Assembly: GCA_021848345.1 (NCBI GenBank)
Contig: JAJZUV010000001.1
Location: 186,001-250,000 of the forward strand
Origin: Pseudomonadota bacterium
GTDB taxonomy: Bacteria > Pseudomonadota > Gammaproteobacteria > Burkholderiales > Burkholderiaceae_C
DNA: 64,000 bases
Reading direction: 5' to 3'
Each line of letters starts with the position of its first letter. The stretch's first letter is position 1. The notes beneath the pieces are model-generated. The model ran no database searches. It was not told the origin of the DNA and saw only the letters and a list, made by a program, of their open reading frames with translations. A program made the position numbers and the translations under genes. Below are positions 1 through 64,000 of the stretch, piece by piece.

Positions 1-771
1 TTCCGCGACATCCAGGCGCAGCCGCGCAAGATCATCACCTCCCCCACCTGGTCGGGCATCGAGGACGAGAAGGTCTGCTACAACGCCGGCTACACCAACG
101 TGCACGAGCTGATCCCCTGGCGCACCCTGAGCGGACGCCAGCAGTTCTACCAGGACCATGCCTGGATGCTGGCCTTCGGCGAGGGCTTCGCCAGCTACCG
201 GCCGCCGGTCAACCTCAAGGCGGTGCACCCGGTGCGGGGCAAGTACGGCAACGGCAACCCCGAGGTGGTGCTGAACTGGATCACCCCCCACCAGAAGTGG
301 GGCATCCACAGCACCTTCACCGACAACCTGATCCTGCTCACCCTCAGCCGCGGCGGCCCCTGCGTGTGGATCTCCGAGGACGACGCGCGCGCCGCCGGCA
401 TCGAGGACAACGACTGGATCGAGGTGTTCAACGCCAACGGCGCCATCGCCGCGCGCGCCGTGGTCAGCCAGCGCGTGCGCGTGGGCATGGCCATGATGTA
501 CCACGCGCAGGACCGCCTGGTGAACACCCCCGCCTCCGAGGTCACGCACGCCCGCGGCGGCATCCACAACGCCGTCACGCGCATCGTCACCAAGCCCACC
601 CACATGATCGGCGGCTACGCGCAACTCGCCTACGGCTTCAACTACTACGGCACCGTCGGCGCCAACCGCGACGAATTCTGCATCGTGCGCAAGATGAACC
701 GCGTCGACTGGATGGACGAGCCCGCCGGCCCCGCCTACAGCCACGAAGCGCCCGCCCAAGGAGATCGATGA
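1..771 (+). CDS. narG: Respiratory nitrate reductase alpha subunit, C-terminal part (gene starts before the window)
   Basis: Frame 1 is open from base 1; the molybdopterin oxidoreductase C-terminal sequence is directly followed by narHJI, with the TGA overlapping the narH ATG. Confidence 0.95.
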   Translation, partial: FRDIQAQPRKIITSPTWSGIEDEKVCYNAGYTNVHELIPWRTLSGRQQFYQDHAWMLAFGEGFASYRPPVNLKAVHPVRGKYGNGNPEVVLNWITPHQKWGIHSTFTDNLILLTLSRGGPCVWISEDDARAAGIEDNDWIEVFNANGAIAARAVVSQRVRVGMAMMYHAQDRLVNTPASEVTHARGGIHNAVTRIVTKPTHMIGGYAQLAYGFNYYGTVGANRDEFCIVRKMNRVDWMDEPAGPAYSHEAPAQGDR

Positions 772-2294
772 TGAAAGTACGTGCGCAGATCGGCATGGTG
801 CTGAACCTGGACAAGTGCATCGGCTGCCACACCTGCTCGGTCACCTGCAAGCAGGTCTGGACCTCGCGCCCCGGCGTGGAATACGCCTGGTTCAACAACG
901 TCGAGAGCAAGCCCGGCGTGGGCTACCCGGTGGAATGGGAGAACCAGCAGAAATGGAAGGGCGGCTGGGTGCGCACCCCGCAGGGTTCGCTGCAGCCGCG
1001 CCAGGGCTCGCGCCTGTCCATCCTGCTGAAGATCTTCGCCAACCCCAACCTGCCGCAGATCGACGACTACTACGAGCCCTTCACCTTCGACTACGAGCAC
1101 CTGCACAAGGCGCCCGAGATGTCGGCGGCGCCCACCGCGCGGCCGCGCAGCCTGATCAGCGGCCAGCGCATGGAGAAGATCGAGTGGGGTCCCAACTGGG
1201 AGGAGATCCTCGGGGGGGAATTCTCCAAGCGCAGCCGCGACGCCAACTTCGAGGGCATGCAGAAGGAGATCTACGCCGAGTTCGAGAAGACCTTCATGAT
1301 GTACCTGCCCAGGCTGTGCGAGCACTGCCTGAACCCGGCCTGCGTCGCCTCCTGCCCCTCGGGCGCGATCTACAAGCGCGAGGAAGACGGCATCGTGCTC
1401 ATCGACCAGGACAAGTGCCGCGGCTGGCGCATGTGCGTGTCGGGCTGCCCGTACAAGAAGATCTACTACAACTGGGAAAGCGGCAAGTCCGAGAAGTGCA
1501 TCTTCTGCTACCCGCGCATCGAGGCCGGGCAGCCCACCGTGTGCTCGGAGACCTGCGTCGGACGCATCCGCTACCTCGGCGTGCTGCTGTACGACGCCGA
1601 CCGCATCGAGGAGGCGGCCGCCACGCCGCGCGAGCAGGACCTGTACGAGGCCCAGCTCGGCGTGTTCCTCGACCCGCACGACCCCGCGGTGATCGAGCAG
1701 GCGCGGCGCGACGGCGTGCCCGAGGCCTGGCTGCAGGCCGCGCGCAACTCGCCCGTGTACAAGATGGCCATGCAGTGGAAGATCGCGCTGCCCCTGCACC
1801 CCGAGTACCGCACCCTGCCCATGGTCTGGTACGTGCCGCCGCTGTCGCCCATCCAGAGCGCCGTGCAGTCCGGCATGGTGGGAACCCACGGCGCGCTGCC
1901 CGACGTCGCGCAACTGCGCATTCCGCTGCAGTACCTGGCCAACCTGCTGACCGCGGGCGAGATCGAACCCGTGCGTCGCGCGCTCGAGCGCATGCTGGCC
2001 ATGCGCTCGTACATGCGCGGCAAGCAGCTCGACGGGCGCCCCGACCTGGCGGCGCTCGCCCAGGTCGATCTGGCGCCGGACATGGTGGAGGACATGTATC
2101 GCATCCTGGCCATCGCCAACTACGAGGATCGCTTCGTCATTCCCACCAGCCATCGCGAATACGCCGAGAACGCCTTCGACCTCAAGGGTTCCTGCGGCTT
2201 CAGCTTCGGCAACGGCTGTTCCGACGGCGAGAGCGCGCCCTCGCTGTTCAGCGCCCGCAAGCGGCGCACCATTTCCATCCAGGAGCAACGCTGA
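768..2294 (+). CDS. narH: Nitrate reductase beta subunit (Fe-S)
   Basis: MMKVRAQIGMVLNLDKCIGCHTCSVTCKQVWT and further Cys clusters typical of NarH; the longer 297-start ORF is an upstream extension. Confidence 0.97.
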   Translation: MMKVRAQIGMVLNLDKCIGCHTCSVTCKQVWTSRPGVEYAWFNNVESKPGVGYPVEWENQQKWKGGWVRTPQGSLQPRQGSRLSILLKIFANPNLPQIDDYYEPFTFDYEHLHKAPEMSAAPTARPRSLISGQRMEKIEWGPNWEEILGGEFSKRSRDANFEGMQKEIYAEFEKTFMMYLPRLCEHCLNPACVASCPSGAIYKREEDGIVLIDQDKCRGWRMCVSGCPYKKIYYNWESGKSEKCIFCYPRIEAGQPTVCSETCVGRIRYLGVLLYDADRIEEAAATPREQDLYEAQLGVFLDPHDPAVIEQARRDGVPEAWLQAARNSPVYKMAMQWKIALPLHPEYRTLPMVWYVPPLSPIQSAVQSGMVGTHGALPDVAQLRIPLQYLANLLTAGEIEPVRRALERMLAMRSYMRGKQLDGRPDLAALAQVDLAPDMVEDMYRILAIANYEDRFVIPTSHREYAENAFDLKGSCGFSFGNGCSDGESAPSLFSARKRRTISIQEQR

Positions 2295-3073
2295 TGGACG
2301 CGATCACCCTGCAACGCCGGCTGCGCGCCTTCGCGCTGCTGTTCGACTACCCCGGCGAGGCCCTGCAGGCCCACGCCGACGCGATCGAGGCCGAACTGGC
2401 CGGCCTCGGCGCGCGGTCCGGCGCGAGCGCGACGGCCGCGCTGCTGCAGCACCTGCGCGACGCCGATCTGCTGGAACTGCAGGCCGAGTACGTCGACGTG
2501 TTCGACCGCGGCCGCAGCACCTCGCTGAACCTGTTCGAGCACGTGCACGGCGACGCGCGCGAGCGCGGCCAGGCCATGGTCGATCTGCTGCAGCAGTATC
2601 GCGAGGCCGGACTGGAGCTCGACAGCCGCGAGTTGCCCGACTACCTGCCGGTCTACCTGGAGTACTGCTCCATGCTGGAGCCGCAGGCGGCGCTGGACGC
2701 GCTGGGCGAGATCGCGCCGTTGCTGGTCAGCCTGGCCGCGGCGCTGGAGCGTCGCGATTCGCCCTGGGTGGCCGCCGCGGCCGCGCTGTGCGCACTGGCC
2801 GGCGAGAGCGACTGGCGCGCCAGCGCGCGCCGTGCCGCCGAGGCCGCGCGCGCCGCGCAGCAGCGTTCGCCGACTCCCGGGCCGCGCGAGCCCGCGCGCG
2901 ACATGGCGCCGCAAGGGCAGGGCGCCGACTGGAGCGCGGCGGCGCTGGACGCCGCCTGGGCCGAGGAGCCGGTGAGCTTCCTCGGCGCCTGCAGCCCGCA
3001 GGGCACGGCGGGCGCGGTGCAGGCGGTGCAATTCCACCCGCGCGCCGCGCAGGCGCGCGCATCCGGAGCTTGA
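2294..3073 (+). CDS. narJ: Nitrate reductase molybdenum cofactor assembly chaperone
   Basis: ATG overlaps the narH stop; LLFDYPGEAL...FEHVHGDARERGQAMVDLL is NarJ-like; position between narH and narI. Confidence 0.95.
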   Translation: MDAITLQRRLRAFALLFDYPGEALQAHADAIEAELAGLGARSGASATAALLQHLRDADLLELQAEYVDVFDRGRSTSLNLFEHVHGDARERGQAMVDLLQQYREAGLELDSRELPDYLPVYLEYCSMLEPQAALDALGEIAPLLVSLAAALERRDSPWVAAAAALCALAGESDWRASARRAAEAARAAQQRSPTPGPREPARDMAPQGQGADWSAAALDAAWAEEPVSFLGACSPQGTAGAVQAVQFHPRAAQARASGA

Positions 3074-3077
3074 GGCC

Positions 3078-3758
3078 ATGAACCTGTTCTTCTTCGGGGT
3101 CTACCCCTACATTGCCGGCACGGTCTTCCTGCTCGGCAGCCTGGTGCGCTTCGACCGCGAGCAATACCTGTGGCGCAGCGAGTCCAGCCAGATGTTGCGC
3201 ACCGGCACCCTGCGCTGGGGCTCCAACCTGTTCCACGTCGGCATCATCGGCCTGTTCTTCGGCCACCTGGTCGGGCTGCTGACTCCGCTGGCGGTGTTCG
3301 AGGCGCTGGGCCTGACGCCGCAGGACAAGCAGCTCATGGCCATGGGCACCGGCGGCACGCTGGGGCTGCTGATCCTGGTCGGGCTGCTGCTGCTGATCGC
3401 GAGGCGCCTGGGCGAGCCGCGCCTGAAGGCCACCACGCGTCCGATGGACTGGGTCACCCTGCTGTGGCTGCTGGCCACGCTGCTGCTGGGCCTGAGCACC
3501 ATCGCCGTGTCCGCCCACCACCTGGACGGGGCCGAGATGCTGCTGCTCATGTCCTGGGCCAAGGGGGTGGTGACCTTCCAGGGCGGAACCGCCGCCGCCT
3601 TCATCGCCAATGCCTCGCCGGTGTTCAAGGTGCACATCGTGTTCGGCCTGACCCTGTTCCTGCTGTTTCCCTTCACCCGCCTGGTGCACATCTGGAGCGG
3701 TATCGCCTCGGTGGCCTACCTGGCGCGGCCGTGGCAACTGGTGCGCACGCGTCGCTGA
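3078..3758 (+). CDS. narI: Nitrate reductase gamma subunit (cytochrome b)
   Basis: 226 aa multi-TM protein with NarI-type His motifs (FHVGIIGLFFGHLVG, TRLVHIWS). Confidence 0.95.
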   Translation: MNLFFFGVYPYIAGTVFLLGSLVRFDREQYLWRSESSQMLRTGTLRWGSNLFHVGIIGLFFGHLVGLLTPLAVFEALGLTPQDKQLMAMGTGGTLGLLILVGLLLLIARRLGEPRLKATTRPMDWVTLLWLLATLLLGLSTIAVSAHHLDGAEMLLLMSWAKGVVTFQGGTAAAFIANASPVFKVHIVFGLTLFLLFPFTRLVHIWSGIASVAYLARPWQLVRTRR

Positions 3759-3775
3759 ACCGAGGAGTCCGAGCC

Positions 3776-4432
3776 ATGCCATCCGAGCGCAATCCCGAAA
3801 CGGCGATGCAGCAACGCCTGCTGCGCCACTTGCGCGAACGCGCGCTGTCCCTGGGCCTGGGCGAGGCCTCGCTGGGCGACGAACAACTGTTCGAGGCCCT
3901 GCTGGAACACGACCTGCGCGTGCCCGAGCCCTCCGAGGAGGAGTGCCGGCGCTACCACGAGGCGCACGCCGACGAGCTGCGCCAGGGGGCGCTGGCCGAG
4001 GCGGATCACATCCTGTTCGCGGTCACCGACACCACGCCCATCGAAGCCCTGCGGCGCCACGCCGAGGGCGTGCTCAACGCGCTGCTCGCCGGCGAGGCCG
4101 AGTTCGCGCAACTGGCGCGTGCCGAATCCAACTGCCCCTCGGCCCAGGTCGGCGGCAACCTCGGGCAGCTCACGCGCGAGCAGTGCGTGCCCGAGTTCTG
4201 GGCCGCGCTGGCGCAGCACGCACGCCCCGGGCTGCTGCCGCGCCTGGTGCCCACGCGCTTCGGCCTGCACGTGGTGCGCCTGCATCGCTTCGATCCCGGT
4301 CGCCTGCCGCCCTTCGAGGATCTGCACGAGAGCCTGGCCCAGCGCCTGCACCAGCAGTCGCTGGTGCGTGCGACGGCGTTGTACGCTGAGGACCTGCGGC
4401 GCCAGCTCGAAGCCGAGCCCGCCGCGGCCTGA
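3776..4432 (+). CDS. Parvulin-type peptidyl-prolyl isomerase associated with nar operon
   Basis: ADHILFAV...AQLARAESNCPSAQVGGNLGQLTREQCVPEF...TRFGLHVVRL rotamase motif; immediately downstream of narI. Confidence 0.85.
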   Translation: MPSERNPETAMQQRLLRHLRERALSLGLGEASLGDEQLFEALLEHDLRVPEPSEEECRRYHEAHADELRQGALAEADHILFAVTDTTPIEALRRHAEGVLNALLAGEAEFAQLARAESNCPSAQVGGNLGQLTREQCVPEFWAALAQHARPGLLPRLVPTRFGLHVVRLHRFDPGRLPPFEDLHESLAQRLHQQSLVRATALYAEDLRRQLEAEPAAA

Positions 4433-4463
4433 GATCCCGCACGCCCGCCCGTACTCCCGCGCC

Positions 4464-4901
4464 ATGCTCCTGGAAAGCCTGCTCGCCTATCTGCACATCT
4501 CGGCCATCCTCGGACTGGCCGTGTTCCTCACCGCGCGCGTGGCGCTGCTGCGCCCGGAGGTGCTGGAGCAGCGCCCGCTGCTGCTGCGGCGCCTGGCGCG
4601 CCTGGACCTGTGGTGCTGGGGAGCCTTCGCCGCGGTGGCGCTGAGCGGCGCCGCGCGGGTGGCGCTGGGGGTCAAGGGCGAGGCCTGGTACGCCCACAAC
4701 CCCTTGCTGTGGACCAAGCTGGCGCTGTTCGGCGCGATGATGCTGATGGGCCTGCCCGCCAGCCGGGCCTGCAGGCGCTGGGTGGCGCTGGGCCAGGCTC
4801 CGCTGGCCGAGATCGCCGAACAGCGCCGCTGGCTCATGTGGCAGGCTCACGTGATGGTGCTGCTGCCGCTGTTCGGCGTGCTCATGGCCTACGGATACTG
4901 A
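4464..4901 (+). CDS. DUF2214-like integral membrane protein
   Basis: Four predicted hydrophobic segments; MLLESLLAYLHISAILGLAVFLTARVALLRPE resembles DUF2214. Confidence 0.65.
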   Translation: MLLESLLAYLHISAILGLAVFLTARVALLRPEVLEQRPLLLRRLARLDLWCWGAFAAVALSGAARVALGVKGEAWYAHNPLLWTKLALFGAMMLMGLPASRACRRWVALGQAPLAEIAEQRRWLMWQAHVMVLLPLFGVLMAYGY

Positions 4902-4907
4902 AGGTCC

Positions 4908-5804
4908 TCAGGCCTCGGCCAGCTCCAGGTTGGCCAGGTCGCTCAGCAGGCTCGGCCCCTGGGGCTCCCAGCCCAGCCAGCGACGCGTGAGCTCGCTGGA
5001 CGCCGGCACGTCGTGCCCGGCGAAGCGGGCCAGCCAGCCGAACACCTCCGGCGCCTGTTCGGCGTCGACCGAACGCACCGGCAGGTCCAGGCGCCGGCCG
5101 ATCACCTCGGCCATGTCGCGCAGCGCGACCCCGCCTTCGTTGACGGCGTGGTACTTGGCGTTGGGCTCGGCGCGCTCGAAGGCCAGGCGGTACAGGCGCG
5201 CCACGTCCAGCCGGTGCGCCGCCGGCCAGCGCTGCGTGCCGTCGCCCACGTAGGCGCAATAGCCGAGTTCGCGAAAGCGCGCGATCATCGGCGTGATCAG
5301 GCCCTGGCTGCGGGTGTCGTGCACCTGCGGCAGGCGCACAACCGCGACGTTCACCCCCGCCGCGGCGGCCAGCGCCGCCGCCTGCTCGGTGGCCGCGCGG
5401 GGATGCACCTCGGTGCCGACGATGGGGTAGTGCTCGCGCGCGGGTTCGCCGGGCACGGTGTTGGCCAATGGAACGCCCGAGGTGACCAGCAGCGGGCGCC
5501 CGGAGTCGCCCAGGCCTTCGGCGAGGGCCTGGATGACCGCGCGGTCGTCCTCGCAATTGGCGACGAAGCGGGTGAAGTCGTGCTTGAAGCCGAGGTGGAT
5601 CACGCCGTCGCAGGCCGCCGCGGCCTCGCGCAGCAGGGCGCCGTCCTCCAGCCGGCCGTGCAGCACCTCGCCGCCCGCGGCCTGCAACGCCGCGGCCTTC
5701 TCGGGCGCGCGGCACAGGCCCAGCACCGAATGGCCCGCGCCGACGAGTTGCTCGACCACGGCCGAGCCGATGTTCCCGGTGGCACCGGTGACGAATACAC
5801 GCAT
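4908..5804 (-). CDS. NAD-dependent epimerase/SDR family protein
   Basis: MRVFVTGATGNIGSAVVEQLVGAGHSVLGLCR Rossmann motif; extended SDR. Confidence 0.85.
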   Translation of the reverse strand: MRVFVTGATGNIGSAVVEQLVGAGHSVLGLCRAPEKAAALQAAGGEVLHGRLEDGALLREAAAACDGVIHLGFKHDFTRFVANCEDDRAVIQALAEGLGDSGRPLLVTSGVPLANTVPGEPAREHYPIVGTEVHPRAATEQAAALAAAAGVNVAVVRLPQVHDTRSQGLITPMIARFRELGYCAYVGDGTQRWPAAHRLDVARLYRLAFERAEPNAKYHAVNEGGVALRDMAEVIGRRLDLPVRSVDAEQAPEVFGWLARFAGHDVPASSELTRRWLGWEPQGPSLLSDLANLELAEA

Positions 5805-5827
5805 GGGGTTTTCTCCTTGCCAGGGTT

Positions 5828-6724
5828 TCAGGCCGCGAAGTACGCGGGGTGATCGAGGTCGGCGAGCAGCTCCGGCTGTGCGGGCTGCCAGCCCAGCACG
5901 GCGCGCGTGTGTTCGCTCGACGACGGACAGTCGAGGCCGACGAATTGCGCCATCCAGCCGAAATGGGCGGCCGCCTGCTCGAGGGCGATGGAGCGCGCGG
6001 GCACGCCCAGGCGCGCGCCGATGGTCTCGGCGATGCGCCGCATCGGCACCCCCTGCTCGGCCACCGCGTGGAAGGGCCCGGCATCGGCGCCTTGTTCGAG
6101 GGCCAGCCGGAACACGCGGGCGGCGTCCAGGCGGTGCACCGCCGGCCAGCGGTTGGCACCGTCGCCGATGTAGGGCGACACGCCCTTTTCCCGCGCCAGC
6201 GCGATGATGCGCGGCACGAAGCCGTGGTCGCCGTGGCCGTGCACGGTGGGCGCCAGGCGCACCGCGGCGCCGCGCACGCCGCGCGCGCGCAGCCGCGCCA
6301 GCGCCGCTTCCGGGTTGCGGGGCAGGGCGGCCAGCTCCTGCCTTGCCGGAGTGCGCTCGCTGGACACACTGCCGGGCGCCAGCAGCGCCACGCCCGAGGC
6401 CACCACCAGCGGCCGGTCGCTTCCCTCCAGGCTGGCACCCAGCGCCTCGATGGCCACGGTCTCGTCGGCCCCGTTCTGCGCGAAGCGGGAGAAATCGTGG
6501 TCGAAGGCCAGGTGGATCACGCCGTCGGCGGACTGCGCGGCGCGCCGCAGCCCCTGCAGGTCCTGCAGCGAGCCCTCGACGACCTCGGCTCCCGCGGCGG
6601 CCAGGTCCGCCGCCTTGGCGGGGCTGCGGCACAGGCCCAGCACCTGATGTCCGGCGGCGATCAGCTCGCGCACCACGGCCGAGCCCACCCAGCCCGTCGC
6701 GCCTGTCACGAATACACGCATCAT
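5828..6724 (-). CDS. NAD-dependent epimerase/SDR family protein (tandem paralog)
   Basis: MMRVFVTGATGWVGSAVVRELIAAGHQVLGLCRSP; closely similar to the adjacent ORF 4908-5804. Confidence 0.85.
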   Translation of the reverse strand: MMRVFVTGATGWVGSAVVRELIAAGHQVLGLCRSPAKAADLAAAGAEVVEGSLQDLQGLRRAAQSADGVIHLAFDHDFSRFAQNGADETVAIEALGASLEGSDRPLVVASGVALLAPGSVSSERTPARQELAALPRNPEAALARLRARGVRGAAVRLAPTVHGHGDHGFVPRIIALAREKGVSPYIGDGANRWPAVHRLDAARVFRLALEQGADAGPFHAVAEQGVPMRRIAETIGARLGVPARSIALEQAAAHFGWMAQFVGLDCPSSSEHTRAVLGWQPAQPELLADLDHPAYFAA

Positions 6725-6801
6725 GCTTGCTCCGAAATGGTCATGGACGCATTCTGGAAGCCGGATTTATGATGGTAAAGTAGTGAACTTATCCTAGTAT
6801 T

Positions 6802-7617
6802 ATGACTACCAGCCACCTGGGCGAATATCTGCGGGACCGGCGCATGCGTCTGGACCCCGCGGCGCTGGGCTATCCCTCCGAGCGCCGGCGCACGCCGGGC
6901 CTGCGGCGCGAGGAAGTGGCGCAGCGCGCCAACATCAGCCCCACCTGGTACACCTGGCTGGAGCAGGGGCGTGGCGGGGCGCCGTCGGCCGCGGTGCTGG
7001 ATCGCATCGCGCACGCGCTGATGCTCACCGACGTCGAGCGCGAGCACCTGTTCCTGCTCGGGCTCGGGCGCCCGCCGCAGGCGCGCTACCAGGTCAACGA
7101 GGGCGTCACGCCGCGCCTGCAGCGCCTGCTGGACGTGCTGGACCCCTGCCCCGCGGTGATCCGCACCGCCACCTGGGACGTGATCGCCTGGAACCGCGGG
7201 GCGACGCGGGTGCTGATGGACTACGCTGCGCTGGCGCCGCAGCAGCGCAACGTGTTGCGCCACCTGTTCCTGGATGCGCGCGCCCGCGCCGCGCAGTACG
7301 ACTGGGACAGCGTGGCGCGCGCCGTGGTGGGCAGTTTCCGGGTGGAGGCCGCGCGCGCCGGCGCGGCTGCCGCGGTGCAGCCGCTGGTGGACGAACTCAG
7401 CCGGCTCAGCCCCGAGTTCAGCGCCTTGTGGAACGAGCCGGAACTTCCCTCGTCGCGCCACGAGGCGGTCAAGCACATCCGCCACCCGGTGTTGGGCAGT
7501 TTCGCCTTCGAATACTCGACCTTCGCGGTGGACGGCCGGACCGACCTCAGCCTGGTGATCTACAACCCGGCCACGCCGGACGATCTCCAGCGCCTGCGCG
7601 AACTGCTGGAAACCTGA
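6802..7617 (+). CDS. XRE-family transcriptional regulator with MmyB-like ligand-binding domain
   Basis: TPGLRREEVAQRANISPTWYTWLEQGR HTH plus C-terminal ligand-binding-like domain; divergent from the SDR pair. Confidence 0.85.
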   Translation: MTTSHLGEYLRDRRMRLDPAALGYPSERRRTPGLRREEVAQRANISPTWYTWLEQGRGGAPSAAVLDRIAHALMLTDVEREHLFLLGLGRPPQARYQVNEGVTPRLQRLLDVLDPCPAVIRTATWDVIAWNRGATRVLMDYAALAPQQRNVLRHLFLDARARAAQYDWDSVARAVVGSFRVEAARAGAAAAVQPLVDELSRLSPEFSALWNEPELPSSRHEAVKHIRHPVLGSFAFEYSTFAVDGRTDLSLVIYNPATPDDLQRLRELLET

Positions 7618-7754
7618 GCGGCCCGGCGCTCGGCCGCCAGCAGGTTTGCCCGCATCGGCGGACAATATCCCCTTGCCGCGCTGCGGGAATCCTCCGCAGC
7701 GGCGCGCGCCCCGCGTGCCGCTGCCCGCGGGGCGCATCGACCCCCTCCGTCCCC

Positions 7755-9278
7755 ATGCCCGCCCTGTCTTCCCCGCGGTCGCCGTCCGCGTCCGCGCAGC
7801 CCGCGTCGTCCCCTCCCACCGCACCGTCAGGCCACCACGGCTGGGCGCTGGCCATGCTGCTCATCGGCGCCATCCTGCCGCCGCTGGACTACTTCATCGT
7901 CAACCTCGCGCTGCCGGCCATCCACGCCGGGATCGGCGCCAGCGACTCGCAACTGCAGTTCGTGATCTCGGCCTACGCCTGCGCCAACGCGGTGGTGCTG
8001 ATCACCGGCGGCCGCCTGGGCGACCTGTACGGGCGCAAGCGCATGTTCATGATCGCGATGGCCGGCTTCGTCGCCGCCTCCGCGCTGTGCGGCATGGCGC
8101 CCGATGCCAACGTGCTGATCGCCGGGCGCGTGCTGCAGGGCGTGTTCGCCGCCACGCTGACCCCGCAGGTGCTGGCGACCATTCGCAGCGTGTTCAGCGC
8201 GCGCGAGCAGGTGCGCGTGATGGGCCTGTTCGGCTTCGTCTACGGCCTGGCCGCGGTCATCGGCCAGCTGGGCGGGGGCGCGCTGATCAGCCTGCATCCC
8301 TTCGGCCTGGGCTGGCGCGCTATTTTCCTGGTCAACCTGCCCATCGGCCTGGTGGCCCTGTTCGGAAGCTGGCGCCATCTGCCGGAGAACCGCCCGCCGC
8401 GCGGCGCCGGCATCGACGTACCGGGCACGCTGCTGCTGTCCCTGTTCCTGCTCGCGCTGATCGTTCCCCTGACGCGCGGGCCCGAGGTGGGCTGGCCGCT
8501 GTGGACCTGGCTGGGCTTCGCGGCGGCCGCCGTGCTGCTGCCCCTGTTCATCGCCGTGGAGCGAGCCCGCCTCGCGCGTGGACACGACCCGCTGCTCGAC
8601 CTGCGCCTGTTCGCCAATCCGGTGGTCACGCTCGGGCTGTTGCTGGCCTTCCTGTTCTACTGGATGAGCGTGTTCTTCCTGGCCTTCGGGATCTATCTGC
8701 AAAGCGGGCTGCACTGGACCCCGCTGCAGGCCGGGCTGGCCATCCTGCCCTTCGGGCTGGGGTTCCTGGCGGCACCGTTGCTGCTGCCCCGTCTGGTGGC
8801 GCGCCTGGGCGCGCAGCCCACGCTGAGCGCCAGTTTCGCGATGCTGTCGGCGGGCCTGGGCCTGGCCGCGCAGTGGGCCGGCGCTCGCGCGCCCGGCTGG
8901 GCCTTCTACGTCGGCCTGGTGGTGGCGGGCGCGGGCCAGGGGCTGACCCTGCCGTCGGTGCTGCGCATCGTGCTGGGCGAGGTCGCGCCGGAGCGAGCCG
9001 GCGTGGCCTCGGGCATGATCACCGCGATGTTGCAGATCGGCTCGGCGGTGGGCGCCGCGGTGCTCGGCGGCGTGTTCTTCGCCGCGCTGGGCCCGCATCC
9101 CGACGCGGCCGCCTACCTGTACGCCTTCCGCCACGCGTTGCATGCGCTACTGCTGGTGCTCGTGGCCTGCATCGCGATGTCCCTGCTGTTCGCGCCGCTG
9201 CACGCACGCCGTCGGCGCCAGGCCGGTGCCGCGGCGCCTTGCGCGAACGCCTGCGCGGGGCGCAATGCAGGGTCCTAG
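7755..9278 (+). CDS. MFS transporter, DHA2 (14-TM) drug efflux type
   Basis: LPPLDYFIVNLALPAI...GGRLGDLYGRKRMFMIAMAGF MFS signature. Confidence 0.87.
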   Translation: MPALSSPRSPSASAQPASSPPTAPSGHHGWALAMLLIGAILPPLDYFIVNLALPAIHAGIGASDSQLQFVISAYACANAVVLITGGRLGDLYGRKRMFMIAMAGFVAASALCGMAPDANVLIAGRVLQGVFAATLTPQVLATIRSVFSAREQVRVMGLFGFVYGLAAVIGQLGGGALISLHPFGLGWRAIFLVNLPIGLVALFGSWRHLPENRPPRGAGIDVPGTLLLSLFLLALIVPLTRGPEVGWPLWTWLGFAAAAVLLPLFIAVERARLARGHDPLLDLRLFANPVVTLGLLLAFLFYWMSVFFLAFGIYLQSGLHWTPLQAGLAILPFGLGFLAAPLLLPRLVARLGAQPTLSASFAMLSAGLGLAAQWAGARAPGWAFYVGLVVAGAGQGLTLPSVLRIVLGEVAPERAGVASGMITAMLQIGSAVGAAVLGGVFFAALGPHPDAAAYLYAFRHALHALLLVLVACIAMSLLFAPLHARRRRQAGAAAPCANACAGRNAGS

Positions 9279-9298
9279 TGTCCTGGACAGGACACTAG
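9275..9298. repeat. Perfect 11-bp inverted repeat at the MFS stop codon
   Basis: CTAGTGTCCTG-GA-CAGGACACTAG; not followed by a T tract. Confidence 0.9.
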
Positions 9299-9323
9299 CA
9301 GACTGTTGAACTACCGGAGGGGG
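9297..9323 (+). repeat. Dispersed 27-nt motif, copy 1
   Basis: AGCAGACTGTTGAACTACCGGAGGGGG; similar to 35893-35919 (-) and 57151-57177 (-). Confidence 0.7.
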
Positions 9324-9560
9324 CCGCGCACGGTCTGCGCCCGCACGGCGGGATGCACCTGCTGACCCGCCCGCGACTCGACGCGATGCGGCGCAGCATT
9401 TCCCCCGGTCGGATGCCCGGCAAATACCCCTAAGGGAATTCACGCCTTCCAACGAATCAATTACACATTAAGTTACTCATCCATGCATCTTGTTTCGAGC
9501 GTGGAGCCGGCCGCACTTCACGAAACTCGAACGGCGCGGCCATTCCAGGGGAGACGAGCC

Positions 9561-10838
9561 ATGCATGGTCCATTGCAGCGAAGACATGTCTTGACCTTGC
9601 TCGGTACGGCCGCGGCGGCACTGGCCGCCAGGCCGGCGCTGGCCGTGGTGTCCATGCAGGCGCACGCGCCGCAGGAGGCCTTCACCGGGCCGGGCGCGAA
9701 TCCCTACTGGAACGGGGTCGGTCCTTACGTCACCTATCCGCAGAAGCTGCCCTTGCAGCGCCTGACGGATCGACCGATCCAGCTCGAGACCCCTCGGCAG
9801 TACTTCCGCGAAGCCTTCACGCCCAACGAAGCCTTCTTCGTGCGCTACCACCTGCCGGTGACTCCCAATGCGGTGGACCTGGCCGCCTGGCGCTTGAGCC
9901 TTTCCGGAGCCTTCGAGCATCCGGTGGAGTTCTCGCTCCGGCAATTGATGCACGAGTTCCGGGCGGTGTCGGTGGCCGCGGTCAACCAGTGCTCGGGCAA
10001 CTCGCGCAGCCGCTTCCAGCCGAGGGTTCCCGGCGGCCAATGGGGCAACGGCGCGATGGGCAACGCGATGTGGACCGGGGTACGCCTGCACGACGTGCTG
10101 GCGCGCGCCGGCCTGCGGCGCGAGGCCACGTGGATCCAGTTCGAGGGACTCGACCGCGGCGTGGGCGCGGACGACAAGGCGTCCGGGCGGTTCATGAAGT
10201 CGCTTCCGGCCAACGACCCCTCGCTGGACCGGGCGGTGATCGCCTTCCTGATGAACGGCGAACCCTTGCCCATGCTCAACGGCTTTCCGGTGCGCATGGT
10301 CGTGCCCGGCAAGTTCGCCACCTACTGGACCAAGCACCTGAGCTTCATCCGGGCGCTCACCCACGAGGACGACAACTTCTGGATGAAGCCGGCCTACCGC
10401 ATTCCCGATACCCCGGGAGGCGACACGACCCCCGAGGCCATGGCCTCGGGCAAGGTGGGCAGCGTGCCCATCGGCACCGTCGACATGCCGGTACGTTCCT
10501 TCATCGTCGATCCGGATGGCAGCGCGCCGTTGATCCAGGGCATGACCAGCCTGATCCGCGGCGTGGCCTTCAGCGGGCACGGCGCCGTGGTCAAGGTCGA
10601 GGTCTCGACCGATGACGGACGCAGCTGGGCCCGCGCGCGCCTGGGCGAGAACCACGGGCCGTATTCCTTCCGCACGTATTCCCACCCGTGGACTCCGTCC
10701 GCGGCCGGCCGCTTCACCCTCGCGGTGCGAGCCACCGACAAGGCCGGGAACGTGCAGACCGATCACGGCGTGTGGAATCCCGGCGGCTATTTGTGGAATC
10801 GCATCGAGCGCCAGGACGTGACCGTCCTGAGCGCGTGA
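9561..10838 (+). CDS. sorA: Sulfite dehydrogenase molybdopterin subunit (SorA-like)
   Basis: Twin-arginine-like leader RRHVLTLLG; AVNQCSGNSRSRF Mo-cofactor Cys motif; followed by a monoheme cytochrome c. Confidence 0.85.
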   Translation: MHGPLQRRHVLTLLGTAAAALAARPALAVVSMQAHAPQEAFTGPGANPYWNGVGPYVTYPQKLPLQRLTDRPIQLETPRQYFREAFTPNEAFFVRYHLPVTPNAVDLAAWRLSLSGAFEHPVEFSLRQLMHEFRAVSVAAVNQCSGNSRSRFQPRVPGGQWGNGAMGNAMWTGVRLHDVLARAGLRREATWIQFEGLDRGVGADDKASGRFMKSLPANDPSLDRAVIAFLMNGEPLPMLNGFPVRMVVPGKFATYWTKHLSFIRALTHEDDNFWMKPAYRIPDTPGGDTTPEAMASGKVGSVPIGTVDMPVRSFIVDPDGSAPLIQGMTSLIRGVAFSGHGAVVKVEVSTDDGRSWARARLGENHGPYSFRTYSHPWTPSAAGRFTLAVRATDKAGNVQTDHGVWNPGGYLWNRIERQDVTVLSA

Positions 10839-10852
10839 AAGGAGACGGCGCC

Positions 10853-11275
10853 ATGACATCTCGAACCCTTTCGATGGCCGTGCTGGCCGTCGCGGCCTGC
10901 ACGGCCCATTCGGTGCTCGCGCAGGAGCGCCCGGGTCTGCTGTCCGCGGGCGACTACGCCGACGGGACCCTGGGGGCGGCGCAGCAACCGGCGCGCATGG
11001 ACGTGCAGCCGGGCAGTGTGTACCGCGTCGGCAAGTGGCCCACCTACACCGCCGATCTGGCCCCCGGCAAGGGGCACGACGCGGTCATGGGCAACTGCAG
11101 CATGTGCCACAGCGTGACCTACATCACGATGCAACCGCCGCTGCCCGCCGGCACCTGGAAGGCGGAGGTGCACAAGATGATCGCCGTGATGGGTGCGCCC
11201 ATCCAGCCGGCGACCGAGGAGGAGATCGTCGCCTATCTGCAGGAGCACTACACGCCGAGCACGCGCAAGCCCTGA
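10853..11275 (+). CDS. sorB: Sulfite dehydrogenase cytochrome c subunit (SorB-like)
   Basis: Signal peptide; CSMCH heme-binding motif; directly downstream of sorA-like gene. Confidence 0.82.
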   Translation: MTSRTLSMAVLAVAACTAHSVLAQERPGLLSAGDYADGTLGAAQQPARMDVQPGSVYRVGKWPTYTADLAPGKGHDAVMGNCSMCHSVTYITMQPPLPAGTWKAEVHKMIAVMGAPIQPATEEEIVAYLQEHYTPSTRKP

Positions 11276-11441
11276 GTGCGCATCGCGCGGGCGCGGCTAC
11301 GGCGCCCGCGCCCGCGAAGGCCATGCCGCTTTGAAGGCTTTCGGGGTCTTTCGGGGAATTCGGGCGCCGCGATGCGCCCGGCCATGGGGCCACCCATAAT
11401 CGTCCGCCAGTGCCGGGATGGCCCCGGTCGCGAGGCCTTCG

Positions 11442-12849
11442 ATGGACCCCACCGGAACCCACAGCCTGCAGCAAGGTCTGCACAATCGCCACATCCAGCT
11501 CATCGCGCTCGGCGGCGCCGTCGGCACCGGGCTGTTCCTCGGTTCCGCGGGCGTGCTGGAACGCGCCGGGCCGTCGATGCTGCTGGCCTACGCCTTCGCC
11601 GGCGCGCTGGTGTTCCTGATCATGCGATTCCTGGGAGAAATGCTGGTCGAGACCCCCGTGTCCAGTTCCTTCAGCTATTTCGCCGATCGCTACTGGAGTC
11701 GCTTCGCGGGGTACTTCTCGGGCTGGAACACCGTGGTGCTGTACGTGCTGGTGGGCATGGTCGAGCTCAGCGCCGCCGGCAAGTTCATCCAGTTCTGGTG
11801 GCCCTGGGTTCCCGGCTGGGTCACCGCGGCGTTGGGGCTGCTGGCCATCGCGGGGCTGAACCTCGCCAGCGTGCGCGCCTACGGCGAATCGGAGTTCTGG
11901 TTCGCGATGATCAAGGTGGTCGCGGTGCTGTCCATGATCGGCTTCGGCGCATGGCTGCTGTTCGCGCACCACGGCAGACCCGGGGGGGGGGCTGTCCAAC
12001 CTGTGGTCGCAGGGCGGCTTCATGCCCAACGGCGTGTCCGGCCTGATCATGTCCCTGGGGCTGGTCGCCTTCGCCTTCGGCGGCATCGAGATGCTGGGCT
12101 TCGCCGCGGCCGAAACCCGCGATCCCTCCAGGGTGATCCCGAAGGCCATCAACCAGATCGTCTACCGCGTGCTGCTGTTCTACGTCGCTTCCAGCGTGGT
12201 GCTGCTGTCGCTGTACCCGTGGCCCGGCCTGCTGCGCGCACTGCAGGCCGGGGGCGGAACCTACAGCAGCAGCCCCTTCGCGCTGATCTTCTCGGTCATC
12301 GGCGACAGCCTCGCCGCCAACCTGCTCAACCTGGTGATCCTCACCGCCACGCTGTCGGTGTTCAATGGCGCCGTCTACTCGACCAGCCGCCTGCTCTACG
12401 GCATGGCGCGCCAGGGCAACGCGCCGGGCTGGTTCGGCGTGGTCGACCGGCGCGGCGTGCCGGTGCGTGCGCTGGGCGTCGTGTGCCTGGCCACGGCGGG
12501 CGCCGTGCTGATGAACTACCTGATTCCCCAGCAGGTGATCGAGGTGCTGATGTCCCTGACCACCGCGTCCCTGCTGCTGCTGTGGGGCGTGATCGTGCTG
12601 ACCCACCTGCGTTTTCGCCGCGCCATGCGCGAGGACGGGGTGCGCACCGGCTTTCCGGCCCTGTTCAGCCCCTGGAGCAATTACGCCTGCCTGGCCTTCA
12701 TCGGGCTGGTCGGGGCCGTGCTGTTCGCCTCGCCCGCCACGCGCGCATCGGTGTGGGCCATTCCCGCATGGGTGCTGGTGGTGTGGCTGGCCTACCGGAC
12801 CCGCGAACGCCTGCACCGGCGCGCGGCCGTGGTCGGCGGCGGGGCCTGA
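11442..12849 (+). pseudogene. APC-family (aromatic) amino-acid permease, frame broken at a G10 tract
   Basis: Frame 0 encodes MDPTGTHSLQQGLHNRHIQLIALGGAVGTGLFLGSAG... up to FAHHGRPGGG; homology continues (SNLWSQGGFMPNGVSGLIMSLGLVAFAFGGIEMLGFAAAETRDPSRVIPKAINQ) in frame +1 after G10 at 11982-11991. Confidence 0.8.
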
Positions 12850-12924
12850 GCCGCTCGCCGCCCCTGTTGTCTCGGGCTTGCCCCCGGACGGCGCCGTCGC
12901 CGGCGAACCGTCCGTGGCGAAGCT

Positions 12925-14007
12925 TCAGTCCGCCTTGGCCGTGCCCAGCACGCCGCGGCGAATCTGGTCGCGCTCGATGGACTCGAACAGCGCCTTGAAG
13001 TTGCCCTCGCCGAAGCCCTCGTCGGCCTTGCGCTGGATGAACTCGAAGAACACCGGCCCCAGCAGGGTCTGGGAGAAGATCTGCAGCAGCAGGCGCTTTT
13101 CCCCGCCGGCGGTGGATCCGTCGAGCAGGATGCCGCGCGCGCGCAGTTCGTCCACCGGTTCCCCGTGACCGGGCAGGCGCTCCTCGAGCATCTGGTAGTA
13201 GATGTCGTTGGGAGCCGTCATCAGCGCCACGCCGTTGGCGCGCAGCGCGTCGACCGTGGCCATCAGGTCCTCGGTGAGCAGCGCCACGTGCTGGATGCCC
13301 TCGCCGTTGAACTGCATGAGGAATTCCTCGATCTGCCCGTTGCCGCCGGCTTCCTCGTTCAGCGGAATGCGGATGCGCCCGTCGGGCGCGGACATGGCGC
13401 GGCTGGTCAGGCCGGTGTACTCGCCCTTGATGTCGAAGTAGCGGATTTCCCGGAAATTGAAGATCTTCTCGTAGAAACCGGCCCAGAAGGCCATGCGGCC
13501 GCGGTACACGTTGTGCGTGAGGTGATCGATGAACTTCAGTCCGTGGCCGCGCGGATGGCGATCGCATCCCTCGACCCACTCGAAGTCGATGTCGTAGATG
13601 CTCTTGCCGTCCTCGAAACGGTCGATCAGGTACAGCGGCGCGCCGCCGATGCCCTTGATGGCGGGCAGGCGCAGTTCCATCGGCCCGGTCGGGATCTCCA
13701 CCGGCTGCGCGCCCAGTTCCAGCGCGCGCGCATAGGCCTTGTGCGCGTCGCGCACGCGGAAGGCCAGCCCGCAGGCGCTCGGCCCGTGCTCGGCGGCGAA
13801 GTAGGCCGCCGCGCTGCGCGGTTCGCGGTTGACGATGAAGTTGATGTCGCCCTGGCGCCACAGCTCCACGTCCTTGCTGCGGTGGCGGGCCACGCGCGAG
13901 AACCCCATGTTCTGGAACAGGGGTTCGAGCACGCCGGGGGTGGGGGAGGCGAACTCGACGAATTCGAATCCGCACAATCCCATGGGATTGTCGAACAGGT
14001 CAGGCAT
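12925..14007 (-). CDS. hppD: 4-hydroxyphenylpyruvate dioxygenase
   Basis: [25 protein letters not shown]...; C-terminal [32 protein letters not shown] signature. Confidence 0.95.
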
Positions 14008-14185
14008 TGCAGGCTCCTGCGAAAAGACATGAACGTCGTGCGCGCGCCGCGCGACCGCGCGGCGCGGGGAATCAGCGCATCGCCCGCGGGGGCGCGCCCG
14101 GCCTGCCGCGCACGCTGCGCGCCAGGTGGATTCCGACGATCAAGGCCTGAATGCTCATGAATTCGTGATGGGTGCGAGGGCGAGA

Positions 14186-15760
14186 TTACCACTGCCCGAA
14201 AAAAACCCCAGCCCGCTTGTGCGCGGCGGTTCCGCGCTCGACCATGTCGTCGCTGATGGTGGTGCGCCGCTTGCGTCGCGCCAGCCAGTCGAGCAGGCGC
14301 GAACGCATGGCCTGGCGTATCGGCTCGGTCGAGGCTTCGCGTCCCAGGTCGCACATTTCCTGCGGATCCTCCTGCAGGTCGTACAACTGCTCCGCTTCGT
14401 CGAGCCAGTAGACGTAGCGCCAGCGCCCATGGCGACAGGAGAAGCCCTTGGCGTTCTGCGGGGTCTTGCCCAGCAGGCGCCGCGCGTCCTTGAAACTGTA
14501 GTCCAGTTCGGAAAACACCGCGTCGCGCCACGGCGGCGCCTGGAACCCGGACTGCCCCGCATCGAACAGCAGATCCTGCAGGCAGCGGCCCTCGATGCGG
14601 TGCTGCGGCACCTGAAGGCCCAGCGCGCGCAGGATGGTCGGCACCACGTCCACGCTTTCCACCATGCGCTGCTCGACGCGGCCGCGGCTGACGTCGGCCT
14701 CGGCCGAAGGGTCGACCACGATCAGCGGAACGCGCTGGATCATGTCGTAGAACAGCTCCTTCTCGCCCAGCCAGTGGTCGCCCAGGAAGTCGCCGTGGTC
14801 GGAGCAAAGGATCACCAGGGTATCGCGCAGCACGCCCAGGCGGTCCATGTGCTCGAACAGGCGCCCCAGGTGCGTGTCGAGCTGCTCGATCAGCCCCTGG
14901 TAGGCCGGACGCACCACGCGCACGCACTCGTCCAGCGAGAAGCTGCGGCTTTCCTCGCTGGCGCGATAGGCCTCCAGCACCGGGTGGGCGTTGCGCAGTT
15001 CCTGCTGGGTGCGCAGCACCGGCAGGCACTGGTCGGCCGTGTAGGCGGCGTGGTAGGGCGCCGGCGCCATGTACGGCCAGTGCGGCTTGACGTAGCTCAG
15101 GTGCAGCACCCAGGGGCGCTCGGCCATGGCGCCGATGAAACGCATGGCCTGGTCGGTCATGTAGGCCGTCTCGGAATGCTCCTCGCGCACCCGCGCCGGC
15201 AGGTGCACGTTGCGCATGTGCCAGCCCGATTGAACGCGGCCCTGCGCGTCCAGCCCGGAGATCACGAAGTCGGTCCACGGATCGGCGCTGTCGTAGCCCT
15301 GCGCGCGCAGGAAGGCGGGATAGCCCGACTCCTCGCCCGGCGTGTGGTGCCCGTCGTAGCGGTCGAGTTCGTGGAACCCGCCGCGCTCCAGCAGGTGTCC
15401 GAGTTCGCTGTGTCCGTCCAGGTGCAGGCGCCGCAGTCCGTCGTGGTCGGGCATCACGTGGGTCTTGCCGGCCAGCGCCAGTTCCAGCCCGGCGTCGCGC
15501 AGGTATTCGCCCAGCGTGAGCTCGCCCACCGACAGCGGCACGCGGTTCCAGGTGGCGCCGTGGCTGGCGGCGTAGCGTCCGGTGTAGTAGCTCATGCGCG
15601 ACGGGCCGCATACGCCGGAGTTGACGTAGGCCTGCTCGAAGCGCACGCCGCGACGCGCCAGCGCGTCGATGTTCGGGGTGCGGATGTAGGGATGTCCGTA
15701 GCAGGCCAGGTGATCCCGGCGCAGCTGATCGGCCATGATGAACAGTACGTTGCGGACCAC
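14186..15760 (-). CDS. Sulfatase / alkaline phosphatase superfamily hydrolase
   Basis: NVLFIMADQLRRDHLACYGHP and C-G-P-S-R...T-G-R formylglycine-type motif (VCGPSRMSYYTGR). Confidence 0.88.
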   Translation of the reverse strand: MVRNVLFIMADQLRRDHLACYGHPYIRTPNIDALARRGVRFEQAYVNSGVCGPSRMSYYTGRYAASHGATWNRVPLSVGELTLGEYLRDAGLELALAGKTHVMPDHDGLRRLHLDGHSELGHLLERGGFHELDRYDGHHTPGEESGYPAFLRAQGYDSADPWTDFVISGLDAQGRVQSGWHMRNVHLPARVREEHSETAYMTDQAMRFIGAMAERPWVLHLSYVKPHWPYMAPAPYHAAYTADQCLPVLRTQQELRNAHPVLEAYRASEESRSFSLDECVRVVRPAYQGLIEQLDTHLGRLFEHMDRLGVLRDTLVILCSDHGDFLGDHWLGEKELFYDMIQRVPLIVVDPSAEADVSRGRVEQRMVESVDVVPTILRALGLQVPQHRIEGRCLQDLLFDAGQSGFQAPPWRDAVFSELDYSFKDARRLLGKTPQNAKGFSCRHGRWRYVYWLDEAEQLYDLQEDPQEMCDLGREASTEPIRQAMRSRLLDWLARRKRRTTISDDMVERGTAAHKRAGVFFGQW

Positions 15761-15811
15761 CTTCGGGCTCCGTTGCGTTTCTGAGGACTCGGGTTTCGAC
15801 GGCCGGCGCGC

Positions 15812-16639
15812 CTAGGCCGGCGCGGCGTTCGCCGCGTCCCCGGCTTGCCGGGCGCCGATGACCCGCGCCAGGAAGGAGCGGGTGCGCTCGTGCCGGGGAT
15901 TCACCAGGATGTCGCCGGGCGACCCCTGTTCGACGATCACGCCGCCGTCCATGAACGCCACGCGATGGCCGACGTCGCGTGCGAAGCCGATCTCGTGCGT
16001 GACCACGATCATGGTCATGCCTTCGCCGGCCAGCTGGCGCATCACCGACAGCACCTCGTCCACCAGTTCCGGGTCCAGCGCCGAGGTGGGTTCGTCGAAC
16101 AGCATCACCTTGGGCTGCATGGCCAGCGCGCGCGCGATCGCGATGCGCTGCTGCTGCCCGCCGGAGAGCTGGCCCGGGTAGGCCTGCGCCTTGGCTGCCA
16201 GGCCGACGCGCTCGAGCAGTTCCAGCGCCCGCTGGCGCGCCTGCGCGGCCGGCTGGCGGCGCACCCGAATCGGCGCCTCGACGATGTTCTGCAGCGCCGT
16301 CATGTGGGAAAACAGATTGAAGCGCTGGAACACCATGCCGATGTCCGCGCGCTGGCGGCACACCTCGCCCTCGGGCAGTTCGTACAGGCGGCCGTTGTGC
16401 GCGCGACAGCCGATCAGCTCTCCGTCCACCCGGATGGCGCCCGCCTGGATGGTCTCCAGGTGGTTGATGCAGCGCAGGAAGGTGCTCTTGCCCGAGCCCG
16501 AGGGCCCGATCAGGCACACGACCTCGCCGGCGCCCACCTCGAGATCGATGCCCTTGAGCACCTCCAGGCGGCCATAGCGCTTGTGCACGCCCTGCGCCTG
16601 CACCATCGGGCGCGCCGCGGGCGACTCATGCGGATTCAT
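15812..16639 (-). CDS. Polar amino-acid ABC transporter ATP-binding protein
   Basis: Walker [18 protein letters not shown] signature, Walker [15 protein letters not shown]. Confidence 0.92.
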
Positions 16640-17456
16640 GCAGGCTCCTGTGGGCGCGGCCGATCCGGCGCTCGAGCACATGCTGGCCCGCGCTGGCCAA
16701 CGTGGTGACCAGCAGGTACCAGAAGGTGGCCACCAGCATCAATTCGATGGTGCGCAGGTTGGCCGAGGAGATGTTCTCCGCCGCCGTGAGCAGATCGCCG
16801 CCGGCGATGACCGACACCAGCGAGGTGGCCTTGAGCAGGGAGATGAACTGGTTGCCGGCCGGAGGCACGATCACGCGCAGCGCCTGCGGCAGGATGATGC
16901 GCCGCAGCGCCAGCCCGCGGCGCATGCCCAGCGCGGTGGACGCCTCGTACTGTCCGCGGTCCACCGACAGCAGCCCGGCGCGCACCACCTCGGCCATGTA
17001 GGCGCCTTCGTTCAGGCCCAGCGCCACGATGGAGGCGACGAAGGGGGTCAGCACCGCGTTGGTGGAGAACGGTCCCAGGTGCGGGAACAGCAGCGCCAGG
17101 TTGCCCCAGACGATGATCTGCACCAGCAGCGGGGTGCCGCGCAGCAGCCATACGTACAGCCGGCTGCCCATGCGCAGCACCCAGCTGTCGGACATCAGCC
17201 CCACCGCCAGCAGGGTGCCCAGCACGAGCCCGACCAGCTCGGAGGCCAGCGCGATCAGCAGCGTGGTGCGCAGCCCGGCCAGGATGGCCGGCGCGAACTG
17301 GTACTGCGCGATCGCGGCATGGTCGATGTTGGGATTTCGCCAGACCGACACCGCCAGCAGCACGAAGGCCACGGCGGCGACGGCGCTGGCGGCCCACAGG
17401 CCGGGGCGACGCAGGGGCACCACCCGCATGCGGGCGAGGTCGATGGGTTCGGTCAT
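16626..17456 (-). CDS. Polar amino-acid ABC transporter permease
   Basis: [14 protein letters not shown]...[23 protein letters not shown] permease motif. Confidence 0.92.
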
Positions 17457-17503
17457 GATGCGCGGCGCGGCCACGCGCCGCCTGGGCGACGCGGCCGGGC
17501 GCC

Positions 17504-18334
17504 TCAGATCTTCGCGCCGGCGTTGACGGCGGCCGACTTCACCGCGCCGCCCTGCACGCCGTACTTGTTCAGCACCTTCAGGTAGCTTCCGTCATCGATG
17601 GTCGCCTGCAGGGCCTTCTGCAGCTCGTCGCGCAGCTGGGGCCTGTCCTTCGGCACCGCGATGCCCAGCGGGACTTGCTGGTACTCGGGTCCGGCCACGT
17701 CGAACAGCTTGCCGCCGCCGGCCGTCTTGGCCAGATAGACCATCACCGGCGAATTGCCGAAAAAGGCCGCCACACGGCCGGTCTGCACCTGCATGCGCGC
17801 GTCCGAGGGCTGCGCGTACTGCATGTTGGTCACCGCGGGCTTGCCGTGCGCGGCGCACCAGCCGTCGGCCTGCTTGACCAGCTCGATCTGGATCGAGCCC
17901 TGCACGGTCGACACCGTCTTGCCGCACAGGCTGTGCAGGTCCGTCACGTGCTCGGGGTTGCCCTTGCGCACCAGCAGCTTGGTGCCGAGGTTGAAGAAGT
18001 CGACGAAGTCCACCAGCTTCTCGCGCTGCGCGGTGTCGTTCATCATCGTGAAGGCCACGTCGATCTGGTGCGACTGCATCGCCGGGAACAGGTTCGGGAA
18101 GGCCTCCGGCTTGAACTCGATGGGCGCCGGCAGGTGCTTGTTCATCGCGGCGGCCAGGTCGACGATGACCCCCTGCAGGGTCTTGCCGTCGTCGGCGTAG
18201 GCGATCATCGGCGGGCTGTTGGTGATGGTGCCGGCGACGATGGGCTGGGCGGCCAGGGCCGTGCCCGCATGCCAGGCGCCGAGGCCCAGCAGCGAGGCGG
18301 CCAGGGCGGCGCGAAAGGTTCCGGGTTTGTTCAT
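17504..18334 (-). CDS. ABC transporter periplasmic substrate-binding protein (SBP_bac_3)
   Basis: Signal peptide; DLAAAMNKHLPAPIEFKPEAFPNLFPAMQSHQIDVAFTMMNDT. Confidence 0.9.
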   Translation of the reverse strand: MNKPGTFRAALAASLLGLGAWHAGTALAAQPIVAGTITNSPPMIAYADDGKTLQGVIVDLAAAMNKHLPAPIEFKPEAFPNLFPAMQSHQIDVAFTMMNDTAQREKLVDFVDFFNLGTKLLVRKGNPEHVTDLHSLCGKTVSTVQGSIQIELVKQADGWCAAHGKPAVTNMQYAQPSDARMQVQTGRVAAFFGNSPVMVYLAKTAGGGKLFDVAGPEYQQVPLGIAVPKDRPQLRDELQKALQATIDDGSYLKVLNKYGVQGGAVKSAAVNAGAKI

Positions 18335-18554
18335 GGTCTGGTCTCCTCTGTCGTTCTGGGCCGGGGCCGTGCAGCGTCGCGCGCCAGCCCCATGCCGACC
18401 GATTCTAGGGAGGACTCATGCGTTGTTCGAATCAATCCCGGAAATGCATCAGGGTCTGCCCGGAGTGGGGCCGAATCGATGCCAACGGGGGGGCAGTCGT
18501 GCTGAAATAGGGCCCGAGTCACCGCTGCCGCGGCGGCCGTCACCCTTGCATGCC

Positions 18555-19100
18555 ATGTCCGCCGAGATCCGTCGACTGCGAAATCCCGAGAACCTGGACG
18601 ATCTGCTGAACTACCGCCTTTTCAGGCTGTACGCGTCGGCGACTTCCCCGGTCACCCGCCTGATGGAGGGCAAATGGGGCATTTCGCGCCGGGAATGGCG
18701 TCTGCTCGCCGTGCTGGCCGCGGTGGGCCGGGCCTCGCCGTCGGAACTGGCGGAGCGCTCGCACCTGGATCGACCGCGCACCTCGCGGGCGATCGCCAGC
18801 CTGGTGGCCAAGGAACTTGCGCAGCGCGCGGTGACCGCCGACGACGCGCGGCGCGCGACGGTATCGCTGACTCCGGCCGGTACGGCCTTGTTCGAGGAGG
18901 TATTCCCGCAGATCGCGCGGCTCAACGCGCGCCTGCTCGAGGCCATCGACGACGAGCTGGTGCTGGCGCTGGACCGCGCCTTGCGCGCCCTCACCGTGCG
19001 CGCCGACGAGCTGGGCATCAGCACCGAACCGGAAGTGCGCGCCAACCGGCGCGCCGGCGGCTCGCGGCGCGTGCGGCCGATTCCTGGGGATGGGTACTGA
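18555..19100 (+). CDS. MarR-family transcriptional regulator
   Basis: WGISRREWRLLAVLAAVGRASPSELAERSHLDRPRTSRAIASLVAKEL winged helix. Confidence 0.87.
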   Translation: MSAEIRRLRNPENLDDLLNYRLFRLYASATSPVTRLMEGKWGISRREWRLLAVLAAVGRASPSELAERSHLDRPRTSRAIASLVAKELAQRAVTADDARRATVSLTPAGTALFEEVFPQIARLNARLLEAIDDELVLALDRALRALTVRADELGISTEPEVRANRRAGGSRRVRPIPGDGY

Positions 19101-19277
19101 CGGCCCCCTCCGTCGCCGGGCGCGAGCCCGGCTCCGTCCCCCCGAGGGGGACGCACCCCGCCTTGGGGCGGCCCTGCGGCGGGTGTGCTCCTGGCAGCGG
19201 GGCGGGGTGCAGGAATGGGGCGCGTCGGGCGGGGTGAGGGACTCGCCCTGTCTCGGGGCGAGCCGGCCCGGCCAGCT

Positions 19278-19832
19278 TTACACGCGGCCCTTGTACTCGC
19301 CGGTGCGGGTGTCGATCTCGATCTTGTCGCCGATGGCCACGAAGATGGGCACGGGGATTTCCGCGCCGGTGGAGATCTTGGCCGGCTTGAGCACCTTGCC
19401 GGAGGTGTCGCCCTTCACGGCGGGCTCGGTGTACATCACCTCGCGCACCACGGTGGTGGGCATTTCCAGCGAGATGGCCTTGCCTTCGTAGAACACGACT
19501 TCCACCGGCATGCCGTCCTCGAGGTACAGCAGCGCGTCGCCGAGGTTGTCCTTCTCGACTTCGTACTGGTTGTACTCGGTGTCCATGAACACGTACATGG
19601 GATCGGCGAAATAGGAGTAGGTGCACTCCTTGCGCTCGAGCACGATGGGATCGAGCTTGTCGTCGGCCTTGTACACGAGCTCGGTACCCCCGCTGGTCAG
19701 CAGGTTCTTGAGCTTCATCTTCACCGTGGCGGCATTGCGCCCGCCGCGGCTGTACTCGGTCTTCTGCACGACCATGGGATCCTTGCCGACCATGATCACA
19801 TTGCCGGCACGGATTTCTTGAGCGAGTTTCAT
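19278..19832 (-). CDS. efp: Translation elongation factor P
   Basis: [45 protein letters not shown]; Arg at position 32. Confidence 0.97.
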
Positions 19833-19930
19833 AGACTTTGAAAAAGTTTCGGGAAAAGTCAATCGATTATTTTAACAGGCCGGCGGACTTCACGGTTTGC
19901 CGGAGCCAGCCGTGCTTGCGGATCCGCGCC

Positions 19931-21115
19931 TCAGGCCGGCGGCGGCGACGCATCCGCGGCGGTGGGCTCGCCCTGGGACGCGGGCACGGCCAGGGCCTGC
20001 AGCAACTGGCGGGCCAGATCGGGCTGCGCCGCCAGGCGCTCGCACCACGAGCCCGCGTGGGCGCGGATTTCGGGCAGCGCCGCGCAGAAGGCCTGCCAGG
20101 CCGGCACCAGTTCCCCGCCGTCGTTCCAGGCCTCGGACAACCCGGTGACGGCGTCGCGCACCGCCGGCTGCGCGTCGCGCAGGTAGCGGCGCAGGAAGGC
20201 GTCGATCTTCTCCAGGTGCGCCTGGTCGTGCTGCGGATAGGCGTGCCAGACCATCGGGCGCGCCGCCCACTGCGCGCGCACGAAGGAGTCCTCCCCGCGC
20301 ACGATGCACACGTCGGCCGACCACAGCAGCTCGTCGAAGCGCTCCTGCGGCACGAAGGGCAGGGCGCACAGCGTGAGGCTGCCGCGCACCGTGCTCTGGC
20401 CCGTGCCCAGCTGCATGTGCAGCCAGGCGTCCACCTCGGCGCGCATGGGGCCCGGGCAGATCCACAAGGTGGTGGGGCGGCTGGCCGAGGCCATGGCCTG
20501 CAGCCATGCCCCCACGCCGGCGCGGGCGTAGCTGAACAACAGCACGGTCAGTGCGTGTTCCGGCGGCGGCGGCAGGCCCAGCGAGCGCAAGGCGATGCGC
20601 CGCGCGCTGGGCAGGCGCTCCCAGGAGGCGCGGCGCGCCAGCAGGTCGCGCTCGCGAAGCAGGCCGCCGGTGCCTGCGCCGAAGCCGGGGAAGAAGAACA
20701 GCTTGTCGATGCCGCCCGGCTGCGGCGACGGGCGCAGGTGCGCGCCTTCCACCCAGGCCTCGGCGCTGAGGTGTTCCAGGTTCACCCAGCGCACCCGGCG
20801 CGGGCCCAGGCGCTGGATGCGCTCGATGAATCCCGGCAGCAGGTGGCAGCCGAACATTTCGACCACCACGTCGCCGGGGTCGAGCTGCTGCTGGCGCGAC
20901 CACGGCAGAATGCTCACCGAGTCGATGGTCTGCTGGCCCATGCGCGGCTGGATCTGCGGGCAGATCGCCGCGAAGGTGTTCAAATCGTCGACGAACAGCC
21001 GGACGACGCAGCCGTGCTCGTGCGCCAGCTGTCTCGCCAGGCGCCACGCCACGCCGATGTCGCCGAAATTGTCCACGACATGGCAAAACAGATCGCAGTT
21101 CAGGGGATGGTTCAT
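19931..21115 (-). CDS. earP: EF-P arginine rhamnosyltransferase
   Basis: CDLFCHVVDNFGDIGVAWRLARQLAHEHGCVVRLFVDDL; DSFVRAQWAARPMVWHAYPQHD...HLEKIDAFL; upstream of efp. Confidence 0.95.
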   Translation of the reverse strand: MNHPLNCDLFCHVVDNFGDIGVAWRLARQLAHEHGCVVRLFVDDLNTFAAICPQIQPRMGQQTIDSVSILPWSRQQQLDPGDVVVEMFGCHLLPGFIERIQRLGPRRVRWVNLEHLSAEAWVEGAHLRPSPQPGGIDKLFFFPGFGAGTGGLLRERDLLARRASWERLPSARRIALRSLGLPPPPEHALTVLLFSYARAGVGAWLQAMASASRPTTLWICPGPMRAEVDAWLHMQLGTGQSTVRGSLTLCALPFVPQERFDELLWSADVCIVRGEDSFVRAQWAARPMVWHAYPQHDQAHLEKIDAFLRRYLRDAQPAVRDAVTGLSEAWNDGGELVPAWQAFCAALPEIRAHAGSWCERLAAQPDLARQLLQALAVPASQGEPTAADASPPPA

Positions 21116-21145
21116 CAAAAGCAGTCCACACGCGAGCGCGCGTCC

Positions 21146-21847
21146 GTGACCACCGGTCCGGAACCCGCAGCGCCAACCGGACACCCGGTGTACGACCCGC
21201 ATTGTCGCCGTTGTTCGCGCCTGGCGGAGTTCCGCGACGAGGTGCACGCGCGCCATCCGCAGTACGCCTGCCTGCCGGTGCCTTCGTTCGGGCCGCTGTC
21301 GGCGCGCCTGCTGGTGGTCGGGCTGGCGCCCGGGCTGCACGGTGCCAACGCCAGCAACCGACCCTTCACCGGCGATGGCGCCGGCCCGTTGCTGTACGGC
21401 ACGCTGGGCGCGCTGGGGCTGGCCGAGCGCGAGCCGGCGGTGCGCGCGGACGACCCGCCGGCCAGCATCCGGGCTGACGACGGCATGCGCATGCTGGATT
21501 GCCGCATCTGCAACAGCGTGAAATGCCTGCCTCCCGGCAACAAGCCGCTGCCGGCCGAGGTGCGCGAGTGCAACGCCTACCTGCGCGCGGAGCTGCAGGC
21601 CATGCCGCGCCTGGGCGTGGTGCTGGCACTGGGCACGGTGGCCCACGGCGCGGTGCTGCAGGCGCTGGGGCGCAAGGTCTCGTCGGCGCGCTTCGCCCAC
21701 GGCGCGCGCCACGACCTGGGCGCGCTGCGCCTGTACGACAGCTACCACTGCAGCCGCTACAACCAGAACACCGGGCGCCTGACGGCGGCGATGTTCCGGG
21801 ACGTGTTCGAGCGCGCCGCGCGGGAAGCGCGCGCCGCGGGAGCCTGA
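21146..21847 (+). CDS. Uracil-DNA glycosylase family protein (family 5 like)
   Basis: LLVVGLAPGLHGANASNRPFTGDGAG, NSVKCLPPGNKP, SYHCSRYNQNTGRLT. Confidence 0.85.
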   Translation: MTTGPEPAAPTGHPVYDPHCRRCSRLAEFRDEVHARHPQYACLPVPSFGPLSARLLVVGLAPGLHGANASNRPFTGDGAGPLLYGTLGALGLAEREPAVRADDPPASIRADDGMRMLDCRICNSVKCLPPGNKPLPAEVRECNAYLRAELQAMPRLGVVLALGTVAHGAVLQALGRKVSSARFAHGARHDLGALRLYDSYHCSRYNQNTGRLTAAMFRDVFERAAREARAAGA

Positions 21848-21850
21848 GCC

Positions 21851-23698
21851 ATGGCCGCCGACGACGCGCTGGCGCGCCAGGTCGCGGCGCTGCCCCACCT
21901 GCCGGGGGTGTACCGCTATTTCGCCGCCGACGGCACGCTGCTGTACGTGGGCAAGGCGCGCGACCTGAAAAAGCGCGTGTCCAGCTATTTCCAGAAGGAC
22001 CACGGCGGCACGCGCATCGGGCACATGGTCTCGCGCATCGAGCGCATGGAGACCACGGTCACCTCCTCCGAGGCGGAAGCGCTGCTGCTCGAGAACAACC
22101 TCATCAAGACCCAGAACCCGCGGTTCAACATCCTGTTCCGCGACGACAAGTCCTACCCCTACCTCAAGCTCGGCACCAGTCATGCCTTTGCCCGCATGGC
22201 GTATTTCCGGGGTTCGGTGGACCGCAAGAACCGCTATTTCGGGCCCTATCCCAGCGCCTGGGCGGTCAAGGAAAGCATCACCGTGCTGCAGAAGGTGTTC
22301 CGCCTGCGCACCTGCGAGGACACCGTGTTCGCCAATCGCAGCCGGCCCTGCCTGCTGCACCAGATCCAGCGCTGCTCGGGGCCCTGCGTGGGCCTGATCT
22401 CGCCGCAGGACTACGCCGCCGACGTGGAGGCCGCCACCCGCTTCCTGCGCGGCGAGCACGACACCGTGCTGCGCGACCTGCAGCAGCGCATGGAGCAACT
22501 GTCCTCCGAACTGCGCTTCGAGGAGGCGGCGGTGCTGCGCGACCAGATCGGCGCGCTGTCCAGGGTGCTGCAGCAACAGAGCATGGAGGTCGACGCCGAC
22601 CAGGACGCCGACATCCTCGCCGTGGCGGTGCAGGGCGCGCGCGCCTGCGTCAACCTGGCCATGGTGCGCGGCGGACGCCACCTGGGAGACCGCGCCTACT
22701 ACCCCAGCCAGCTCGCCGGGCTGGACGAGCTGCCCGAGGGATCGACGCCGGAACAGGCGGTGCTCGAAGCCTTCGTCGCGCAACACTACCTGGACCTCGC
22801 GCTGCCGCCGGTGCTGGTCAGCGGCTGCGCGCTGCAGACCGAACTCCTGGAAGCCCTGGAGCAGCACCGCGGCCAGCGCTGCCGCCTGGTGCTCAACCCC
22901 CGCGGCACGCGCCGGCGCTGGCTGGAGCAGGCCGAGCAGGGAGCGCGCCTGGCGCTGGCGCGCCTGCTGGCCGACGAGGGCGCGCAGCATCTGCGCACCG
23001 ACGCGCTGGCCCAGGCGCTGGGCCTGCAGCCCGACGACCTGGCCACGCTCAGCGTGGAGTGCTTCGACATCAGCCATACCGCGGGCGAGGCCACGCAGGG
23101 CTCCTGCGTGGTGTTCCAGCAGCACGCGATGCAACCCTCGCGCTACCGGCGCTACACGGTGGAAGGCATCACCCCCGGCGACGACTACGCGGCCATGCGC
23201 CAGGTGCTGACCCGGCGCTATTCCCGCGTCGCCGAGAACAGCGGCGAGGGCCTGCCCGACGTGGTGCTGATCGACGGCGGACGCGGCCAGGTGGGCGTGG
23301 CCCGCTCGGTGTTCGAGGAACTCGGCCTGGAGATTGCCCGCATCGTCGGCGTGGAGAAAGGCGAGGGCCGCAAGGTCGGGCTGGAGGAACTGGTGTTCGC
23401 CGACCAGCGCCCCAAGCTCAGCCTGCCGCCCGACAGCCCGGCGCTGCTGCTGGTGGCGCAGATCCGCGACGAGGCGCACCGTTTCGCCATCACCGGCATG
23501 CGCGCGCGCCGCGCCAAAGCGCGCACCGGGGGCTCGCGTCTGGAGGACATCGCCGGCATCGGGCCCAAGCGGCGTTCGCGCCTGCTGGCCCGTTTCGGCG
23601 GGCTGCGCGGGGTGGAGCAGGCGAGCGTGGAGGACCTGATGACGGTGGAGGGCATTTCACGCGAACTCGCGCAGGCCATCTACTCGGCGCTGCACTGA
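21851..23698 (+). CDS. uvrC: Excinuclease ABC subunit C
   Basis: [40 protein letters not shown] domain and C-terminal RNase H/HhH domains. Confidence 0.97.
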
Positions 23699-23768
23699 GC
23701 CGACCGGCGCGGCGCCGGGCTTGTCCCCATGGGGTGCGGAGCGCGGCGATGGAATAATGCTATGCACC

Positions 23769-24335
23769 ATGAACGTGCCGACCCTCCTGACCTGGCTGCG
23801 CGTGGCGGCCATTCCGCTGGTCGTCGGCCTGTATGCCTTGCCCACGCACTGGCTGAGCCCGCCGGACCGCAACCTCGCGGCGGCGTTGCTGTTCGTGCTG
23901 GCCGGGCTGACCGACTGGTTCGACGGCTTCCTGGCGCGGCGCTGGAACCAGACCTCCGCCTTCGGCGCCTTCCTCGACCCGGTGGCCGACAAGCTGATGG
24001 TCTCGGCGGCGCTGCTGGTGCTGCTGGAGCTCGGGCGCATCGGCGCGCTGGTGGCGCTGATCATCATCGGGCGCGAGATCGCCATCTCGGCGCTGCGCGA
24101 ATGGATGGCGCGCATCGGGCGTTCGCGCGCGGTGGCGGTGAACTGGCTGGGCAAGGTCAAGACCGCCACGCAGATGGTGGCCATCCCGCTGCTGCTGTAC
24201 GACGGGCGACTGTTCGGCCTGCTGTCCGCAGCCTGGTGGGGCGGCTGGCTGCTCGACGTGGCGGCGGCGCTCACCCTGTGGTCCATGCTGTATTACTTCA
24301 AGCTCGCGCTGGCGGGCATCAAACTCTCCGAATGA
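23769..24335 (+). CDS. pgsA: CDP-diacylglycerol--glycerol-3-phosphate 3-phosphatidyltransferase
   Basis: NVPTLLTWLRVAAIPLVV; DWFDGFLARRWNQTSAFGAFLDPVADK CDP-alcohol phosphotransferase motif. Confidence 0.94.
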   Translation: MNVPTLLTWLRVAAIPLVVGLYALPTHWLSPPDRNLAAALLFVLAGLTDWFDGFLARRWNQTSAFGAFLDPVADKLMVSAALLVLLELGRIGALVALIIIGREIAISALREWMARIGRSRAVAVNWLGKVKTATQMVAIPLLLYDGRLFGLLSAAWWGGWLLDVAAALTLWSMLYYFKLALAGIKLSE

Positions 24336-24342
24336 GGTCCCC

Positions 24343-25461
24343 ATGAGCCAGGAATCGTCCTCCTCCGCCGCACCCGTCCAGGCGCGTCCGTGGCGCATCG
24401 CCGTGATCCCCGGCGATGGCATCGGCCAGGAGGTCATGCCCGAGGGCGTGCGGGTGCTGCAGGCCGCGGCCAGCCGCTTCGGCATCGCGCTGCAGCTGGA
24501 GGAATTCGATTTCGCCTCCTGCGACTACTACCTGCGCCACGGCACCATGCTGCCCGGGAACTGGGAGCAGGTGCTGGGCGACTTCGACGCCATCCTGTTC
24601 GGCGCCGTCGGCTGGCCCGAGAAGGTGCCCGACCACGTGTCCCTGTGGGGCTCGCTGATCCAGTTCCGCCGTGTGTTCGACCAGTACGTGAACCTGCGCC
24701 CGGCGCGCCTGATGCCCGGCGTGCGCTCGCCGCTGGCCGGGCGCGTCGCGGGCGACATCGACCTGCTGATCGTGCGCGAGAACACCGAGGGCGAGTACTC
24801 CGACGCGGGAGGCCGCATGTTCGCCGGCACCGACCGCGAAATGGTGCTGCAGGAGACCATCCTGACCCGCATCGGCGTGGACCGGGTGCTGCATTTCGCC
24901 TTCGAGCAGGCCGAACGCCGCCCGCGGCGCCTGCTGAGTTCGGCCACCAAGTCCAACGGCATTTCCATCACCATGCCGTACTGGGACGAGCGCGTGCGCG
25001 CGGTGGCCGCCGCGCACGACCAGGTGCGCTGGAACCAGTACCACATCGACGCGCTGTGCGCGCGCCTGGTGCAGCGCCCGCAGGACTTCGACGTGATCGT
25101 CGGCTCCAACCTGTTCGGCGACATTCTCAGCGACCTCGCACCGGCCTTGTGCGGAACCCTGGGCATCGGTCCGTCGGCGAACCTGAACCCCACGCGCACC
25201 GCTCCGTCCCTGTTCGAGCCGGTGCACGGCTCGGCGCCGGACATCGCCGGCAAGGGCCTGGCCAATCCGATCGGCCAGATCTGGTGCGCCGCGATGATGC
25301 TGGACTTCCTCGGACACCGCGATGTCCATGACGCCATGCTGGGCGCCATCGAGGCCGCGCTGCACCCCGATTCCCAGGCGCCGCGCACCCCCGACCTGGG
25401 CGGCAAGGCTTCCACCAGCGATCTCGGCCGGGCCATCGCGGCCGAGGTGGCGCGCGCCTGA
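24343..25461 (+). CDS. Tartrate dehydrogenase/decarboxylase-like (isocitrate/isopropylmalate dehydrogenase family)
   Basis: [49 protein letters not shown]. Confidence 0.88.
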
Positions 25462-25840
25462 GCGGCCCGCGCAGCCTGCGCGGGCGCAAGCCCCGCGGCG
25501 TTCGCACCACGCGGGTCGCGCGCTGGCACTTCCCTTGATTGACACGCGCAGCGGCGCTCGCTCTAATGCGTGGGCTGGCGCCGCAAGCCTTGTAATCCGC
25601 GGCGCTCGGCGTGATCGCTGCGATGCGAGCAGGGCTTCGGCGGACCCTCGGTCCGGCTCCGGATTCCCGGCCACCCGGTCGCCGCGCACCACGGGCCGAG
25701 CGCAACGGCTGTCGAAGGGCCTGGGGCGTGCGCGCAATTCTCCGGAGGCATCGCGACGTGTCCGCGGGCGGGCGCAAGTGCCGTGGCGTCGTATCGTCGT
25801 CAACTCGTTCAACCACACCATCCTCATGCAGGGGGCCAGA

Positions 25841-26113
25841 GTGAATAAAACAGAACTGATCGAACACATCGCGAAGAAGAGCGATATCTCCAAGGCCGCG
25901 GCCGCGCGCGCCCTGGATTCGATGATCGAAGGCGTCAAGGTCACCCTGAAGAAGGGCGGCAGCGTCACCCTGATCGGTTTCGGCACCTTTGCCGTGACCA
26001 AGCGTCCGGCGCGTACCGGCCGCAACCCCCGCACCGGCGCGACCATCAAGATCAAGGCCGCCAAGGTGCCGAAGTTCCGCGCCGGCAAGGGGCTGAAGGA
26101 CGCCCTGAACTGA
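25841..26113 (+). CDS. hupB: HU-family DNA-binding protein
   Basis: [29 protein letters not shown]...[48 protein letters not shown] start. Confidence 0.95.
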
Positions 26114-26160
26114 TGCACTAAACTGCGCGCCAGGCTCGCGCGGTTTGCCGGAGCACGTTC

Positions 26161-26236
26161 GGGTGCTTAGCTCAGTTGGTAGAGCGGCGCCCTTACAAGG
26201 CGTAGGTCGGGGGTTCGAACCCCTCAGCACCCACCA
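26161..26236 (+). tRNA. tRNA-Val (anticodon TAC)
   Basis: 76-nt cloverleaf GGGTGCT...AGCACCC-ACCA with anticodon loop CTTACAA. Confidence 0.96.
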
Positions 26237-26268
26237 TCCGCAAGCCGCGCCCCACGCTGGGGCACACG

Positions 26269-26296
26269 AAGGCGAACCTCGGTTCGCCTTTTGTTT
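26269..26296 (+). terminator. Rho-independent terminator after tRNA-Val
   Basis: AAGGCGAACC-TC-GGTTCGCCTT followed by TTGTTTTTG. Confidence 0.8.
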
Positions 26297-26359
26297 TTGT
26301 GCCTCCCGATTTCGTGTTCCGCGCATCCGGCCGCCGAGCCGGGAGTGCCTCCAGTCGCC

Positions 26360-28285
26360 ATGTTCGAATTCGTCCGCAAGCACAACAAGCTCCTGCAGGT
26401 CATCCTGTTCCTGCTGATCTTCCCGTCCTTCGTGCTGTTCGGCATCCAGGGCTACAACCACTTCACGGGCGACGGCAACCTGGCGGCCAAGGTCGACGGC
26501 ATCCCCATCTCGCGCGAGCAGCTCGACGCGGCCGAGCGCCAGCAGGTGGCGAGCATGCAGCAGGCGCTGGGCGGCAACGCCGACGCCGCCGCGCTGGATA
26601 CGCCGCAGATGCGCATGCGCACCCTGGACGCCATGGTGCGCCAGGCGCTGCTGCAGGTGGCGGTGAACAAGCAGCACCTGCAGGTCGACGACGACGCCGT
26701 GCGCCAGGCCATCCTGCAGATCCCGCAGGTCGCCGCGCTGCGCAACAAGGACGGCAGCTTCGACGTCGCCGCCTTCCGCAAGCTGATCCAGGAACAGGGC
26801 ATGACCACCGGCCAGTTCGAGGACAGCGTGCGCGCCCAGCTGCTGATGCAGCAGGCGCAGGGCGGACTGGCCGACAACGCGCTGGGCAGCCGGACCGTCG
26901 CGGCCCAGCTGGTCGACTGGCGCACCCAGACCCGCAGCGTGCGCGTGGCGCAATTCCAGGCGGCCGATTTCGCGAAGGACGTGCAACCCGATGCGGCCCA
27001 GGTGCAGGCCTACTACAAGTCCCATCCGGACGAGTTCCGCGTGCCCGAGAAGGCCACCATCCAGTACGTGGTGTTCAGCGCCGCCCAGCTCGAAGCCGGG
27101 GTGCAGGTCACGCCGCAGCAGGAGCAGGCCTATTACGACGCGCACAAGGCCGAATTCAACAGCCCCGAGCAGCGCCGCGCCAGCCACATCCTGATCACCC
27201 TGCCGCCCAAGGCCACGCCGGCCCAGGTGGCGCAGGCCCAGGCCAAGGCCGAGGCCATCGCCGCGCAAGTGCGCAAGGATCCCGCGGAGTTCGCCCAGCT
27301 GGCGCGCAAGGACTCGCAGGACCCCGGGACCGCGACTTCCGGCGGAGACCTGGGCTGGTTCACCCCCGACGCCATGGTCAAGCCGGTGTCGGACGCCGTG
27401 TTCGGCCTGCACAAGGTCGGAGAAATCGCCGGCCCGGTGCGTTCGCAGTTCGGCTTCCACGTCGTGGAGCTCACCGGCATCCGCCCCGCCGAGACCAAGA
27501 CCCTGGCGCAGGCCCGGCCCGAGATCGACGCCGCGCTGCGCAAGCAGCAGGCCGACAAGCAGTTCACCGACGAGTCGGACAAGTTCAGCTCCATGGTCTA
27601 CGAGGACAGCCGCAGCTACGACAAGGTGGCGGCCAGGCTGCACCTGCAGGTGCAGAACGCCACCGACGTGACCGAGCAGCCGCGCCAGGGCGATGCCTCG
27701 ACCGACCCGCTGGCCAGCCCGGCCTTCGTCAAGGCCCTGTTCGGCAAGCTCAGCGTGCGCGACCGGCGCAACATCCCCTCGGTGCAGATCGCTCCCAACG
27801 TGCTCGCCTCCGGACGCATCGTCAGCCTGCAACCCGCCACCACGCTGAGCTTCGCGCAGGCGCAGGACCGCGCCCGCCAGATGCTGGTGCAGCAAATGGC
27901 CGCGCAACGTGCGATCCAGGCCGGCGAACAGGCACTGGCGCAGGCTCGAGCCGGCAAGGCCCAACCCCAGTGGGGCCCGACCCAGCAGCTTTCGCTGGCG
28001 CAAGCCCAGTCCAGCCTGCCGCAGCCGTTGGTCGAGGCCGTGTTCCGCGCCAACGTCGACAAGCTGCCGCAGCTGCTCGGCGTGGCGCTCCCCGGCCAGG
28101 GCTACGCGCTGGTGTCGGTCGACGCCGTCAGCCACGCCAAGCCCAGCGCCGGGGAACTGGCCGCCCAGCAGGCCACGCTGAACCAGATCCTCGGCCAGGC
28201 CTACGAACAGGCCTACATCGACTCCCTGAAGAAGGAGTACGGCGTGAAGATCCTGTACAAGCCGAGCGAGAACACTTCCGGCTGA
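26360..28285 (+). CDS. ppiD: Peptidyl-prolyl cis-trans isomerase D (SurA-N / rotamase)
   Basis: MFEFVRKHNKLLQVILFLLIFPSFVLFGIQGY TM anchor; rotamase domain SGGDLGWFTPDAMVKPVSDAVF. Confidence 0.92.
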   Translation: MFEFVRKHNKLLQVILFLLIFPSFVLFGIQGYNHFTGDGNLAAKVDGIPISREQLDAAERQQVASMQQALGGNADAAALDTPQMRMRTLDAMVRQALLQVAVNKQHLQVDDDAVRQAILQIPQVAALRNKDGSFDVAAFRKLIQEQGMTTGQFEDSVRAQLLMQQAQGGLADNALGSRTVAAQLVDWRTQTRSVRVAQFQAADFAKDVQPDAAQVQAYYKSHPDEFRVPEKATIQYVVFSAAQLEAGVQVTPQQEQAYYDAHKAEFNSPEQRRASHILITLPPKATPAQVAQAQAKAEAIAAQVRKDPAEFAQLARKDSQDPGTATSGGDLGWFTPDAMVKPVSDAVFGLHKVGEIAGPVRSQFGFHVVELTGIRPAETKTLAQARPEIDAALRKQQADKQFTDESDKFSSMVYEDSRSYDKVAARLHLQVQNATDVTEQPRQGDASTDPLASPAFVKALFGKLSVRDRRNIPSVQIAPNVLASGRIVSLQPATTLSFAQAQDRARQMLVQQMAAQRAIQAGEQALAQARAGKAQPQWGPTQQLSLAQAQSSLPQPLVEAVFRANVDKLPQLLGVALPGQGYALVSVDAVSHAKPSAGELAAQQATLNQILGQAYEQAYIDSLKKEYGVKILYKPSENTSG

Positions 28286-28321
28286 GTCCGGAACATGCCT
28301 ATAATGGCGAGTTTTCCGGTG

Positions 28322-28397
28322 GTGGCTGTAGCTCAGTTGGTAGAGTCCAGGATTGTGATTCCTGTTGTCGTGGGTTCGAGTCCCATCAGCCACCCCA
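28322..28397 (+). tRNA. tRNA-His (anticodon GTG), G-1 encoded at 28321
   Basis: GTGGCTG...CAGCCAC acceptor stem, loop ATTGTGATT, CCA encoded. Confidence 0.96.
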
Positions 28398-29975
28398 CCC
28401 GATGCTAGAAGTGGGCACCCGAGCGGTGCCCATTTTTTTGCCTGCCGCCGCCGCCAGCAGCGCGGCATTGCGGCCCTGCATGCGCACCACCTCGCCGTCG
28501 AAGGTGATCTCGCTGACCAGCTCGTGCAGGTAGCGCTTCGGCAGGCCGCTGGAGGGGTCCAGCAGGCGCTTGCGCATGACCTTGGCGAATGCGTCCATGG
28601 TGGCCGGGCTCAGGAGGTCCAGTGGCGTCTCGCCTGCCTGCTTGGCGCCGTCGATGTCCCGCAGCAGCGCTTCGCGCCGGTTCTTGAGCTTTGCGGCGCG
28701 GCTGGCCAGCGTGTCGTCCATGGGGAGCAGGCCTTTCTCAACGGCCTCGTACAGGCGCTCGATCGCGGTGTCCAGTTCGGCCAGCTCCTTGCGCAACTCG
28801 CGCAGGCCATCGGAGCGCTCCTCGCGGGCCTGCTTGAGCTGACCCTTCAACTCCGACAGCAAGGCCTTGAGGCGCTGCGGCGCCAGAACCTTGTCCGCAA
28901 GCGCCTCCAGTACCTTGGCGTCGAGTTTCTCCATCGGCAGCGCAGGGGTGCTGCAGGCCTGGGCATGCTGGGCGATACGGGTATTGCACTTGTAGTACCT
29001 GTACTTCCCACCCTTGCCCGTGATCAGCGTCATCGAGGCGCCACAGTTCGCGCAGCGCAGCAGCCCCGTGAGCAGGGTGGGGGAGTTCACGACGCGTGGT
29101 GGGGTGACCTCCGGCGAGCGCTCACGCCGCAGGCTGGCGACAGCTTCGAACACCTCGGCCGGCACGATCGCCGGCACGGTCATCGGGATCCACTCGTCGC
29201 GGGGCTTGACGGCGCCAGTGCGCACGTTGACCTGGTTGAACAGGTATGTGCCCATGTAGGCGGTCTCCGTCAGAATGCGGTGCACCCGGTTGCGCGACCA
29301 GCGCTGGCCGCGGACCAGTACGCCGGCCGCATTGAAATGCGCCGCGATGTTCTTCGCACCCATGGTCTCGCCATGCAGCCCGTGCAGGTACAGGTCGAAT
29401 ACCTTGCGCACCAGCACGGCCTCAGCCTCGTCGATGGCCAGCTTCTTCTTCGTGCCAGCCTTCCCGGAACCGTGCTCGACCGTGACCGTGCAGTAGCCGA
29501 ACGGCGGCCTGGAACCGTTCCAGAAGCCCTGGCGGGCGTTCTCTTGCATCGCGCGTAATGTGTGCTTGGCGTTCTCCTTCGACTGGTACTCATCGAACAG
29601 CGCGAACATGCTGCGAGCCAGTTCCCCGGATGTGTCATCACCCGTCTGCTGGGTGATGGACACCAGCTTCACGCCCGCCTTCTTCAGCTTGCGCTCGTAG
29701 AGCGCAAGCTCCACGTGATCCCGGAAGAATCGCGACAGCGAGTGAACGACGATGGCCTCGAAGGGGGAGGGCTTCGCCGTGGCCGCCGCGATCATGTCCT
29801 GGAAGATCGGTCGCCGGTCGTCCGTCGCCGAAGCGCCTGGCTCCACGTACTCACGGCCGACCTCAAGGCCTTGGCGCGCGCACCATTCTCGGAGCTGGCG
29901 TAGCTGGTCCGGGATCGACAGGTCTTTTTCCGCCTGACGGGTGGTCGATACCCGCGCATACAGTGCAACAGCCAT
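28386..29975 (-). CDS. Large serine recombinase (integrase); ORF terminates inside the tRNA-His gene
   Basis: VALYARVSTTRQAEKDLSIPDQLRQLREWC resolvase domain with catalytic-region Ser; recombinase domain and zinc-ribbon GLLRCANCGASM; coiled-coil C-terminus. Confidence 0.95.
   Translation of the reverse strand: MAVALYARVSTTRQAEKDLSIPDQLRQLREWCARQGLEVGREYVEPGASATDDRRPIFQDMIAAATAKPSPFEAIVVHSLSRFFRDHVELALYERKLKKAGVKLVSITQQTGDDTSGELARSMFALFDEYQSKENAKHTLRAMQENARQGFWNGSRPPFGYCTVTVEHGSGKAGTKKKLAIDEAEAVLVRKVFDLYLHGLHGETMGAKNIAAHFNAAGVLVRGQRWSRNRVHRILTETAYMGTYLFNQVNVRTGAVKPRDEWIPMTVPAIVPAEVFEAVASLRRERSPEVTPPRVVNSPTLLTGLLRCANCGASMTLITGKGGKYRYYKCNTRIAQHAQACSTPALPMEKLDAKVLEALADKVLAPQRLKALLSELKGQLKQAREERSDGLRELRKELAELDTAIERLYEAVEKGLLPMDDTLASRAAKLKNRREALLRDIDGAKQAGETPLDLLSPATMDAFAKVMRKRLLDPSSGLPKRYLHELVSEITFDGEVVRMQGRNAALLAAAAGKKMGTARVPTSSIGWGG
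28391..28512. repeat. Direct repeat / attachment-site copy, left (tRNA-proximal)
   Basis: 122 bp aligned to 34650-34771; first 52 bp identical, 7 mismatches in the rest. Confidence 0.88.
28412..28440 (+). terminator. Rho-independent terminator after tRNA-His
   Basis: GGGCACC-CGAGC-GGTGCCC-A-TTTTTTT; same structure repeated at 34671-34699. Confidence 0.82.
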
Positions 29976-29979
29976 GGAT

Positions 29980-30189
29980 TCAGTCCTTTGCAGCTTCGCC
30001 TGGGGCCTCGACCAGCTCCCCCAGGATGCCGGGGAAGGCTGCGAGCAGCAGTTCGAGCTCTGCGGAGCCGGGAGGCGCAAGCGTGTCGAAATGGAACTCT
30101 ACGCCAAGGTACTCGTTGCGAGCGCGAGCGGCGTGCTTCCGCGGCCGCGTTGGGCCTTGCCGGTCGGTGTGTCTGAGATGGTTTTCCAT
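29980..30189 (-). CDS. Small hypothetical protein just upstream of the recombinase gene
   Basis: MENHLRHTDRQGPTRPRKHAARARNEYLGVEFHFDTLAPPGSAELELLLAAFPGILGELVEAPGEAAKD; stop lies 4 nt before the recombinase start on the minus strand; longer upstream starts possible. Confidence 0.5.
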   Translation of the reverse strand: MENHLRHTDRQGPTRPRKHAARARNEYLGVEFHFDTLAPPGSAELELLLAAFPGILGELVEAPGEAAKD

Positions 30190-30452
30190 CCTCGGCACAG
30201 CAAGCGACCCAAAACAAAATCCGTGGCCTCGAAAGGGCAGCAGTCCAAGCGGACAAGGCGAAGGGGCTGCACAGCGTGGGGGCTGTCCAGGTGGACGGCC
30301 GCCACGATGGGCATTCGCGTTGGCCGTGGGAGGCGGGGGCGCCGACCCGTGGAAGGCACCAGCGTCTCGGCAACCTGGGGATTGCACTTTCCCCCATAGG
30401 GGAAAAAGAAAGTGCCAGAGCCGTCGGCGTCTTGCGGACCGCCGCCGCTTGC

Positions 30453-31364
30453 CTAGGCCTGCTTGGCCGGCTTGGCCGGCTTGGCCTGCCTGGGCCCTCC
30501 TGTAGCCTCCGCAGCCCGGGTGAACGGCCGGATGATCGCGTCAACGTCCTGCTGGGAGAGCTCTGGGAGGTGGTGCATGTCCTCGGCGTCTAGCTGCACC
30601 CATGTGCGCTGGTCCTTCCGGAAGTGCCACTTCGGAATCCTGGTGCGAGTAAAGCTCTTGCGCCACTGAGCCAGCAGCGACGGATCGCAGTAGATCAGCA
30701 GGCCGGTGAACTTGCGCTCCGTGATGTTGGCGAGGGCGTTCCGGTAGTAGGCGCAGAACAGATCGATATCACGGGCGTTTTTGCGCGAAAACTCGACCTC
30801 GATCCAATACTGGCTGACTTTTCGACTAGCCGGGAAGTCCTTGGCGCGCAAATTAACGATCGCATCGGGGATCTTGCTCGGGCGCTTGCCAAGTGGGACT
30901 CGCTCGAGATCGTCAGCCAGCTCCAGGCCCTCGATCCGGGGCCCATAGCGGCGCATCAAGTGAGCGAGCTGGTACTGCAACTGCAGGTCGTGCTCGAAGC
31001 GAGCCTCCCGGATGCGGTAGTCGGGGCGATCAGGCAAGGCGAAGAAGTTCGACAGGCACATCGCAAGGTGGCCGTGGTCGCTCCGGCCAATCTCCTGCCA
31101 GTGGCGCGCCAGCAGCGTGAGCCCCTCCTTGCTGAGCGTGACGTAGTAGCGAACCGGCGCAAAGAGCGGGTTCGGGACCGGGTGCTCGACCAGGAGCCCC
31201 TGCTCGATCAACTTGCGTATCAAGCCATTGCCACCCAGGAGCAGGTCAATCAGGGCCGTGGCACTCCAGCGGAAGCGGGCTACCCACAGAAGGGCTGTCA
31301 GCGCCTTCGCCCGATGGCGTGCACGGGTATTCAGGCGATGGTGTTCTTGCGGCAAATTGCTCAT
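30453..31364 (-). CDS. Winged-helix, replication-relaxation-like protein
   Basis: RAKALTALLWVARFRWSATALIDLLLGGNGLIRKLIEQGLL wHTH-like start and KIPDAIV...YWIEVEFSRKNARDIDLF (possible PD-(D/E)XK-like core); Lys/Pro-rich tail AKPAKPAKQA. Confidence 0.55.
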   Translation of the reverse strand: MSNLPQEHHRLNTRARHRAKALTALLWVARFRWSATALIDLLLGGNGLIRKLIEQGLLVEHPVPNPLFAPVRYYVTLSKEGLTLLARHWQEIGRSDHGHLAMCLSNFFALPDRPDYRIREARFEHDLQLQYQLAHLMRRYGPRIEGLELADDLERVPLGKRPSKIPDAIVNLRAKDFPASRKVSQYWIEVEFSRKNARDIDLFCAYYRNALANITERKFTGLLIYCDPSLLAQWRKSFTRTRIPKWHFRKDQRTWVQLDAEDMHHLPELSQQDVDAIIRPFTRAAEATGGPRQAKPAKPAKQA

Positions 31365-31422
31365 GGTGACCTCCGATTGCTTCGGTCTAGGCCGCCAGAA
31401 ATTCATCTGCGAGGAATTGGCG

Positions 31423-31495
31423 CCACTGGATCACCCTGCTGGATTCCCAGCCCAGCGGCTGATCCAGTGGTGAGGGCGTATCCAATCCAGTGGTG
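31423..31495. promoter_or_regulatory. Iteron-like repeats upstream of the replication-relaxation-like gene
   Basis: CCACTGGATCA (31423-31433), inverted match TGATCCAGTGG (31460-31470), and direct copy ATCCAGTGGTG at 31462-31472 and 31485-31495. Confidence 0.6.
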
Positions 31496-31499
31496 CAGA

Positions 31500-32170
31500 G
31501 GGGCTTCGGGCCGCTTCGCGACCCTGCGCAGCACGGGACCGACCGCACCCCTCTCGCCCCTGACGGTGCGAGTCGCCTTGGGGGCGACCGGGGTGCTCGG
31601 CGGGCTGGACGCCCTCCGTCCGGTCCCATGCTTTGCCTACGCTCGCCGCTGGCGAGCTGCGCGCTGCGTTGCAGCTTGCGGGGCCGACGCGCTGCCGCGC
31701 GTGAAAAGCGCTTCGCAGACTGCGCTCGATCGTTCCTGGCGGCCCGACCGAGCTGGCCCCTGGACGGGGCGCCTTGCGGCGTCCGAAGCGCTTTTCACGC
31801 GCGCCATCGCGTCGGCCGGGCTCCGCCCCCACCCAGGACCGCTGCTCTGGGGAGCAGCTTGCTCCGCTTGCTACGGTCGCCTGCCGGCTTCCTCCGCAAG
31901 TCTCCGCATCCAGGGCGGCCCCCCCGCCCTGAGCACTTCGTCGCTCAGGGAAGTTCGTGCTGGACGCACGAACCTCCACCAGCCAGCCCCCAGTAGCTTC
32001 GCGCTAGGGCCAGCCGACAAACGACCGATCTGGTCAGCCTGGCGTTGCCGCTGCTCGCACGGCTTGCATGAGACGCCCACGCCACCGGCTCCACCCGGCC
32101 TGCCGGGCTCGCGGGGGTTGGCGCTTGACGCACCAACCCCCAGCACTTCCGCTCCAGGCTCGCCCGAAGA
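31500..32170. other. Hairpin-dense non-coding region
   Basis: Series of short GC-rich inverted repeats plus a 34-bp inverted repeat (31682-31715 / 31784-31817, two mismatches); no plausible protein on either strand. Confidence 0.55.
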
Positions 32171-32592
32171 ACGATGGGCAGCGCGCCAGCTTTACTAAGC
32201 CGGTGGGATGGGCCAAAACGCCTCCAGGGACGGCACATGGCTTGCGATGCGCGCCGCAGCGTCCGATGGACGAGCGCGACGAGCGAGCTCTGCATTGACT
32301 TGCCCTGGCAGATCAGCGGTAGCAAGTAGCACTGGCTGCCGTCGCGCGAGTGACCACGCCTGTCACAGACCGATACCCGGAAGTTCGACAGGTCTGTTCC
32401 GATCACTGACAATCGAGGCGACTTCGGTGCCGCAAGTGAACTTTTCCCACCGACAGCCGCCTCAGCCAACCGCTTCGGTACTATAGCAATTGTTGAAGAT
32501 CCGTTTTTCAGGGGTGGTTTTTCTGCGGGATGGTTTATCTGACTGAGTGCTCTGCATAACCTCATCTCGATTTAACGTTCTTTGGAGGTCAC

Positions 32593-33342
32593 GTGAGCTG
32601 GTGTGACAAAGTGGCATCTCGGCCTACTGTTGGCTTCACATTCGAGAAAAATTTTCGACCGAGCGCAGAGCTTTTATCCTCCCTGATACCCGTCCTAGAT
32701 AAACTTGCCGGTCAGGTGGTGGATAAATTCACACTGACTAAGCAAGAGACTTTTGCCATCGAATTTATTACGGACAGTGGATTTAGATATACTGCCGACC
32801 CCGCGAGGGTGGCAGTGGAATTTCAACATCGTTTGAAGGTCAGGAATATTAGTGGGGCGGCTCCTGAGGCGCAGCTCATTTCACGGCAGGAGCCGTATAC
32901 GAAACTTCTCCAAGATGTGGGGCAGAGAGCAATAGAAGCGGCTGAGCTATTGGTTTCGCCCGAGCGACCTCTCAAACGAATGGGGGTGGTTTCTTCAACT
33001 ATGGTGGATGAGCCTGACGTGCCACCTGGAATTCTCCGCGGTATTGCTTACCTAAACAGGCCCTGGGGTCGTGATGTCCCGCACTACACTTTTCAGGTTG
33101 TGGCGTCTTTACAAGAAACTGATGAGTGGCGGGATCAATGTGTGCATGTGATTTCGAAAGCTGAGACGGATGAGGGTCTGATAAATTTAATGTTTGATTA
33201 TCAGCGAATCTTTAAAGCTCCGAAGGATCGACGTTCTGTTCGCGCTGCGCTCATGGGCCTACAGGCGGCTGCGCTAAACTATTTTGAAGATCTAGCACAG
33301 GGGGATATGTTCGATGCGTCTGACGATATCTCAGCCAGCTAA
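32593..33342 (+). CDS. Hypothetical protein, first gene of low-GC HNH operon
   Basis: 249 aa, GTG start preceded by GGAGG; visibly lower GC than flanks; no family recognised with confidence. Confidence 0.7.
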   Translation: MSWCDKVASRPTVGFTFEKNFRPSAELLSSLIPVLDKLAGQVVDKFTLTKQETFAIEFITDSGFRYTADPARVAVEFQHRLKVRNISGAAPEAQLISRQEPYTKLLQDVGQRAIEAAELLVSPERPLKRMGVVSSTMVDEPDVPPGILRGIAYLNRPWGRDVPHYTFQVVASLQETDEWRDQCVHVISKAETDEGLINLMFDYQRIFKAPKDRRSVRAALMGLQAAALNYFEDLAQGDMFDASDDISAS

Positions 33343-33778
33343 AGATGCGCTGCTCCCAGGGGCTGGGGAGGCAGCCAACACTTTTGGGGTGAATACTTAT
33401 GCCGCGTCCACTTTGGAAGATGCGCCAGGAGGAAATTTCGCCGGTTTTAATATCGAATCTAGTGTCGACGCTCGTGTAGAGACCAAAGCCTTGATGCGGG
33501 CGATAATCAATAGGCGCTACAGCGACGACGAGCGTCAAAAATTGCTCGCGGAGCGCCAAGGTATTATCGAAAAACAATTCGCTGGGTTGGCTTCTCGCAG
33601 CGATTTAAATCGAGTCGAATACATAAACTGGACTCTCGACCAAATTGAGGATGCTCGCCATGGCGCTGCCCTCGACCGCTTGGAGGCGTCAATAGCTCGA
33701 TACGAGTCCTTCCTTGAGGGTGTGGAGCGACTGACGCAGGACGTTCATCGTGCTTCTATGACGCGCCGCAAGAGATGA
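33314..33778 (+). CDS. Hypothetical helical protein, second gene of HNH operon
   Basis: Overlaps upstream gene by 29 nt and downstream gene by 4 nt; C-terminal half predicted helical/charged. Confidence 0.7.
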   Translation: MRLTISQPAKDALLPGAGEAANTFGVNTYAASTLEDAPGGNFAGFNIESSVDARVETKALMRAIINRRYSDDERQKLLAERQGIIEKQFAGLASRSDLNRVEYINWTLDQIEDARHGAALDRLEASIARYESFLEGVERLTQDVHRASMTRRKR

Positions 33779-34566
33779 GCGTGAGCAAGGACGCTAGCGG
33801 TGATGCAGTTGCCCCAGCCACCGGGCATGATCTCATCGTGCGGACCGCAGATGTCCCAGTCTACTCGGATTATTCAAAGTATCGGCGGTATTTAAGGCAC
33901 GATTTCTATTATTCGTGCGCGTACTGTACAATTACCGAAGCCGAGGCGGAGGCATTGCGATTTACAATCGATCATTATGAGCCTGTCAGCGCGATGCCTG
34001 AGCTGCGGGCAGTTTATACGAACCTAATGTATGCCTGCGACGAGTGCAATGCGCGGAAGGGGGATTTGTTTCCGCCGCCAGGCGCTAGGCAGGACGGATA
34101 TCGATTTTTCCGTCCGGATATGGATCGGACGAGTGAGCACTTTTCGGCTCAAGGTAGTGCTGTAAGTCATAAAAGCAAAACTGGCTTTTACACGATTACA
34201 GCTCTTAGCCTCAACCGGAGAGCTCTCCGTCGTATTCGTGAGCTTCGACTTCGCCTCAAATTGTGCGACGAGTACGTCAGCGAGGGCATTCGAGCGCTGA
34301 GGGATATAAAAATTGACCAATTGCACCCAGAGCTCAGGGCGAAGGCTTCTCGTTGGATAAAGGAGGCGTCAGATCTAAATGAGCGATTGATCGATGAGAT
34401 TAATGAGGTCTTAAGGGCGGCGGCGCGATCTTCGTTGATCGTTGACGAAGAGCCAGCGGACACGGATGATGATACTTTAAGGCGAGACGATCTAAAGAGG
34501 GTTGAGGGGTTATACCCAGGGCAGTGGCGCGGCAGGGGGCATAGAAAAAAGAAGAAACGTAACTAG
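33775..34566 (+). CDS. HNH endonuclease-family protein, third gene of operon
   Basis: CAYC...FTIDHYEPVS...YTNLMYACDECNARKGD HNH/zinc-binding pattern; basic tail RGRGHRKKKKRN. Confidence 0.8.
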   Translation: MSVSKDASGDAVAPATGHDLIVRTADVPVYSDYSKYRRYLRHDFYYSCAYCTITEAEAEALRFTIDHYEPVSAMPELRAVYTNLMYACDECNARKGDLFPPPGARQDGYRFFRPDMDRTSEHFSAQGSAVSHKSKTGFYTITALSLNRRALRRIRELRLRLKLCDEYVSEGIRALRDIKIDQLHPELRAKASRWIKEASDLNERLIDEINEVLRAAARSSLIVDEEPADTDDDTLRRDDLKRVEGLYPGQWRGRGHRKKKKRN

Positions 34567-34602
34567 ATCAGCCGAAGAGACCTTCAGGGGAACTCATGGT
34601 GT

Positions 34603-34771
34603 TCATGGCTCCAGCGCGATGGTCCAGTTCGCATCTTCGTTGCGCATCGCACCCCACCCGATGCTAGAAGTGGGCACCCGAGCGGTGCCCATTTTTTTGC
34701 CCGCCGCGGCCGCCAGCAGCGCGGCGTTGGGCCCCTGCATCCGTACCACCTCGCCGTCGAAGGTGATCTCG
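34603..34771 (-). pseudogene. 3' remnant of a second large serine recombinase gene with att-site copy
   Basis: Encodes EITFDGEVVRMQGPNAALLAAAAGKKMGTARVPTSSIGWG, matching the C-terminus of the intact recombinase; 6 of 7 nucleotide differences synonymous. Confidence 0.82.
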
Positions 34772-34850
34772 TCTACGACTTGGCGATGGAATATGCCCTG
34801 AGAGGCAAGCGGTGGGCGGCATGATCGAGACGGCACTCCGGCCCTGAGGC

Positions 34851-35168
34851 TTATGAGTGTGTACGCAGCCAGTCTTTCAGGGCCTCATCCATGCGCCCTT
34901 GCCACCCGGGGCCGGAAGCGCGGAAACTGCTGACCACATCGGGTGACAGGCGGATGGTGATGCGCTCCTTGGTCGGCGCCTTCTGCGGGCCTCGCACACC
35001 GGCGCGACGATTCATCGCGAGGAGCTCTCCATACAGCGTCGGCGGCAGCACGTCCTGCGCCGCTCGGAACTCGGCGACATCGTCGCGATCGAGCTCGCGC
35101 ACTTCTCCATCGGCACCCACCAACGGCAAGCGTGGCTTGGGTGGCTTGCGACTACCGTGCGGCTTCAT
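34851..35168 (-). CDS. brnA: BrnA-like antitoxin
   Basis: ITIRLSPDVVSSFRASGPGWQGRMDEALKDWLRTH is a BrnA-type RHH C-terminus; adjacent BrnT remnant. Confidence 0.8.
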   Translation of the reverse strand: MKPHGSRKPPKPRLPLVGADGEVRELDRDDVAEFRAAQDVLPPTLYGELLAMNRRAGVRGPQKAPTKERITIRLSPDVVSSFRASGPGWQGRMDEALKDWLRTHS

Positions 35169-35325
35169 AGTGGCTCACCTCTCGTGGGTTCGCTTTGCGC
35201 AAGCTGATCACACGAATGCCCTCGCGGATCGGCGTGAAGCAAAGCACATGCAAGCGTCCGTCGATCTGCCCGAGCGCCACGTAACGCGGCTCGGGGTAGG
35301 CCTTTCGGGCAGATTGTATGCACAA
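35155..35325 (-). pseudogene. brnT: Truncated BrnT toxin gene (C-terminal part only)
   Basis: Minus strand encodes KAYPEPRYVALGQIDGRLHVLCFTPIREGIRVISLRKANPREVSHYE, the BrnT C-terminus, without an N-terminal half. Confidence 0.7.
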
Positions 35326-35424
35326 TCCGTCACGACGGCAGGCTCAGCACCAGGGCCCTTTCGTCGCTAGGGCGATCACCCAGTTGGCATCTTCGTCCCG
35401 CCCCGGACCCCACGAATGAAAGCC

Positions 35425-35458
35425 GAAAGCCCAGGCATCCCCGGGCTTTCGCATTTTT
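35425..35458. terminator. Strong hairpin with flanking T tract
   Basis: CGAAAGCCC-AGGCATCC-CCGGGCTTTCG followed by CATTTTTGG. Confidence 0.6.
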
Positions 35459-35465
35459 GGCCGCC

Positions 35466-35690
35466 TCATCCGTGGTTTTCGGTCGTGGGCGTGGCCTGGT
35501 GGTAGCGCACCTGCCATCGACCGTCGACGCGCAGCCACAGGGAACAGCGGCGTGCATGCCTGATGTCCGAACCGTCCGCCAGACGTTCGTCCGTGCGGTA
35601 GGTCAGCAGCGCAGCGTCGTTCGCCATTCCGCGGGCGCGTGCCACATGCCCAAGGGCGCGGATGATCTCGTCGGAGTCCCCGTCGGTGAA
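35466..35690 (-). pseudogene. DUF4440/SnoaL-like protein, C-terminal fragment
   Basis: DAALLTYRTDERLADGSDIRHARRCSLWLRVDGRWQVRYHQATP resembles the C-terminus of DUF4440 proteins; a normal N-terminus is absent in frame. Confidence 0.5.
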
Positions 35691-35892
35691 CACGGCCGTG
35701 ATCGGCCCGGGCCCCGAGATGCGAAGCAGGAGTGGCCGGTCGCGCGGTATCCGCGATTGCGTTGATCGAATCAGCGGCGGCTGCCCTGGGCGGCTGGCTC
35801 GTGCGTGCGGCGCCGACGCGCGTGAGGCACTACTCCCAGGGGCAGGGACGATCGACGAGCACATCCATCATGCCAATTCCGCACCAACGCGA

Positions 35893-35919
35893 CCGCCTCC
35901 GGCATTTCAACAGTCTGCT
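35893..35919 (-). repeat. Dispersed 27-nt motif, copy 2
   Basis: Reverse complement AGCAGACTGTTGAAATGCCGGAGGCGG, 24/27 identical to 9297-9323. Confidence 0.7.
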
Positions 35920-35990
35920 CGTATGATCGCCGCGATCAACTCCCGCACTTTGCGATGAGAGCCCGTACCTCGCGGCCGTGGAACCGTCGC

Positions 35991-36413
35991 TCAGGACCGA
36001 CGATCCCGTTTCATCCTGGCCTGGGATTCCTGTTGCTGCTGCGCGGCAACGGACAGGGTCGCGGTCGGGCGCGCGACAAGCCGGGCAAGGCCGATCGGAT
36101 CGCCACTCTGCTCGCACCAGCCGTAAGTTCCGTCCTGAACCCGCACCAGGGCCTGCTCGATGGCGTGCAGCTGCTTCAGTTCACGGCCGCGAATGTGCAA
36201 CTCCAGAGCGTGGTCCTCCTCTAGCGAGGCGCGGTCCGATGGATCCGGCGTCGCCGCGAGTTCCCTGAGTTCGGAGACGGTGGTCTGCGCCGCCTTCAGC
36301 AACACGTTGCGCTCGCGCTCCAGGACCTCGCGGAAGTAGGCAAGCTGGTCGCTGCACATGTACTGTCTGGCCGATATTCCGGCGGGCAACTCGGATTCCC
36401 AGGTACCGTCCAT
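35991..36413 (-). CDS. DksA/TraR-family protein lacking most zinc-finger cysteines
   Basis: YFREVLERERNVLLKAAQTTVSELRELAATPDPSDRASLEEDHALELHIRGRELKQLHAIEQALVRVQDGTYGWCEQSGDPIGLARLVARPTATLSVAAQ; DPSDRA coiled-coil tip motif. Confidence 0.87.
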   Translation of the reverse strand: MDGTWESELPAGISARQYMCSDQLAYFREVLERERNVLLKAAQTTVSELRELAATPDPSDRASLEEDHALELHIRGRELKQLHAIEQALVRVQDGTYGWCEQSGDPIGLARLVARPTATLSVAAQQQQESQARMKRDRRS

Positions 36414-36525
36414 CGCACACCTCCCTCGGAACGAGGCGTCCCGTGTCCGCATGATGCGCCACTTCTGTGTCAAGGCACATGGCTCCGAGGTCGAGATGCC
36501 CTGACCACGGCCCGGCAGGCAGGGC

Positions 36526-36864
36526 TCAGTGCCGCCGGCGACCGCGCTCGAATGCCGCAAGAGACCATTGCGCCACGTCTTCAGGCGTTACGTCGACCAT
36601 GGTTTCGAGGTCGAGGGTCCTCATGCTGGACCAGCTCCCACCATCCGTGGCGCGAAACAGCGTCCCCGTGACCACGTCCGCCCATGAGCGAGTCAGCTCG
36701 ATGTTCAGCAGCGCGTAGATGCGCCCGTCACCGGCGCGCGCGTAGCGCTGCACGTAGATCGATCTCGTGAACCAATCCGGCAGCTTGCCCTTGCGCGGAA
36801 GAAGCCCGATCAGCCTGGTGGAGGCTTCGCTGAGGTAGTGTGGATTGCTTGCATACACGCTCAC
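36526..36864 (-). CDS. Hypothetical protein
   Basis: 112 aa ORF with plausible composition (MSVYASNPHYLSEASTRLIGLLPRKGKLPDWFTRSIYVQRYARAGDGRIYALLNIELTRSW). Confidence 0.5.
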   Translation of the reverse strand: MSVYASNPHYLSEASTRLIGLLPRKGKLPDWFTRSIYVQRYARAGDGRIYALLNIELTRSWADVVTGTLFRATDGGSWSSMRTLDLETMVDVTPEDVAQWSLAAFERGRRRH

Positions 36865-37003
36865 GGCAGTTCCCTTGGTGGCGCGGCATGCGGTCCATTC
36901 CTTCCCGGAGCGCCGGCCTGGTCGCGCAATACTGCGAATTCTTCGCTCTGCCTCTGCCTGGGCGAAGGCAACGGCGTCAGACTACACTGTTTTCAAGTCG
37001 ACG

Positions 37004-37039
37004 CGCGCTTACGCGCACCGGGCGGTGCGCGTAAGCGCG
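37004..37039. repeat. 16-bp perfect inverted repeat hairpin
   Basis: CGCGCTTACGCGCACC-GGGC-GGTGCGCGTAAGCGCG. Confidence 0.85.
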
Positions 37040-37187
37040 GTGAGCCGAGTCGCTGCGTCGAGCATGCGGAGCGAGGAATCAGGTCGGTGCTGATCAGACC
37101 GGGAGCGGTGGCTGGCGCTGGCCCGCGGGAACGCCTCGAGCGCTTCGAAAAATTCAGTCGACACGGATTGACAGGAGGCGCAGCATC

Positions 37188-37331
37188 ATGCCCAAGGGAA
37201 TGCAACGCGGCAACCGGGAAGCCAAGAAGCCGAAGAAGGACCATTCGACGCCCAAGGCGCCGGCGGCTGGGAGTGAGCCTGTCGTGCGTCCGCCAGCTCC
37301 GCTCGTGGCGGACCGACGCAAGAAGAAGTAG
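37188..37331 (+). CDS. Small basic protein (47 aa)
   Basis: MPKGMQRGNREAKKPKKDHSTPKAPAAGSEPVVRPPAPLVADRRKKK with upstream AGGAGG. Confidence 0.6.
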   Translation: MPKGMQRGNREAKKPKKDHSTPKAPAAGSEPVVRPPAPLVADRRKKK

Positions 37332-37467
37332 CACGCTGGCGCCGGACACCCTGCCGGCTCCCGGATTCGAATGGCTGGCCGGGAAATCCTGAACGGCGCA
37401 GGCCGCATCTTCGTGCCGCCCCGCGCCGCGACGAATGCGTCGTCGACGGCGCGGTTATCGCCGGGCC

Positions 37468-39120
37468 TCAGCGCTCGGCACGGGCCTGCGCAAGCCATGC
37501 GCCCCAGGGCGGAAGATGCACGCTGCCGTCGACCAGCTCGGCGCCTCCGGGCGGCGCATCGAGCAGGGGCTCGAATTCCGCGGGCGAGCTCCAGCGCAGG
37601 GGCTGCGCGCTGCAGTTGAACGCGCACAGCATGCGCTGCGCGGGGTCGCTGGATTCCCGCGTGTAGGCCAGCAGCTGGTCGTGCGCCGGCAGCAACTGCA
37701 TGGTGCCGGTGCACAGGGCCGGCTGGCGGCGGCGCCAGGCCAGCACTTCGCGGTAGAAGTGCAGCAGTCCGCCCGAGGCCTGCTGGGCCACAGCGTGGGC
37801 GTTGTGCCGCGGCTCCAGAGGCAGCCAGGGCGTGGCTTCGGTGAATCCCGCGCAGGGCCGCTCGGCGTCCCACGGCATCGGCGTGCGACAGCCGTCGCGG
37901 CCCTTGAAAATGGGCCACATCGCGATCCCGTAGGGGTCGCGAAGCTCGGCTTCGGTGAGCTCGGCCTCTTCCAGGCCGAGTTCGTCTCCCTGGTACACGC
38001 ACGGGGTGCCGAGCAGGGTCATCTGCAGCAGGACGGCCTGGCGCAGCAGGCGGGGGTCCGGCTCGTCGCCTCCCCAGCGCGTGGCCAGTCTGGGCACGTC
38101 GTGGTTGGACAGCGACCAGCAGGGCCAGCCGTCGCCCAGGATGCGCAGCAGCCGGTCGAACACGTCGCGCAGATACGGCGCGTCGTGGCGCGGGCCCAGC
38201 AGGTCGAAACCGTACGCCATGTGCAGCTTGTCCCCGCCCTGGGTGTACTCGGCCATGCGGCCCGGCCCGTCGTCGTCGCCGATCTCGCCCACCATCGCGG
38301 TGCCCGGGTAGGCGTCGAGCAGGGCGCGCAGGCGGCGCAGGAACGACAGGTTCTCGGGGCGGCTCTTGTCGTATACGTGGCGTTGCCACGCATAGGGGTT
38401 CACGGCCGTCACCGCCGGATCGCTCTCGACCGGCCAGCCGCGGGCCGGATTGGGGCGCAGCAGCGGGTCGTGGAAATAGAAGTTGGCGGTGTCCAGGCGC
38501 AGGCCGTCGACGCCCTGGTCCAGCCAGAAACGCACGTCGTCGAGCAGCGCCTGCTGGACTTCGGGGTTGTGGAAGTTGAGGTCGGGCTGGCTGGCCAGGA
38601 AGTTGTGCAGGTAGTACTTCTGGCGTCGCGAGTTCCACTCCCACGCGCTGCCCCCGAACACGCTCAGCCAGTTGTTCGGGGCCGAGCCGTCGCCCTGGGG
38701 ATCGGCCCATACGTACCAGTCGGCCCTGGGGCCGGAGGCCGAGGCGCAGCTCTCGCGAAACCAGGGGTGGCGGTCCGAGGTGTGGGACAGCACCTGGTCG
38801 ATCATCACCTTCAGGCCGAGTTCGTGGGCGCGCGCGACCACGCGCCGGAAATCGTCCAGGGTGCCGAACAGGGGATCGACGTCCCGGTAGTCGCTGACGT
38901 CGTAGCCGAAGTCCTTCATCGGGCTGCGGAAGAACGGCGTCAGCCAGATCGCGTCCACGCCGAGTCGGGCGACGTGGGCCAGGCGGCTCAGCACGCCGGG
39001 CAGGTCGCCCACGCCGTCGCCGTTGCTGTCCTGGAAGCTGCGGAGGTAGATCTCATAGATGGTGCCGACGCGCCACCACGGGGGCTGCGCGCCGGACGGC
39101 CGGGTCGGGGAGGGGTTCAT
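37468..39120 (-). CDS. GH13 alpha-glucosidase / alpha-amylase family
   Basis: IYEIYLRSFQDSNGDGVGDLPGVLSRL; GVDGLRLDTANF; SNHDVPR GH13 regions. Confidence 0.92.
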   Translation of the reverse strand: MNPSPTRPSGAQPPWWRVGTIYEIYLRSFQDSNGDGVGDLPGVLSRLAHVARLGVDAIWLTPFFRSPMKDFGYDVSDYRDVDPLFGTLDDFRRVVARAHELGLKVMIDQVLSHTSDRHPWFRESCASASGPRADWYVWADPQGDGSAPNNWLSVFGGSAWEWNSRRQKYYLHNFLASQPDLNFHNPEVQQALLDDVRFWLDQGVDGLRLDTANFYFHDPLLRPNPARGWPVESDPAVTAVNPYAWQRHVYDKSRPENLSFLRRLRALLDAYPGTAMVGEIGDDDGPGRMAEYTQGGDKLHMAYGFDLLGPRHDAPYLRDVFDRLLRILGDGWPCWSLSNHDVPRLATRWGGDEPDPRLLRQAVLLQMTLLGTPCVYQGDELGLEEAELTEAELRDPYGIAMWPIFKGRDGCRTPMPWDAERPCAGFTEATPWLPLEPRHNAHAVAQQASGGLLHFYREVLAWRRRQPALCTGTMQLLPAHDQLLAYTRESSDPAQRMLCAFNCSAQPLRWSSPAEFEPLLDAPPGGAELVDGSVHLPPWGAWLAQARAER

Positions 39121-39431
39121 GACAAGGTCCTTGTGTCGCCTGGGCGACGTAGCGTGGGCAGGGGGCGAAGAGCGGGAGCGGGCAAGGAGCAGGTCACTTT
39201 AGTAAGTGCCCGCAGCGATTGTCCGGCGGAGCCGGAATGGCCAGAGAGCCTGGCTCGTCGACAGGGCCTTCGGGCGGACGTCGGGTCCGCGGACAAGGCC
39301 CGGCCGGCCGCGCGGCCTACACTGCAGGGCATGCTGGATACGCATGGGTTCGAAGGGGGCGGGACCTGCGGCGCGCGGCGCGCCGCGGGCTCGGCGCGAG
39401 CCTGCCCATCGCTGCGCGGGGCGGGCGGGAC

Positions 39432-40160
39432 ATGAGCCGGCTGACGCTGGAGAAGATGCTGCAATCGCAGGGCTTCGGCACCCGCAGGCAATGCCGGCAG
39501 CTGGTCCTGGGGGGGCATGTGCGCGTGGCCGGCGAGCCGACGGACGATCCGGAGCTCAGCGTGGACACGGAGGGCCTGAGCTTCTCGGTGCTCGACCAGG
39601 ACTGGAGCTACCGCGAGCATGTGTACCTGGCACTGAACAAGCCGGTGAACTACGAATGCTCGCGCCGGCCCAGCCACCATCCCGGCATCCTGAGCCTGCT
39701 GCCCGAGCCGCTGCGCGCGCGCGGGGTGCAGCCTGTGGGGCGCCTGGACCACGACACCACCGGGCTGCTGCTGCTGTCCGACGACGGCGCGTTCATCCAC
39801 GCGCAGTCCTCCCCGCGGCGCAAGGTGCCCAAGCTGTATGCAGCCACGACCCAGGAGCCGGTCACGCCCGAGTTGATCGCGGCCCTGCTGGCGGGGGTGC
39901 GCCTGCACGACGAGCCGGAGCCGCTGGCGGCCTTGCGTTGCGAACAGCAGGGCGCGCATGAGATCGCCATCGTGCTGGAACAGGGCAAGTACCACCAGGT
40001 CAAGCGCATGCTGGCCGCGGCGGGCAACCATTGCGCCGCCTTGCGCCGGGTGGCCATCGGCGGCCTGCGCCTGGAGGCGTTGAACCTTCCCGAGGGCGCC
40101 TGGTGCCATCTGGGCGAGGCCGAGCTCGCCTTGCTCAAGCCCGAGCGGGACGGCGCGTGA
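39432..40160 (+). CDS. rsuA: RsuA-type 16S rRNA pseudouridine synthase
   Basis: S4 domain plus QPVGRLDHDTTGLLLLSDDGAFIH catalytic motif, KYHQVKRMLAAAGNH. Confidence 0.9.
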   Translation: MSRLTLEKMLQSQGFGTRRQCRQLVLGGHVRVAGEPTDDPELSVDTEGLSFSVLDQDWSYREHVYLALNKPVNYECSRRPSHHPGILSLLPEPLRARGVQPVGRLDHDTTGLLLLSDDGAFIHAQSSPRRKVPKLYAATTQEPVTPELIAALLAGVRLHDEPEPLAALRCEQQGAHEIAIVLEQGKYHQVKRMLAAAGNHCAALRRVAIGGLRLEALNLPEGAWCHLGEAELALLKPERDGA

Positions 40161-40320
40161 CGGGCGAGGGCAGGCGTGGGAGGTCGCGCGGTTGCCGCGC
40201 ATGGCTCGCGGCCAGCGCCGGGCGTGGTGGTGCGCCGCGGGAATTCGTACCATCGGCGCGGGCAGCTTTCATTCATTCCGAGGCCTTCGCGGCGATCGGA
40301 CCAACCGAGAGGACATGTTC

Positions 40321-41100
40321 ATGGATCTGGGTATCGCCGGGCGCAGGGCGCTGGTGTGCGCATCGAGCAAGGGCCTGGGCCGCGCCTGCGCGGTCGCGCT
40401 GGCCGCCGAAGGGGTGCACGTGACGGTGACGGCTCGGGGCGCGCAGGCCCTGGCCGAGACCGCGTCCTACATCCGCGACACCTACGGCGTCGAGGTGCGG
40501 GAGGTGGCGGGCGACATCACCACGCCGCAGGGTCGCGAGGCGGCGCTGGCGGCGGCCGGGCCCATCGACATCCTGGTCAACAACGCCGGCGGGCCGCCGC
40601 CGGGCGACTTCCGCGACTGGAGCCGCGAGGACTGGCTGCGCGCGCTGGACGCGAACATGCTCACGCCCATCGAGCTGATCAAGGCGACGGTGGACGCAAT
40701 GATGGAGCGCGGCTTCGGGCGCATCGTCAACATCACCTCGGCCGCGGTGAAGGCCCCCATCGACATCCTGGGCCTGTCCAACGGGGCGCGCAGCGGTCTG
40801 ACGGGTTTCGTGGCCGGGCTGGCGCGCAAGACCGTGCGCCGCAACGTCACCATCAACAACCTGCTTCCCGGTCCGTTCTCGACCGACCGCCTGGCCGCCA
40901 CCGCGAAGGGGCAGGCCGCGGCGCAGGGCATCTCGGTGGACGAGGTGCTGGCGCGTCGGGCCGCCGAGAACCCCGCGGGGCGCTTCGGGGATCCGAAGGA
41001 ATTCGGTGCGGCCTGCGCGTTTCTGTGCGCGGCCAGCGCCGGCTTCGTGACGGGTCAGAACATCCTGCTGGACGGCGGGGCCTTCCCCGGCACGATGTGA
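40321..41100 (+). CDS. SDR family oxidoreductase (3-oxoacyl-ACP reductase-like)
   Basis: CASSKGLGRACAVALAAEG, NNAGGPP, C-terminal GQNILLDGG; active-site Tyr position is substituted (LSNGARSGL). Confidence 0.85.
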   Translation: MDLGIAGRRALVCASSKGLGRACAVALAAEGVHVTVTARGAQALAETASYIRDTYGVEVREVAGDITTPQGREAALAAAGPIDILVNNAGGPPPGDFRDWSREDWLRALDANMLTPIELIKATVDAMMERGFGRIVNITSAAVKAPIDILGLSNGARSGLTGFVAGLARKTVRRNVTINNLLPGPFSTDRLAATAKGQAAAQGISVDEVLARRAAENPAGRFGDPKEFGAACAFLCAASAGFVTGQNILLDGGAFPGTM

Positions 41101-41102
41101 TC

Positions 41103-42635
41103 ATGCGCGCGACCCACAGAACCTCGACCGATTCCCTGATCCTGGGCGTGCTGCTGGCGCTTGGCTTGCCGGCGGTGATCGTGCTGAGCCTGCCCGCGGC
41201 GGGGCGACTGGCGATCTCGCCGGATTCGATTTCCTATCTCACCGTGGCCGGGCAGATCGCCGCCGGCAAGGGGCTGAGCATGCCCACCTTCGCGTTGTTC
41301 GGGAACGCGACGGGCAGCTTCACCACCTGGCCTCCCCTGTTTCCGCTGGTGCTGGCCTCGGGGATTTCGCCCATCTGGATCCAGGCCGCCGCGCTGGGCT
41401 CGCTGGGGGCGGTGGTGTTCCTGCTGTTCGCGACCAGCCTGCGGGTGAATGCCCTGGCGTCGGTGCTGCTGGCATGGGCCTGCGCGCTGTCGATGCCGCT
41501 GCTGGTCGATGCCACCTACGTCTGGAGCGAGGTGTTGGCGCTGGCGATGACCGCGCTGATGCTTTGGTCCTTCGCGGGCGTCGGGTCGTCCCGCACCTGG
41601 CTGCGCTGGGCGCTGGGCGTGGTGTTCTGCGGGCTGGCGATCTATGCGCGCTACGCCATGGCCTTGCTGGTGCCGGGGCTGATGCTCGCCTTGCTGCTGG
41701 CGCCGGTCGAACGGCTCGCGCACCGCCTGCGACTGGCGTTGCTGACACCCGTCGCGGTGGGTTTGATGTTCGTGCCGTTGCTGTGGCACAACCTGGCGCA
41801 GAGCCACCAGCTCACCGGTGCGGCGCGCGCGGTGGCGCATCGAGGGCTGCTGGCCAACCTGAGCGACGCCGTTCTGGGAACGGCGTCGGCCTTCGCCGTG
41901 GCTCCGCTGTGGAAGGCCGTGTTCGTGCTGGCGCTCCTGGCGGTGCTGGTCGTGGCGGGGGGCGCGCTGATGGCACGCCTGCGCGCCGCCGGCGATCGAT
42001 TCGCCGACGAGCGGGCGGACCCGGCCGTCTGGGTGGCCCGGCTGACCCTGGTGCTCGCGCTGGTCTACGCGGCCGGCATGGTGGTGCTGCGCACGCTGGT
42101 GCACTTCGATCGCCTGGACACGCGCCTGATGAGCCCGGCGGTGTTCCTGCTGGGCCTGAGCCTGTGCGCGGGCATGGTGGCCCACGCGCGTTCACCGCGC
42201 CACGCGGCCTGGGAGCGTGCGGTGCTGGCGCTGCCGTTCGCCGTGCTGATGGCCCTGTCCCTGCACCGGGCGGCCGCGCAGGGCGACGTCGCCTGGCATG
42301 CGTGGCGCGAGCGGGGCTCGCCCGCCTGGCCGATGAACTCGCTGTTCGTGTACAGCAACATGCAATCTGTCGACGCGCCGCGGGTGGATGGCTTGGTGCT
42401 GTGCGATCGGCCCATGATGGTGCAGTTCCTCACCGCCTGGCAGGCGCGCCAGATCCCGCCCGGCCCCTGGACCGATGCCGGGCTGCGACACATCGCGTCG
42501 GCCGCGCGCGCCTTGCTGGTGGACGACCCCGAAAGTGCCGAGCTGGCCGCCCGCCTGCGTCAGCTTCTGCCGCAGGCCACCACGCGCCAGGTGGCGGGCG
42601 GACAGTTGCTGCAATGGACGCCGCCGGCGCGCTGA
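41103..42635 (+). CDS. Multi-TM membrane protein, glycosyltransferase-39-like
   Basis: About 10 hydrophobic segments; SPDSISYLTVAGQIAAGKGLSMPT...TTWPPLFPLVLA near N-terminus. Confidence 0.65.
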   Translation: MRATHRTSTDSLILGVLLALGLPAVIVLSLPAAGRLAISPDSISYLTVAGQIAAGKGLSMPTFALFGNATGSFTTWPPLFPLVLASGISPIWIQAAALGSLGAVVFLLFATSLRVNALASVLLAWACALSMPLLVDATYVWSEVLALAMTALMLWSFAGVGSSRTWLRWALGVVFCGLAIYARYAMALLVPGLMLALLLAPVERLAHRLRLALLTPVAVGLMFVPLLWHNLAQSHQLTGAARAVAHRGLLANLSDAVLGTASAFAVAPLWKAVFVLALLAVLVVAGGALMARLRAAGDRFADERADPAVWVARLTLVLALVYAAGMVVLRTLVHFDRLDTRLMSPAVFLLGLSLCAGMVAHARSPRHAAWERAVLALPFAVLMALSLHRAAAQGDVAWHAWRERGSPAWPMNSLFVYSNMQSVDAPRVDGLVLCDRPMMVQFLTAWQARQIPPGPWTDAGLRHIASAARALLVDDPESAELAARLRQLLPQATTRQVAGGQLLQWTPPAR

Positions 42636-42699
42636 GTGCGTGGCGCGCCTCGGACATGCGGTTGCGCGTGGACCACACGGAACCTGACGGAGGACCTCG

Positions 42700-43329
42700 A
42701 TGATCGGCAAGGCGTGGGTCGCCTTTGATTTCGACGGCACGCTGCGCCGTGGCGACTCGCTGGTGGGCTTCCTGCTCGACCTGCTGGGGCCGGCGAGCCT
42801 GGGCGGGGCACTGGCCTTCGAGTCGCCCTGGCTGCTGGGACATGCCGCGGGCTGGGTGGCCAACGACGTGGCCAAGGAGCGGCTCCTGCGCCGCTGCCTG
42901 CGCGGGTTTTCGCGCGCGCGCCTGCAGGAGGCCGGGGAGCGCTTCGCGGCCGAGAAGCTGCCGCGCGGTTTGCGCCCGGCGATGGTCCAGCGCCTGCGCG
43001 CGCACCAGGCCGCGGGGCACCGGTGCTTGCTGGTGACGGCCTCGCCCAGCCTGTATACCGCGCCGTGGGCACGCGCCATGGGCTTTCACGCGACCATCGG
43101 CACCGAACTGGAATTCGATCCGCGGGAGCTGGCCAGCGGCCGCTTCGCCGGGCTCAATTGCTGGGGCCCCGAAAAGGCCCGGCGCCTGCGCGAGTTGCTG
43201 GGGGAGCAGACCCTGGAGTACGCCTACGGCGACACGCGCGGCGACCGGGAAATGCTGGCCATGGCACGGCGGGGCTGGCTGGTGGGGCGAGCCAACGCCT
43301 GGGGCGAAGGGCTGCCGCGGCTGGACTGA
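42700..43329 (+). CDS. HAD-superfamily phosphatase (subfamily IB-like)
   Basis: VAFDFDGTLRRGDS; LVTASPSLYTAPWA; YGDTRGDREMLAMA. Confidence 0.85.
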   Translation: MIGKAWVAFDFDGTLRRGDSLVGFLLDLLGPASLGGALAFESPWLLGHAAGWVANDVAKERLLRRCLRGFSRARLQEAGERFAAEKLPRGLRPAMVQRLRAHQAAGHRCLLVTASPSLYTAPWARAMGFHATIGTELEFDPRELASGRFAGLNCWGPEKARRLRELLGEQTLEYAYGDTRGDREMLAMARRGWLVGRANAWGEGLPRLD

Positions 43330-43491
43330 CGGCCTCGCCCCGGGACGGTGCGACGCCGCGGGGCGGCGCGCAGGCTCGGTGCGTCGGGGAGCTGCCCAGC
43401 CGCCTTGCGCCCCGGCATGGTGCGCCCGGCGGCCCGTTCCCTGGCATGGGGCTTGCTCGAAGTGCGGGCAGGATCAGCCAGCGGGAACATC

Positions 43492-44901
43492 ATGCACGCC
43501 TACAGCGAGTCCACCGGCCTGGAACACCACAGCCGCGCCGCCTGGGGGCCCTTGCAGGCCTGGCTGGACCAGATGGGACCGCAGGCGCTGGCGGCCAAGC
43601 AGGAGGAGGCGCGCCTGGCCTTCTACCGGGAAGGCATCACCTTCGCCGTGCATGGCGACGTGGGCGGCACCGAGCGCGCGATTCCCTTCGACATCCTGCC
43701 GCGCATCCTGACCCACGACGAATGGGACTGGCTGCAGCGGGGGCTGGAACAGCGGGTGCTGGCGCTGAACCTGTTCCTGGCCGATCTGTACGGCGCCCAG
43801 CACATCCTTCGCGACGGCCTGGTGCCCGAGTCGGCGCTGCTGGGCAACTCGCAATATCGCGCGGGCATGCGCGGCGTGAAGGTGCCGCGCGGGGTGTTCG
43901 CCGCGATCAGCGGCATCGACCTGGTGCGCACAGGCGAGCGCGAGTTCCATGTGCTGGAGGACAACCTGCGCGTGCCCTCGGGCGTCAGCTACATGCTGGA
44001 GAACCGGCGCATCCTGTCGTGGCTGGCGCCCGACCTGTTCCAGCGCTGTCACGTCGAGCCCATCGGGCATTACCCCGAACTGCTGGCGCAGACCCTGCGC
44101 GAGCTGGCGCCCGGGCATGCCGACGAGCCCGCGGTGGTGGTGCTCACGCCCGGGCCCTTCAACAGCGCGTATTTCGAGCATGCCTTCCTAGCCCAGAGCA
44201 TCGGCGCCGAGCTGGTGGAAGGGCAGGACCTGCTGGTCGACGACGGCTTCCTGTACATGAAGACCATCCACGGACCGCAGCGCGTGGACGTGATCTACCG
44301 GCGCATCGACGACGATTTCCTCGACCCGCGCGCCTTCCGCGCCGACTCCATGCTCGGCGTGCCCGGCCTGTTCGACGTGGTGCGCGCCGGCAACGTGAGC
44401 CTGGCCAACGCGCCGGGCACCGGCGTGGCCGACGACAAGTCCGTCTACCCCTATGTGCCCGCGATGGTGCGCTATTACCTGGACCAGGATCCGATCCTGC
44501 CCAACGTGCCCACCCATGTGCTGTCGGACCCGGCGCAGTGCGAATGGGTGCTGGCCCACTTGTCCGATCTGGTGGTCAAGGAGGCCCAGGGCGCCGGAGG
44601 CTACGGCATGCTGATCGGCCCGAAGGCCAGCCGCGTCGAGCTGGAGGCCTTCGCCGCGCGCATCCGCGCGCGACCGGACAAGTACATCGCGCAGCCCACG
44701 CTGGCGCTGTCGACCTGTCCGACCCTGGTCGACGAGGGTGTCGCCCCGCGGCACGTCGACCTGCGTCCCTACGTGTTGCAGGGGGCCAGCGTGCGCATGG
44801 TGCCCGGCGGGCTCACGCGCGTGGCCCTTCAGGCGGGGTCCCTGGTGGTCAACAGCAGCCAGGGCGGCGGGACCAAGGACACCTGGGTCCTGCGGGATTG
44901 A
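43492..44901 (+). CDS. Circularly permuted ATP-grasp protein
   Basis: RGVKVPRGVFAAISGIDLVR...EDNLRVPSGVSYMLENR; SVYPYVPAMVRYYL; VVKEAQGAGGYGMLIGP. Confidence 0.93.
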   Translation: MHAYSESTGLEHHSRAAWGPLQAWLDQMGPQALAAKQEEARLAFYREGITFAVHGDVGGTERAIPFDILPRILTHDEWDWLQRGLEQRVLALNLFLADLYGAQHILRDGLVPESALLGNSQYRAGMRGVKVPRGVFAAISGIDLVRTGEREFHVLEDNLRVPSGVSYMLENRRILSWLAPDLFQRCHVEPIGHYPELLAQTLRELAPGHADEPAVVVLTPGPFNSAYFEHAFLAQSIGAELVEGQDLLVDDGFLYMKTIHGPQRVDVIYRRIDDDFLDPRAFRADSMLGVPGLFDVVRAGNVSLANAPGTGVADDKSVYPYVPAMVRYYLDQDPILPNVPTHVLSDPAQCEWVLAHLSDLVVKEAQGAGGYGMLIGPKASRVELEAFAARIRARPDKYIAQPTLALSTCPTLVDEGVAPRHVDLRPYVLQGASVRMVPGGLTRVALQAGSLVVNSSQGGGTKDTWVLRD

Positions 44902-44927
44902 GCGCGAGCATCGAGGAGGGGACTTCC

Positions 44928-45887
44928 ATGTTGTGCCGTACGGCTTCGGATCTGTTCTGGATGGGGCGCGTGGTCGAGCGCGCCGACGCGATGGCGCGCC
45001 TGCTGGATCTGGCGCGGCGCCTGTCGGCGCTGCCGACCACCCGCGGGGCGGGCGCCGGGCGCGCCTGGGTGTTGCCGGTGCTGGCCACCGGGGCCGTCCC
45101 GGCCGGCCGCGCGGCCATCGAGGCCGACCCGGCCGCCGCGCTGGCGTGCTGCGTGCTCGACCGGGACAACCCCGGCTCGGTGCTGGCTTGCGTGCAGATG
45201 GCGCGCGACGTGGTGCGCAACCAGCGTTCGGTGGTGCCGGCCGAATTGCTGGCACCGGTGCAGCAGTTGCTGCACCGCCTGCGCGGGCTGCGCGCGGCCG
45301 AACTGGCGGGCGGCGGGCTGGGCCATGTGATCGGCGAGATCCTGGCCTTCTCGGATGCCTTTCGGGGCGTCTCCTTCGCCACCATGCTGCGCAACGAGGC
45401 CTGGCATTTCCTGCGCCTGGGCAGCCTCGTCGAACGTGCCGACGCGGCCGTGCGCATGTGGACCACGCAGGCCGATCCGGAGTTCGAGCTGCTGCGCGAC
45501 GGACCCGACAGTCCGCACGCGGCTTTCCACCGCGTGGCGCTGCTGGAGGCGGCTTCGGCCCTGATGCCGCTGCGGCGCCTGCACGGGGAGCCGGACCGCC
45601 GCGGCGTCGCGGACATGCTGCTGCGCAGGCACGATTTCCCGCGTTCGGCCGCCTACGGTCTGGCGCAGGCGAGCCAGGCGCTGGGGGCCTTGCACGTCAA
45701 CGCGTCCGAGCCGGTGGCGCGCAGCTTCGGGCGCGCGCTGGCCGGGGTCTGCTACGCGGATCCGGACGGTGACGCAGCGCGCATGTTCGCCTTCGGCGCG
45801 GCGCGCCAGGGGGAGATCGCCGCGGCCGCGGCGGCGGTGGAGCAGCGCTTTTTCGTGGCCCGCATGCCGTTGCGGCGCGCGGCCTGA
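44928..45887 (+). CDS. Alpha-E domain protein
   Basis: MLCRTASDLFWMGRVVERADAMARLLD; FLRLGSLVERADAAVRM. Confidence 0.93.
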   Translation: MLCRTASDLFWMGRVVERADAMARLLDLARRLSALPTTRGAGAGRAWVLPVLATGAVPAGRAAIEADPAAALACCVLDRDNPGSVLACVQMARDVVRNQRSVVPAELLAPVQQLLHRLRGLRAAELAGGGLGHVIGEILAFSDAFRGVSFATMLRNEAWHFLRLGSLVERADAAVRMWTTQADPEFELLRDGPDSPHAAFHRVALLEAASALMPLRRLHGEPDRRGVADMLLRRHDFPRSAAYGLAQASQALGALHVNASEPVARSFGRALAGVCYADPDGDAARMFAFGAARQGEIAAAAAAVEQRFFVARMPLRRAA

Positions 45888-45899
45888 TCGGGGGCGGCC

Positions 45900-46643
45900 A
45901 TGACCTATTGCTGCGCCGTCAAGCTGGACGCCGGACTGGTGTTCGCGGCCGACAGTCGCACCCATGCGGGGGTGGACAACATCGGGCGCTTCAGCAAGCT
46001 GCATGTGCTGGACCGCCCGGGGGAGCGCAGCATCGCGATGCTGTCGGCCGGCAATCTCAGCGTCACGCAGGGCGCGCTGGAGCGCCTGCATCGCGGCCTG
46101 CGTCTGGGCGACGAGCGCAACTGGAGCAACGTGGACAGCATGGCCCAGATGGCGCAGTTGCTGGGCGACGCGATGCGCGAGGTCCGCGCGCGCGACGAGC
46201 CCTACCTGAGCCGCGGGGGCATCGACGCCAGCGCTTCCTTCCTGCTCGGCGGACAGATCCGCGGCGAGGCTCCGCGCCTGTTCATGGTGTACTCGGAAGG
46301 CAATGCGATCGAGGCCACCGACGAGACGCCCTTCCTGCAGATCGGGGAGGTCAAGTACGGCAAGCCGATCCTCGACCGCATGATCGGGCCCGGCCTGGGG
46401 CTGCTGGACGCGACGAAATGCGTGCTGGTGAGCTTCGACTCGACCATGCGCAGCAACGTCAGCGTGGGACTGCCGATCGATCTGCTGCTGCTTCCCGCGG
46501 GGCGCCTGCACGCCGACCTCAAGTACCGCATCGACGAGCACGACGCGTACTGGCGCGAGCTGTCCGAGCGCTGGGCGGCCGGCGTGCGGCGGATTTTCGC
46601 GGGGCTTCCCGCGCCGACCTGGTACCCCGAATCGCAGCAATAG
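45900..46643 (+). CDS. Anbu-type proteasome-like peptidase
   Basis: MTYCCAVKLDAGLVFAADSRTHAGVDNIGRFSKLHVL with N-terminal Thr; clustered with ATP-grasp and alpha-E genes. Confidence 0.93.
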   Translation: MTYCCAVKLDAGLVFAADSRTHAGVDNIGRFSKLHVLDRPGERSIAMLSAGNLSVTQGALERLHRGLRLGDERNWSNVDSMAQMAQLLGDAMREVRARDEPYLSRGGIDASASFLLGGQIRGEAPRLFMVYSEGNAIEATDETPFLQIGEVKYGKPILDRMIGPGLGLLDATKCVLVSFDSTMRSNVSVGLPIDLLLLPAGRLHADLKYRIDEHDAYWRELSERWAAGVRRIFAGLPAPTWYPESQQ

Positions 46644-46675
46644 GCGCGGCTACCCGGCCCGAGCCCGCCCCGGCC

Positions 46676-47032
46676 TCAGCCTGCTTCGGCGCGCGCCGAA
46701 CGCGGCTCGTGCGCGCCGGCGCAAGCTTGGGGCCAGCGTCCGGCCCGCGCCGCGCTCAGCAGCATCGCGGCGCTGATGTCCGCCGCCTCCGGGTGGCGAC
46801 GGCGGGCCCACGGCCAGCGGCGCTTCGTCGCCGAAAGCGCACGAGCCGCATCGAAGCCCTCGCTGCGCACGCGAAAGACCGCGAAAAACCGCTCCATCAA
46901 ATCGCGCGCCTCGGCGCGGCTGAGACGCAGGTCGTGCTGCAGGCGGGAGCCGGGGCCGAGCTGGTGGCCGTGGGGTATCAGCACATGACGGCACAGGAAC
47001 GCGGCGATTTCGTTCCAGAGAGGGTCGGTCAT
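46676..47032 (-). CDS. DUF1493-like acyl-carrier-like hypothetical protein
   Basis: MTDPLWNEIAAFLCRHVLIPHGHQLGPGSRLQHDLRLSRAEARDLMERFFAVFRV. Confidence 0.6.
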   Translation of the reverse strand: MTDPLWNEIAAFLCRHVLIPHGHQLGPGSRLQHDLRLSRAEARDLMERFFAVFRVRSEGFDAARALSATKRRWPWARRRHPEAADISAAMLLSAARAGRWPQACAGAHEPRSARAEAG

Positions 47033-47344
47033 TGGAGTCCTCATGATTGCCGAGGTTTTCAGGAGGACATGCTAAGAGAAAAACCATACCCAAGGAGTTA
47101 TTGTGGATTAGCGGAAAATTGCCTGGTCGTGTGTGATCCGCAATATTTCCGCGATTTTTGCGTCTCCGATGCGCTCGCCTCTCAGGAAGGTGCGACGGAG
47201 ATGCATTTTCCCGCTTGGGAGGAATCCGGAAAACGCGGGAAATTCACCCATTTTTCGGAAATGCCCGGATTACCATTTTGTGGATATGGTTTGAGCGGAG
47301 TGCGAATATCCATCCTTTCTCCATGTACCGGCACCGAGGTGGTG

Positions 47345-48292
47345 ATGTCTTCCGTATCCTGCTCCCTGAGCGTTCCCACGCTGGAAGTGCGCGCCGAGTC
47401 GGTGCGCCGTGCGTTGCACGCGGCGCGTGTCGAACCCCAATCGCTGGTCGCGCAGCCGGTTCCGCTGCGCATCGTCCAGCAGGCGGCACGCGAGGCGATC
47501 CGCGAACTGGGTGCGGCGCCGCGTCCCGAACTCGCCGAGCGTGCCTGCCTGGTGCGTTTCGACCCGGAGGCCTGGCCGGTGCTGGATTTCCACCGTGGCG
47601 TGCTGACCTGCCTGGCCGCGCATTGGCTGGGCGCCGGGCACGCCTTCGGCCTGTTCGAGCTGGGGCAGGGGGTGTTCCAGCCGGTGGAGCCGGGAGGCCG
47701 GCCGTCCGCGGTCGCGCGCGGCGCGGCGGAGAGCGCCTTTCACACCGAACTCGCGGCGCTGCGCCCGGCCTTCCAGCCCGAACTCGTGTCGCTGAGTTGC
47801 TGCTCGAATCGCGTGCGCGGCAGCGTGGGCGTGGTCGATGCCGCCGAACTGTTCGAGGCCCTGCCCGCGGCCTTGCGCGAGGTGGCGCAGCAGGAGCGCT
47901 TTTGTCACGGCGTCGATCCGGCGCTCGGAGCGGCCTGCCATGGCAGCAGCGAGCCGCGCAGCCTCGTGCGCAGGCTGGAGCACGGCGTGCTGGCCTGCGT
48001 GGACCTGGCCCTCACGCGTCCGGCCCGCGCCGGCGACGCATCCGCGCTGCGGGTGCTGCAGGAGATCGACGCGGCCGCGCGCGATCGCGCGGTATGGCTG
48101 CAGTTGCAGCCCGGCGACGTGCTGTTCCTGCGCAATCATCGGGTGCTGCACGCCGCGCGCGCTCCCCATGGCGCCTGGCAGGCCTTGCGCGTGTACTGGC
48201 GCCAGTCCTTGATCGCGCTGGGCAACTTCGCCGGCAGTACTTCTCCCGGGATGTTCAGCGCCGAGCGCGCCTTGCGTCCGCACGGACGCTGA
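47345..48292 (+). CDS. TauD/TfdA-like Fe(II)/2-oxoglutarate-dependent dioxygenase
   Basis: AAESAFHTELAALRPAFQPELVSLSCCSN (HxE) and LQPGDVLFLRNHRVLHAARAPHGAWQALRVYW. Confidence 0.78.
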   Translation: MSSVSCSLSVPTLEVRAESVRRALHAARVEPQSLVAQPVPLRIVQQAAREAIRELGAAPRPELAERACLVRFDPEAWPVLDFHRGVLTCLAAHWLGAGHAFGLFELGQGVFQPVEPGGRPSAVARGAAESAFHTELAALRPAFQPELVSLSCCSNRVRGSVGVVDAAELFEALPAALREVAQQERFCHGVDPALGAACHGSSEPRSLVRRLEHGVLACVDLALTRPARAGDASALRVLQEIDAAARDRAVWLQLQPGDVLFLRNHRVLHAARAPHGAWQALRVYWRQSLIALGNFAGSTSPGMFSAERALRPHGR

Positions 48293-48349
48293 CAGCCTGC
48301 CGGGGCGGCTTCGCGCCGGGCGCTGCCGCGCCGTCGCGGCGGGGCCGCT

Positions 48350-48820
48350 TCAGCGAGCGGCGGAACCAGCCGCCACGGGCGCGCTGGCGGCGCCCGCCGG
48401 AACGATCATGACCTGGAAGTACAACCGCGCCGACGCGGCTCCGGGGTTGGCCACCGCGGCGCGTGCCACGCCGCCGACGCGGCGATAGCCAAGGCGCTCG
48501 CACTCGGCGACCAGCGCGGCCAGGTCGGAAGGGCTGGGCGCGCGCAGGCTGACGTAGTTGTCGCGCTCGGGGCCGCTGGCGCAACGCTGCGGAGCCTGTT
48601 CGACGGTCTGGGCCGAGGCGGTGACGGCGGCGCGCGGCGCGGCGCCGGTCTGGCCTTGCGCCGGGCGGGGCGTCGCAGGGACGCGCGGCGCCGCGTGGCC
48701 GACGCCGTGGGCCAGGCACGCGGCCACCAGCAGCACGCCGGCGAGCGCGGGCCCGAGCTCGCCGGGCGCGCGCCCTCGGGCGCGGCGCGACGGCCCGGGC
48801 TGCGCGCGCGGCGAGCTCAT
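48350..48820 (-). CDS. Hypothetical exported protein
   Basis: N-terminal hydrophobic segment; ERDNYVSLRAPSPSDLAALVAECERLGYRRVGGVA. Confidence 0.55.
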   Translation of the reverse strand: MSSPRAQPGPSRRARGRAPGELGPALAGVLLVAACLAHGVGHAAPRVPATPRPAQGQTGAAPRAAVTASAQTVEQAPQRCASGPERDNYVSLRAPSPSDLAALVAECERLGYRRVGGVARAAVANPGAASARLYFQVMIVPAGAASAPVAAGSAAR

Positions 48821-49512
48821 GACATGGCGGATTCGGCCAGGGCCGGTTGGCTGGCCTGCCAGTGGGCCAGCGCGGCCATCAGGTCGGCGAAGCGTTCCCC
48901 CTGCACGACCACGTGGGCACGCAGCGCCTGCGCGGCCACGTCGCCCTCGCCGGCGATGATCGCGTCCACCACCGCCTGGTGCTCGGAATACGAGGCGCCG
49001 AGACGGCCTTTCACGCGCAGTTGCAGGCGCCGGTAGGGCCGCAGGCGCCGGCTCAGCGCGAGCGCCTGCTCGCGCAGGAATTCGCTGTGGCTTCCGGCGT
49101 AGATCAGGTGATGGAAGTGTTCGTTGAGGTGGTAGTAGCGATCGGCGTCGCCGTCGCTGCGCGCGGCCTCGCAGGCGCGGTGCGCGGCCAGCAGTTCCAC
49201 GCGCTCCTCGTCGCTCATGCGCCGCGAGGCGTGGCGCCCGCACATCGCCTCGAGTTCGGCCATCACCTCGAACATCTCGATCAGGCGCCGCGCGCCGAGT
49301 TCGGCCACCGCCGCGCCGCGCCGATGGCGCATGTCCACCATGCCCGTGGCGGCGAGTTGCAGCAGGGCCTCGCGCACGGGGGTGCGCGACACCTTGTACT
49401 GGCGGGCCAGTTCGACTTCGTCCAGAGGCGCGCCGGGGGCCAGGGTGCCGGTGGCGATCGATTCCTCGATGCTTTCGCGCAGCTGGTCGGCCAGGGAAGC
49501 ATTCTTGTCCAT
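48817..49512 (-). CDS. GntR/FadR-family transcriptional regulator, probable mdc regulator
   Basis: LDEVELARQYKVSRTPVREALLQLAATGMVDMRHRRGAAV; divergent from mdcA. Confidence 0.9.
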   Translation of the reverse strand: MDKNASLADQLRESIEESIATGTLAPGAPLDEVELARQYKVSRTPVREALLQLAATGMVDMRHRRGAAVAELGARRLIEMFEVMAELEAMCGRHASRRMSDEERVELLAAHRACEAARSDGDADRYYHLNEHFHHLIYAGSHSEFLREQALALSRRLRPYRRLQLRVKGRLGASYSEHQAVVDAIIAGEGDVAAQALRAHVVVQGERFADLMAALAHWQASQPALAESAMS

Positions 49513-49565
49513 GGGCTCCATCCTAGGGGCTGGGATCGGCTTTTGCATCTGCTTACGCCCTGTTG

Positions 49566-49616
49566 TACAGGAAAACCCTGTATGGGTCATACAGGATCTT
49601 GCTGAAAAAATACAGG
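49566..49616. promoter_or_regulatory. Overlapping palindromes, probable GntR operator
   Basis: TACAGG-AAAAC-CCTGTA, CCTGTAT-GGGTC-ATACAGG, and third TACAGG at 49611. Confidence 0.75.
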
Positions 49617-49652
49617 AAACACACTTTTGTATTTTTAGGAGCCGGCTGCATC

Positions 49653-51320
49653 ATGCCCAGCGAATCCGTAGCCCCCCCTTGCGCCCAGGCCCCGCGTTGG
49701 GCGCGTCGCGGCGCCGCGAAGGCCGAGCGACTGGGCGCCGTGGCGCATCTGGCGGACGGATGCGTGCTCCCCACCCGCAGCCTGGAGCAGGCGCTCGGCC
49801 TGTTGCTGCGTCCCGGCGACCGCGTGGCCCTGGAGGGCAACAACCAGAAGCAGGCGGATTTCCTGTCGCGCAGCCTGGCGCGCCTGGATCCCGCGCGGGT
49901 GCACGACCTGCACCTGCTGATTTCCAGCATCAGCCGTCCCGAGCACCTGGATCTGTTCGAGCGCGGCATCGCGCGGCGCCTGGACTTTTCCTTCGCCGGC
50001 CCGCAGAGCCTGCGCGTGGCCCAGCTCATCGAGGACGGCCGTCTGGAGGTGGGCGCGATCCACACCTACGTCGAGCTGTACGCGCGCATGCTCATCGACC
50101 TGCAGCCCGACGTGGCGCTGGTGTGCGCCGACAAGGCCGACGCGCAGGGCAATCTGTACACCGGGCCGAACACCGAGGACACGCCCACCATCGTCGAGGC
50201 CACGGCCTTCCGCCAGGGCATCGTGATCGCGCAGGTCAACGAGATCTGCGGCGAGCTGCCGCGGGTGGACATTCCCGGCTCGTGGATCGACTTCGTCGTG
50301 GTCGCGGACCGGCCCTTCGCCATCGAACCCCTGTTCACGCGCGACCCTCGCCACATCACCGACCTGCAGGTACTGATGGGCATGATGGCCATCCGGGGCA
50401 TCTACGAGCGCTACGGCGTCAGCTCGCTGAACCACGGCATCGGCTTCGACACCGCGGCCATCGAGCTGCTGCTGCCCACCTACGGCGAATCCCTGGGCCT
50501 GAAGGGAAAGATCTGCCGCAACTGGGCGCTCAACCCGCACCCCACGCTGATCCCCGCGATCGAGAGCGGCTGGGTGGAAAGCGTGCACTGCTTCGGCAGC
50601 GAGGTGGGCATGGAGCGCTACATCGAGGCGCGTCCGGACATCTTCTTCGTGGGCCGCGACGGCAGCCTGCGCTCCAACCGCGTGCTGTGCCAGATGGCCG
50701 GACAGTACGGCGTGGACATGTTCATCGGCTCCACCCTGCAAATGGACGGCGATGCCAATTCCTCCACCGTCACGCTGGGGCGCCTGACGGGATTCGGCGG
50801 AGCCCCGAACATGGGCCACGATCCGCGGGGGCGCCGCCACGCCACGCCGCCCTGGCTGCAGCTGATCACCGCCGACAGCCCCGTGGTGCGCGGACGCAAG
50901 CTGGTGGTGCAGCTCATCGAGACCTTCCAGAGCGGCGGCGTGCCGGCGCTGGTGGAGTCGCTGGACGCGGTGGAGGTGGGGCGCAGGAGCGGCATGCCCA
51001 TCGCGCCGGTGATGATCTACGGCGACGACGTCACGCACGTGGTCACCGAGGAGGGCATCGCCTATCTGTACAAGGCCCAGGGCCAGCAGGAACGGCGCGA
51101 CGCGCTGGCCGCGGTGGCCGGCGTGACCCCAATCGGCCAGCGCGTGAACGCGCAGCGCGTGGAGCAGTTGCGCCAGCGAGGCCTGGTCGCCTTCGCGTCC
51201 GACCTGGGCGTCAGCCCGCTGCAGGCCAAGCGCTCGATGCTGGCCGCGCGCAGCATCGAGGACCTGGTGGCCTGGTCGGACGGCCTGTACCAGCCTCCGG
51301 CACGGTTTCGCAGCTGGTGA
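49653..51320 (+). CDS. mdcA: Malonate decarboxylase subunit alpha
   Basis: CoA-transferase-like protein followed by mdcBCDEGH in order. Confidence 0.95.
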   Translation: MPSESVAPPCAQAPRWARRGAAKAERLGAVAHLADGCVLPTRSLEQALGLLLRPGDRVALEGNNQKQADFLSRSLARLDPARVHDLHLLISSISRPEHLDLFERGIARRLDFSFAGPQSLRVAQLIEDGRLEVGAIHTYVELYARMLIDLQPDVALVCADKADAQGNLYTGPNTEDTPTIVEATAFRQGIVIAQVNEICGELPRVDIPGSWIDFVVVADRPFAIEPLFTRDPRHITDLQVLMGMMAIRGIYERYGVSSLNHGIGFDTAAIELLLPTYGESLGLKGKICRNWALNPHPTLIPAIESGWVESVHCFGSEVGMERYIEARPDIFFVGRDGSLRSNRVLCQMAGQYGVDMFIGSTLQMDGDANSSTVTLGRLTGFGGAPNMGHDPRGRRHATPPWLQLITADSPVVRGRKLVVQLIETFQSGGVPALVESLDAVEVGRRSGMPIAPVMIYGDDVTHVVTEEGIAYLYKAQGQQERRDALAAVAGVTPIGQRVNAQRVEQLRQRGLVAFASDLGVSPLQAKRSMLAARSIEDLVAWSDGLYQPPARFRSW

Positions 51321-51325
51321 CGGGG

Positions 51326-52213
51326 ATGCAAGCCGCCCGCTGTTTCGACGTCGACGCGCACCCGAGCGCGCGGTCCCAGGCCTGCTGGCTGGCCGATCGC
51401 GCGGTGCAGGCACTGCGCGACGAGGCCCTGCTCAGCCCCAAGCCCGCGCTGGTCGACGCGCGCGGCAGCGGCGCGCATGCCGACCTGGACCTGCCGCGCA
51501 TGCTGCGTTCGGCCGGTTCCCTGCGCCGGCCCTTCGTCGACATGGCGCTGGCGGGCCTCGGGGCGAGTCCCGACGGCGCGCTGCGCACGCGCCTGGCCGC
51601 CATCGGTCGCGTGGCCGAGCAGCGCATGCTGCTGGCCACCCAGGGCAGCAACGCGCACCGCGGCGCGATCTGGGCCCTTGGCCTGTTGCTGGGAGCGCGC
51701 GCCTCGCGCGGCGCGGAGGCCGACGCGCAGGAAGTGTGCGAGACCGCCGCGCGCATCGCCGCGCACGACGACGCGGCGCAGGCGCCGAGCCCGAGCAGCC
51801 ACGGCGCGCGCGCGATGCGCCGTTTCGGCGTGGGCGGTGCGCGCGGCCAGGCCTGCGCCGGTTTTCCGCAAGTGCTGGGCGCCGGCCTGCCGACGCTGCG
51901 CCGGCGCCTGGCCGCGGGCGCGCGGGTCGAGCATGCGCGACTGGATGCGCTGCTCGCCATCATGGCCGAACTCGACGACACCTGTCTGTTGCATCGGGGC
52001 GGCGAGGCGGCGCTGCTGGCGGCGCGGCGCGGCGCGGCCCGCGTGCTGGCGCTGGGCGGCGCCGGCAGCGCCGCGGGCCACGCCGAGCTGCTGATGCTGG
52101 ACGCCGAGCTGCTGGCGCGCAAGGCCTCGCCCGGCGGCAGCGCGGACCTGCTCGCGGCCTGTCTGTTCCTGCATGCCGTGACCCCGAGCCCAAACCCATC
52201 GAACCACGCTTGA
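51326..52213 (+). CDS. mdcB: Triphosphoribosyl-dephospho-CoA synthase
   Basis: LLSPKPALVDARGSGAHADLDL; TQGSNAHRGAIWALGLL; AELDDTCLLHRGG. Confidence 0.93.
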   Translation: MQAARCFDVDAHPSARSQACWLADRAVQALRDEALLSPKPALVDARGSGAHADLDLPRMLRSAGSLRRPFVDMALAGLGASPDGALRTRLAAIGRVAEQRMLLATQGSNAHRGAIWALGLLLGARASRGAEADAQEVCETAARIAAHDDAAQAPSPSSHGARAMRRFGVGGARGQACAGFPQVLGAGLPTLRRRLAAGARVEHARLDALLAIMAELDDTCLLHRGGEAALLAARRGAARVLALGGAGSAAGHAELLMLDAELLARKASPGGSADLLAACLFLHAVTPSPNPSNHA

Positions 52214-52215
52214 AC

Positions 52216-52506
52216 ATGGAAAACCTCGAATTCGAATTCCGGGCGGAGCACCCCGTGGCGCAGCGAGCGCATGTCGGGGTGGTGGGCTCGGGAGACCTGG
52301 AAATCCTCATCGAACCCGCCGACGCCGGCGCGCGCGTGCAGGTGTGCACCAGCGTCGACGGCTACGGCGAGATCTGGCGCCGCGTGTTGCAGCGCTTCTT
52401 CGAACGCCATCCGGTCGCCGCCTCGTTGCGGATCAACGATTTCGGCGCCACGCCGGGAGTCGTCGCGCTGCGCCTGGAACAAGCCCTGGAGGCATCGCGC
52501 CCATGA
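52216..52506 (+). CDS. mdcC: Malonate decarboxylase acyl carrier protein (delta)
   Basis: 96 aa MENLEFEFRAEHPVAQRAHVGVVGSGDLEIL; operon position. Confidence 0.93.
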   Translation: MENLEFEFRAEHPVAQRAHVGVVGSGDLEILIEPADAGARVQVCTSVDGYGEIWRRVLQRFFERHPVAASLRINDFGATPGVVALRLEQALEASRP

Positions 52507-53384
52507 ACGCCTTGCAGACCGCGCCGCGCCCCGCCGTGCTGGGGCGCCGGAGTTTCATCGAAATGAGCGCGCGCGAGCGCGCCGCCGCCTTGCTCGATCC
52601 CGAGGGCCAGCGCGAATTGCTCGGCCCCTTCGATGGCCTGCAGTCGCCCTGGCTGCCGCGTCAGGGCATCGTGCCGCAGTCGGACGACGGCGTGGTCGTG
52701 CTGCGCGGGCGACTGGGCGGGCGCGACGCGGTGGTGGCCGCGCTGGAAGGGCGCTTCCAGGGCGGCAGCATCGGCGAGGTGTGCGGGGCCAAGATCGCCG
52801 CCGCGCTGGAACTCGCGCTGCGCGACTGCGAGGCCGGGCGCCCGGTGTTGCCGGTGCTGCTGCTGGAGACCGGAGGCGTGCGCCTGCAGGAGGCCAATCT
52901 GGGGCTGGCGGTGATCGCCGAGATCCAGTCCGCGGTCGTCGCGCTGCGCCGCCATGTGCCGGTGGTGGCGGCGATCGCCGGGTTGGTGGGCTGCTTCGGC
53001 GGCATGTCCCTGGTGGCCGGGCTGTGCTCGCACATCGTGATCACCCGTCAGGCGCGCCTGGGCATGAACGGCCCCGAGGTGATCGAGCAGGAGGCGGGCG
53101 TCGAGGAACTCGACGCCGGCGACCGCCAGCTGGTGTGGAGCCTGATCGGCGGCGAGCAGCGCGTGGCCACCGGGCTGGCCGACGCGCTGGTGGACGACGA
53201 CGCCGCGCAGGTGCGCGAGCAGGTGCTGGGCTTCGCGCTGGGAACGCCGTCCGAGGCGCGCAGCGCCCAGGTGAGCTTCTGGCGCGCGCGCGTCGACGCG
53301 CTGGCGAAGCAGGAGGATCTGAGCCCGAAGGCCTTGCGCGAGGCCTGGGAGACGCCGCACAGCGCGCAAGGAGACAAGCCATGA
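52503..53384 (+). CDS. mdcD: Malonate decarboxylase subunit beta
   Basis: Carboxyltransferase-like; LLLETGGVRLQEANLGLAVIAEI. Confidence 0.95.
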   Translation: MNALQTAPRPAVLGRRSFIEMSARERAAALLDPEGQRELLGPFDGLQSPWLPRQGIVPQSDDGVVVLRGRLGGRDAVVAALEGRFQGGSIGEVCGAKIAAALELALRDCEAGRPVLPVLLLETGGVRLQEANLGLAVIAEIQSAVVALRRHVPVVAAIAGLVGCFGGMSLVAGLCSHIVITRQARLGMNGPEVIEQEAGVEELDAGDRQLVWSLIGGEQRVATGLADALVDDDAAQVREQVLGFALGTPSEARSAQVSFWRARVDALAKQEDLSPKALREAWETPHSAQGDKP

Positions 53385-54199
53385 GCACGCCCCGGAGCCG
53401 AGGCAGGATCTGGTTCGACCATCTGGCCGCGGACGCCAGGCGCGTGGACGGCCTGCCGCCGTCGGTGCTGGCGGCCGACGGCACCCTGGACGGCGGCCCG
53501 GCGCGCTTCCTGGCCGTCGTGCCCGACCCCTCCAGCCCCTTCGCCAGGGCGCGCCAGGGCGAGGTCGGCCTGCGCGAGGCCTGGGGTCTGGCCGCGGCGG
53601 TGCGCCAGGCGTTGCGGGAGGACGGCGACGGGGCACGCCGCGCGCTGGTCGCCGTGGTGGACGTGCGCGGCCAGGCCTACGGGCGGCGCGAGGAGATGCT
53701 GGGCATCCATCTCGCCTGCGCCGCCGCCGTGGACGCCTACGCCAGTGCGCGCCAGGCGGGACACAAGGTGGTCGCGCTGCTGGTGGGGGGCGGCATGTCG
53801 GGGGCTTTCCTGGCGCACGGCTACCAGGCGCAGCGCCTGCTCGCGCTGGACGATCCCGGCGTGACCGTGCATGCGATGGGCCGCGAGGCGGCGGCCCGGG
53901 TCACGCGGCGCAGCCTGGCCGAACTCGACGAGCTCGCAGGCGCCCAGCCGCCGATGTCCTATCGCATCGCCGACTATGCGGGGCTGGGCCTGCTGCACAG
54001 GCTGATCGCCGGGGTGGACGCGCAGGCTCCCAGCGCGCAACAGGTGGAACGGGTGCGCGAGTCCCTGGTCGAGGCGCTGCGCGACATCGGGGCCGGGGAG
54101 CGCGACCTTTCGGTGCGCTGGACCGCGGCGCGCGCCCGCGAAGGGCGCGCCGCCTCGGTCGAGGTGCGGCGGCGCATGGCCGAACAATGGACGCGTTGA
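53381..54199 (+). CDS. mdcE: Malonate decarboxylase subunit gamma
   Basis: VVDVRGQAYGRREEMLGIHLACAAAVDAYASARQAGHKVVALLVGGGMSGAFLAHGYQA. Confidence 0.95.
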   Translation: MSTPRSRGRIWFDHLAADARRVDGLPPSVLAADGTLDGGPARFLAVVPDPSSPFARARQGEVGLREAWGLAAAVRQALREDGDGARRALVAVVDVRGQAYGRREEMLGIHLACAAAVDAYASARQAGHKVVALLVGGGMSGAFLAHGYQAQRLLALDDPGVTVHAMGREAAARVTRRSLAELDELAGAQPPMSYRIADYAGLGLLHRLIAGVDAQAPSAQQVERVRESLVEALRDIGAGERDLSVRWTAARAREGRAASVEVRRRMAEQWTR

Positions 54200-54831
54200 A
54201 TCCGGGGAACGGAGCGCAGGTGCACGATCTGCTGCGCCTGGTCTCGCCGCGGACCTTGCATTGGGAACAGGCGCCGCAAGCCTGGGCGCGGCAGGCGCTG
54301 GCGGCGGCGCCCTGGGTGGTCGCGCGCCGCGCGCCCGCGCGCGCCGGACGCATCGCGGTCGGGGTGCGCGGCGCGCAGCGCACCCAGCGCGCCGCGGCCT
54401 GGGTGGACGCCGCCGACGTGGACGAACTGCTGCGTCCGTCCGAACTGCGCGCTCGCGCCGCGGGCCTGGATGCGGCGCGCCGGGCGCTCGGCGCATTCGG
54501 CGCGTTGGCGCAGCTGGAGCGTGCCTGGGCCGAGATCGGCCCCGGCGACTGGGGCCCGGCGGGCAGCGCGGGCTTCGAGCTGGCCAGCGGATGGGTCTGC
54601 GTCGGCCCTGCCAGCGACCTGGATATCGTGGTGCGGTGCGCGCGTGCTCCGGCGCGCGCGCGAGCGCGCGCCTGGCTCGAAGCCCTGCCCCGGCAGGCGC
54701 AGGCGCGCATCGACGTGTTGCTGGAGTGGCCCGCGGGCGGCGCGGCGCTGGCCGAATTCGCCGCCGGCGGGGCCTACCTGCTGCGCGGCCCGCGCGGCGC
54801 GCGGCTGCGCCCCGCGCCGGGGAGCGCCTGA
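54187..54831 (+). CDS. mdcG: Phosphoribosyl-dephospho-CoA transferase
   Basis: HDLLRL...W...ALAAAPWVVARRAPARAGRIAVGVRG; ASDLDIVVRC nucleotidyltransferase motif. Confidence 0.92.
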   Translation: MDALNPGNGAQVHDLLRLVSPRTLHWEQAPQAWARQALAAAPWVVARRAPARAGRIAVGVRGAQRTQRAAAWVDAADVDELLRPSELRARAAGLDAARRALGAFGALAQLERAWAEIGPGDWGPAGSAGFELASGWVCVGPASDLDIVVRCARAPARARARAWLEALPRQAQARIDVLLEWPAGGAALAEFAAGGAYLLRGPRGARLRPAPGSA

Positions 54832-55775
54832 TGCAGCTGGCTTACCTGTTCCCGGGCCAGGGCGCGCAAACCGAGGGCTACCTGCGGCGCCTGCCCGGGC
54901 ACCCGTGCGTGCGCGAGACCTTGCAGGAGGCTGCCGACGTGCTCGGGGAGGAGCCGCAAGGCTACGACCGCGAACCGGCGCTGCATTCCACGGTGGGCGT
55001 GCAACTGGGCCTGCTGGTGGCCGGCGTCGCCCAGGCGCGCGCGCTGGCCGCCGAGGGCGTGCTGCCCGACGCGGTGGCGGGGCTTTCGGTCGGCGCCTTC
55101 GGCGCGGCCGTGGCCTGCGGCAGCCTGGAATTCCCCGACGCGCTGCGCCTGGTGCGTCTGCGCGCGCGATGCATGCAGGACGATTTTCCACGCGGCTACG
55201 GCATGCTGGCGGTGTCCGGCCTGCGCCAGGTGCCGCTGGAAAGCCTGCTGGAACGGATCAATGCCGGACACGAGGATCCGCGGGCGAGGGTGCATCTGGC
55301 GAACCTCAACGGCGACGCGCAATTCGTGCTGGCCGGCGCGGACGCGCGCCTGGACGAGATCGGCCGCGCGGCGCGCGCGGCCGGCGCGCGCCAGGTCGAG
55401 CGCCTGGCGGTCGCGGTGCCCTCGCATTGCTCGCTGCTGGCGCATTGCGGCGAGGAGCTGGCCCAGGCCCTGCGGGCGCTGCGCCTGCGCGACGCGCGGC
55501 TGCCCTACATGGCCAACACCACGGCACGCGCGCTGCGCGCCGCGGACGACATCGCGCGCGACCTGGCCGAGGGAGTGATGCGGCCGGTGCGCTGGTACGA
55601 CGCCAACCGCCTGCTGCTCGAACTGGGTGTGCAGTGCGTGATCGAGATGCCTCCCGGGCAGGCGCTGGGACGCATGGTGCGGCAGCTCAGCTGCCGCGTG
55701 GAGGTGCTGGCCAGCGAGGAGACGAGCCTGCGCTCGCTGGTCGTGCGAGCGCAACGGGTGCGATCCCGGCAGTAG
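54831..55775 (+). CDS. mdcH: Malonyl-CoA:ACP transacylase of malonate decarboxylase
   Basis: LAYLFPGQGAQTEGYL; GLSVGAFGAAVACG active-site motif. Confidence 0.95.
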   Translation: MQLAYLFPGQGAQTEGYLRRLPGHPCVRETLQEAADVLGEEPQGYDREPALHSTVGVQLGLLVAGVAQARALAAEGVLPDAVAGLSVGAFGAAVACGSLEFPDALRLVRLRARCMQDDFPRGYGMLAVSGLRQVPLESLLERINAGHEDPRARVHLANLNGDAQFVLAGADARLDEIGRAARAAGARQVERLAVAVPSHCSLLAHCGEELAQALRALRLRDARLPYMANTTARALRAADDIARDLAEGVMRPVRWYDANRLLLELGVQCVIEMPPGQALGRMVRQLSCRVEVLASEETSLRSLVVRAQRVRSRQ

Positions 55776-55827
55776 CGGGCGACCATTTCCAGCAAAAGCG
55801 GGATCGACCCGCAAGGAGGAGACGAAC

Positions 55828-57123
55828 ATGAATCAGACCACCGCAGGCGTTGCCGCGCGACCCGCGCGAACACCGCTCAACCCCCAGCAGATCCGCGGCT
55901 TCTGGGCCGCCTGGTTCGGCTGGACCCTGGATGGCATGGACTCGATCATCTACGCACTGGTCCTGGTGCCGGCGCTGGCCGAGTTGCTGCCCAAGTCGGG
56001 CATCGCGCCCACGCCCGCCCACATCGGCCTGGCCGGCTCGATCCTGTTCGCGCTGTTCCTGGTCGGCTGGGGCCTGTCCTTCATCTGGGGCCCGATCGCC
56101 GACCGCTTCGGCCGCACCCGCGTGCTCGCGGCGACCATCTTCGGCTATGCGTTGTTCACCGGCCTGGCGGCGATGTCCCAGAACGTCTGGGAACTCGGGC
56201 TGTTCCGGCTGCTGGCCGGCATCGGCATCGGCGGCGAATGGGCGCTGGCCGGAACCTACGTGGCCGAGTCGTGGCCCGAGGACCGGCGCAAGATGGGGGC
56301 CGGCTTGCTGCAGACGGGCTACTACGCGGGCTTTTTCATCGCCGCGGCGCTGAACTTCACGGTCGGCGCGCACTACGGCTGGCGAGCCATGTTCCTGTGC
56401 GGCCTGTTCCCGGTGGTGGTGTCGATCTACACCATGCTCAAGGTGGGCGAGCCGGACAAGTGGGAGCACGCCGCCAAGCCGACGCGCCGCAGCCCGTTGG
56501 CGGAGATCTTCAACGCCCAGTACCGGCGCCGCACCCTGGTCAACGCCACGCTGCTGACGGTGGCCATCATCGGCCTGTGGGCCGGCGCGGTGTACGAGCC
56601 GGCGGCCATCATCCAGCTGGCGCTCAAGCAGGGCATGAGCCACCTGCAGGCGGTGCACATGGCCTCCATCGGCACCGGCATCCTGTCCATCGGCACCATC
56701 CTGGGCTGCCTGGCGCTGCCGCCGATGGCCGAGCGATTCGGGCGCAAGAACACCTTGTCGGTGTACTTCCTGGGCATGGCGATTTGCATCGTCCTCAGCT
56801 TCGGCTGGGCCTTCTACGTGCCGAACGGTCTGGGCGTGTTCATCGCCACGCTGTTCTTCCTGGGATTCTTCGGGGGCAACTTCGCGATGTTCAGCCTCTG
56901 GCTGCCCGAGCAGTACGAGACCCGGGTACGCGCGACGGCCTTCGCCTTCAACACCTCGATCGGGCGCTTCCTCGGCGCGGTGGTGAACTTCATCCTGGCC
57001 GCGGCGGTCAGCCACATGGGCACGCTGGGCACTCCGGTGGCGTGGACCGCGGTGGCCTTCGTGGCGGGGCTGCTGGTGATTCCCTTCGCGCTGGAAACCC
57101 GGGGCGAGGTGCTGCCGTCCTGA
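55828..57123 (+). CDS. MFS transporter, probable malonate/carboxylate uptake
   Basis: GWTLDGMDSIIYALVLVPAL; DRFGRTRVLAATIFGYALFTGLAA; immediately downstream of mdcH. Confidence 0.87.
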   Translation: MNQTTAGVAARPARTPLNPQQIRGFWAAWFGWTLDGMDSIIYALVLVPALAELLPKSGIAPTPAHIGLAGSILFALFLVGWGLSFIWGPIADRFGRTRVLAATIFGYALFTGLAAMSQNVWELGLFRLLAGIGIGGEWALAGTYVAESWPEDRRKMGAGLLQTGYYAGFFIAAALNFTVGAHYGWRAMFLCGLFPVVVSIYTMLKVGEPDKWEHAAKPTRRSPLAEIFNAQYRRRTLVNATLLTVAIIGLWAGAVYEPAAIIQLALKQGMSHLQAVHMASIGTGILSIGTILGCLALPPMAERFGRKNTLSVYFLGMAICIVLSFGWAFYVPNGLGVFIATLFFLGFFGGNFAMFSLWLPEQYETRVRATAFAFNTSIGRFLGAVVNFILAAAVSHMGTLGTPVAWTAVAFVAGLLVIPFALETRGEVLPS

Positions 57124-57150
57124 GCGGCGCCAGGGCAGGGCGTTGCCCTG

Positions 57151-57177
57151 CCCCCTCCGGTATTTCAACAGCCTGTC
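57151..57177 (-). repeat. Dispersed motif, copy 3
   Basis: Reverse complement GACAGGCTGTTGAAATACCGGAGGGGG. Confidence 0.65.
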
Positions 57178-57490
57178 AGTCGGGCCGCCAGCCCAGCAGC
57201 TCGGCCAGGCGGGTGCTCACCCACTGCGCCTCGGCAGGGTCGACGCCGGCGGAACCGTCGGCCAGGCCGCGGCCCATGCGCTCGAGCACGTCGCCGCCGG
57301 TGATGCCCAGGTCGGCGCGGATCTCGGTTGCGCGCTGGGCCAGCAGTTGCGCCAGGTCCTCGCAGTATTCGTAGCGCTCGGTGATGTGGGCGCGCGAGGC
57401 GCTCGGCTTGATGCGTCCCGGCTCGACGAACAGCGCCACGAAGGACGGCGGTACCTGGATCTGCGATTCCTCGTGCGACGAGTCGTTCAT
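57176..57490 (-). CDS. Conserved hypothetical protein
   Basis: 104 aa, VPPSFVALFVEPGRIKPSASRAHITERYEYCEDLAQLL; balanced composition. Confidence 0.65.
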   Translation of the reverse strand: MNDSSHEESQIQVPPSFVALFVEPGRIKPSASRAHITERYEYCEDLAQLLAQRATEIRADLGITGGDVLERMGRGLADGSAGVDPAEAQWVSTRLAELLGWRPD

Positions 57491-57521
57491 GGTGTCTGGT
57501 GTGCAGGGCCGGCCTGGCGCT

Positions 57522-57980
57522 TCAGCCCCGCGTAGGCCGCGCCAGCTGTTCCTGCACGGCGCGCCGGAAGCCCAGCGGATCGGCGATGAGGTGAAAGGGG
57601 TCCTTGGTGCCTCCGGTGCCCACGATGGACACCGACCCGAAGTCGAATACCCGCCCCAGGACGCCCTGCTCGACGATCAGGCTTTCCACGCGATCGAGCA
57701 CGATCTCCAGGGACACGCGTCGGACCAGTCCCAGTTTCATGATCACCCGGCGGTCCGTGACCGCGAACTCGGCTCCCGCGTAGCGCATCCACGCGCGCAG
57801 ACCGTAGCCCAGCGCGAACAGCGCCAGCAGCGCGCCCAGGCCCAGGGCCGCGCCGCCGACCAGCGGCAGCGCGGCGGCCGCCGCCAGCATGGCCAGCGGA
57901 AGCGCGAACACGGTACGGCTCAGGCGCGCGCGGTGCACCACGCGCTCCCTGCTCAGCAGGTGACGATCGACATAGCTCAT
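57522..57980 (-). CDS. PH-domain membrane protein (bPH2/YdbT-like)
   Basis: FAVTDRRVIMKLGLVRRVSLEIVLDRVESLIVEQGVLGRVFDFGSVSIVGTGGTKDPF. Confidence 0.85.
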   Translation of the reverse strand: MSYVDRHLLSRERVVHRARLSRTVFALPLAMLAAAAALPLVGGAALGLGALLALFALGYGLRAWMRYAGAEFAVTDRRVIMKLGLVRRVSLEIVLDRVESLIVEQGVLGRVFDFGSVSIVGTGGTKDPFHLIADPLGFRRAVQEQLARPTRG

Positions 57981-58101
57981 CGGCGGTGGAGGCGGGCGAG
58001 GCGGACGTGCGGATGCAAAAAAGCTCCACTGTAGTCGTGCCCAGGGGAACAAGCGAAGCCGCGCGAACTGCTATGGTCCGCAACAGGGCGGAGGACAGGC
58101 T

Positions 58102-59091
58102 TTGGACCCACATCGCAAGATTCGCATCGGGCTGGCTCTCGGCAGCGGCTCCGCGCGCGGCTGGTCGCACGTGGGGGTGATCCGCGCGCTGCAGCGCGCC
58201 GGCATCGAACCCGACCTGGTGTGCGGAAGTTCCATCGGCGCGCTGGTCGGCGCCGCCTACGCGGCCGGCCAGATCGATCGCCTGGAGCCCTGGGTGGGAT
58301 CGCTCACCCGCCAGGGCGTGATGAGCCTGATCGACCTCAAGCTCTCGTCGGGCATGATCGAGGGGCGCAAGCTGGTGGACTATTTCCGCAGCCATTTCGA
58401 CGATCCCGGCATCGAAGCCCTGCCGCGGCCCTTCGCCTGCGTGGCGACCGAGCTGGATACCGGTCGCGAGGTCTGGCTGCGCGACGGCCCGGTGATCGAG
58501 GCGGTGCGCGCGTCGATCGCGCTGCCCGGCCTGTTCACGCCGGCGCGGCGCGACGGGCGCCTGCTGGTCGATGGCGGCCTGGTCAATCCGGTGCCCGTGT
58601 CCCTGTGCCGTGCCATGGGGGCCGACGTGGTGATCGCGGTGGACCTGAACTGGGACCTGGTGGGCCGGCGCTCGCGTCCGGCTCCGTCGCTGTACGCGCA
58701 GCCGACACAGTCGCCCGAGCCCGAGAGCGATGCCGAGGCGGACACCGAGGTCGAGGCCGACGCCGACGCCAAGGCCGACGACAAGGCAGCGTCCGGCAAG
58801 GCGGGGCGGTTGCGCGGGCTCGACACCCTGTGGCGCCGCCTGTGGCCCAGCAGCGATGGCCCGCCGGCGCTGCCCATGCCCTCGATGCTGGGGGTGCTGA
58901 CCGCCAGCCTGAACATCATGCAGGTGCGCATCACCAACAGCCGCCTGGCCGGCGAGCCGGCCGACGTGGTCATCCGGCCGCGCGTGTCGGGGATCGGTCC
59001 GATGGACTTCCATCGCGGCGAGCTCGCGATGGCCGAAGGCCTGCGTGCCGCCGAGCACGCCATGCCCCTGCTGCGCGAACTGCTCGCATGA
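58102..59091 (+). CDS. Patatin-like phospholipase (RssA-type)
   Basis: [21 protein letters not shown] and GSSIGA nucleophile elbow; [14 protein letters not shown] start. Confidence 0.9.
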
Positions 59092-59125
59092 AGCCCGCGC
59101 CGCGCCGGCCCGATACACTGCAGGC

Positions 59126-59884
59126 ATGCGCATCCTGCTCGCCAACGACGACGGCTACCTGGCCCCCGGCCTGCACGCCTTGTACGCGGGGCTGCGGCGC
59201 CTGGGCGAAGTGACCGTGGTGGCGCCGGAGCAGAATGCCAGCGCCGCCTCCAATGCCCTGACGCTGAGTCGCCCGCTTTCGGTGTTTCGTGCCGACAACG
59301 GCTTTCTCTACATCAACGGCACGCCGTCGGACTGCGTGCACATCGCCCTCACCGGATTGCTGGACTTCCGCCCCGACCTCGTGGTCAGCGGAGTCAACAA
59401 CGGCGCCAACCTCGGCGACGACACGATCTATTCCGGCACCGTCGCGGCGGCCACCGAGGGTTTCCTGTTCGGCCTGCCGGCGCTCGCGGTATCGCTGGTC
59501 CACAAGGGCTGGGCCCATGTGGACACCGCGGTGGACGCCGCGGTCCGCGTGGTCGAGCGCATGATGAGCGATCCCGACGCACCGGCGGCGCTGTACAACC
59601 TGAACGTGCCGAATCTGCCGCCCGAGCAGCTGCGCGGGGTGCAGGTCGCGCGCCTGGGCAAGCGCCATCCGAGCCAGCCGGTGGTGATGCAACGCAACCC
59701 GCGCGACGAGCCGGTGTACTGGATCGGCTCCGCGGGCGACGCGCTGGACGACCAGCCCGGCACCGATTTCCATGCCATCGCACAGGGCTTCGCCGCGTTG
59801 ACGCCCTTGCAACTCGACCTCACCCATCATCGCCTGCTCGAGTCCAGCCGCGAGCGCTTCGCGGATCTCGCGCGCTCCTCCTGA
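59126..59884 (+). CDS. surE: 5'/3'-nucleotidase SurE
   Basis: [46 protein letters not shown]. Confidence 0.97.
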
Positions 59885-59893
59885 CGCGACCGC

Positions 59894-60688
59894 ATGGCGA
59901 CCGGCACGCCTCCGAAACGCGCGAGCTTTCCCGCGCGGCTGCCCGCCTCGGGAAGCGCCGCGGCCGCCCCGGGCCTGCCGGGCTCCGCGCGCACCGGGGC
60001 GGCGGCCACGCCGCGCCACGCCGCGGTGCTTCCGCAGCCCAGCGGCGCGGGCATGGATTCGCAGGCCGTGCGCAACGCGATGGTGGAACGCCTGCGTGCC
60101 CTGGGCGGCATGGACCCGGCGGTGCTGAACGCCATGCTTCGCGTGCCCAGGCACCTGTTCCTGGAGCCGGGCCTGGCGGCACAGGCCTACCTGGACAATG
60201 CGCTGCCCATCGGCCACGGCCAGACCATCTCCAAGCCCTCGGTGGTGGCGCGCGCGGCCTCCGTGCTGCTGCAGGCGCTGGGCGAACGTCCGGCCCGCGT
60301 GCTGGAGATCGGCACCGGCTGCGGCTATCAGGCCGCGGTGCTGGCCGGGGTGGCCGGCGAGGTCTACAGCATCGAGCGCATCCGCGCATTGCACGAACTT
60401 GCGCGGCGCAACCTGCGTGCGCTGCGTCTTCCCAACCTGCGCCTGCTGCTGGGCGACGGCATGCTGGGCGCGCCGGCAGGCGCGCCCTACGACGCGGTGA
60501 TCAGCGCCGCCGCCGGCGAACAGGCTCCGCCGGCCTGGCTGGAGCAGTTGCGTCCCGGCGGCATACTGCTGGCACCCCTGGGCCAGCCCCAGCGCCTGAC
60601 CGCCATGCGCAAGCTCGGCGGCGGCAGGGTGGAGAGCTGGAGCGTCGAGGATGCGCGCTTCGTCCCCCTAAAATCGGGCGTTTTGTGA
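59894..60688 (+). CDS. pcm: Protein-L-isoaspartate O-methyltransferase
   Basis: GHGQTISKPSVVA; VLEIGTGCGYQAAVLAGVAGEVYSIERI. Confidence 0.95.
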   Translation: MATGTPPKRASFPARLPASGSAAAAPGLPGSARTGAAATPRHAAVLPQPSGAGMDSQAVRNAMVERLRALGGMDPAVLNAMLRVPRHLFLEPGLAAQAYLDNALPIGHGQTISKPSVVARAASVLLQALGERPARVLEIGTGCGYQAAVLAGVAGEVYSIERIRALHELARRNLRALRLPNLRLLLGDGMLGAPAGAPYDAVISAAAGEQAPPAWLEQLRPGGILLAPLGQPQRLTAMRKLGGGRVESWSVEDARFVPLKSGVL

Positions 60689-60729
60689 ACCCGCGAGACC
60701 CTGGAACAGGCTCCTGCCCTCACGTCATC

Positions 60730-61671
60730 ATGCGTCTGCTGCCCGCTGCCATCCTGCTTTCCTGCGCCGCCCTGGCCGGTTGTTCCACCGTGAAGCTCAA
60801 CCCGGCGCCGGTGGTCAGCCGTACCGCCACGCCGGTGGGCTCGGCGATGCAGCCGGGGGCCGCCGCGTCCACGGCCTCGGCCCCCGGGGCCGCCGCGAGC
60901 GCCCCGCTTCCCGCCGGCTACTACCGGGTGCAGCGTGGCGACACCCTGCGTTCGATCGCGCGCAGCCACGGGCAGAGCTGGCAGCAGCTGGCGGCCATGA
61001 ATCAGCTGAGCAACCCCAACATCATCGAGGTCGGGCAAGTGCTGCGGGTGTCGCCCACGGCAGCGCCGCTCGCCGGCGCCAGCGGCGCTGCCGTGGCGTC
61101 GCCGGCCGCTGCGCCCTCGGCACCGCAGGCCGTGGCCTTGGCGCCGGCCGGCAGCGCCGCGCGCCAGGCCGCGCCGGCACCGGCACCGGCCAGCAGTGCC
61201 CGGCCCGAGCCGGCCGCTGCCGCGACCCCTCGACCGTCGCCCGCGCCCGCGCCCGCGCCCAGCGGACCGGCCACTCCCGCGCCGGGAGCGCATGCGGTGG
61301 CCGGCGGGCTGAGCTGGTCCTGGCCGGCGCAAGGGCGCGTCGTGCAGGGTTACAACGGCGGCAGCAGCAAGGGCCTGGACATCGCCGGCAAGGCCGGCGA
61401 GCCGGTGCGCGCCGCGGCCGCGGGCAAGGTGGTCTACGCCGGCAATGAACTCCGCGGCTTCGGCAACCTGGTGATCGTCAAGCACAACGCCGAGTACATC
61501 TCGGTCTACGCCCACAATCAGAAATTGCTGGTGCATGAAGGCGAGGAGGTCCGGCGCGGCCAGACCATCGCGCTGATGGGCTCGACCGACGCATCGCGGG
61601 TGGAGCTGCATTTCGAGGTCCGCCTGCGCGGCAAGCCGATCGACCCGACGCAGGTTCTGCCGCCGCGCTGA
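60730..61671 (+). CDS. nlpD: LysM/M23 lipoprotein NlpD
   Basis: Lipobox LAGCS; Lys[29 protein letters not shown]-terminal M23 domain; upstream of rpoS. Confidence 0.94.
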
Positions 61672-61697
61672 ACGTCTGCGACCCTCGCGCCCCGTCC

Positions 61698-62714
61698 ATG
61701 CCCACTCGACCGCGCAAGCCCTCCGGCTCCGATGCCACGCGGCGCGGGCGCTCCGCGCGCGACGCGGACGAGGCGCGGACCCCGGATGCCGGCGCCGCGC
61801 CACCCGAGGACGACGCCCGCGATGGCATGGATCAGCCCGCGCTGGCGACCGGGCGCGAATTCGAGGCCGACAGCGACAGCGCCAGCCAGAGCGTGCTGCA
61901 GGCCTACCTGAACCGCATTCGCGGCAAGCCGCTGCTCAGCGCCCAGCAGGAATTCGACACCGCGGTGCGCGCGCGCCAGGGCGATTTCGAGGCGCGCCAG
62001 GCCATGGTGGAGCACAACCTGCGCCTGGTGGTGTCCATCGCCAAGGGCTACGGCGGGCGCGGCGTCGCGCTGGCCGACCTGATCGAGGAAGGCAACCTGG
62101 GGCTGATGCACGCGATCGAGAAATTCGAGCCCGAGCGCGGCTTCCGCTTCTCCACCTACGCCAGCTGGTGGATTCGCCAGAACGTCGAGCGCGCCATCAT
62201 GCAGCAGGCGCGCACCATCCGCCTGCCGGTGCATGTCATCCGCGAACTCAACCAGGTGTTGCGCGCGCGCCGCCACCTGGAGGATTCCAGCCCCGACGGC
62301 AGCGCCAGCGTGGAGGACATTTCGAGCCTGACCGGGCGAAGTGCCGACGAGGTGGCGGATCTGCTGACCCTGGGCGAATTGCCGGTGTCGCTGGACCTGA
62401 TTCGCGAGAATGGCGGCGGCGAGAGTTTCGTCGAGCAGTTTCCCGACCAGCAGGCGCCGTCGCCGGACGACACCGCGCAGGTGCACGAACTCGAGCGCCT
62501 GCTCGACGGCTGGCTGGGCACGCTGGGCGAGCGCGAGCGCGAGGTCATCGAGGCACGCTTCGGCCTGCACGGGCGCGAACTCGAGACCCTGGAAAGTCTG
62601 GCACGCCGCCTGCAGCTCACGCGCGAGCGGGTGCGCCAGATCCAGCAGGAGGCGCTGGGCAAGCTCAAGCGCCGCCTGTCCGGCGGCGGCGTGGACAAAT
62701 CCTCCGTACTCTGA
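61698..62714 (+). CDS. rpoS: RNA polymerase sigma factor RpoS
   Basis: [59 protein letters not shown]; surE-pcm-nlpD-rpoS order. Confidence 0.96.
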
Positions 62715-62731
62715 ACCTTCAAGGCAAGCCG

Positions 62732-63517
62732 ATGGCCGCACCGATCGTCGTGTTCGACATCGAGACCATTCCCGACGCACGTGCCGTGCGCGCGGCCGGC
62801 CTGGCCGATGCCGGGCTGGACGACGCCGCCGCCATCGCCCAGGCGCGCCAGCGCAGGCTGGAGGCCACGGGCAGCGATTTCCTTCCCATCGTGTGCCAGC
62901 GCGTGGTGGTCGTGTCCTGCATCTTCCGCGAGTCCAGCAAGGGCCTCAAGGTGCATTCCTTCGTCGATCGCGGGGACCAGGAGGCCTCGGTGGTGCAGGG
63001 CTTCTTCCGCCTGATCGACCGCCACGAGCCGCAGCTGGTGTCGTGGAACGGCGGCGGATTCGACCTGCCGGTGCTGCACTACCGCGCCATGGTGCATGGC
63101 GTGCAGGCCTCCAAGTACTGGGACATGGGCGAGGACGACCGCGATTACAAGTGGAACAACTACATCTCGCGCTACCACAGCCGGCATCTGGACCTGATGG
63201 ACCTGCTGGCGCTGTACCAGGCGCGTGCCAACGCCGGCATGGATACGCTGGCGCAGTTGTGCGGGTTGCCGGGCAAGCTGGGCATGGACGGCTCGCAGGT
63301 GTACGACGCCTGGCAGCGCGGCGAGCTGGAGGAGATCCGGCGCTATTGCGAGACCGACGTGCTCAACACCTATCTGCTGTATTGCCGCTTCCAGCTGATG
63401 CGCGGCGGGCTGGCCCCGCAGGAACATGCCGACGAGATCGAGCTGGTGCGCCGTACCGTGGGCGAGTGGGGCGCCACCGAGCCGCATTGGGCCGAGTACA
63501 TGCAGGCATGGTCATGA
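62732..63517 (+). CDS. 3'-5' exonuclease, PolB-like predicted
   Basis: [49 protein letters not shown]. Confidence 0.88.
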
Positions 63518-64000
63518 ATCGACGCAGCACCCGGCGAGGCGCCCAGGCCATCGCGAACCGCCCCGCCCATCCCGCCGCCGCCGAGGCCGAGCTCGAGTGG
63601 CTGAGGGTCGAGTCGCTGGATCTGGAGGCGCGCGGCGTCGCCCATCGCGCCGACGGCAAGGTGGTGTTCATCCACGATGCGCTGCCCGGCGAGCAGGTGC
63701 GTGTGCGCGTGCTGCGCGGCAAGCCCAAATGGGAACAGGCGGAGGTGCTGCAGCGCCGCGGCGACGCCTCCACCCGGGTGAAGCCGCGCTGCGAGCATTT
63801 CGGCACCTGCGGCGGTTGCAGCATGCAGCACATCGAGTTGCGCGCGCAGCTGGCTTTCAAGCAGCGCACGCTGGAGGACGACCTGCGGCATCTCGCGCAA
63901 CTGCGCCCGGAGTTGATGCTGCGTCCGCTGGCCGGGCCCGACTGGGGCTATCGCCGGCGCGCGCGCCTGACGGTGCGCCTGGTGCCCAAGAAGGGCGGGG
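63514..64000 (+). CDS. rlmD: 23S rRNA (uracil-C5)-methyltransferase RlmD, N-terminal part (runs off window)
   Basis: TRAM domain [46 protein letters not shown] Fe-S cysteines. Confidence 0.9.

Follow-up and report, generated by a model that had tools for sequence, protein, structure and literature searches.

A three-gene cassette on a mobile element at a tRNA-His gene, encoding a PtuB-like HNH nuclease but no ATPase partner, and similar cassettes at other loci

In PtuAB systems arrest or killing is brought about through the action of a nuclease (PMC13096335, PMC11555353). In Septu EcB88, immunity is lost when either the H-N-H motif of PtuB or the Walker motifs of PtuA are mutated, and cleavage of tRNA-Tyr is reported (PMC13096335); PtuAB of retron-Eco7 depletes tRNA-Tyr, with a toxicity that requires both proteins (PMC11555353). 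The trio of genes reported here lies in a 64,000-nucleotide stretch of DNA, the whole of which is termed the window below. Like Septu and the PtuAB of type I-A retrons, it has a PtuB-like HNH protein encoded last in a compact operon on mobile DNA, but it lacks a PtuA ATPase and a retron RT and encodes two other proteins instead. We found no Walker A motif in any ORF of at least 60 aa in the element that carries the trio, no ATPase domain among the element proteins in searches of Pfam, NCBIfam and PADLOC apart from chance-level coiled-coil matches, and, with Pfam, no RT domain in any of the five proteins that the element encodes. As both the PtuA ATPase and RT are absent from the element, the trio is neither Septu nor a retron, and the lack of an ATPase partner, which the initial annotation had contrasted with Septu, is thereby borne out. 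In PADLOC, ZorE of Zorya type II did not appear within the top 25 matches of the third protein, and the other element proteins gave no match to the Zor families of PADLOC. No further known defence genes were seen in the element.

The three genes lie on the forward strand of the window: gene 1 at 32593-33342 (249 aa, GTG start), gene 2 at 33314-33778 (154 aa, ATG start) and gene 3 at 33775-34566 (263 aa, ATG start), with overlaps of 29 nt between genes 1 and 2 and 4 nt between genes 2 and 3. In 300 Markov shuffles of the region the longest ORF measured 119 aa in the median case and 256 aa at most; hence three co-directional, overlapping ORFs with products of 249, 154 and 263 aa cannot be put down to chance. 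The GC content of the trio is 51.5%; the remainder of the element stands at 65.8% and the window as a whole at 69.5%. Gene 1 is preceded on the same strand by an AT-richer leader (32450-32592; GC 0.49) with the Shine-Dalgarno sequence GGAGGT. On all these points, namely the coordinates and both overlaps, the lowered GC content and a leader of its own with a Shine-Dalgarno sequence, our results agree exactly with what had been read from the DNA at the outset.

A 6,259-bp serine-recombinase element, inserted at a tRNA-His (GTG) gene that ARAGORN places on the forward strand at 28322-28397, carries the trio as cargo. The element is bounded by 122-bp direct repeats beginning at 28391 and 34650, the left one (28391-28512) being the element-derived copy, of which the first 52 bp equal the right copy (34650-34771). 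A large serine recombinase with Resolvase, Recombinase and Zn-ribbon domains (Pfam PF00239 at 4.5e-29, PF07508 and PF13408; a PHROG integrase family at 3e-101) is encoded on the reverse strand at 28386-29975; its ORF is open to 30080, and the ATG of the domain-bearing part is at 29975. A close relative, G1051, whose right flank is 98-99% identical, carries the empty site, in the form of the tRNA-His gene, a single repeat copy and then the right flank of the window. This single copy is identical to the right repeat at 121/122 positions and to the left repeat at 116/122, which sets the crossover within the first 52 identical bases of the repeat and gives the element the above length. Thus, the recombinase-borne island at tRNA-His that had been proposed earlier is confirmed by its repeats, its recombinase and an empty site. 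In another genome, G1046, the same recombinase (96% protein identity) sits at tRNA-His, and the DNA shared with the window stops at 30385; therefore, the accessory part varies between such elements.

Several minor features of the element were also seen. The reverse-strand gene at 30453-31406 encodes a 317-aa protein (P0005) with no family match in Pfam, NCBIfam, PADLOC or PHROG; by eye it shows a winged helix followed by an IEVE..K nuclease-like motif, reminiscent of replication-relaxation proteins, and this arrangement suggests a relaxation or mobilization protein. Between this gene and the trio, in a stretch with no clear gene, is an inverted repeat (31682-31817) of 34 nt with 94% complementarity and a 68-nt loop. 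A remnant of a recombinase 3' end is found at the right repeat (34603-34836), and a third, weaker repeat copy (78% over 45 bp) lies 756 bp further on at 35369-35413; together these suggest repeated integration at tRNA-His.

From its sequence, the third protein (P0003) appears to be a PtuB-type HNH nuclease that is still intact. Its HNH motif is complete (C48/C51, D66-H67, N83, C88/C91-N92, K95), and it is matched by Pfam HNH at 2.8e-7, above the cut-off, and by the PADLOC PtuB model PDLC00337 at 4.3e-20, which upholds the earlier prediction of an HNH effector as third gene. Unlike the nuclease of Septu, it falls below the cut-offs of both NCBIfam PtuB (22 bits against 150 bits) and TIGR02646, the latter likewise by a wide margin. 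GHKL operons also have a related HNH protein as the distal gene of a compact operon, and differ from the trio in pairing it with a GHKL histidine-kinase-like ATPase and a receiver-like protein. We noted such operons, often with an N6-methylase, at four loci (L003, L004, L005 and L007) on plasmids of Deinococcus, Rhizobium, Salipiger and Ensifer, and they look like another HNH defence-like operon.

Proteins 1 and 2 (P0001 and P0002) are orphans, with no match in NCBIfam or PADLOC and none in Pfam above cut-off, so that the initial statement that they belong to no nameable family stands. For the second we recorded a single weak match to a PHROG of unknown function (0.002) and a sub-threshold Pfam match. 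No relative of the first was detected among 400 genomes at order level, 274 at class level and 28 from the genus, nor among the plasmids, phages, viral contigs and genome contigs searched; the plasmids likewise yielded no relative of the second. A single-sequence AlphaFold model of protein 1 had a pLDDT of 35, too low to use.

The layout of the trio, that is, a protein of ~250 aa, one of ~160 aa and an HNH protein, recurs at at least seven other loci, most of them in prophages. These comprise a locus in the genus mate G1025 (L075), obtained from a genus-level HNH search, and, by searching outward from the L075 proteins, the IMG/VR contigs L106, L108/L109, L110, L111 and L112 and a degenerate copy, L121, in G174. 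At L075 a single co-directional operon has products of 258, 166 and 226 aa, the first being a TIGR04255 protein (E 1.2e-34) and the last an HNH protein. The first proteins of the other cassettes align with that of L075, and at all seven loci the order is TIGR04255-family gene, small gene, HNH gene. In L106, L108 and L112 a tyrosine integrase abuts the cassette, and the gene sizes and tight spacing are those of the window. A motif resembling ARLEILNxRLxxxxPRVT is common to the middle proteins. The cassette is thus a mobile and recurrent unit, which none of the libraries searched describes. Proteins 1 and 2 of L075 and L106 gave nothing in PADLOC and nothing in Pfam that passed the cut-off, and a full-text search for TIGR04255 in the literature library used found no paper. 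The expectation that the three-gene set would recur elsewhere accordingly holds for the layout, and fails for close homologues of the window's own first two proteins, which occurred in no collection searched. When the genome contigs were scanned with an alignment of two HNH sequences, the L075 locus was the sole match, and one further candidate, L123, was rejected as its neighborhood proved unrelated. The L106 TIGR04255 protein, modeled by AlphaFold with six homologues, reached a pLDDT of 70 and a pTM of 0.71; against the PDB nothing exceeded a TM of 0.4 among the best 50 matches, and a likeness to the AdoMetDC prozyme (E 3e-4) was not trusted given its TM of 0.27 and rmsd of >16 A, so that the modeled fold gives no hint of a function.

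Comparison with these loci suggests that the window copy is a distant branch of the recurrent cassette. Both consist of three co-directional, overlapping or abutting genes of ~250, 160 and 200-260 aa in the same order. The best phmmer match of the third protein is the L112 HNH (80 bits), followed by those of L110, L111 and L106, and all GHKL- and PtuA-linked HNHs rank below the L112 protein. A profile built from the cassette HNHs ranked it second (8.9e-26), behind a genuine cassette copy and with a PtuAB-type HNH much lower at 8e-17, and hhalign aligned it with the cassette HNH at 99%. In the HNH tree it groups with the cassette and GHKL-operon HNHs jointly (89/78), a clade that does not separate which of the two is closer. 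For the partners the similarity is fainter. Protein 1 had no match to NCBIfam TIGR04255 (cut-off 30 bits) and scored 0.9-4.2 bits against our own broad TIGR04255 profiles; its best alignment is with the C-terminal strand-helix of the family, at the collinear place. Shuffling gave p values of 0.003, 0.024 and 0.03 for three broad TIGR04255 models, uncorrected and from several tests per protein, with a global z of 2.4, and an uncorrected p of 0.24 for the TIGR04255 sub-family of the cassette. Protein 2, which occupies the position of the small middle protein, scored above 100/100 shuffles (p <0.01, uncorrected) against the latter in hhalign, in the expected region; Smith-Waterman gave a p of 0.075 and HMM comparison one of ~0.31, again uncorrected and with several tests tried. 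Hence, a PtuB-like nuclease and an architecture are common to the window and the cassette, and homology of the partners is no more than suggested: protein 1 could be a very divergent TIGR04255-like protein, and protein 2 a divergent homologue of the small cassette proteins.

We infer an anti-phage role for the trio from the type of its nuclease, its mobility and the location of such genes in prophages or beside integrases. The odds are about even (a probability of roughly 0.5) that it is a mobile cassette for defence or abortive infection, with a PtuB-like HNH effector that proteins 1 and 2 would control in the place of PtuA. The sensing, gating, substrate and defence role of the cassette may be pictured by analogy with PtuAB. 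Protein 1, in the TIGR04255 position, would be the sensor or a scaffold; protein 2, which is small and rich in helices, would be an adaptor or inhibitor keeping the HNH nuclease inactive. Phage infection or invading DNA would be sensed and the nuclease released with no involvement of an ATPase; once freed, it would cut tRNA or DNA and so halt phage spread, probably through abortive infection of the PtuAB type. If this is true, PtuB-type nucleases, so far reported with the PtuA ATPase, also run under an ATPase-free control pair, and TIGR04255, a family described as 'sporadically distributed', gains its first testable role. As the module is compact (~2 kb), a laboratory test would be simple.

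A small, overlapping operon with an HNH protein last, on a minimal mobile element, could also be a toxin-antitoxin or addiction module that retains the element, with an HNH toxin neutralized by protein 1 and/or 2 and no sensing of phage; the small helical middle protein is antitoxin-sized, and prophages carry the cassette. We regard this as rather unlikely, given that three genes, the first of ~250 aa, are large for a TA pair, and that the PtuB-type nucleases characterized so far act in defence (PMC11555353, PMC13096335). Addiction and defence are nevertheless not mutually exclusive. HNH enzymes are frequent among homing endonucleases, and the trio is encoded inside a site-specific element; its nuclease might thus be a homing or transposition-helper enzyme of the element instead of accessory cargo. 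This is improbable in that the serine recombinase should be enough for integration, the trio is found with tyrosine integrases and other recombinases, and G1046 retains the recombinase yet diverges from window position 30385 onward. The PADLOC match to PtuB would fit a diverged Septu or type I-A retron with its PtuA or RT lost or separated, a reading to which we give hardly any credence as the element has neither a Walker A-bearing ORF nor, among its five genes, an RT domain, and the NCBIfam PtuB score is far below cut-off.

A different kind of alternative bears on ancestry and could hold under either function: the window trio and the TIGR04255-small-HNH cassette could be independent assemblies sharing only a PtuB-like HNH, with genes 1 and 2 of the window an unrelated pair. 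The insignificant or marginal profile similarity of both these proteins would be expected in that case, and PtuB-like HNHs demonstrably shuffle among operons, as those of the GHKL type illustrate. Against this, the two agree in the number, order, orientation and sizes of their genes and in how tightly these are coupled, the best match of the third protein is a cassette HNH, and both partners display a weak collinear similarity. We regard separate origins as a serious possibility, albeit one that we doubt.

Returning to the recurrent cassette, its first family is also found in other company. TIGR04255 three-gene operons resemble the trio in being co-directional with a first gene of ~250 aa, and the sub-branch described above closes with an HNH protein; in most of them, however, the last protein has W-x-QGD and [ST][HQ]xCD motifs instead, and protein 1 of the window misses the TIGR04255 model. 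At 18 of the 32 TIGR04255 loci outside the new cassette, a downstream gene with the [ST][HQ]xCD motif follows a short, often HTH-containing gene; at the others the motif was absent or the 1.5-kb flank too short, and an HNH gene was within reach at none of the 32 (0/32). TIGR04255 genes thus usually stand ahead of a different gene pair, and the partners have therefore been swapped. Given that TIGR04255 and the PtuB-like HNH each have alternative partners, both ends of the cassette come from modular families. Tentatively, and with more doubt than conviction, we propose that TIGR04255 is a common first component of modular three-gene immune or addiction cassettes, whose downstream pair is exchanged between an HTH protein with an [ST][HQ]xCD protein and a small adaptor with a PtuB-like HNH, the window representing a very divergent, ATPase-free HNH branch. 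At L028-L053 and the plasmid loci L084-L087 and L093, TIGR04255 heads a three-gene operon of which the third protein has W-x-QGD and [ST][HQ]xCD, apparently a conserved, unannotated system. On a Rhizobium plasmid (L083:2968-5141), TIGR04255 is accompanied by a third kind of downstream pair and adjoins multiubiquitin, ThiF and DUF6527 genes.
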